Assembly: GCA_021824145.1 (NCBI GenBank)
Contig: JAKALM010000022.1
Coordinates: 1-32,058 of the forward strand
Source: Bacteroidota bacterium
GTDB lineage: Bacteria; Bacteroidota; Ignavibacteria; Ignavibacteriales; Ignavibacteriaceae
Length of the DNA: 32,058 nucleotides
Direction: 5' to 3'
Shown here: positions 1 through 32,058 of the stretch, one piece after another
Layout: each line of letters begins with the position of its first letter
Numbering within the stretch: the stretch's first letter is position 1
Notes under the pieces: model-generated
Seen by the model: the letters and a program-made list of their open reading frames with translations, nothing else
The model's database searches: none
Told to the model about the DNA's origin: nothing
Program-made: the position numbers and the translations under genes

Positions 1-30
1 TCTGACTAAAAAGTGTTACATTTACCATTG

Positions 31-108
31 AATCCCTCGATAAAGCTTGGTGTTTTTATTTTTTCCAAAACTAATTTACCACCTTTATTTGAGGGATTTA
101 TTTTTTAT
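31..108 (+). terminator. Long stem-loop, terminator-like, at the window start
   Basis: AATCCCTC at 31-38 pairs with GAGGGATT at 91-98. ATAAAG at 40-45 pairs with CTTTAT at 83-88, and TGGT at 48-51 can pair with ACCA at 78-81. A T-rich run follows the right arm at 97-107. This fits a rho-independent terminator for a plus-strand gene left of the window. The loop is long (about 26 nt), so an attenuator or repeat remnant is possible. No T-run follows on the minus strand. Confidence 0.45.
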
Positions 109-161
109 TATTTTGGACAGATATGGATATAGATATTAATTAATTATAAAGTTAGGAATGA

Positions 162-1139
162 TTAATTTTTCATGTGTTTTTCAATATGATTAAAAATATT
201 TGAAGCATGGTATCGGGAATTTTCGATAAACCATTTCCCGGTATCAATTCCGCTGCAAACTACTCCGGCTAGATAAATTCCTTTTCGATTCGTTTCAAAA
301 GTTTCAGGATCAAATTCCGGAGCTTTATCTTCATCGCCTAAAATATTTATTCCAGCATTCTTTAGTAAATCATGATCGGGATGATAACCCGTCATGGCAA
401 AAACAAAATCATTTTCAATTGTAATAATTCCATTAGGCGTTTGAATATCTACTTCGCTTTCCTTGATCTTCAAAATGTTTGAATTAAAAAATGCTTTGAT
501 AGAACCTTCTTTAATTCTATTATCGATGTCAGGCTTAACCCAATATTTAACACTATCTCTAATTTTATCTTCTCTAATTACCATAGTAACTTTTGAGCCA
601 CGCCTGTATGTCTCTAAAGCAACATCAACTGCGGAATTTGCAGCGCCAACAACAACGAGTTTTAAATATGCATATGGGTGGGCTTCATCAAAATAATGTT
701 TTACTTTCGGAAGTTCTTCACCAGGGATATTTAAATAATTTGGTTTATCAAAAAAGCCAGTTGAAATAATTAATTTCGCACAAAAATATTTTCCCTTATT
801 AGAAGTAATTAAGAAATTATTATTTTCTTCATCAATTGAAACTACTTTTTCATAAGTCTTAACATTTAAATTCCAAGCATGTTTTACTCTTCTATAATAT
901 TCAAGAGCCTCTCTTCTGGTTGGTTTATCTCCGTGAGAAACAAAAGGCACATCTCCAATTTCTAACCTTTCTGAAGTTGAAAAGAAAGTCATGTTTGTAG
1001 GGTAATTAAAGATTGAATTTACTAAACAGCCTTTTTCAATTATCAAATGAGAAAATTTTCTTTTCACTGCTTCGATACCGCATGACAAACCGATTGGACC
1101 TGCGCCAATAATTATTACATCAAAATAATTATCACTCAT
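162..1139 (-). CDS. ypdA: YpdA-family bacillithiol-disulfide (bacilliredoxin) reductase
   Basis: This 325-residue protein is an FAD/NADPH oxidoreductase of the YpdA (Bdr) family. YpdA regenerates bacillithiol or bacilliredoxins from their disulfides in the cytoplasm. The FAD-binding glycine motif GAGPIG is at residues 12-17, and the second nucleotide-binding motif GAANSA is at 165-170. Family-typical stretches are visible: YPTNMTFFST near 47-56, IGDVPF near 61-66, and FAMTGYHPD in the last third. The CxxC redox pair of thioredoxin reductases is absent, which favours YpdA over TrxB. The cysteine next to the first glycine motif in Staphylococcus YpdA (GGGPCG) is Ile16 here. The start has an AGGTAAG-like ribosome site. 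It stands alone, about 150 bp from the next minus-strand gene. Chlorobi make N-methyl-bacillithiol (family knowledge), so that thiol is a plausible substrate here. Confidence 0.85.
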   Translation of the reverse strand: MSDNYFDVIIIGAGPIGLSCGIEAVKRKFSHLIIEKGCLVNSIFNYPTNMTFFSTSERLEIGDVPFVSHGDKPTRREALEYYRRVKHAWNLNVKTYEKVVSIDEENNNFLITSNKGKYFCAKLIISTGFFDKPNYLNIPGEELPKVKHYFDEAHPYAYLKLVVVGAANSAVDVALETYRRGSKVTMVIREDKIRDSVKYWVKPDIDNRIKEGSIKAFFNSNILKIKESEVDIQTPNGIITIENDFVFAMTGYHPDHDLLKNAGINILGDEDKAPEFDPETFETNRKGIYLAGVVCSGIDTGKWFIENSRYHASNIFNHIEKHMKN

Positions 1140-1249
1140 TTCTTACCTAAATTGCAAAATTATCTTTGGTAAATTTAAAGATTAAGCTAAAATAAAGTTT
1201 TGATGCAGGTTAAATGATTATTAATGGAAAAACAATCTGATAATAATTT

Positions 1250-1272
1250 GCGGCACAAGTTAATTGCGCCGC
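1250..1272 (-). terminator. Short GC-rich stem-loop downstream of the 142-aa secreted protein
   Basis: GCGGCACAA (1250-1258) and TTGCGCCGC (1264-1272) form a 9-bp stem with one mismatch and a GTTAA loop. It lies 13 nt past the stop codon of the gene ending at 1286. On minus, a T-run (TTTTT) appears only about 17 nt further on, so this is a weak or non-classical terminator. Confidence 0.4.
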
Positions 1273-1285
1273 TAAAATGATTAAT

Positions 1286-1714
1286 TTAGTTGGAATCAGT
1301 AATTTCAATTAACGCACTTGCAATAGTTTCATTTGCATCATTTAAAAGAAATACCCGATAAAATCCCGCTTCTTCAAATTTCAAATCGCTGTCTTCATTT
1401 TTGGAAAAATAAACATATTTCATGTCTGGTTCGATTGTATAATTAAACTTTTTATAGAAATCAAATTTTTGTGAGTAAAAATTGTATTTATCAAATTCGA
1501 TATATACATTTTTCAAACCAAGCGGTTTATCTGCTTTAACCATAACAGTCAAATATCCTTTTGTAAATCTATCGCTAATTCCAATTTCACCTTGATCTTG
1601 ATCGTATCTCTCACAGAAATACATAACTGGAGAACTTTGAGCATGCACAATCGGCTGAATGCCGATCAATATAAAAATAGCGGACAAAACAAATGATACA
1701 GTTAGGTTTTTCAT
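1286..1714 (-). CDS. Small secreted protein of unknown function (142 aa)
   Basis: I do not recognise the family. Residues 1-25 form a signal peptide (Lys3, hydrophobic core, VHA then Gln), so the mature protein of about 117 residues should be periplasmic or exported. The mature part alternates hydrophobic and polar residues in beta-strand fashion. It has a single cysteine near its N-terminus (YFCERYDQ). The layout suggests a small Ig-like or beta-sandwich fold, with a C-terminal strand rich in alanine and isoleucine (ETIASALIEI). The start follows an AAAAAGGTG ribosome site. The gene diverges from the plus-strand genes at 1866 and is followed by a stem-loop. No enzymatic motif is seen. Confidence 0.7.
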   Translation of the reverse strand: MKNLTVSFVLSAIFILIGIQPIVHAQSSPVMYFCERYDQDQGEIGISDRFTKGYLTVMVKADKPLGLKNVYIEFDKYNFYSQKFDFYKKFNYTIEPDMKYVYFSKNEDSDLKFEEAGFYRVFLLNDANETIASALIEITDSN

Positions 1715-1820
1715 ATCACACCTTTTTAATTATATGAATTAATTTGTTTAACTGTTGAAAGAAAAATTTATTTTTAACCTTATTCATTTTGTTAAATTTT
1801 TATTATTAATTTTTCTATGG

Positions 1821-1851
1821 TTGTCGGCAATTTTTTTTATAATTATTTTAA
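1821..1851 (+). promoter_or_regulatory. Candidate promoter for the Cys-rich protein and HAD phosphatase
   Basis: TTG at 1821-1823 is followed after exactly 20 nt by TATTTTAA at 1844-1851, a partial match (TA and first two T) to the Bacteroidota -7 element TAnnTTTG. It ends 14 nt before the ATG at 1866. No Shine-Dalgarno site is obvious before that ATG. Confidence 0.3.
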
Positions 1852-1865
1852 CCGCGGAATAAATT

Positions 1866-2075
1866 ATGAACTTTAAACAAACTCCGCAAGAAGAATATTC
1901 AAAACAAAATTTTTTTATTTGTCAATGGTGTGGACAACCTTCGGTAATTATTTGGGTGCATGGCCATGGGCAATGTTCTATTTGCGGGACAAATATTGAT
2001 GAATGCTGCCGCGGTGAACAGTGCTATTTTGAAACTTCAGATTCGCAAAATTTTCGAACAGAAAAAAATCAATGA
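1866..2075 (+). CDS. Small cysteine-rich putative zinc-ribbon protein (69 aa)
   Basis: This 69-residue protein has seven cysteines: Cys19 and Cys22 (CQWC), Cys37 and Cys40 (CSIC), Cys47-Cys48 and Cys53. His32 and His34 lie between the first two pairs. Two CxxC knuckles about 15 residues apart look like a zinc ribbon, and the CC/C group could bind a second metal or form disulfides. There is no signal peptide or membrane segment, so it should be cytoplasmic. Its stop codon overlaps the ATG of the HAD phosphatase (ATGA at 2072-2075), so the two are probably translationally coupled. Codon use resembles its neighbours. I cannot name a function; metal sensing or partnering with the phosphatase are guesses. 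Confidence 0.7.
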   Translation: MNFKQTPQEEYSKQNFFICQWCGQPSVIIWVHGHGQCSICGTNIDECCRGEQCYFETSDSQNFRTEKNQ

Positions 2076-2725
2076 TCAATTCTTCTTCAATTAAACTTGT
2101 AACTTTTGATTTGGATGGAACAATTATAGACTCTTACCAAACTATTTACAAATCTACAATTAAAACATTAAGAAAATTAAAAATAGAAACCTCTGTAAAT
2201 GAAAAAGAATTTTACAAGAGAATTGGACAGCATTTCAACGACATATTTTCGGAAATGAATATCCCAGTAAATGATTTTGAATTGTTTATTAGTATTTACA
2301 AAGAATTATATTTTGATTTTATAGATGAATCTAAAATCTATCCTGGTGTAATTGATACTTTGCAGTTTTTAAATGAAAAAAATGTACTAGTTTCTTTGCT
2401 TACAACTAAAACGCAAAGCCAGGCAGATAAAATTATAGATCACTTTGGATTACGAAATTTTTTTTCCTTTGTAATGGGAAGAAGAGACGGGATTGCAAAC
2501 AAACCTGCGGCAGAACCTCTTTTATTCATTTGCAACGAATTACAAATTAATGCGAAACATACATTGATGGTGGGCGATACTGAATTAGATATTCGATGCG
2601 GTAAAAATGCTGGTGCAAAAACTTGCGCCGCCGCGTATGGTTATCGTTCTGAAGATCAATTAAAAAAAGAAAATGCAGACTCAATAATTTTTCAAATAAC
2701 TGAGCTTAAAAATATTTTCAACTGA
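2072..2725 (+). CDS. HAD-superfamily phosphatase, phosphoglycolate phosphatase-like
   Basis: This 217-residue cytoplasmic phosphohydrolase has all four HAD motifs. Motif I is DLDGT at 13-17 (nucleophile Asp13, acid/base Asp15). Motif II is the threonine pair at 111-112. Motif III is Lys144 in NKPAAEP. Motif IV is GDTELD, with Asp169 and Asp173 for Mg2+. The helical cap between motifs I and II (about residues 20-90) and the KPxPEP-like loop place it near phosphoglycolate phosphatases, pyrophosphatase PpaX and beta-phosphoglucomutases. The exact substrate cannot be read from the sequence. The start ATG overlaps the stop of the Cys-rich gene. The PafA-type phosphatase follows 33 bp later, so all three may be co-transcribed, linking phosphate release in the periplasm and cytoplasm (inference). 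Confidence 0.8.
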   Translation: MINSSSIKLVTFDLDGTIIDSYQTIYKSTIKTLRKLKIETSVNEKEFYKRIGQHFNDIFSEMNIPVNDFELFISIYKELYFDFIDESKIYPGVIDTLQFLNEKNVLVSLLTTKTQSQADKIIDHFGLRNFFSFVMGRRDGIANKPAAEPLLFICNELQINAKHTLMVGDTELDIRCGKNAGAKTCAAAYGYRSEDQLKKENADSIIFQITELKNIFN

Positions 2726-2758
2726 AAAACATATTTTTTTACTTTTAGGAATAGTAAT

Positions 2759-4384
2759 ATGAAAACAAAATTTTTATTTATTCTACTTTTATTTTTTTTC
2801 CAAGCATATAATTTATTACCACAAAATGTTGAAAGACCAAAATTAGTTGTTGGAATTGTAATTGACCAAATGAGATATGATTACCTTTATCGCTTTAATC
2901 AATACTTTGGCAATGATGGCTTTAAAAGATTGATGGATGAAGGAACTAACTTTACTTATGCACATTTTAATTATGTGCCAACTTACACTGCGCCAGGACA
3001 TACATCAATTTATACTGGAACAACTCCATTTTACCACGGAATAATTGCAAACGACTGGTATGATAAATCAAAAGAGAAAATGATTTATTGTGTTAATGAT
3101 ACGACTGAAAGAAGTATTGGAAGCAATGACGTTGAAGGCGAAATGTCTCCTAAAAATTTAATGGCAACAACAATAACTGATCAAATTAAGTTAGCAACCA
3201 GCGGGAAATCGAAAGTCATCAGCATTTCTTTGAAAGACCGTGCGGCAATTTTGCCTGGAGGACATTGGGCAAACGCAGCGTATTGGTATGATAGCAAAAC
3301 TGGAGATTTTATTTCGTCATCGTATTATACCAAATCTTTACCAAAATGGGTTATAGATTTTAACAATAGGAAATTAGCTGATAATTATTTATCGAACGAA
3401 TGGAAATTATCAAAACCAATTTCCGATTATCAAATTTCTAATCCAGATGAATCGCCTTATGAAAATGATGTTTTTTCTGAAGGAAAGACTTCATTTCCAC
3501 ATTCATTTTCTAACGTCAAACCACAAAATAAATATGGAGTTTTGGAATCGACACCATTTGGCAATCAACTACTAGAAGAGTTTGTTAAAGCTGCTTTGAA
3601 GAATGAAAATTTGGGCAAAGGTAATGAAACTGATTTTCTTGCAATAAGTTTTTCTTCAACTGATTTTATTGGACACGCATATGGAAATTATTCATACGAG
3701 TTGGAAGACACGTATATAAAGCTTGATTCGCAAATTGCAGATTTGCTCAAAGCCTTGGATAAACAAGTTGGGAAAGGAAATTATCTTTTATTTTTCACTG
3801 CAGATCATGGAGTACTTGATACGCCAAGTTATTTAAAAGAACATAATTTGCCTACTGGAGAATTGAATTATAAAAAAGCTTTGGATTCTCTAAATCAATT
3901 TTCGATAAGAACTTTTGGAGATAAAAACATTATTGAAAATTTTTCAAACAACCAAATATTTTTAAATCGTAATTTAATAGCACAAAGGAATTTAGATATT
4001 CACAAAGTCGAACAAGATTATGCAGATTTTCTGAGAAATACTTTTCCAGCAATTGCTTCAGTGTTTACAAGAGATGCTCTTGAAATGCAAACACCTAACC
4101 GTATGTCAACCAATTTAACATTAAATGGATTTAATCCCGAACGCTCTGGTGATATAGCAATTACACTTCGGCCAGGTTATTTAATTTCGTTTATGAAAAA
4201 AGGAACTACGCATGGCGCACCATATAATTATGACACGCATGTACCTATGATTTTTTATGGCTGGCATATACCAAAACAAACTGTTAATACGCCAGTTTAT
4301 ATTGTAGATATTGCAGCAACCGTTGCTAATCTTCTGAATATTTCTGAGCCTTCGGCATGCATTGGTATTCCACTAATCAAATAA
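2759..4384 (+). CDS. pafA: PafA-type periplasmic alkaline phosphatase
   Basis: This 541-residue secreted phosphomonoesterase belongs to the alkaline phosphatase superfamily. The signal peptide spans residues 1 to about 21. The catalytic set of Elizabethkingia PafA can be placed residue by residue: Asp36, nucleophile Thr77 (in TYTAPGH), Asn98, Lys159 and Arg161 (SLKDRA), Asp302 and His306 (TDFIGH), Asp349-His350 (TADH) and His484 (THG). The spacing Asp-41-Thr-21-Asn and the Lys-x-Arg pair match PafA and argue for monoester rather than diester specificity. It would release phosphate from organic phosphate in the periplasm, with Zn2+ as the expected cofactor. The start follows an AGGA site. It converges with hemW, with 14 bp between the stops. 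No obvious Pho-box was found. Confidence 0.87.
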   Translation: MKTKFLFILLLFFFQAYNLLPQNVERPKLVVGIVIDQMRYDYLYRFNQYFGNDGFKRLMDEGTNFTYAHFNYVPTYTAPGHTSIYTGTTPFYHGIIANDWYDKSKEKMIYCVNDTTERSIGSNDVEGEMSPKNLMATTITDQIKLATSGKSKVISISLKDRAAILPGGHWANAAYWYDSKTGDFISSSYYTKSLPKWVIDFNNRKLADNYLSNEWKLSKPISDYQISNPDESPYENDVFSEGKTSFPHSFSNVKPQNKYGVLESTPFGNQLLEEFVKAALKNENLGKGNETDFLAISFSSTDFIGHAYGNYSYELEDTYIKLDSQIADLLKALDKQVGKGNYLLFFTADHGVLDTPSYLKEHNLPTGELNYKKALDSLNQFSIRTFGDKNIIENFSNNQIFLNRNLIAQRNLDIHKVEQDYADFLRNTFPAIASVFTRDALEMQTPNRMSTNLTLNGFNPERSGDIAITLRPGYLISFMKKGTTHGAPYNYDTHVPMIFYGWHIPKQTVNTPVYIVDIAATVANLLNISEPSACIGIPLIK

Positions 4385-4398
4385 ATAGGAAGTAAAAA

Positions 4399-5532
4399 TT
4401 ATTTTAATAGATTAACTAAGATTTCATCGCAAATGGCGTAACCATTTTTTGTAAGACGATATGTAATACCATCGTTTACAATCAAATTTTGTTTCGACAA
4501 TTTATTCAGATAATCATGTTTTTGGTTAATCCAATTTTCGCCAAATCTTTTGCCGAAATCTTTTAGATTTAATCCGTCACTTCGAAGAGCAAGCATCACG
4601 AATTCATGCAACGCCATTTCGTTATTTATAATTTCTGAACCGGCAATTGCAAATCCGTTTTTTTCAATTTCGTGTATATATCTTTTTAAAGAAGAAAAAT
4701 TCCACCATCTTTTGCTGTTAATAAATGAATGAGATGATGGTCCGAAACTTAAATAGTCTTTATAATGCCAATATGCATTGTTGTGGCGGCATTCAAAACC
4801 AGGTTTGCAAAAATTAGATACTTCATATTGAATGAAACCACTTTCTTCTAAGAAATCAATTGTCATTTCATAAAGTTCTGCATCATAATCGTCATCTTGA
4901 ATTTTAGTTTTTCCATCAAGCACCATTTTATTTAATATAGTTCCTCGTTCTAATATCAAACTGTATGCGGAAATATGTTTAATAGGAAGTTCAACAGCTT
5001 TAACTAAATTTTTCTTCCACTTAACTTTGGTTTGTTTTGGCAAATTAAAAATTAAATCAATATTGATATTTTCAATCCCAACCTTGTTTGCAGTTTTTAC
5101 AGTTTCGACAGCTGTTTGTTCGTTATGAATTCTTGTAAGGAATTTTAAATCGTCATCATCAAAAGATTGTATACCGATACTTACTCTATTGATTCCACTC
5201 TTTTTAAATTCAATTAATTTATTATTATCCACAGTCCCAGGATTCGTTTCGAGAGTAATTTCGACATCGTTACTAATGTTGTAATTTTTTTTTAATGAAT
5301 TAATTATCTCTTCGATAAATTTCGGTTCCATTAAAGAAGGCGTACCGCCGCCGAAAAAAATAGATGAATAAATTCTATCTTCAGAAAATTGTTCCGAATA
5401 ATATTTAATTTCTTTTTTTAATGCAGATATAAAAGAAGTAATATTATCAGAAGTTATAATAGAATAGAAATCGCAATAAATGCACTTATGGTCACAAAAT
5501 GGTATATGAATATATATAGCCGATTCTTTCAA
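4399..5532 (-). CDS. hemW: HemW, radical SAM heme chaperone (coproporphyrinogen oxidase-like)
   Basis: This 377-residue radical SAM protein has the CX3CX2C cluster motif at Cys13, Cys17 and Cys20 (PFCDHKCIYC), followed by FFGGGTPS and ETNPGT. The HNNAYWHY segment in the middle is the HemW/HemN HNxxYW signature. The length matches HemW and lacks the longer N-terminus of true HemN, so heme chaperoning is favoured over coproporphyrinogen oxidation. The C-terminal 80 residues form the usual HemN_C winged-helix-like region. The only possible start is TTG at 5532: an in-frame stop lies two codons further upstream. No good Shine-Dalgarno site precedes it, so initiation is probably weak. The product is cytoplasmic. 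Confidence 0.87.
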   Translation of the reverse strand: MKESAIYIHIPFCDHKCIYCDFYSIITSDNITSFISALKKEIKYYSEQFSEDRIYSSIFFGGGTPSLMEPKFIEEIINSLKKNYNISNDVEITLETNPGTVDNNKLIEFKKSGINRVSIGIQSFDDDDLKFLTRIHNEQTAVETVKTANKVGIENINIDLIFNLPKQTKVKWKKNLVKAVELPIKHISAYSLILERGTILNKMVLDGKTKIQDDDYDAELYEMTIDFLEESGFIQYEVSNFCKPGFECRHNNAYWHYKDYLSFGPSSHSFINSKRWWNFSSLKRYIHEIEKNGFAIAGSEIINNEMALHEFVMLALRSDGLNLKDFGKRFGENWINQKHDYLNKLSKQNLIVNDGITYRLTKNGYAICDEILVNLLK

Positions 5533-5597
5533 AGTCGATTAGGTTTTAATTGTGATTCAAATTTAAAAATCTTCCTAAACATAATTATCAAAAATAA

Positions 5598-5629
5598 AAA
5601 ATCCTTGCTGAAACTTCGGCAAGGATTTT
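5598..5629 (-). terminator. Strong rho-independent terminator after the 5655 lipoprotein gene
   Basis: AAAATCCTTGC (5598-5608) and GCAAGGATTTT (5619-5629) form a perfect 11-bp stem with a 10-nt loop. On minus the stem is followed by TTTTATTTT. It lies 26 nt beyond the stop codon at 5655 and upstream of hemW, so it separates the two transcription units. The T-tract after the right arm (5626-5629) is short on plus. Confidence 0.8.
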
Positions 5630-5654
5630 GTTTTACAGTTATGTAGATTTCCCG

Positions 5655-6200
5655 TCATGTTTTGGTGTTCATAGTAAACACGATATCTATAACTCCATTA
5701 ATTGTATACGTAAGTTGAGACGAAGTAATATTTGTAAATGAGATTGTAGCAACAAATACTTTATTTGATAAAATAGATAAATAATCATTTATTACATTTA
5801 TTTGAGAAGAAGTTAAACTTAATTGATAAGGAGTGTTTTGATAATCTGACGGTTTGATTTGACCGAGCGGATAAGTAAATAAAAGGTTTCCATTATTATC
5901 TTTTAACGTTATCGAAACATTTGCACTTAAATCACTTGGAGTTACACTTTTAGTTCTGAATTCTGCCTGTAAAAATTTGATACTCTGAATCTTATCTGAA
6001 AAGCGCTGATAAGTTGAAGAATTCGAAAGATCGATAGTTTCAGATTGGCTATACGACGGTAAAGAGCTTGTAACATTAAATTCCTGTGTAATCGGTATGT
6101 TTTGAGTAAGTGTATTCAAAGCATCTAATATACAGCCGTTAAATGAGAGAGGTACAATTGCAATAAGTATTATCAAAAAATTAAATAAATATTTTTTCAT
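5655..6200 (-). CDS. Putative outer-membrane or periplasmic lipoprotein (181 aa)
   Basis: I do not recognise the family. An upstream TTG at 6212 gives a 185-residue frame, but the ATG at 6200 (MKKYLFN) is the better start because GGAG at 6207-6210 sits 6 nt before it. From that start, Lys2-Lys3 and a hydrophobic core lead to FNGC with Cys23, a plausible lipobox. The remaining 158 residues are Ser/Thr/Asn-rich with alternating hydrophobic residues, consistent with a beta-sandwich. There is no further cysteine. It lies 12 nt after the stop of the DUF6588-like gene (6213) and ends at a strong terminator, so the two form a two-gene operon. It may be a soluble or anchored partner of that outer-membrane protein (inference). 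Confidence 0.65.
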   Translation of the reverse strand: MKKYLFNFLIILIAIVPLSFNGCILDALNTLTQNIPITQEFNVTSSLPSYSQSETIDLSNSSTYQRFSDKIQSIKFLQAEFRTKSVTPSDLSANVSITLKDNNGNLLFTYPLGQIKPSDYQNTPYQLSLTSSQINVINDYLSILSNKVFVATISFTNITSSQLTYTINGVIDIVFTMNTKT

Positions 6201-6212
6201 TTCTTTCTCCAA

Positions 6213-7091
6213 TTAAAATTCAAATGATAAACCACCCGAGAAAAGCGGTTGTGAAGCTAAATCATAATCAGCATTTATTACTAAAAAGCCTAGTTTAACT
6301 GAGCCTCCAACAAGAAATCTAAAATTATCCTTACCACTTACACTTGCACTAATATCTCGGCTTTGTCTTAATGCCGGGTCACCGCTGTTTGGATCTCCTT
6401 TAAGAGTATAACTTAAATTAAAATTGGAAGTTTCATATTGAAGCCCTCCGTATGCAGTTAACAATCCAAAGCTTTTACTTACTTCGCCATTTATAGCAAA
6501 AGTATTTCCACTTATAATACTTCCGTAATTTAATTTATTATATAAAACTCCTACAGCAACATCAACAGGGATGAGAGGTATATATTGACTAATACTATGC
6601 CTTAATCCAATACCAAAATAATTTACATCATTATTGCTAACAGTAATCTTTGGAAGAAACCTTATCATCAATTCTGTCCCCATAAAACTTCCGGTTATTT
6701 GCGGCATTGCAAAAGGAATACTTGTCTGATTCAATCCCGTAGGATAAGTAATATAACCGTAAGGGCCTGAATATACAGCACCTTGATCGCCCCAGATAGT
6801 TGCAGTTGGCTTATCCGCATTATAGCCGCTCGGTAAAGTTGGTGTAAAAGTCAACTGATCTGTAGGAACCATAATGTACATACCTCTAAAGCTTATTGAA
6901 AAACCAAGTAAGCTGGGAATTGATGCACTGTAAAAACTTCCTGAATTAAGTCCTTCACTTAAGCTTGTAGCAAAAGGTTGAATAAAATTTCCAACTTGTG
7001 TTTCATCTAAAAAGCTTAATTGATCTTGTTGGGAAAATATAGGTGTAATAAAAAGCAAAATTAGGCTAAGTACCATAATTACTTTTTTCAT
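6213..7091 (-). CDS. Outer-membrane beta-barrel-like protein (DUF6588-like)
   Basis: This 292-residue exported protein has a signal peptide at residues 1-20 (cleavage before QQDQ). A short N-terminal helix motif follows (VGNFIQPFATSLSEGLNSGSF), then LLGFSISFRGMYIMVPTDQLTF. This beginning resembles DUF6588 proteins of Bacteroidota. The rest is a series of amphipathic beta-strands ending in GLSFEF, with a C-terminal aromatic residue as in barrels inserted by the BAM complex. Function is unknown. The start has AAGGA 5 nt ahead. It is the first gene of a two-gene minus-strand operon with the lipoprotein at 5655. A second exported-protein pair diverges from it at 7587. Confidence 0.65.
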   Translation of the reverse strand: MKKVIMVLSLILLFITPIFSQQDQLSFLDETQVGNFIQPFATSLSEGLNSGSFYSASIPSLLGFSISFRGMYIMVPTDQLTFTPTLPSGYNADKPTATIWGDQGAVYSGPYGYITYPTGLNQTSIPFAMPQITGSFMGTELMIRFLPKITVSNNDVNYFGIGLRHSISQYIPLIPVDVAVGVLYNKLNYGSIISGNTFAINGEVSKSFGLLTAYGGLQYETSNFNLSYTLKGDPNSGDPALRQSRDISASVSGKDNFRFLVGGSVKLGFLVINADYDLASQPLFSGGLSFEF

Positions 7092-7586
7092 TTATTTCCT
7101 TTCTAAAAATTTAAGAAGTCCGCGCTGATAATGTCTTAATTCTTTTTATTTAAGTCAATAGTAAATAGTGAAAAAGGATTTGCATCACTATTTCAAGCTT
7201 TCTAAATAATAACAATTTAAAAGGTATAATTCCATCTCAACTTATTTTTAAAAAATGACCTAAATGTGTTATTTAATTAGAAGTTGTCAGATTCTAAATT
7301 TTAGTATAAATCAATTATAATTTTATAAAATTGATTTTTCTTTGTTTAATAAAACACTAATTGAAACTCCGTTAACTATAGGCTAAAAAGTTAATATCAG
7401 ATATAAATGTTTCCGAAATGTTCAATGACTATTTTTTTAGAAATTCATAATCTATCAATCTGTTTTTTATGTTATTTGATCAAACTCGAACTAGATTTAA
7501 TGTAATCAATAACTTATTAAAGAACACCATTTCGTATTGATGATAATTTTATTATAAAAAAATTACTAATAAATGAGGTTAGTAAA
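7092..7586. other. 495-bp gene-free divergent regulatory region
   Basis: This very AT-rich spacer separates two divergently transcribed envelope operons. I found no ORF above about 20 codons with a ribosome site, and no tRNA-like structure. One inverted repeat is present: AAATCAATT (7308-7316) and AATTGATTT (7329-7337) with a 12-nt loop, followed by a T-rich stretch. It could be a terminator of a small RNA or a regulator site. A GAGGT ribosome site precedes the ATG at 7587 and AAGGA precedes the one at 7091. I could not assign promoters confidently. Confidence 0.5.
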
Positions 7587-8234
7587 ATGAAATATAAATT
7601 ACTTATTTTTTCAATTTTAACATTTTCAACATTTAACCTTACTTCACTTAATGCACAAGATTATGCTTCTGCACTAAAGGTTAGTTCTTGCGGTATTAGT
7701 CTTGAGGGTATAAGATCATTTACTAAAGAATTTAATGCACGCTTGGGGGTTTCAATGTTTTCGTATAATGCAAATAACGTTTTGAATAATGACCAATTAA
7801 CTGCAAATGGGAATTTAAAATTATTTTCCCTTTCTGCGTTAGCAGATTGGTTCCCATTTGAGAATAATCTTAGGTTGACAGGAGGAATTGTTATCAATCT
7901 AAATAAAATCTCCATGACTATGACTCCTACTAAAACTTATAACAGCGGAAATATAGTTTACACTCCTGCCAAACTTGGCAATCTCGTTGCTGATATCACA
8001 TTTAATAAAGTGGCTCCATATATAGGCATAGGTTTCGATAATCCAACTGCTGGTTCTAGTGGATTTGGATTTACTTTTGATTTGGGCACGTTCTATCAAG
8101 GATCTCCCAAGGCTTCTTTAACTGCTTCAAATCTTCTGAAACCAATGGAAAGTGAAAGCGGCCAGCTGCAGGAAAATATTAAGTGGTTTACATTTTATCC
8201 TGTTCTAGCATTTGGATTAACTTATAAATTCTAA
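7587..8234 (+). CDS. Putative outer-membrane beta-barrel protein (215 aa)
   Basis: The signal peptide covers residues 1-23 (SLNA, then Gln). The mature part of about 190 residues alternates hydrophobic and polar residues in strand-like segments. It has glycine-rich turns (GIGFDNPTAGSSGFGFTFDLG) and ends in LTYKF, a typical C-terminal aromatic beta-signal. Such a size fits an 8-10 strand barrel. The two mature cysteine-poor halves show no enzyme motif. A GAGGT ribosome site sits 7 nt before the ATG. The next gene starts 22 nt downstream and is a putative lipoprotein, giving a two-gene operon of the same logic as the minus-strand pair at 5655-7091. Family unknown to me; the barrel assignment is inference from pattern. 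Confidence 0.6.
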   Translation: MKYKLLIFSILTFSTFNLTSLNAQDYASALKVSSCGISLEGIRSFTKEFNARLGVSMFSYNANNVLNNDQLTANGNLKLFSLSALADWFPFENNLRLTGGIVINLNKISMTMTPTKTYNSGNIVYTPAKLGNLVADITFNKVAPYIGIGFDNPTAGSSGFGFTFDLGTFYQGSPKASLTASNLLKPMESESGQLQENIKWFTFYPVLAFGLTYKF

Positions 8235-8256
8235 CTAAGAAAGGAGAGAATTAAAA

Positions 8257-9882
8257 ATGATTTTGAATTGGTTAAAGAAGCAAAAACGATGGATAGGAAT
8301 CTTTACTATTTTACCGTTTGCAGTTTATTATATTAGTTGTAATATTACAAATCCACAAGATAATATTGATGTAATATTTAATACACTTTCTATTGCAACA
8401 AATGCGTCAGTTAATTTTGTTGATGCTGCTACAGGAGCTCCAATTGGTTCTTCGTCTCAAAGAATGCCGGTCAATTTAACTATCACAGGATCAAATTCTG
8501 ATAAGATTGTAACATCATTAAATGAACCCCAAACATCCTTTTCAACAAATGTCGGATTAATTACTTTCGGTGTAATTGATTCTTATACTCCAACATCAAG
8601 TAATCCAGTTAATATAACATTAGTTGCAAGTTCAAACGGTTACCAAACAACAAGCCTACCAATCTCTATTACATCTACAGGGAGTAGTGCATATACAATA
8701 AGGATGATCAAAACATCTGCACCTCCAACCGGTACTAGTACTGCAACACCCACATCTGTACCTGCAAATTCAAGCGGTACAACAACATCAACAGTTAACA
8801 TTACAACAAGCACCGAGCCAGCATCGAAAGGTAATGCAAGTATTATTATAAATTCTGGTACAACTCTAAAAGATGCAAACGGCAACCCAGTTACAGGAAA
8901 TTTGATTGCAAATGTAACTTATACATCAGGTTCAAAAGCAGCGAATAATAGCTCAATGCCTACTGGCTTAAGCGTAAATGTAAGCCAGGGTGCAACTAGG
9001 AGTCGGGGTTACTTACAGCCTGCCGCAGTTGCATCATATACTATTGCTAATCAAAACAGCCAGTTGGTCTCGAAGCTTTCTTCGCCAGTTACATTGTCTA
9101 TGACTATCCCAAGCAATACAGTTAATATTGCAACTGGTAATCAAATTCGCAGCGGAGATATTGTCCCGATTTACAGCTTTAATGAAACTACACAAATGTG
9201 GCAATTTGAAACAAATTCAAATGCTGTTGGACCAGATGCTAATGGAAACTTTATAGCTTCATTTCAAGCTACACATCTTTCGTATTGGCTCTCAGGCTGG
9301 ATTGCATCTGGGGGACAAGTTTGTACAACAGATATTACTTTAAATATTCTTGGCAGCTATTCTGTACTGCTATTAAAATTAAAAATTAGCGACAATACTA
9401 TACTCACTCAAAATGTTTCTTCTAACCAAAACAAATTTGTTTTTAGTAATCTTACTATTCCCAAAGGATTGCCAGTAACTATTGAAGCTTACAGCCTTCT
9501 TGAATGCCCCGCAGTACTTGTTGGTTCGACAACTGTTCAAGATTTATGTTCTACTAATACTGTAAATTTAAATGTTGATCAAGGCAGTAATCTTGTTAAT
9601 GTTAATGTAGATGTAACTGCAATTTGTCCAAATAAAAATCCGGTATTAAAAATTAAACCTAGCGGATATGATATATTTATTCTCAACCAATGCGGTACAG
9701 AAAATCTTGGAACAATAAATAACGGACAAATAACTCTTAACGGACTTAAGATGGGCGCAACATATACATTCGGCATGTTTTATAAAGGTGTTCTATATAC
9801 ACAGGAGCATACAATTGATCAAACATATTATAATTACAATTATAATATTTCCGACAGTGTATGCAACTCAGATTTTAAGTAA
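8257..9882 (+). CDS. Large putative surface lipoprotein with Thr/Ser-rich linker (541 aa)
   Basis: Function unknown. A basic N-terminus (KKQKR) and a hydrophobic stretch lead to ISC with Cys28, a plausible lipobox. Residues 35-155 look like a carboxypeptidase-regulatory or PEGA-like beta domain (DAATGAPIGSSS, then VNITLVASSNGYQTTSLPI). Residues 155-190 are a Thr/Ser/Pro-rich linker. Residues 190-350 resemble the ZU5/FAM171-like domain of secreted proteins: VTGNLIANVTYTSG, then GDIVPIYSFNETTQMWQFE, ending HLSYWLSGW. The last 190 residues contain spaced cysteines (VCTTD, LECPA, DLCST, AICPN, NQCGT, SVCNS) that could form disulfides. It is preceded by AAGGAGAG and lies 22 nt after the barrel-like gene. 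A strong terminator follows. Surface binding or structural role is inference. Confidence 0.6.
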   Translation: MILNWLKKQKRWIGIFTILPFAVYYISCNITNPQDNIDVIFNTLSIATNASVNFVDAATGAPIGSSSQRMPVNLTITGSNSDKIVTSLNEPQTSFSTNVGLITFGVIDSYTPTSSNPVNITLVASSNGYQTTSLPISITSTGSSAYTIRMIKTSAPPTGTSTATPTSVPANSSGTTTSTVNITTSTEPASKGNASIIINSGTTLKDANGNPVTGNLIANVTYTSGSKAANNSSMPTGLSVNVSQGATRSRGYLQPAAVASYTIANQNSQLVSKLSSPVTLSMTIPSNTVNIATGNQIRSGDIVPIYSFNETTQMWQFETNSNAVGPDANGNFIASFQATHLSYWLSGWIASGGQVCTTDITLNILGSYSVLLLKLKISDNTILTQNVSSNQNKFVFSNLTIPKGLPVTIEAYSLLECPAVLVGSTTVQDLCSTNTVNLNVDQGSNLVNVNVDVTAICPNKNPVLKIKPSGYDIFILNQCGTENLGTINNGQITLNGLKMGATYTFGMFYKGVLYTQEHTIDQTYYNYNYNISDSVCNSDFK

Positions 9883-9920
9883 ACAGTTATTGATGGTCAA
9901 TACTATTAAAAATTAATTTT

Positions 9921-9952
9921 AAGCCGGAACGTTTTTTACTTCCGGCTTTTTT
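9921..9952 (+). terminator. Rho-independent terminator after the 541-aa lipoprotein gene
   Basis: AAGCCGGAA (9921-9929) and TTCCGGCTT (9940-9948) form a perfect 9-bp GC-rich stem with a 10-nt loop. A T-run at 9947-9952 overlaps the first two bases of the recN stop codon triplet (9951-9953) on the other strand. On minus it may also slow transcription leaving recN, but lacks a good T-run there. Confidence 0.85.
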
Positions 9953-11654
9953 ACAGCCCCATTAATTCTTTTGCGCCATTTAAACTTGCTTCAGTAATTT
10001 TTTCACCGCTCATAAGTTTTGCAACTTCTTTTATTTTTTCAGTTTCTTTTAACCTTCTAATTGAACTTACCACCCGATCTTCAACTTGCTTTTTTTCGAC
10101 AGAAAAATGTTGATCTGCTAGCCCAGCAATTTGCGGAAGATGTGTTATTGAAATTATTTGATGAAATGCTGCTAAAGATTTTAACGACTGTCCAACCTTC
10201 TGTGCAATTCGCCCGCTGACTCCGGTATCAATTTCATCAAAGATTAATAATGGAAGCTTATCATTTTTTGCAAGAATCGTTTTTAGAGCCAGCATGATTC
10301 TAGAAACTTCACCGCCGGAAGCAACTTTCACAAGCGGTTTTGGATCTTCACCTAAATTTGTAGAAATAAAAAATTCAACTTCATCGTAACCTGAATTATT
10401 GTACTTATAATTTTTCCCGTTTACAGATATAAAATTTTCGCTTTCTTTATCAGCTAATTGCTGTTCAATTTTAACTTTAAACTCAGAGTTTTCTATTCCA
10501 AGATATTTTAATGATTCTTTAACTTCTTTTTGAATTTTCTTAGCAGTTTCTTTTCTATTTTTTGAAATAACTTCCGCTGCAGCACCACATTTTCTCCTTA
10601 CATCACTTATTTGATTTTCAATCTGAGAAATGCTTTCTGAAAAATTTTCAGCCAAATTAAATTCGTCGCCGATTTTTTTTCTGTGCTCAAGAACCGCTTT
10701 AACAGAGCCGCCAAATTTTTTCTTTAATAAATTTATAGCTCCAAGACGTTCTCTAATTTCATCAAGTTTCTGCGGATCGAGATCAATATTTGATTTATAA
10801 TCTCGTATAAATTTTGAGATGTCTTTTATAAATGTTAATGCAGATTCATATTCATTTAAAGTTTCCGAAAAAGATTTATCAATTTTATTAAGCTCAATTA
10901 AATCATTTTGAATTTTCCCTAACTTGTCATTTACAGAATTTTCCGAATCATAAAGTTCTTCATAAACTTGATTTGTTAATTCGAGAAGCTTCTCTGAATT
11001 TTCAAGAATAATAAGTTCCTCATTTAGACGTTCATCCTCACCTTCTTCCGGCGAACAGCTGTCAATCTCTTTTATCTGAAATGCATATAAATCTTTCTTT
11101 TCTTTCAATATTGATTCTTTGTCTTTCAGTTCATTTAATTCGCTTATCAACCTATTTAATTGATGGAAAAGTTTTTTATAATTTTCAACTTGATCTTCCA
11201 GGTTACCGTATTCATCAAGAAAATCAATATGAGTTTCTGTCCTGAGAAGTGACTGATGCTCGTGCTGCCCGTGCAAATCAACCAATAAATTACCGACATC
11301 TTTTATTAATGAAAGAGAAACAGGTGTGTCGTTTATAAAACATCGATTTGAACCTTTAACTGAAATTTCTCTTCTCAAAATTAATTCAGAAGAGAATTCT
11401 ATTTCACTTTCCTCTAAAATATTTTTTACTTTGCTATTTTTTTCAACATCAAAGATTCCTTCAACTACAGATTTAGAAGCGCCTTTTCTAACCACTTCAG
11501 TTGATGCTCTTTCACCCAGAAGTAAGCTCATCGCATCAATTAATATAGATTTACCCGCTCCAGTCTCGCCGGTAATTATATTTAATCCACCGCCGAATTC
11601 CACATCGATGTATTCGATCAATGCATAATCTTTTACTTGAAGTGATTTTAGCAT
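9951..11654 (-). CDS. recN: DNA repair protein RecN
   Basis: This 567-residue SMC-like ATPase acts in recombinational repair of double-strand breaks. Walker A is GETGAGKS at residues 29-36 near the N-terminus. A long charged region rich in Glu/Lys/Leu in the middle (about 150-380) forms the coiled coils. The C-terminal ATPase half has the ABC-type signature KVASGGEVSR, Walker B LLIFDEIDTGVSG and the ITHLPQIAGLAD switch segment. Length and order match RecN. It is the last gene of a minus-strand run (S9 peptidase, DUF1232, Nudix, recN) and starts 17 nt after the Nudix stop, with only a weak ribosome site. In many bacteria recN is LexA-regulated; I saw no recognisable SOS box immediately upstream. 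Confidence 0.93.
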   Translation of the reverse strand: MLKSLQVKDYALIEYIDVEFGGGLNIITGETGAGKSILIDAMSLLLGERASTEVVRKGASKSVVEGIFDVEKNSKVKNILEESEIEFSSELILRREISVKGSNRCFINDTPVSLSLIKDVGNLLVDLHGQHEHQSLLRTETHIDFLDEYGNLEDQVENYKKLFHQLNRLISELNELKDKESILKEKKDLYAFQIKEIDSCSPEEGEDERLNEELIILENSEKLLELTNQVYEELYDSENSVNDKLGKIQNDLIELNKIDKSFSETLNEYESALTFIKDISKFIRDYKSNIDLDPQKLDEIRERLGAINLLKKKFGGSVKAVLEHRKKIGDEFNLAENFSESISQIENQISDVRRKCGAAAEVISKNRKETAKKIQKEVKESLKYLGIENSEFKVKIEQQLADKESENFISVNGKNYKYNNSGYDEVEFFISTNLGEDPKPLVKVASGGEVSRIMLALKTILAKNDKLPLLIFDEIDTGVSGRIAQKVGQSLKSLAAFHQIISITHLPQIAGLADQHFSVEKKQVEDRVVSSIRRLKETEKIKEVAKLMSGEKITEASLNGAKELMGL

Positions 11655-11671
11655 ACTAAGAAATGTTTTTA

Positions 11672-12202
11672 TTAATTAATAAAATTTTTTGCCAAATAAA
11701 TTCCGCAAATAGTTTTTGCATCAATTATTTCTCCGCTTTTAATTTTTTCTTCTGCTTCAGCTAAAGTATATTCGTGAATTTCCATTCCATATTCTCCTTC
11801 TTCACGATTATGATTTCCAGGAATTAAATCCTTTGCAAGATAGATATGCAAAATTTCTGTGCAAAAACCCGGAGTTGTACAAATCGCACCAAGCTTTTCA
11901 ACTTTTTCAGCTTTGTATCCTGTTTCTTCTTCAAGTTCTCGCATTGCACAAATGTAAGGATCTTCATTTTTACTAAGCTTGCCGGCGGGCAATTCAATTA
12001 AATATTTTTGAAGTGGATATCTGAATTGTTTTACAAAAATAATTTTGCCGTCAGCTTTTACTGGTACTACAACTGCTCCGCCTGGATGAATGGCAGTTTC
12101 ACGTACGCCTAAATTTCCGCTGTCATATTCAATCTGATCAACTTGAAGATCAAAAACTTTCCCGCTAAATAATTTTTCGCTTTTTTTTACTTTGAAATTC
12201 AT
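11672..12202 (-). CDS. Nudix hydrolase, ADP-ribose pyrophosphatase-like
   Basis: This 176-residue protein has a complete Nudix box GX5EX7REUXEEXGU: Gly74, Glu80, Arg88-Glu89-Leu90, Glu92-Glu93, Gly95-Tyr96. The flanking segments, VKQFRYPLQKYLIELPAGK before the box and a CTTPGFCTEILHIYLA segment after it, are those of ADP-ribose pyrophosphatases (NudF/YqkG type). These hydrolyse ADP-ribose to AMP and ribose 5-phosphate with Mg2+. Activity on other nucleoside diphosphate sugars is possible. It starts 28 nt after the DUF1232 stop, with no strong Shine-Dalgarno site, and precedes recN by 17 nt, so it likely shares their transcript. Cytoplasmic; no signal peptide. Confidence 0.85.
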   Translation of the reverse strand: MNFKVKKSEKLFSGKVFDLQVDQIEYDSGNLGVRETAIHPGGAVVVPVKADGKIIFVKQFRYPLQKYLIELPAGKLSKNEDPYICAMRELEEETGYKAEKVEKLGAICTTPGFCTEILHIYLAKDLIPGNHNREEGEYGMEIHEYTLAEAEEKIKSGEIIDAKTICGIYLAKNFIN

Positions 12203-12230
12203 AAAAAATTAAGACTCTTTTAGAATTAAC

Positions 12231-12611
12231 TTACGCTCTATATTTTAGATCATAATAAGGAACAAGTTCATGGCCAAGGAATTTTAGTAATGCCGTAATT
12301 ACTCCAAGATCATCCAAATAACCAATGAGCGGAGTAATATCCGGAATTGCATCGACCGGACTAATAAAATAAATCAGCCCGGCTGTTACAATTGCTTTTC
12401 TGTGCCAAGATACATTTGGATCGCGCATATATCTTACAAGTGCTAAAATATCTTTGGCAAAAGAAATTTTCTTTCCGACACGTTCAAGCTTCGACCATAA
12501 ATTTTCTTCAACAAATTTTACATTTTCTTTTACTTCTTCTTCGGTCTTGCCTCCAAAATCTAGTGAAGCAAGATCCTTCGATTCATCTAGCTCAAAATCG
12601 TATTCGGTCAT
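12231..12611 (-). CDS. YkvA-family DUF1232 small protein
   Basis: This 126-residue protein carries the DUF1232 core: WHRKAIVTAGLIYFISP followed by SPVDAIPD (residues 84-91) and IGYLDDLGV. These motifs are diagnostic of the YkvA family, whose members are small, probably membrane-associated, and of unknown function. One hydrophobic helix is seen at about 72-83, and a more weakly hydrophobic one at 101-112. The first 50 residues are acidic. A clear AAGGAG ribosome site overlaps the stop codon of the S9 peptidase gene, only 9 nt upstream, so translation may be linked to it. It lies upstream of the Nudix gene in the same run. The family is certain; the role is not. Confidence 0.8.
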   Translation of the reverse strand: MTEYDFELDESKDLASLDFGGKTEEEVKENVKFVEENLWSKLERVGKKISFAKDILALVRYMRDPNVSWHRKAIVTAGLIYFISPVDAIPDITPLIGYLDDLGVITALLKFLGHELVPYYDLKYRA

Positions 12612-12620
12612 AACTGCTCC

Positions 12621-14648
12621 TTATTTTTTGTGTTGCTGAAACCAATCAAAAACAGAATTCCACCAAAAGCGTGCATCCTGTGGTTTAACCACAAAATGAA
12701 ATTCTTCTGGGAAATATAAAAATTTACTTTCTACTCCAAGCCGCTGAAGCGAAGAAAACAATTGAAATGCTTGTTCTTCTGGAACACGATAATCATGCGC
12801 TCCTTCAACTATAAGCATTGGCGTTTTTGCATTTTGAATAAATCTTTCCGGATTCCATTTTTCATATAGTTTTCTATTCTGCCAAGGTGTTCCGCCAAAT
12901 TCCCATTCCGGGAACCACAATTCTTCAGTTGTTCCCCACATACTTTCTGTATTAAAAACTCCGTCGTGAGAAACCACAGCATTGAATCTGCTAGTGTGTC
13001 CTTCAAGCCAGTTTATCATATATCCGCCGTAAGAAGCGCCAGCAGCAAATGTATTTTTCGCATCAATATATTTAAAATTCTTTACGGCATAATCATAAAC
13101 ATCCATTAAATCATGATATGGCCTTCCTCCCCAATCCTTTGAGACATCGTTGGTAAATTGTTGTCCGTAACCAGTGCTTCCTGTTGGATTAGGCGCAATT
13201 ACAACATAACCTTTTGAAGCAAACAACTCTGTATTCCAGCGATAATGAAAATCATCTTCCCAATGCCCCTGCGGCCCGCCATGGATTAAAAATATCATTG
13301 GATATTTTTTTGAAGGATCGAAAAATGGCGGTTTAACCAAAATCGATTGAACTTTTTTCCCATCAGCACCGTTGCACCAAAAAGTTTCAAGCGGAATCAT
13401 CTCAATGTTTGCTAATAGATCTTTGTTAATGTTAGTAATTTGTTTAATGTCTCCGCCGTCATTATTCATTGAAAAAATTTCATACGGCAATGTTGATTTT
13501 TGCTGCTTGAAATAAATTGTTTTTCCATCATTTGATAAAGCTAATCCGGTATTGCTGTGATCTTTCAAAATCAATTTTATTTTGCCGGTATTGATATCAA
13601 TTTTGTAAACAGAATTGAAGATTTCATTATTCGCAGTAAAATAAATTTCTTTTGAATCCGGCGACCAAACTATTTCAGAAACCGATCTATCAAAACCTTT
13701 TGTAATGTTTTTTAATTTACCAGTTTGTCTATCATATAAAATCAAATACTGCTGATCTGATTCATGTCCCGGCACAAGCATTGAAGTGAATGCAATATAT
13801 TTGCCATTCGGTGAATAAACAGGCTGATTATCATTTCCTTTGCTTTCAGAAATTTTCTTTGCCGGAGCTTTTTCATCTTTCTTAATATCAGAAACTTTCA
13901 CAACATAAACTTCGTTATTGGTGCTTGTAGCCACAACTGAATTCGGATTCATTGTATATGCAATTTCTTTATCATCCGGAGAAAAGTTAAAATCGTTTTC
14001 ACTTCCTAAATCCAGCGGCGGAACGTCATTATGCATTAAATAATTTAAATCATAATATTCTTTTGAAGCTTCATCAAATAAAATCAAATGGCTTCTTTTA
14101 CCATTCAGCCATCTATTCCACTGGCGATACATTAAATGGGTAATAACTCTTACATCTGCTTTGGTTTCTTTTTTCATTTCATCTGTTTTCTTGTCGCAAT
14201 CCTGTGAGCCACAGTCCGGATAAACAGATGAAATAATTAGAAATTTTTTGCCGTCATGCGACCATCGAAAATCATCAACACCGGTATAAAGATTAGTTAT
14301 CTGCTGATCATCAGAGCCGTCCAAATTACAAGTATGAATTTGATCATCAACTAAGTACGCAATCTTCTTTCCGTCAGTAGAAAATTTTGGTGATGACTCG
14401 CTTTTTTCTGAATTGTTTAACTGATGAAGATTCGTTCCATCGGAATTAATTAAATAAATATTACTCTTGCCTTTATTCTCATTCATATCATAGGATGTTA
14501 CTGAGAAAGCAATTGTTTTACTGTCTGGCGAAACTTCGAAAGTACCAATTCTTTTCATTGACCATAAATCATCTACAGTCAGCGGGTGTTTTGCTTGAGC
14601 AAAAAGAATTAATGGAATAAACATAATTAAGATTAGGAAAGTTTTCAT
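12621..14648 (-). CDS. S9-family prolyl-oligopeptidase-type peptidase, DPP5-like
   Basis: This 675-residue exported serine peptidase has a signal peptide at 1-18 (ending LFAQA). A beta-propeller with repeated PDSK/PDGK-type PD40 blades follows (for example FEVSPDSKTIAFSV and YSPNGKYIAFTS). The C-terminal alpha/beta-hydrolase domain has the triad Ser539 in GASYGG, Asp619 in GAHDYRVP and His651 in EEFHF. The start PLTVDDLWSMKRIG and the size match dipeptidyl-peptidase 5 / acylaminoacyl-peptidase relatives in Bacteroidota. It would trim peptides in the periplasm; exact cleavage preference is not readable. GAGG precedes the ATG, and a good promoter candidate lies at 14682-14712. It leads a run with DUF1232, Nudix and recN. 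Confidence 0.88.
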   Translation of the reverse strand: MKTFLILIMFIPLILFAQAKHPLTVDDLWSMKRIGTFEVSPDSKTIAFSVTSYDMNENKGKSNIYLINSDGTNLHQLNNSEKSESSPKFSTDGKKIAYLVDDQIHTCNLDGSDDQQITNLYTGVDDFRWSHDGKKFLIISSVYPDCGSQDCDKKTDEMKKETKADVRVITHLMYRQWNRWLNGKRSHLILFDEASKEYYDLNYLMHNDVPPLDLGSENDFNFSPDDKEIAYTMNPNSVVATSTNNEVYVVKVSDIKKDEKAPAKKISESKGNDNQPVYSPNGKYIAFTSMLVPGHESDQQYLILYDRQTGKLKNITKGFDRSVSEIVWSPDSKEIYFTANNEIFNSVYKIDINTGKIKLILKDHSNTGLALSNDGKTIYFKQQKSTLPYEIFSMNNDGGDIKQITNINKDLLANIEMIPLETFWCNGADGKKVQSILVKPPFFDPSKKYPMIFLIHGGPQGHWEDDFHYRWNTELFASKGYVVIAPNPTGSTGYGQQFTNDVSKDWGGRPYHDLMDVYDYAVKNFKYIDAKNTFAAGASYGGYMINWLEGHTSRFNAVVSHDGVFNTESMWGTTEELWFPEWEFGGTPWQNRKLYEKWNPERFIQNAKTPMLIVEGAHDYRVPEEQAFQLFSSLQRLGVESKFLYFPEEFHFVVKPQDARFWWNSVFDWFQQHKK

Positions 14649-14681
14649 CTGAGCCTCTAATTGATTACCGTTTTTTGTTCA

Positions 14682-14712
14682 TAAAAATAGTTCAACTTAA
14701 TTTGAAAGGCAA
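14682..14712 (-). promoter_or_regulatory. Bacteroidota-type promoter for the S9 peptidase gene
   Basis: On minus, TTG (14712-14710) is followed by exactly 20 nt and then TATTTTTA (14689-14682), a 5-of-6 match to the fixed positions of TAnnTTTG. The inferred start of transcription is near 14675, about 26 nt before the ATG. Confidence 0.45.
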
Positions 14713-14731
14713 CGAAAGTGACAAATGAAGT

Positions 14732-14755
14732 AGTAAAATAAAATGTTTATTTACT
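14732..14755 (-). terminator. AT-only stem-loop after the 206-aa secreted protein gene
   Basis: AGTAAAATAAA (14732-14742) pairs with TTTATTTACT (14746-14755), with one bulged A and a 3-nt loop. It begins 3 nt past the stop codon of the gene ending at 14759. The stem has few G/C pairs and the T-run after it is broken, so termination is uncertain. Confidence 0.3.
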
Positions 14756-14758
14756 TAA

Positions 14759-15379
14759 TTAAAAATTAAAGTGAATGAGCGAGACAGAAAACCCATATTC
14801 ATTTTGATTATCTGTAGGAAATTTAATCGTCATTCTAATTTTATTTGATTCAGTTAATGGAATAATACCACTCAAATAATATCCAACTGGAATTCCTATG
14901 CCTGCCCCAGCCTCGAAATATTTTGTGATTGAAATTCCCGCACTTAGAACTCCTTTGCCTGTAAAATAAGGAACGTTTGAAAAACCCTGTATATTTAAAT
15001 TATAATCCTCCGGCCCAATTCTTATTAAAGCATTAAAAATATTAGGGAGTCCAAGTCCTCCGCTTACTTCAAAATATTTATGATTGTAACCTATCATTCC
15101 GTTAACTGCAGGCACAATTGAGTTTTTATTAATTCCATGAATTATATTGAAACTTCCTCCATAAGTAAGCCCGTTTTGTTTATATTTTTTAAATAATACT
15201 CCGACATCCTGAACGTCATGAATCCCGCCGCAATCAACATATCTGCCAATTCCTAAACCAACAATCCATTTTGTATAATCGCTGTTTTTTTTATTATCAG
15301 AGAAATCATTTGTTGAATCTTTATCTGTATAAGTAAACGAAAGAGGAAATAAAAGTAAGAAAATAAAAAACTGTTTCAT
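14759..15379 (-). CDS. Secreted, barrel-like protein of unknown function (206 aa)
   Basis: I do not recognise the family. Residues 1 to about 17 are a signal peptide (MKQ followed by a hydrophobic core of Phe and Leu). An Asp/Asn/Ser/Lys-rich stretch at 18-35 follows. The remaining 170 residues form glycine-punctuated beta-strand-like segments (WIVGLGIGRYVDCGG, YFEVSGGLGLPNIF, YFEAGAGIGIPVGYYL). It ends LIHFNF, with a terminal aromatic like outer-membrane barrels. The single cysteine is in DCGG. A GGGGG-containing ribosome site precedes the ATG. The gene diverges from the methyltransferase at 15465 across an 85-bp region with a symmetrical promoter-like element. An outer-membrane location is inference. 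Confidence 0.6.
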   Translation of the reverse strand: MKQFFIFLLLFPLSFTYTDKDSTNDFSDNKKNSDYTKWIVGLGIGRYVDCGGIHDVQDVGVLFKKYKQNGLTYGGSFNIIHGINKNSIVPAVNGMIGYNHKYFEVSGGLGLPNIFNALIRIGPEDYNLNIQGFSNVPYFTGKGVLSAGISITKYFEAGAGIGIPVGYYLSGIIPLTESNKIRMTIKFPTDNQNEYGFSVSLIHFNF

Positions 15380-15422
15380 TAAAAAACCCCCTTTTTCAAA
15401 AGAAAAATAACAAAATATTATT

Positions 15423-15443
15423 TATGTTTGCTTCGCAAAGATA
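15423..15443. promoter_or_regulatory. Palindromic divergent promoter element
   Basis: TATGTTTG on plus (15423-15430) and TATCTTTG on minus (15443-15436) each fit TAnnTTTG perfectly. Together they form the near-palindrome TATnTTTGC-ttc-GCAAAnATA. The plus copy ends 34 nt before the ATG at 15465, and the minus copy points at the gene starting at 15379. Neither has a good TTG 20 nt upstream, so this could be an operator rather than two -7 boxes. Confidence 0.35.
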
Positions 15444-15464
15444 ACAAATCAATTTCAATTTTTT

Positions 15465-16175
15465 ATGAATACAAAATTTTTTCTGCCCGGCACAGATCAG
15501 CAGCAAAAAATATTACTTTCTAACATAGATGTAAAAGGCTTTACAATTTTGGTTATTGGTTCCGGCAGCGAAGAAATAGCAGAAAGATTTATTTCTGAAA
15601 ATGCTTCAAAAATAACATTGATTACTGACGATGATAATTCACTTTTTAAAGCTCGTCTTCAGCTTTCAAATGTTAGAGAGATAAATATAAAGTTGATGGA
15701 ATTTGATAATACAGATTTTGCCAACTCATATTTTGATTTAATCTATGCTCAAGCATCGATATCAAATAAAAAACGAGCAAAGATTATCAATGAAGTAAAA
15801 AGGATTTTAAAGCCTGGCGGATACTTTTGTGTTGGTGAAAATGTTAGTTTAACAAAATCCCCGCCGCAATTTGTTGATGATGTTTGGAAAAGCTCTAATA
15901 TCTTCCCGCTGTTTGCTGATGAATTAAAAAAATATTATGAGGAGAAGGGATTTAAAGTAATTCACGAACATGACCTTTCAAAAACTTTAACAGATTTTTA
16001 TACTCAAAGCAGTATTTTATTAAAAGAAAAAGCCGATATTCTTTCTGATCAAGAGAAAAGCTTTTACAAAAAAATGTTAAAGCAAATTAGTCATGAATCA
16101 AACGTATATTTAAAACTTGGCGGTAATGCTCATATTGGTTTTAAGACGTTGATATTAAAGAAAGGATTGTCTTGA
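15465..16175 (+). CDS. Class I SAM-dependent methyltransferase (substrate unknown)
   Basis: This 236-residue cytoplasmic protein has a Rossmann-type methyltransferase fold. Motif I is ILVIGSGSEEIAERF (about 28-42), an acidic strand end follows (ITLITDDDN), and motif IV/post-IV is FDLIYAQAS then VKRILKPGGYFCVGENV. This is the methyltransferase domain 11 (UbiE-like) pattern. Motif I reads GSGSEE rather than the commoner GxGxG. The substrate cannot be told. The C-terminal 100 residues are lysine-rich and helical. Its TGA overlaps the TTG start of rlmD (16172-16175), so the two are translationally coupled; an RNA- or ribosome-related substrate is a possible inference. No Shine-Dalgarno site precedes the ATG. 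Confidence 0.75.
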   Translation: MNTKFFLPGTDQQQKILLSNIDVKGFTILVIGSGSEEIAERFISENASKITLITDDDNSLFKARLQLSNVREINIKLMEFDNTDFANSYFDLIYAQASISNKKRAKIINEVKRILKPGGYFCVGENVSLTKSPPQFVDDVWKSSNIFPLFADELKKYYEEKGFKVIHEHDLSKTLTDFYTQSSILLKEKADILSDQEKSFYKKMLKQISHESNVYLKLGGNAHIGFKTLILKKGLS

Positions 16176-17623
16176 AAAAAGGCGACATTGTTGAACTGGA
16201 AATAGTAAAATATGCATTTGAAGGAAGAGGAATTGCAAAAGTAAGTGCAGAAAATATTCGCTCTGATATTCCAAAGGATGAAACTCCGATTTCAAATTAC
16301 ATTGTTTTTGTTGACGGTACATATCCAGGAGATATAGTAAAAGCTGAACTAAAAAAAATTAAAAAATCTTATGCAGAGGCAAATTCTGTTGAGATAATTT
16401 CTCCTTCGGAATTTAGAACAAAAGCAAGGTGCAAATATTTTGGCGAATGTGGCGGATGTAAACAACAAGATCTCAATTATTCCAGCCAAGTAGAATTCAA
16501 ACAACAACAGGTAGAAGAAATTTTCAAAAAGATGGGCGGCTTTGATGATTTTTCAATTGAAGAAATAATTCCATCAGATAAAATTTTCTTTTATAGAAAT
16601 AAAATGGAGTTTTCTTTTTCCGATAAACGCTGGCTTACTCAAGAAGAATTAAAATCAACTAAAATTGTTGAAAAAGATTTTGCACTTGGACTTCATGTCC
16701 CACAAGTTTATGATAAAGTTTTGGACATTGAAGAATGTTTCCTTCAATCCGAATTGAGTAATAAGATTTTAAATATTACTAGAGATTTTTTTAGAGGAAA
16801 AAATATTTTACCTTATTCGACCAAAACTCAATCCGGATTTTTGAGGAATCTTGTAATCAAAAGTGCTCATCATACTGATGACTTAATGGTTAATATTGTT
16901 ACATTCTCTGAAGATGAAAAATTAATAAATAGCTTCAAAGAAATTTTAATTCAACAAGTTCCTCAAATAACTACGATTGTAAATAACATAAATCGGAAAA
17001 GATCTTCTGTTGCTACAGGCGATTATGAAAATATTATTTTGGGGAGCGGATTTATTTTTGATCTAATCGGAAATTATAAATTTAGAATTAGTGCAAATTC
17101 ATTTTTCCAAACAAACACTCTTCAAGCTGAAAAATTATATCAAACCGCATTAGAATTTGCCGAATTACAAGGTGATGAAATTGTATATGATCTTTATTCC
17201 GGCGCAGGAACAATTTCAATTTTCGTTTCAGAAAGAGCAAAAGAAGTTTATGCTTTCGAATCAGTAGAATCAGCAGTTATTGATGCAGAAGAAAATAAAG
17301 AAATTAATAACACTTTAAATGTTCATTTCTTTACTGCAGATTTATATAAATCCTTTTTACCGTTGGTTGAAGAAAAAAATTTACACTTGCCGGATGTTGT
17401 AATTCTCGATCCACCGAGAAGCGGAATGCACACAAACACGATAAATGACATTATTAAATTAAGTCCTAAAAAAGTAGTTTATGTAAGTTGCAATCCCACA
17501 ACACAAGTTAGAGACATTAAACTGTTTACAAATTCTGGATATAAATTAATTAAAATAAAACCAGTAGACATGTTCCCGCATACTTACCATATCGAAAATG
17601 TGGCATTGATGATAAGAGAATAA
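16172..17623 (+). CDS. rlmD: RlmD/TrmA-family 23S rRNA (uracil-5)-methyltransferase
   Basis: This 483-residue protein methylates C5 of a 23S rRNA uridine (U1939 in Escherichia coli). An N-terminal TRAM RNA-binding domain (about 1-75) is followed by Cys87-X5-Cys93-X2-Cys96 and Cys189, ligands of the [4Fe-4S] cluster. The SAM motif is DLYSGAGTISIF, then ILDPPRSGMH. The catalytic Cys440 lies in YVSCNPTT, and the base Glu475 in FPHTYHIE. The start is TTG at 16172, inside the stop of the preceding methyltransferase, with AAAGGA 5 nt ahead. The TRAM region has an insert (residues 28-40) relative to the shortest homologues. U747-type specificity (RlmC/RlmCD) cannot be excluded. It converges with rsmI, with 15 bp between the stops. 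Confidence 0.88.
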   Translation: MKKGDIVELEIVKYAFEGRGIAKVSAENIRSDIPKDETPISNYIVFVDGTYPGDIVKAELKKIKKSYAEANSVEIISPSEFRTKARCKYFGECGGCKQQDLNYSSQVEFKQQQVEEIFKKMGGFDDFSIEEIIPSDKIFFYRNKMEFSFSDKRWLTQEELKSTKIVEKDFALGLHVPQVYDKVLDIEECFLQSELSNKILNITRDFFRGKNILPYSTKTQSGFLRNLVIKSAHHTDDLMVNIVTFSEDEKLINSFKEILIQQVPQITTIVNNINRKRSSVATGDYENIILGSGFIFDLIGNYKFRISANSFFQTNTLQAEKLYQTALEFAELQGDEIVYDLYSGAGTISIFVSERAKEVYAFESVESAVIDAEENKEINNTLNVHFFTADLYKSFLPLVEEKNLHLPDVVILDPPRSGMHTNTINDIIKLSPKKVVYVSCNPTTQVRDIKLFTNSGYKLIKIKPVDMFPHTYHIENVALMIRE

Positions 17624-17638
17624 TCAACTAAGAATAAA

Positions 17639-18325
17639 TTATCGATTCGTTTTTTTTAAATCTAAGATTAGAACAAATTCACCTTTCAACTTCTTTGACT
17701 CGGCAATCTTCAAAATCTCTTCAGTTGTTCCGCGATAAAAATTTTCATCGTCCATTGTCAATTGAAACGCAAGAACTACACGAATATTTTTCCCCAAAAT
17801 TTTTACAATGTCCTCTAATAAACTTATTAATCTATAAGGTGTATCCATCAAAACGACTACATCATTTATGTTTTTTAATTTAAAGAGCTGCTGTTTCCGA
17901 ATATCTTTTTTTGGAGAGAGCCATCCATAATAATAAAATTTTTCAAAGTCTAATCCCGATCCTGTTAATGCCGGCAAAAGCGAACTTGCACCAGGAATCG
18001 GAACTACTTTGATGTTTTGCGAAATACATATCTCAACCAGTAAATGCCCCGGATCCGAAAACAAAGGTGTGCCGCAATCGGAAATTAATGCGGCAGAATT
18101 TCCTTCAATAAATTTTAATAATAATTCATTAACAACTTCTTTTTCATTATGCTCATTCAAAGAAAATAATTCTTTTGAAATTTGATAATGAGAAAGTAAA
18201 CGGCGGGCTTCTTTGAACTCTTCGCAAATTATAAAATCAACCGACTTTAAAACTTTAATTGCACGAAGCGTGATGTCATCATAATTGCCAATTGGCGTTG
18301 ATACGAGAAAAAGTTTTCCTTTCAT
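17639..18325 (-). CDS. rsmI: RsmI, 16S rRNA (cytidine-1402-2'-O)-methyltransferase
   Basis: This 228-residue member of the tetrapyrrole-methylase (TP_methylase) fold has the RsmI hallmarks: TPIGNYDD near residues 10-17, ISDCGTPLFSDPG at 81-93, and VPIPGASSLLPAL just after. RsmI 2'-O-methylates C1402 in the decoding centre of 16S rRNA. Proteobacterial RsmI is about 280 residues; this one lacks the C-terminal extension, as commonly seen in the Bacteroidota relatives. No strong Shine-Dalgarno site precedes the ATG. It diverges from the OPT operon at 18441. The neighbouring rlmD makes this a small rRNA-modification cluster. Confidence 0.87.
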   Translation of the reverse strand: MKGKLFLVSTPIGNYDDITLRAIKVLKSVDFIICEEFKEARRLLSHYQISKELFSLNEHNEKEVVNELLLKFIEGNSAALISDCGTPLFSDPGHLLVEICISQNIKVVPIPGASSLLPALTGSGLDFEKFYYYGWLSPKKDIRKQQLFKLKNINDVVVLMDTPYRLISLLEDIVKILGKNIRVVLAFQLTMDDENFYRGTTEEILKIAESKKLKGEFVLILDLKKTNR

Positions 18326-18380
18326 GGAATTAAAAATACTAAATAGGAGAAAAATAACCTTAGATAAAAATAAATTTTAA

Positions 18381-18412
18381 TTGCTTTAAGAGAGAAAATC
18401 TTCTTAATTTTG
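18381..18412 (+). promoter_or_regulatory. Bacteroidota-type promoter for the OPT transporter operon
   Basis: TTG (18381-18383), 21-nt spacer, then TAATTTTG (18405-18412), a perfect fit to TAnnTTTG. The inferred transcription start near 18419 leaves a leader of about 22 nt containing GGGGA just before the ATG at 18441. Confidence 0.5.
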
Positions 18413-18440
18413 AGCCATATTTAATTGATAACGGGGACAG

Positions 18441-19310
18441 ATGAAAAAAACTATAAAATTTTGGCTGATAGCAATCGCTATTACTCTTGCCGGTGCATAT
18501 TACCAAAGAGTAACTGGACCGACATATCCTTTTACTGGGAATGTTTCAATCAACAATAAAAAGATTTTTTTTAAGCTTGAAAGAAGCTGTAGCAGTTCAG
18601 AAGATTATTTAATTAAAATTAAATCAAATAATTCTGATGCAAAAGGATTTCTTATTTGGAAACGTTTTAAAACAAACGATAGTTGGAATATAATTCCGAT
18701 GGCATTATTTGCAGATACTCTGTTTGCCGAACTGCCCAAGCAGCCTCCTTCCGGCAAACTACAGTATCAAATAGTTTTAAGAAATCAGAATCAAGAAATT
18801 AAAATTCCACAAGCGCAGCCATTAGTAATAAGATTTAAAGGAGACGTTCCTCTTTTCATTCTAATACCACATGTACTTGCAATGTTTTTTGCAATGCTTC
18901 TTTCTACACGCGCTGGTTTAGAATTCTTTAACAAAGAACCTAATTTGAAAAGACATACTTTCTGGACGCTTGGAATTTTATTTTTTGGAGGATTGATTCT
19001 TGGTCCAATTGTTCAACTTTATGCATTTGGTGCATTATGGACTGGTGTTCCATTTGGTTTTGATTTAACTGATAACAAAACGCTGATTGCATTCATTGGT
19101 TGGCTTATTGCGTTAATTGCAATTTATAAATCAAAAAAACCAAAAGCTTGGGTGCTTGCTGCTTCCATTTTACTTTTTGTAGTATATCTTATTCCGCATA
19201 GTGTGCTTGGTTCAGAACTAGATTATAACAAGCTTGATAAACAAAAAAATCAAAAAGAAAATTTAACCATTTTCGATCATCAACAATTATCATCGGGAAA
19301 AAATTTATGA
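18441..19310 (+). CDS. Membrane protein coupled to the OPT transporter (289 aa)
   Basis: I do not recognise the family. There is one N-terminal membrane anchor (about 7-22). A periplasmic beta-rich domain follows (about 28-132; VSINNKKIFFKLERSC, then GKLQYQIVLRNQNQEIKI), resembling an Ig-like fold. Four more membrane segments follow at about 136-155, 173-197, 213-229 and 236-253, and then a hydrophilic tail. Its stop overlaps the ATG of the OPT transporter (ATGA at 19307-19310), which strongly suggests equal-dose translation and a physical or functional partnership. GGGGA precedes the ATG. The extracytoplasmic domain could present substrate or regulate the transporter; this is inference. No catalytic motif is visible. 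Confidence 0.65.
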   Translation: MKKTIKFWLIAIAITLAGAYYQRVTGPTYPFTGNVSINNKKIFFKLERSCSSSEDYLIKIKSNNSDAKGFLIWKRFKTNDSWNIIPMALFADTLFAELPKQPPSGKLQYQIVLRNQNQEIKIPQAQPLVIRFKGDVPLFILIPHVLAMFFAMLLSTRAGLEFFNKEPNLKRHTFWTLGILFFGGLILGPIVQLYAFGALWTGVPFGFDLTDNKTLIAFIGWLIALIAIYKSKKPKAWVLAASILLFVVYLIPHSVLGSELDYNKLDKQKNQKENLTIFDHQQLSSGKNL

Positions 19311-21298
19311 GTGAAACACACATCAACGGTGAAAACTTAAAAGGGCTTCCATCAAATGCTTATACCGAATTGAAGCCTGGAGAAGAATACGTTCCGGTAA
19401 TGCCTCCTTTCAAAGATGTTCCTGAGGTTACTCCTTATTCTGTAATATGGGGAGTTATTATGGCAATTGTATTTTCTGCGGCAGCTGCTTACCTAGGATT
19501 AAAAATTGGACAAGTTTTTGAAGCAGCTATTCCAATTGCAATTATTGCCGTGGGATTATCTGCCGGGACTAAAAGGAAAAACGCTTTGGGCGAAAACGTA
19601 ATTATTCAATCAATCGGACAAAACTCCGGATTGATAGTTGCTGGTGCAATCTTTACAATTCCTGCTCTTTACATCTTAAATCTTAATGCTGAGTTTTACA
19701 AAATTTTTCTTGCATCAGCTTTTGGCGGTATACTCGGAATTTTATTTTTAATACCGTTTAGAAAATTTTTCGTTAGTGATATGCACGGTAAATATCCATT
19801 CCCAGAGGCAACTGCATCTACAGAAGTTTTAGTTGCCGGAGAAAAAGGCGGCAAGCAAGCCATAGTTCTTGTTGTTAGCGGAATTATTGGCGGCTTGTAT
19901 GATTTTATTGTTGCATCATTTGGATGGTGGAGCGAGGTTTTCACATCGCGTGTTTTACCAATAGGAGAAAAGATTGCAGACAAAACCAAATTAGTTTTTA
20001 GAATAAATGTAGGCGCCGCTGTTACTGGTTTAGGTTATATAATTGGATTAAAGTATTCTGCAATTATTGCTGCAGGTTCTTTCGTTTCGTGGTATGTTTT
20101 AATTCCTCTAGTTGCATATTTTGGTCAAGGTTTGACACAACCGCTTGGAGCAAACGTTTCTTTATTAATTAAAGATATGTCTGCTGAACAAATTTTTTCA
20201 AATTACGTCCGCCACATCGGAATTGGTGGTATTGCAATGGCTGGAATTATTGGAATAATTAGGTCATCTAAAATAATCGGTAAAGCATTTTCACTCGCAG
20301 CTAAAGAACTTTTAGGAAAAAAGAAAGCAATTGAAAATCAACTTAGAACCCAAAAAGATCTTAGCATGAAGTTTATTGTACTTGCTTTAATTACTAGCAC
20401 AATTCTAATTTTTATTTATTATCACTTTGGAGTTGTAAACAATATTTGGTTTGCTGTAATTGGTTTGTTAATAGTTCTAATAATTTCATTTCTCTTTACA
20501 ACAGTTGCCGCAACAGCAATCGCAATAGTTGGAACAAATCCGGTTTCAGGAATGACTTTAATGACATTAATACTTTCATCAATCATACTTGTATCAGCTG
20601 GATTAAGTGGCAACTCCGGAATGGTTGCCGCACTTTTAATAGGTGGAGTTGTTTGCACTGCATTATCAATGGCCGGCGGATTTATTACAGATTTAAAAAT
20701 TGGTTACTGGCTTGGTTCTTCTCCATACAAACAAGAAAGTTGGAAATTTCTAGGAGTTTTAGTTTCATCCGCTACTGTCGGCTGGGTAATTTTACTTCTA
20801 AATAAAACATACGGATTCACAGGCCCAGATGCTTTAGTTGCTCCTCAAGCAAATGCAATGGCTGCTGTTATTCAGCCATTGATGGCACATCAACCAGCAC
20901 CTTGGATGTTGTATATTGCAGGAGCTTTATTCGCACTTATTCTTACAATGCTCAACGTGCCTGCACTTGCCTTTGCACTTGGTATGTACATTCCACTTGA
21001 ATTAAATACACCGCTGCTTGTTGGTGGTTTAATTGCTCATTATGTTTCCACAAGAAGTAAAGATGAAAAAATTAACAATGCAAGAAGAGAACGAGGTACA
21101 TTAATCGCATCTGGTTTTATTGCCGGGGGCGCTTTGATGGGAGTTGTCAGTGCTCTGCTTCGATATTTTGGGTTTGATTGGGTAAACAGCGACTGGCAAA
21201 ACTCTCACTCAGCCGAGCTTGTCGCGTTAATCGCTTTTGCGCTTTTATGTGCTTATGTAATTTGGGATTCGATGCGTGGAAAACCTGAAGCAGAATAA
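19307..21298 (+). CDS. OPT-family oligopeptide (or metal-chelate) transporter
   Basis: This 663-residue polytopic inner-membrane protein belongs to the OPT superfamily. Its opening YSVIWGVIMAIVFSAAAAYLGLKIGQVFEAAIPIAIIAVGL is the first-domain signature of bacterial OPT transporters. Further marks are KYPFPEATASTEVL, GTNPVSGMTLMTLI and IQPLMA. About 14-16 hydrophobic segments are visible, and a short soluble N-terminus (residues 1-40) is Pro-rich. OPT members move oligopeptides or peptide- and metal-chelates by proton coupling; substrate is unknown here. The ATG overlaps the stop of the membrane protein at 18441. A strong terminator follows at 21311-21348, closing a two-gene operon. Confidence 0.85.
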   Translation: MSETHINGENLKGLPSNAYTELKPGEEYVPVMPPFKDVPEVTPYSVIWGVIMAIVFSAAAAYLGLKIGQVFEAAIPIAIIAVGLSAGTKRKNALGENVIIQSIGQNSGLIVAGAIFTIPALYILNLNAEFYKIFLASAFGGILGILFLIPFRKFFVSDMHGKYPFPEATASTEVLVAGEKGGKQAIVLVVSGIIGGLYDFIVASFGWWSEVFTSRVLPIGEKIADKTKLVFRINVGAAVTGLGYIIGLKYSAIIAAGSFVSWYVLIPLVAYFGQGLTQPLGANVSLLIKDMSAEQIFSNYVRHIGIGGIAMAGIIGIIRSSKIIGKAFSLAAKELLGKKKAIENQLRTQKDLSMKFIVLALITSTILIFIYYHFGVVNNIWFAVIGLLIVLIISFLFTTVAATAIAIVGTNPVSGMTLMTLILSSIILVSAGLSGNSGMVAALLIGGVVCTALSMAGGFITDLKIGYWLGSSPYKQESWKFLGVLVSSATVGWVILLLNKTYGFTGPDALVAPQANAMAAVIQPLMAHQPAPWMLYIAGALFALILTMLNVPALAFALGMYIPLELNTPLLVGGLIAHYVSTRSKDEKINNARRERGTLIASGFIAGGALMGVVSALLRYFGFDWVNSDWQNSHSAELVALIAFALLCAYVIWDSMRGKPEAE

Positions 21299-21310
21299 GT
21301 CTTATTCATG

Positions 21311-21348
21311 TTCAGCTTGTCTTAAGCAAAGGACAAGCTGAATTTTTT
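21311..21348 (+). terminator. Rho-independent terminator of the OPT operon
   Basis: TTCAGCTTGTC (21311-21321) and GACAAGCTGAA (21332-21342) form a perfect 11-bp stem with a 10-nt loop, followed by six T (21343-21348). It lies 12 nt past the OPT stop codon. There is no matching T-run on minus for the carbonic anhydrase gene. Confidence 0.85.
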
Positions 21349-21375
21349 ATTCACAATTCATTTTGACTAATAGAT

Positions 21376-22005
21376 TCAAACTACTCTATATGTAGTAGAT
21401 ATTTCATCCAGACCGGTAATGCAAACATCAAGGTCTCTCAGAATGCCGTCTTCTATATTATAAATCCAGCCGTGAACCGAAAGTTCTTGACCTGTCTTCC
21501 ACGCATTCTGAACAATAGTAGTATGGCAAACATTTGAAACTTGTTCGATAACATTCAACTCGCAAAGCTTATCCAACTTTTCTTTTTCATTTATAATCGC
21601 ATCCAATTTATTCTGATGATATCGATAAACATCCTTAACATTCCTTAGCCAATTGTCAATCAAACCATGATCTTTATTTTCCATCGCCGCTTGAATTCCG
21701 CCGCAGCCATAATGTCCGCAAACAATTATATGTTTTACTTTTAAAACTTCTACCGCGTATTGAATGACGGAAAGACTATTCAAATCGGTATGAACAACGA
21801 TATTCGCGATATTGCGATGTACGAAAATCTGACCCGGAAGCATATCGACAATTTGATTCGCCGGCACACGGCTGTCGGAACATCCAATCCATAAATATTC
21901 CGGCTTCTGCTGTTTGGAAAGATTTAGGAAAAAATCTTTGTCGGATTCCTTCATCCTTTCCGCCCAATTTTTATTTTTATCGAAAAGCTGCTTTAGAATT
22001 CTCAT
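21376..22005 (-). CDS. can: Beta-class carbonic anhydrase (Can-type)
   Basis: This 209-residue cytoplasmic zinc enzyme interconverts CO2 and bicarbonate. The zinc ligands fall at exactly the positions of Escherichia coli Can: Cys42 and Asp44 (CSDSR, with Arg46), then His98 and Cys101 (CGHYGCGG). The segments VPANQIVDMLPGQIFVHRNIAN and SLSVIQYAVEVLKVKHIIVCGH are typical of plant-like (clade B) beta enzymes. The end VHGWIYNIEDGILRDLDV matches too, so the protein looks complete. It has its own promoter candidate upstream. It would supply bicarbonate for carboxylations or retain CO2. Confidence 0.92.
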   Translation of the reverse strand: MRILKQLFDKNKNWAERMKESDKDFFLNLSKQQKPEYLWIGCSDSRVPANQIVDMLPGQIFVHRNIANIVVHTDLNSLSVIQYAVEVLKVKHIIVCGHYGCGGIQAAMENKDHGLIDNWLRNVKDVYRYHQNKLDAIINEKEKLDKLCELNVIEQVSNVCHTTIVQNAWKTGQELSVHGWIYNIEDGILRDLDVCITGLDEISTTYRVV

Positions 22006-22033
22006 TTGTCGCCATTCATCTAATGATTTTTTA

Positions 22034-22041
22034 CAAATTTA
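22034..22041 (-). promoter_or_regulatory. Candidate -7 element for carbonic anhydrase
   Basis: TAAATTTG on minus (22041-22034) fits TAnnTTTG fully and would start transcription near 22027, about 22 nt before the ATG at 22005. No TTG is found at the expected upstream distance. A 14-bp perfect palindrome, AGAAAAATTTTTCT (22087-22100), lies further upstream. Confidence 0.3.
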
Positions 22042-22139
22042 ATCAATAAATATTTATTTTGAATTGATGGGAGTCTAACGCCAGTGAGAAAAATTTTTCT
22101 TTGATTTGCCGAGGTAAGACTTTTAGCCGGTTGGATGAT

Positions 22140-22784
22140 TTACTTCGACAAGTAAGCTCTTAAATAAACATCACGATTAACCAGATAGCCGACAATTTCC
22201 ATAGGGAACAGAAATATTAAGCTAATCCAAAAGCCTTTTTTGTATGGCGGAAAACTTAAAAAATCAAATTTTCTTCCGAAGCTTCTGATATACTTTGTTT
22301 TCATGCCGGCTAATCTGATTAAATATTTTAACGAATGAAAATTAAAACCGACAACATGATAAGGTGTATCAAACGGCTTGAGTTTTTCCGAAAAATTCCC
22401 TTTCCCTACTAGCTTAAACGCCGCTCGCATAATGTAATTGAACAAGCTGTCTTCGTTCGGAACGCCAATGTATAATATTACTCCAGGCTTAAGAATTTTT
22501 TCTGCTTTGGTGAAATATCCCAATGGTTCTAGAACGTGTTCGAGAACGGAATCCATATAAATAAAATCAAAATGATTTTCCGGAAAATCATATTCTAGAA
22601 ATTTCCCTTTTATAAAATTTACTCTGCTTGATTCGTCTTTGTCAACCCTATTATCTACAATATCAATACCTGTTGTTTCCCAACCCCTATTCACAGCCTC
22701 AATAAGCGTCTTCCTCTCTCCGGCGCCTATATCTAGAAATTTAATTTGGTTAACTGATGGAAGAAAATTTCCAGCTTTGTCCAA
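22140..22784 (-). CDS. SAM-dependent methyltransferase (domain-11 type); true N-terminus upstream
   Basis: A class I methyltransferase. Motif I is IKFLDIGAGERKTL near residues 13-26 of this frame. It is followed by WETTGIDIVD, FDFIYMDSVLEHV and AEKILKPGVILYIGVPNE. This catalytic core is followed by a 90-residue tail with a hydrophobic segment (GFWISLIFLFPMEIVGYLV) that may touch the membrane. The first usable start codon is TTG at 22784, with no clear ribosome site. But the frame stays open upstream to 23057 and encodes a CxxC-containing domain common in this family, so this start is almost certainly internal to the original gene. The substrate may be a sugar or lipid-linked intermediate (inference). 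It lies downstream of proS on the same strand. Confidence 0.65.
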   Translation of the reverse strand: MDKAGNFLPSVNQIKFLDIGAGERKTLIEAVNRGWETTGIDIVDNRVDKDESSRVNFIKGKFLEYDFPENHFDFIYMDSVLEHVLEPLGYFTKAEKILKPGVILYIGVPNEDSLFNYIMRAAFKLVGKGNFSEKLKPFDTPYHVVGFNFHSLKYLIRLAGMKTKYIRSFGRKFDFLSFPPYKKGFWISLIFLFPMEIVGYLVNRDVYLRAYLSK

Positions 22785-23057
22785 TCTTTTTGAAACCTCT
22801 TTCGCTCTTCTTTTTTCTAGCCATTTTGATTGTTCAGAAAAGTATTCCGAATTGTAAAGAGCCGACCATTGTTCGTAGGTAAATTCAATTCTAGGAGCTA
22901 CGAAATAAGATTTGCAATTTTTACATCTTACGATGTAATAATCTTTACTTATGAATTTAGCAGAAATTGAATTGGTTTTTAATTTACCTAGAATAATAAA
23001 TTCTTTGCTTTTACAGACAGGACAAAAATTTTCCCTAACCGAGTTTTTCCCTATTCG
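22785..23057 (-). other. In-frame upstream coding extension of the methyltransferase, no usual start codon
   Basis: The reading frame of the methyltransferase continues 91 codons upstream of TTG 22784, to a TGA at 23060-23058. Translation gives a plausible zinc-ribbon: FCPVCKS (Cys codons at 23024-23022 and 23015-23013) and RCKNCKS (at 22925-22923 and 22916-22914), then YNSEYFSEQSKWLEKRR leading into the core. This N-terminal C4 domain plus methyltransferase layout is familiar from methyltransferases acting on sugar-related substrates. There is no ATG, GTG or TTG in this stretch; the only near-cognate near the start is ATA at 23054-23052. A lost start codon, a 1-nt indel near 23030-23050, or a rare start codon could explain this. 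Confidence 0.6.
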
Positions 23058-23084
23058 TCAGATAATTTAATTCGCCGACACTAA

Positions 23085-24779
23085 TTAAATTGTATTCAGC
23101 AATTCTTTCAACTTATCCATCAAATCATTTACAGCAACATCGAGCCTTTCACCTGTCTTACGCAGCTTAACTTCAACCTTACCCTCTTTCAGCTTTTTGT
23201 CGCCGACAATTACCTGCACCGGCATTCCGAGCAAATCGGCATCATTAAACTTAAATCCAGCTTGTGCATCGAGCCGGTCATCAAACAAAACTTCTATTCC
23301 GGCTTGAGTTAATTCATTATAAATTTTTTCAGATGTATCTACTACTTCTTGCTTACGCATGTTTAATCCGATTAAATGGACATGGAACGGTGCTAAAGTT
23401 TTATCCCAAATCATGCCTTTGTCATCGTTATGCTGCTCAATATAACAAGCCATTACACGCTCCACACCAATTCCGTAGCTGCCCATTATCAAAGGATTTT
23501 CTTTTCCGTTCTCATCTAAAAACATAGCTTTCATCGAATCGGAATATTTTGTGCCGAGTTTAAAAATATGCCCAAGCTCAATTGCCGTGAATACTTCAAG
23601 TTTATTTCCACATCTAGGACATCCATCATTTGATTTTACAATTCGAAAATCTTCATATTCAATATCCTTAACATCTCGCTTCAAATCAATTCCGCCGATG
23701 TGAAAATCATTTTTATTCGCTCCGCTAAAAAGATTGTTTGCATCTTTTAAACGATTGTCGGCAATTATTTTTCCTTTAAATCCAATCGGTCCTATTGAAC
23801 CAGCATCTGCGCCTGTAATTTCTTTTAGTTCATCCGGATGAGCAGGACGAACTGTTCCTCCTAAAACCTTTTGCAGCTTTGTTTCATTCACTTCATCATT
23901 GCCGAGCATTAAAATTAAAACAGCTTTGCCATCATGGATATAAACTCTCGATTTTGCACATTGTGTTTCATCAATTTTTAAGAAAGCACAAAGCTCATCA
24001 ATCGATTTAACATTTGGAGTATAAATTTCTTTTAAATCTTCACTTTTACTTTCTCTTTTCTTCCCATCAATTTTTGAAACTGCTACTTCAACATTTGCAG
24101 CATATCCACAGTGCTCGCAATATGCAACCGTATCTTCGCCAGCATCAGACTTCACCATAAATTCTTCTGAGCCGGTACCGCCCATCGCGCCGCTTGATGC
24201 GCCGACTACAAAATATTTCAGATCGCATCTGTCGAAAATTTTCCTGTAAGCTTTATCATGATAGCCATATGCAATATCAAGACCTTCCCAGGTTGCATCA
24301 AAAGTGTAAGCGTCTTTCATCAAAAATTGTCTGCCGCGAATTACTCCGCTTCTCGGACGCGCTTCGTTTCTAAATTTAGTTTGAATCTGATACCAGATTT
24401 GCGGAAGGTCTTTATAGGATTTTAAAACATTCCGAGCATGGAAAGTCATAATTTCTTCGTGAGTAGGAGCTAAAACATAATCTCGGTTTTTTACATGGAA
24501 TAAAATATCTCCAAAAGATTCAACACGATTTGTTTCTTCCCAAATTTCTCTTGGGTTTAATGCCGGCAGATGAAATTCCTGCCCGCCAATTGCATTCATT
24601 TCTTCTCTAATGATTTCTGTAATTTTCCTAATTACACGGTAACCGACCGGTAAGAAAGAATAAATTCCTGCAGAAACCATTCTAACCATTCCAGCTCTTA
24701 GCATTAGAATATGGCTTTTAACAACTGCATCGTTAGGTACTTCTTTTAATGTTGGAACAAACGATTTACTTAAACGCAT
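23085..24779 (-). CDS. proS: Proline--tRNA ligase (bacterial type)
   Basis: This 564-residue class II aminoacyl-tRNA synthetase charges tRNA-Pro. Class II motif 1 lies in the first 70 residues (FLPVGYRVIRKITEIIREEM). Motif 2 is KFRNEARPRSGVIRGRQFLMKD near 135-156, GTGSEEFM is at 201-208, and motif 3 is GSYGIGVERVMACY. The long insertion between motifs 2 and 3 (about 220-400) is the bacterial INS editing domain that clears mischarged Ala. CEHCGYA and GCPRCGNKLE, flanking this insertion, form a four-cysteine zinc-binding-like pair, seen in a subset of bacterial ProRS. The C-terminal 100 residues are the anticodon-binding domain. It diverges from the YceH-family gene. The anomalous methyltransferase frame begins about 25 nt after its stop. 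Confidence 0.94.
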   Translation of the reverse strand: MRLSKSFVPTLKEVPNDAVVKSHILMLRAGMVRMVSAGIYSFLPVGYRVIRKITEIIREEMNAIGGQEFHLPALNPREIWEETNRVESFGDILFHVKNRDYVLAPTHEEIMTFHARNVLKSYKDLPQIWYQIQTKFRNEARPRSGVIRGRQFLMKDAYTFDATWEGLDIAYGYHDKAYRKIFDRCDLKYFVVGASSGAMGGTGSEEFMVKSDAGEDTVAYCEHCGYAANVEVAVSKIDGKKRESKSEDLKEIYTPNVKSIDELCAFLKIDETQCAKSRVYIHDGKAVLILMLGNDEVNETKLQKVLGGTVRPAHPDELKEITGADAGSIGPIGFKGKIIADNRLKDANNLFSGANKNDFHIGGIDLKRDVKDIEYEDFRIVKSNDGCPRCGNKLEVFTAIELGHIFKLGTKYSDSMKAMFLDENGKENPLIMGSYGIGVERVMACYIEQHNDDKGMIWDKTLAPFHVHLIGLNMRKQEVVDTSEKIYNELTQAGIEVLFDDRLDAQAGFKFNDADLLGMPVQVIVGDKKLKEGKVEVKLRKTGERLDVAVNDLMDKLKELLNTI

Positions 24780-24918
24780 AATACAACCTAAAACTTTTTC
24801 ACTTATCTATAATAAAATTGGAAGATAAAAATAATTAAATAGTAAGGTTTATCAAAACAGCATTTCTAGCTCAAACATAAAAAGCAAATTTATGTATCAG
24901 TACAAAATATAAAATCGC

Positions 24919-24949
24919 TTGGTTGGGTTTTTATTCATTTTTATATTTA
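24919..24949 (+). promoter_or_regulatory. Bacteroidota-type promoter for the YceH-family gene
   Basis: TTG (24919-24921), exactly 20 nt, then TATATTTA (24942-24949), matching five of six fixed positions of TAnnTTTG. It lies 20 nt before the ATG at 24970. The leader is A-rich with no strong Shine-Dalgarno site. Confidence 0.4.
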
Positions 24950-24969
24950 CAAAAAAAGAATAAAGAACA

Positions 24970-25614
24970 ATGGAAATAAAATTAACTTTTGAAGAAGTAA
25001 GAATTTTAGGTTCGCTTATCGAGAAGGAATTAACTACGCCGGAATATTATCCTCTTACATTAAATGCACTCAAAAATGCATGCAATCAGAAATCAAATAG
25101 AAATCCCGTGGTTTCATTTGATGAAGCATTAATTGAAAAGACAATTGAACAGCTTCGAGATAAATCTTTAGTAACTAGAGTTACTGGAAGTGATATGCGT
25201 GTACCAAAGTTTAGACAAGTTTTTACAGAAGCTTTAAATCTTTTGCCAGATGAAACAGCAGTAATGTGTGAACTAATGAACCGCGGCGCACAAACCCCTG
25301 GTGAACTAAACAGCCGTTCAAGCCGAATGTTTAATTTCGAATCTCTTGCACAAGTAACTGAAACGATTCAGAAATTAATTGAAAGAGAAATTCCGCTTGT
25401 AGCAAAGCTACCCAAACAGCCTGGGACTAAAGAATCACGCTTTGTTCATCTTCTTTCAGGCGAACCGGAAATGAATACTATTGATATTAATGAGGAAGCT
25501 TCCAATGCAAATAATGAAAGAATTCAAAAACTTGAGGAGCAAGTCGAATTATTGAAAAATGATCTTGAAGATTTGAAAAGAAAATTTGAAGCGTTCAAAT
25601 CTCAACTTGAATAA
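24970..25614 (+). CDS. YceH-family (DUF480) winged-helix protein
   Basis: This 214-residue protein belongs to the DUF480/YceH family, which folds as two winged-helix domains. The signature opening is LTFEEVRILGSLIEKELTTPEYYPLTLNALKNACNQKSNRNP. It continues with LPDETAVMCELMNRGAQTPGELNSRSSRMF in the second domain and LPKQPGTKESRFVHLL at the domain end. The last 45 residues are a charged coiled coil (ERIQKLEEQVELLKNDLEDLKRKFE in two parts), which suggests dimerisation. The molecular role is not established; DNA binding is suspected from the fold. Cytoplasmic, monocistronic, convergent with the NCS1 transporter with 21 bp between the stops and no hairpin there. Confidence 0.85.
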   Translation: MEIKLTFEEVRILGSLIEKELTTPEYYPLTLNALKNACNQKSNRNPVVSFDEALIEKTIEQLRDKSLVTRVTGSDMRVPKFRQVFTEALNLLPDETAVMCELMNRGAQTPGELNSRSSRMFNFESLAQVTETIQKLIEREIPLVAKLPKQPGTKESRFVHLLSGEPEMNTIDINEEASNANNERIQKLEEQVELLKNDLEDLKRKFEAFKSQLE

Positions 25615-25635
25615 AAATGATTTCACCAATTGTGA

Positions 25636-27093
25636 TTATGCTTCTTCAGTTTCAAGAGAAGCTTCGGCTAATGCTTCTGGCTTTTCCATTATAAAATAAT
25701 AAACTAAAAATGAAATGAAAAATCCTACAAACCACGCATAATCATAAAGAAAACTTAATGAAGGCACTGCCAAACCTATTAAAGCTACAAATACTCCGGC
25801 GGCAAGAGCAGCGAGCGCTTTAAAATTGAACCCATTTTTGTATTCGTAAATACCATTTCGAAAATACAATTCTTTAACCTTAAGATTTGACTTACGAACT
25901 AAATAGTAATCGCAAATTAAAATTCCTGCAATCGGACCGAGAAAACTTGAATAACCAACCAACCAGCCAAAAATATATGCGCTGTAATCCGAAAGTAATT
26001 TCCATGGCTGGATAGCAATTCCAATTACTGCAGTAATCAATCCGCCTTTTACAAAATTAATTTTCTTTGGAAATAAATTTGAGAAATCGTTTGCAGGTGA
26101 AACTACATTTGCCGCAATATTAGTAGTTAAAGTTGCAACTATTAAAGCTAAGAGAGAAAGTGCAATTATAATTGGGCTGTGAAATTTTGAAAGTAATTCA
26201 ACTGGATCCCAAATAGCTTTGCCGAAAATAACTATTGTTGCAGAAGTAACTGCAACACCAATAAAGGAAAATAAAGTCATCGTTGGCGGAAGCCCAAATG
26301 CTTGACCAAGCATCTGTGCTTTTTGGTTTTTCGCATACCTTGAAAAATCCGGAATGTTCAATGATAATGTTGCCCAATATCCAACCATTCCAGTCAATGA
26401 AGGGATGAAAAATTTCCAGAATTCACCAGTTGTTTGAAACTTGCTCGGCTGGCTTAGAATTGGGCCGAAACCGCCACCTCTTTCATAAGCCCACCACAGC
26501 AAAACCAACCCCATCAGTATTAAAAACGGCGCGCTATATGATTCTAGCCATTTAATAGATTCAACACCATTAACAATAAAATAAACATTCATTCCCCAGA
26601 ATATTAAAAATCCAATTGCGGGTCCCCAAGAAAATAAAGCCCATGATGGTAAAAGAATTGCAATTAAGGAATTAAAGGCTTGCCCTCCTACCCAAGTTTG
26701 AATGCCAAACCAACCGCATGCAACAATTGCTCTTAGTAATGCAGGTACGTTTGACCCTAAAACTCCGAAAGGAGCTCTTGAAAGTATAGGAAATGGAATT
26801 CCGTATTTTGTTCCAGCATGAGCATTTAAAACCATTGGAATAAGAACAATAAAATTTCCGAGTGCAACAGTTAAAATTGCTTGCCACCAGTTCATTCCAC
26901 CAGCGATTAAACCACTTGCAAGCATATAAGTTGGAATACAAACGCTCATCCCTATCCACAAAGCAGCAATATGATAGGTGTCCCAAGTCCGCTCAGAAAT
27001 TTTTGTAGGTACAAGATCCTTATTTCCTAAAATATTTTCGTCAAGTCCATCAATATTAGTTTCAATTAGCTGAGAATTTAAGAATGAAGACAT
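25636..27093 (-). CDS. NCS1-family nucleobase:cation symporter (likely pyrimidine uptake)
   Basis: This 485-residue inner-membrane transporter has about 12 hydrophobic segments. The start SERTWDTYHIAALWIGMSVCIPTYMLASGLIAGG is the defining first-helix region of NCS1 carriers such as Mhp1 and PucI. GIQTWVGGQAFNSL and GYWATLSLNIPDFSRYAKNQKAQMLGQ are further signatures. NCS1 proteins import uracil, cytosine, allantoin or hydantoins with Na+ or H+. It lies downstream of dihydropyrimidinase, PreA and PreT on the same strand, so uracil, thymine or a dihydropyrimidine/hydantoin is the likely substrate (inference). AAGGG precedes the ATG. The 118-bp gap from hydA contains an imperfect inverted repeat at 27160-27190. 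Confidence 0.87.
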   Translation of the reverse strand: MSSFLNSQLIETNIDGLDENILGNKDLVPTKISERTWDTYHIAALWIGMSVCIPTYMLASGLIAGGMNWWQAILTVALGNFIVLIPMVLNAHAGTKYGIPFPILSRAPFGVLGSNVPALLRAIVACGWFGIQTWVGGQAFNSLIAILLPSWALFSWGPAIGFLIFWGMNVYFIVNGVESIKWLESYSAPFLILMGLVLLWWAYERGGGFGPILSQPSKFQTTGEFWKFFIPSLTGMVGYWATLSLNIPDFSRYAKNQKAQMLGQAFGLPPTMTLFSFIGVAVTSATIVIFGKAIWDPVELLSKFHSPIIIALSLLALIVATLTTNIAANVVSPANDFSNLFPKKINFVKGGLITAVIGIAIQPWKLLSDYSAYIFGWLVGYSSFLGPIAGILICDYYLVRKSNLKVKELYFRNGIYEYKNGFNFKALAALAAGVFVALIGLAVPSLSFLYDYAWFVGFFISFLVYYFIMEKPEALAEASLETEEA

Positions 27094-27159
27094 ACTTATC
27101 CCTTCAATAAATATTTACATTAATTATTTATAAAAGTTTGATGAACTTGAAAACACAGT

Positions 27160-27190
27160 TGCATGCTTCAAAAAAATTTTTAATCATGCA
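27160..27190. repeat. Imperfect inverted repeat between hydA and the NCS1 transporter gene
   Basis: TGCATGCTT (27160-27168) and AATCATGCA (27182-27190) pair over 8 of 9 positions around a 13-nt AT loop. It lies 22 nt past the hydA stop on minus. It could be a weak terminator, an RNA-processing site that sets transporter dose, or chance. Confidence 0.3.
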
Positions 27191-27211
27191 TATATGTCTT
27201 CATGTTAATTT

Positions 27212-28600
27212 CTATTTCCAAGCTCCGGCATAAGTATCCCGTTTAACGAAATTTCCTCTGCCAGCTTTTCCAAAAAATTTATCGTTCTGAATGATTTTTT
27301 CTCCGCGCGAAAAAACTGTGTCGATATTTCCTTTTACTTTTCTTCCTTCAAACATTGAATAATCGACAGCCATGTGGTGTGTTTTAACTGAAATAGTATA
27401 ATCCTTTTCTGGATCCCATATAACAATATCTGCGTCAGATCCTATAGCAATTGTCCCTTTCTTTGGATAAAGTCCGAACATTTTTGCCGGTGTAGTTGAT
27501 GTTAACTCAACCCAGCGGTTCAGAGAAATTCTTCCTTGCCGAACTCCACCATCAAACAGCAGCTGAAGCCTGTGCTCTATTCCAGGACCGCCATTTGGGA
27601 TTTTTGTAAAATCGTGTTTACCAAGTTCTTTTTGTTCTTTAAAACAAAACGGGCAATGGTCAGTTGAAACAACCTGCAAAGTGTTTTTCTTAAGCCCAGC
27701 CCAAAGTTTATCATGGTTCCATTTTTCTCTCAACGGCGGGGTGAAAACAACTTTCGCATCTTCAAACCCCGGCTTATTCATATCATCAAGTGAAAGGAAT
27801 AGATATTGTGGACAAGTTTCTGCATATACTGGCAAACCTTTATCTCTCGCTTCAGCAACTTTCTCAAGAGCATCGTTGCTCGATAGATGAACAATATAAA
27901 CCGGTGCGCCTGCCATTTCCGCAAGTGCTATTGACCTATTAACTGCTTCAGCTTCAGCAGTTGTGGGACGTGTTAACGCATGATAAATTGGAGCTGTTTT
28001 TCCCTCAGCTAAAGCCTGCCGAACAATTACATCTATAACTCCGCCATTTTCAGCATGCATGCAAACCAAAGCACCAGTTTTGGCTGTGTGTCTCATTGCT
28101 CTGAAAATTGTAGCATCATCCGCCATTAAAACATTAGGATAAGCCATAAATAATTTAAAGCTTGTTACTCCTTCTCGTACCATATCACTCATATCTTCCA
28201 GATGCGCTTCAGGAAGATCGGTGATGATCATATGCAAGCCATAATCAATTGTAGCTTTACCTTCTGCTTTTTTCCACCATGTGTCTAAAGCATTTCTCAT
28301 TCGGCTGCCTTTACTTTGCGTTGCAAAATCTACTATGCATGTTGTTCCACCAAAAGCTGCGGCACGAGTACCGGTTTCAAAATCATCACACGATGTTGTT
28401 CCACCAAAAGGCATATCGAGATGTGTATGGACATCAATACCACCGGGAATAACATATTTCCCTTTTGCATCAATTATATCATCGGCTGCAATTTTAAGAT
28501 TAGAGCCGATTGTTATAATTGATTCTTTTTCAATATAAACATCAGCAGTGTAGTCTTGTTCCGCCGTAATTATTCTCCCATTTTTAATTAAGGTTGACAT
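27212..28600 (-). CDS. hydA: Dihydropyrimidinase (D-hydantoinase)
   Basis: This 462-residue amidohydrolase opens dihydrouracil or dihydrothymine to N-carbamoyl-beta-amino acids, the second step of reductive pyrimidine breakdown. All binuclear zinc ligands are present: His58 and His60 (DVHTH), carboxylated Lys149 (TSFKLFMAY), His182, His238 (VHLSS) and Asp314 (STDHC). GGTTSCDDFETGTRAAAFGG and KVVFTPPLREKW are family-typical. It may also hydrolyse hydantoins. Phenylhydantoinase and allantoinase are less likely given the preA and preT neighbours. A strong AAGGAG site precedes the ATG, 20 nt after the preA stop, so it is in the same transcript. Cytoplasmic. Confidence 0.92.
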   Translation of the reverse strand: MSTLIKNGRIITAEQDYTADVYIEKESIITIGSNLKIAADDIIDAKGKYVIPGGIDVHTHLDMPFGGTTSCDDFETGTRAAAFGGTTCIVDFATQSKGSRMRNALDTWWKKAEGKATIDYGLHMIITDLPEAHLEDMSDMVREGVTSFKLFMAYPNVLMADDATIFRAMRHTAKTGALVCMHAENGGVIDVIVRQALAEGKTAPIYHALTRPTTAEAEAVNRSIALAEMAGAPVYIVHLSSNDALEKVAEARDKGLPVYAETCPQYLFLSLDDMNKPGFEDAKVVFTPPLREKWNHDKLWAGLKKNTLQVVSTDHCPFCFKEQKELGKHDFTKIPNGGPGIEHRLQLLFDGGVRQGRISLNRWVELTSTTPAKMFGLYPKKGTIAIGSDADIVIWDPEKDYTISVKTHHMAVDYSMFEGRKVKGNIDTVFSRGEKIIQNDKFFGKAGRGNFVKRDTYAGAWK

Positions 28601-28620
28601 ATTAACTCCTTAAAAAGTTT

Positions 28621-29940
28621 TTAGTGAATCTCTATTCCATGCGCTTTCTGAAATTCTGCAAGGTTTTCCCATGTTAAAGGTTTATTTTCATTTTTATATT
28701 CTTTCATTAACTCGTTCCATGTTTTGCTTTCAGTTTTGTCGTCAACCCTTACCATCGAAATGCAGCTTTCCACTGGGCACACTAAAGAGCAAAGCGAACA
28801 GCCAACACAATCGCTTTCTCTAACTACGGTTTTATTATGTCCATTTACCGGGATTAAATCAATACATTGATGCGCACCGTCCTCGCAAGCAATATAACAA
28901 AGGTTGCAGTGAATACATTTCTTCTGGTCAATTCTTGCAACTGTTTTATGAAGAAGATTGAAATTTCCGAAATCATCTATCTGCTCTAAAGATTTTCCAC
29001 GGAAATCTTCGATGGAAGAAAAACCTTTTGATTCCATCCAGTTTGTCAGTCCTTCAATCATATCTTTAACGATCCTGAAACCGTAATGCATTACCGCGGT
29101 GCAGACTTGTACGCTTGAAGCACCAAGCAGAATAAATTCTACTGCATCTTTCCAATTTGAAATTCCGCCAATTGCGGAAATAGGAAGATTAACTTCTTTA
29201 TCTCGTGCTACTTGAGATACAAGATGAAGTGCTATTGGCTTTACCGCTGAACCAGCATATCCGCCATGTCCACTCTTTCCGGCAACACTTGGCATGATCT
29301 GAAAAGTATCAAGATCAATTCCGATGATGCTGTTAATTGTATTGATTAATGATATTCCATTAGCTTTAGCTGCTTTTGCTGCCCGTGCTGGATAAATAAT
29401 ATCACTGACATTCGGTGTAAGTTTTACAAGCACAGGAATAGTTGAAACTTCAGTAACCCATTCGGTAATCATTTTGCAGTATTCCGGCACCTGGCCGACT
29501 GCAGAGCCCATTCCTCTTTCGCTCATTCCATGCGGACAGCCGTAATTCAATTCGATTCCATCGCATCCTGTATCAATCGTTCGTTTTACAATTTCATGCC
29601 ATGTTTCTCTTTTCGATTCTACCATCAAAGAAACTACAACCGCATTATTCGGAAACAATTTTTTTGTTTCAGCTATTTCCTTAAGATTTTTATCAATTGG
29701 TCGGTCGCTGATCAATTCGATATTATTTAAACCTATTATTTTCTGTCCATTGTAATCATAACCACCGTATCGGTTGCACACGTTCATAACCGGCTCGCCA
29801 ATAGTTTTCCAAACGGCTCCTCCCCAGCCCTGATCAAATGCTTTGCAAACCTGATAAGCAGAATTTGTTGGTGGTGCAGATGCAAGCCAAAATGGATTCG
29901 GTGATTTTATTCCGCCGCAATTTGTTGAAAGATCGATCAT
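28621..29940 (-). CDS. preA: Dihydropyrimidine dehydrogenase subunit PreA
   Basis: This 439-residue FMN/iron-sulfur subunit reduces uracil or thymine at C5-C6. The N-terminal TIM barrel of the dihydroorotate-dehydrogenase type carries NYGCPHGM, with Asn132 and catalytic acid Cys135 aligned to Asn668 and Cys671 of mammalian DPD; the intervening Ser670 is Gly134. NTINSI (Asn200-Thr201) matches the pyrimidine-binding Asn-Thr pair. The C-terminus has two [4Fe-4S] clusters: Cys342/345/348/352 and Cys378/381/384/388, as in bacterial ferredoxins. GGAGA precedes the ATG. It pairs with PreT upstream; together they equal the single mammalian enzyme. The 95-bp gap to preT carries repeats and a possible promoter. 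Confidence 0.92.
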   Translation of the reverse strand: MIDLSTNCGGIKSPNPFWLASAPPTNSAYQVCKAFDQGWGGAVWKTIGEPVMNVCNRYGGYDYNGQKIIGLNNIELISDRPIDKNLKEIAETKKLFPNNAVVVSLMVESKRETWHEIVKRTIDTGCDGIELNYGCPHGMSERGMGSAVGQVPEYCKMITEWVTEVSTIPVLVKLTPNVSDIIYPARAAKAAKANGISLINTINSIIGIDLDTFQIMPSVAGKSGHGGYAGSAVKPIALHLVSQVARDKEVNLPISAIGGISNWKDAVEFILLGASSVQVCTAVMHYGFRIVKDMIEGLTNWMESKGFSSIEDFRGKSLEQIDDFGNFNLLHKTVARIDQKKCIHCNLCYIACEDGAHQCIDLIPVNGHNKTVVRESDCVGCSLCSLVCPVESCISMVRVDDKTESKTWNELMKEYKNENKPLTWENLAEFQKAHGIEIH

Positions 29941-29980
29941 TTATTCTCCATTAAAAAATAATTACCATGTGATTATCTTT

Positions 29981-30008
29981 CTTATACTTAAACTTGGTTT
30001 AAGTTCAA
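29981..30008 (-). promoter_or_regulatory. Possible internal promoter with palindromic operator before preA
   Basis: On minus, TTGAAC (30008-30003), a 16-nt spacer and TATAAG (29986-29981) resemble a sigma70-type promoter. The perfect palindrome ACTTAAAC-ttg-GTTTAAGT (29986-30004) fills the spacer, the usual place for a repressor site. It would drive preA, hydA and the transporter separately from preT. The element does not match TAnnTTTG, so it is uncertain in this lineage. Confidence 0.3.
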
Positions 30009-30033
30009 GTGTATGTTTAAGATTAAGTTCAAG
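29999..30033. repeat. Direct repeat pair TTAAGTTCAAG
   Basis: TTAAGTTCAAG occurs at 29999-30009 and again at 30023-30033, 24 bp apart, i.e. a little over two helical turns. The first copy overlaps the palindrome at 29986-30004. The second copy lies just 2 nt beyond the preT stop codon (30036). Confidence 0.5.
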
Positions 30034-30035
30034 AG

Positions 30036-31379
30036 CTAGTTAGATAAATATTCATCAATTCCGTGCGCTGCCATTTTGCCGTCGAACGCGGCGTTCACAA
30101 CTTCTTTACCGCCATTTATACAGTCGCCTCCAGCAAATATATTCGGATTTCCTGTCTGATAATTTTTTTTGTTCACAACAACTTTCCCATCTTTCAATTT
30201 CAATCCTTTAATTGAATTTAGGAAGTTGTTGTGTGGTTTTTGTCCAATAGCTTTTATTACCATATCAACCGGTATAATAAATTCTGATTTGGGAATGATG
30301 GTTAATTTTGATTTACCCTTTGAACCGTTTGATACCAATTTTGTTTTTACACACTCAATACCTTCAACAAATTTTTTACCAATAATTTTTTTTGGTGCTG
30401 TGTTAAAATAAAAGACAATTTCATCTTTCTTTGCTAGAAGGAATTCAAAGTCATATGCCGACATTTGAGATGTATCCCTTCTGTAAATTATATAAACCTG
30501 CTCGGCACCTAATCTTTTCGCTTCAGTTGCTGCATCAATTGAAGTATTGCCTGCTCCTATAATTGCTACTCTCTTTCCAACTTTTACAGAACTCCAATTT
30601 TCTAATTTCACACTTTCAATAAAATTAATTGCATTGTAAACTCCTTTCAATTTCTCACCAGGGATTTCAAGTCCAGCTGATTCTCCTAATCCAACTCCGA
30701 GAAAAATCGCATCATGTTTATTCAATAAATTTTCAATTGAAATTGTCTCACCAATTCTAATTCCTGTCTTAATTTTAACTCCCAAGCTTTTAATTAGTTT
30801 TACTTCCTTTAAACTATCCTTGCGTCTAGTTTTATAGGGAGCTATGCCCCAAGTATTTAATCCGCCAGGAGTATTATTTGATTCATAAATAGTAACATCA
30901 TAACCAAGCAATTTTAATTCGGCGCCGCAAGCAAGTCCCGATGGACCGGACCCAATTATTCCAACTGATTTATTTTTCCTGTTGGGAAAAGAAAAAATGT
31001 TTGTTGTTGGATTTTTATAATAATAATCCATCGCAAATCGCTGAAGCTTTCCTATCTCAATTGGTTTTTCTCCTTTGTTATTATATACACATGCACCTTC
31101 GCAAAGTACTTCAACTGGACAAGCTTTAGCACAAGTTAAGGCTACCCAATTCGATTCTAAAATAGTTTTAGCTGAACCAAGTAAATTATCTGTAGAAATT
31201 TTTTTTATGAATGTCGGAATATCTATATGTGTTGGACAAGCATTTGTACAAGGTGAATCGAAGCAGTATAAACACCGTTCCGCTTCTGTTTTAGCTGTTA
31301 GAGGATTAAATGGAGGATGAATTTCAGCAAAATTATTTTCGTACTCTTTAAGAGAAAGTTTTGGCGCAAGGTTTTTCAT
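30036..31379 (-). CDS. preT: Dihydropyrimidine dehydrogenase subunit PreT (NAD(P)H oxidoreductase)
   Basis: This 447-residue electron-input subunit takes electrons from NAD(P)H to FAD and iron-sulfur clusters for PreA. The N-terminal domain has eight cysteines, at 36, 39, 44, 48 and 83, 87, 93, 97, for two [4Fe-4S] clusters, as in glutamate synthase small subunit and DPD domain I. The FAD motif GSGPSG is at 143-148 and the NAD(P)H motif GAGNTS at 275-280. IFAGGDC closes the FAD site near 415-420. On its own it could be mistaken for GltD or another GltD-like oxidoreductase; adjacency to preA decides. The ribosome site is weak (AAAAGAAT). It lies 140 bp after the aminotransferase gene. Confidence 0.88.
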   Translation of the reverse strand: MKNLAPKLSLKEYENNFAEIHPPFNPLTAKTEAERCLYCFDSPCTNACPTHIDIPTFIKKISTDNLLGSAKTILESNWVALTCAKACPVEVLCEGACVYNNKGEKPIEIGKLQRFAMDYYYKNPTTNIFSFPNRKNKSVGIIGSGPSGLACGAELKLLGYDVTIYESNNTPGGLNTWGIAPYKTRRKDSLKEVKLIKSLGVKIKTGIRIGETISIENLLNKHDAIFLGVGLGESAGLEIPGEKLKGVYNAINFIESVKLENWSSVKVGKRVAIIGAGNTSIDAATEAKRLGAEQVYIIYRRDTSQMSAYDFEFLLAKKDEIVFYFNTAPKKIIGKKFVEGIECVKTKLVSNGSKGKSKLTIIPKSEFIIPVDMVIKAIGQKPHNNFLNSIKGLKLKDGKVVVNKKNYQTGNPNIFAGGDCINGGKEVVNAAFDGKMAAHGIDEYLSN

Positions 31380-31518
31380 ATTCTTTTATCTATCTATAAA
31401 TGATGAATTACAATTTATTGATTAAGAAATTTTCAAATTGTTTCAGCATTGGTGCACATTAATTGAATGACTGCATGTTTTTTATAATGAATTCATTCCG
31501 CAATATAATTATGCGCCT

Positions 31519-32058
31519 CTATTTCTCAGCCTCGTCGTCAGCAATTTTCAAAACTTCATCGAATACATTTACAGCATAATCAATTTCTTCTTTAGTTATT
31601 ATAAGCGGCGGAGCCAACACAAAGTGGCTAATCCATGGCGAAACATAAATTCCTTTCTTCATTAATTCGCTGGCAATTTTATCAACTAAAAGTGGAACAC
31701 CGTTAATTTTATCTTCTTTTGTATTAAACGGCAGTTTGGTTTTTTGATTTTTAACGATTTCAATTGCTCTGAACAATCCAAGGCCGCGAATATCTCCGAT
31801 AGAAATATGTCTTGCTTTAAGTTCAATTAATTTCCCTTCAAGATAGTTTCCCATTTCTAATGATCTTTCAACAAGGTTATTTTTACTAATCTCGTTTATA
31901 GCCGCTATTGCCGGAGCTAACGTTAATGGATGAGCTTCATAAGTATGCCCATGTGCAAAATAATGATCATTAAAATAATCTGCTATTTTTTTTGTAGTTG
32001 CGGTTAAACCAAGTGGAATGTAAGCCGAAGTAATTCCTTTTGCGGTTGTTAAAATATC
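31519..32058 (-). CDS. Class III PLP-dependent aminotransferase, 5' end cut off by the window
   Basis: The C-terminal 179 residues are present; the frame runs open to base 32058, so the gene continues beyond the right edge. The lysine that binds PLP is in the first visible stretch (TTAKGITSAYIPLG). FAHGHTYEAHPLTLAPAIAAI follows, then IGDIRGLGLFRAIEIV, and KGIYVSPWISHFVLAPPLIITKEEID near the end. This is the pattern of class III omega-aminotransferases. Next to preT, preA and hydA, the expected substrate is beta-alanine or 3-aminoisobutyrate from pyrimidine breakdown, with pyruvate or 2-oxoglutarate as acceptor (inference). An internal ATG at 31854 is not the start. The stop is TAG at 31519. 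Confidence 0.85.
   Translation of the reverse strand, partial: DILTTAKGITSAYIPLGLTATTKKIADYFNDHYFAHGHTYEAHPLTLAPAIAAINEISKNNLVERSLEMGNYLEGKLIELKARHISIGDIRGLGLFRAIEIVKNQKTKLPFNTKEDKINGVPLLVDKIASELMKKGIYVSPWISHFVLAPPLIITKEEIDYAVNVFDEVLKIADDEAEK

Follow-up and report, generated by a model that had tools for sequence, protein, structure and literature searches.

Bacterial pseudogenes of recent origin whose start codon has been lost are a known general kind, and infC with a non-AUG start codon is known in other bacteria. The sugar C3-methyltransferases KijD1 and TcaB9 also carry an N-terminal zinc-binding domain, and the Pfam domains of their family are the zinc-binding Methyltransf_13 and the C-terminal Methyltransf_14. 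In the window (the whole stretch of DNA analyzed, 32,058 nucleotides, which is one whole contig of an Ignavibacteriaceae genome), a methyltransferase frame was found whose relatives form an uncharacterized orphan family of Ignavibacteriales combining a zinc ribbon with Methyltransf_23 (L004/L064, L005/L067, L006, L007/L065, and others), the four named here being 55 to 65% identical to the window copy over nearly the whole length. The cysteine pairs and the C terminus are held in common, whereas the family has ATG starts and the motif I glycine and the window copy is without both. We consider it most likely that the gene was disabled recently and does not represent a novel mode of translation initiation, and give a probability of about 0.6 to the frame being a pseudogene, derived from an orphan zinc-ribbon methyltransferase, that lost its start recently. 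It shares with other recent start-lost pseudogenes an intact frame, an absent start, and a patchy distribution; unlike them, it could be a sequence error or encode a truncated active product. As such, it may illustrate, on a small scale, how a gene that is an orphan and was probably acquired can lose its start while the frame is still intact.

The frame occupies positions 22140 to 23057 on the reverse strand and runs, open throughout its 305 codons, from CGA at 23057 (after TGA at 23060-23058) to TAA at 22142-22140. It encodes the zinc-ribbon-like N-terminal pairs CPVC (residues 12 to 15; 23013-23024, reverse strand) and CKNC (residues 45 to 48; 22914-22925, reverse strand), with C12, P13, C15, C45, and C48 invariant in alignments, together with a class I SAM methyltransferase domain. 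As the first-pass annotation had described, the frame is open from 23057 and offers no ATG, GTG, or TTG until the TTG at 22782-22784 (reverse strand; residue 92). The same annotation had assigned both cysteine pairs to the protein, and we retain this assignment because Pfam methyltransferase matches fall within residues 83 to 215 and homologues can be aligned starting with the CPxC motif. The upstream neighbor is proS (23085-24779, reverse strand), encoding a prolyl-tRNA synthetase with class II core, editing, and anticodon domains. A gap of about 25 nt had been noted; the frame does follow proS directly, and, measured from the proS end (23085), the frame edge is 27 nt away, ATA 23054 lies at 30 nt, and the AGG in the usual place of the start lies at 48 nt. 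The stretch separating the proS stop from the CPVC codon has two start-like triplets and no more: GTG 23081, which is in the methyltransferase frame but has in-frame stops after it, and TTG 23025, which is in a different frame. Read-through from proS was rejected: proS and the methyltransferase are in the same frame, yet in-frame stops intervene. The lack of an early start exceeds what chance would give: in a sample of 249 open reading frames of the same genome (the longest nonoverlapping ones with at least 200 codons, taken from the first 400 kb of contig C27), the first start never lay beyond codon 35 (median, 4; 99th percentile, 30), while 91 codons precede the first start in the methyltransferase frame. 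This sample therefore gives no sign that the organism hides its starts from the usual rule.

The first-pass annotation had proposed aligning homologues to see where they begin, and this comparison was made with 29 loci including that of the window; the 28 others represent 24 distinct genes, since four pairs (L066/L149, L069/L146, L076/L151, and L083/L153) agree in both identity and length. The set left aside repeat loci of the same genes, the distant L088 to L142 (≤34% identity), L016/L085 from genome G040 (broken N-terminal frame), L018 (a 3' fragment), and L017, which lies at a contig edge and has an ATG five codons before the cysteine. In all 28 rows, an ATG, GTG, or TTG stands 1 to 12 codons before the first cysteine, and therefore no homologue needs the position of 22784. 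Among the nine nearest distinct homologues (≥53% identity), seven (L004, L006, L007, L008, L009, L010, and L146) carry their ATG precisely four codons ahead of CPxC, L005 has ATG at three codons, and the start of L149 is a TTG at one codon; the window has AGG (23034-23036, reverse strand) in the four-codon position. A feature needed for expression is thus missing here and kept in 28/28 homologue rows, the broken G040 copy being outside this count. Of the three options that the first-pass annotation had offered (a lost start, a 1-nt indel, or a rare start codon), the lost start is the best supported, given the homologue starts and the AGG facing ATG. The ancestor presumably started at the AGG position. 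Homology of the leader with that of the closest relative was not significant (729 of 2,000 shuffles scored as high), which leaves a point substitution no better supported than loss at a junction.

Candidate starts were compared by scoring upstream sequence against the anti-Shine-Dalgarno (SD) sequence, with 249 sampled starts (the first start of each frame, hence approximate) and 249 internal controls as references. The 17-nt stretch preceding AGG 23036-23034, including the SD-like AGGG at 23049-23052 (reverse strand), reached -4.8 kcal/mol, a value equaled or exceeded in strength by 32% of the starts and 8% of the controls. The ATA at 23052-23054 (reverse strand), the single in-frame AUN-type codon upstream of CPVC, scored 0.1 kcal/mol, with 67% of starts and 67% of controls at least as strong. 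For TTG 22784, which has an SD-like AGAGG upstream, the score was -5.3 kcal/mol, with 27% of starts and 6% of controls at least as strong.

No internal stop or frameshift was found in the 305 codons. At 2 of the 41 columns invariant in the other 22 full-length homologues (columns 108 and 186 of that alignment, residues 115 and 193 of the frame's protein, P0001), the window departs, and both changes, G to R and G to V, are radical. Arg115 (AGG codon; 22713-22715, reverse strand) replaces the last glycine of SAM-binding motif I (GxGEG), and Val193 (22479-22481, reverse strand) replaces a conserved glycine. The GxGxG of motif I is accordingly not intact, reading GAGER in the window, whereas its last glycine is present in 13/13 homologues aligned; these 13, found without a motif pattern, are the set relied on for residue 115. 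In a wider, more distant set, residue 115 was G at 76, R at 2, and A at 1 of 79 loci, a biased count because one search pattern contained GEG, and residue 193 was glycine at 65 of 77 loci and another residue, never valine, at 12. The other 22 homologues also depart at 0 to 2 invariant columns each, so the two glycine changes are no more than suggestive. A codon branch test gave an omega of 0.11 for the window against 0.09 for the background (2dlnL, 0.26), which shows no sign of long relaxation, and was uninformative because synonymous sites are saturated; the foreground branches L008, L011, L014, and L149 ran to absurd lengths, and higher omega values were obtained for the intact homologues L004 (0.24), L077 (0.25), L081 (0.51), and L074 (1.67). 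With no difference in omega, the loss, if real, would be recent. The pseudogene would then be young and silent or nearly so: the start codon would have been lost where the nearest relatives carry ATG, with the SD-like AGGG remaining upstream, and the replacement of one Gly by Arg in the SAM-binding loop and of another by Val would fit early loss of function. The methyltransferase protein is probably not made, as judged from the sequence.

A base-call or assembly error, behind which the cell would have a normal start codon and an intact gene, is unlikely but is the alternative that survives best. One wrong base would be enough, as 6 of the 180 single-base substitutions that are possible between proS and CPVC create an in-frame start, and the frame is otherwise open and, as an average over the branch, under constraint. 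However, the 3.48-Mb genome, assembled in 37 contigs, is rated 95% complete, no such defect occurred among the 249 sampled reading frames, and the glycine changes would have to be explained separately. Single deletions in the same interval gave an in-frame start in 0/60 cases and insertions in 4/240; loss or gain of a base in the A or T runs is thus unlikely to be the cause, and a 1-nt indel near 23030-23050, which the first-pass annotation had considered, was rejected as the main cause.

Translation from TTG 22784, yielding a 214-residue methyltransferase without the zinc ribbon, is slightly less probable again than a sequence error. TTG is a normal start in this genetic code, its SD-like score is slightly better than that of the AGG, and the codon lies upstream of SAM motif I (residues 108 to 115). 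Against this, a start precedes the cysteines in all 28 homologue rows, the homologous residue at this position is Phe in 14 of 22 sequences, Leu in 6, and Ile in 2, and the product would lose W64, Y68, Y72, F73, R84, and R91, all invariant in the alignment, while keeping R115 and V193. A mechanical start-codon rule would call this 214-amino-acid protein and hide the zinc ribbon.

Low-level synthesis of the full-length protein from a non-AUG codon, either ATA 23054 or the AGG, appears improbable. The AGG is preceded by the SD-like AGGG, and the infC frame of the same genome (L176, G000:C7 near 38142-38345, reverse strand) likewise has no ATG, GTG, or TTG before its conserved N terminus; infC here likely starts, judging by its sequence, at an ATC behind GAGAGG, and therefore near-cognate initiation probably exists in this organism. 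The ATA, which the first-pass annotation had put forward as a rare start codon, is possible as such but has no SD match before it, and none of the 249 sampled reading frames appears to need a noncanonical start. Moreover, a passage of PMC10666635 cites an experimental survey of all 64 codons in which ATT, the seventh best start codon, had ∼0.3% of the efficiency of ATG. A more specific form of this idea, in which the AGG behind AGGG or ATA 23054 would keep the dose of an acquired enzyme deliberately low and sensitive to IF3, like the probable ATC of infC, is more doubtful still. If the protein were made, the locus would allow non-AUG initiation to be tested in a natural setting outside model bacteria. 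Reinitiation coupled to proS, raised by the first-pass annotation, is very improbable and was rejected on distance: although the genes share a strand, the gap is short, and no terminator-like site was found between proS and the methyltransferase frame, the 30 to 48 nt to be crossed end at no canonical start codon, and the part of PMC10666635 dealing with coupling describes it as nearly abolished at about 20 nt and, for E. coli at 38 nt, as reduced by 80 to 90% for two gene pairs and completely for one.

Returning to the probable start-lost pseudogene, the protein that the gene would have encoded can be assigned to the class I SAM-dependent methyltransferases, with a Rossmann domain indicated by both Pfam (PF13489, 9.2e-16; PF08241, 9.6e-13; both above the curated cutoffs) and the predicted fold. 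An AlphaFold2 model built with 20 sequences had a mean pLDDT of 87.9, low over residues 1 to 8 and high from the cysteine pairs on. Foldseek matched it to SAM methyltransferases of many kinds, the best E value belonging to 3dli of A. fulgidus, and the matches spanning most of the model included KijD1 and TcaB9 (PDB 5t64, 5t67, 5t6b, and 4e33; TMq, 0.57 to 0.62). These alignments cover ∼315 to 323 columns at 11 to 14% identity, the chains of the C3-methyltransferases being 393 to 406 residues long. Neither Methyltransf_13 nor Methyltransf_14 was among the five Pfam hits of the window protein (E ≤ 0.001), and Pfam gives no support for placing the protein in the KijD1/TcaB9 family. Intact members of the window's family may act on sugars, and our guess, from the modeled fold and the polysaccharide context of some divergent homologues, is that they methylate a sugar or glycan precursor.

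These contexts were drawn from a neighbor survey in which 20 genes, and 3 more, were scanned. Close homologues adjoin unrelated genes; L067, for example, is surrounded by peptidase M16 and amidohydrolase genes. Among divergent homologues (∼40% identity), L077 and L075 lie among glycosyltransferases, the latter near an O-antigen ligase gene and in a genome (G004) of the window's own genus, and L078 is beside a GDP-mannose dehydratase-like gene; for L082 (43% identity), neither of the two neighbors scanned was of polysaccharide type. In two genomes of one other genus (L068 in G058 and L177 in G013), an intact gene stands between glmS-like and SAICAR synthetase genes, unlike the place of the window copy.

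The family is patchily distributed, with matches in 19 of 80 genomes of the taxonomic family at E ≤ 1e-30, including that of the window and two with broken or fragmentary copies (G040 and G012). In a phylum-wide sample, 6 of 395 genomes matched at E ≤ 1e-40, the window's genome included, and this sample revealed no relative beyond those from the earlier homologue search; a first scan of genome contigs with P0001 also returned no relative. The nearest named relatives are mostly in metagenome-assembled genomes of Ignavibacteriaceae or Ignavibacteria. The gene is decaying in other genomes too. The G040 copy (L085/L016) is broken by a stop codon immediately ahead of NCPLC and by a frameshift around residue 160, and it has Gly in place of the first cysteine of the second pair. 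G012, the closest genus member by proS, has a 3' fragment alone (L018/L179; ∼80 codons, residues 227 to 305, 68% identical), located at 608-844 of C15, a contig other than that carrying its proS.

Comparison of the proS locus within the genus suggests how the gene came to its present place. While proS is present in 13/13 genomes of the genus, neither the methyltransferase gene nor the adjacent carbonic anhydrase gene (Pfam Pro_CA; 21376-22005, reverse strand) was found in the proS flanks (up to 1.5 kb) of the 12 other genomes (13 proS pieces). In 6 of these 12 (G012, G003, G002, G005, G006, and G011; stretches L034, L036, L038, L041, L042, and L044), the next gene after proS is that of the OPT-family transporter, convergent and at a distance of ∼0.05 to 0.9 kb, without the two extra genes; the gap is ∼0.05 kb in L034 and L036, and L034 is from G012, whose proS is 92% identical to that of the window. 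In the window, the OPT gene (19307-21298, forward strand) is separated from proS by 1.8 kb holding the methyltransferase and carbonic anhydrase genes, and a terminator-like hairpin (21310-21343, forward strand) lies between the OPT and carbonic anhydrase genes. In the remaining six genomes (L035, L037, L039, L040, L043, and L045), the 1.5 kb downstream of proS yielded no OPT gene or other match to the window, and we therefore infer the ancestral order. Gain of the pair in the window lineage is the simplest reading of these sequences: the orphan gene for a class I SAM methyltransferase with a zinc ribbon at its N terminus, which was probably obtained by horizontal transfer, would together with the carbonic anhydrase gene make up the extra DNA between proS and the OPT gene, the pair having presumably been inserted here rather than lost elsewhere. 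Of the 12 other genomes of the genus, two (G008 and G001) have close relatives of the carbonic anhydrase (E ≤ 1e-30), located on contigs that do not carry proS. The codon-usage score of the carbonic anhydrase gene is low, like that of the adjoining methyltransferase (0.04 and 0.06 per codon).
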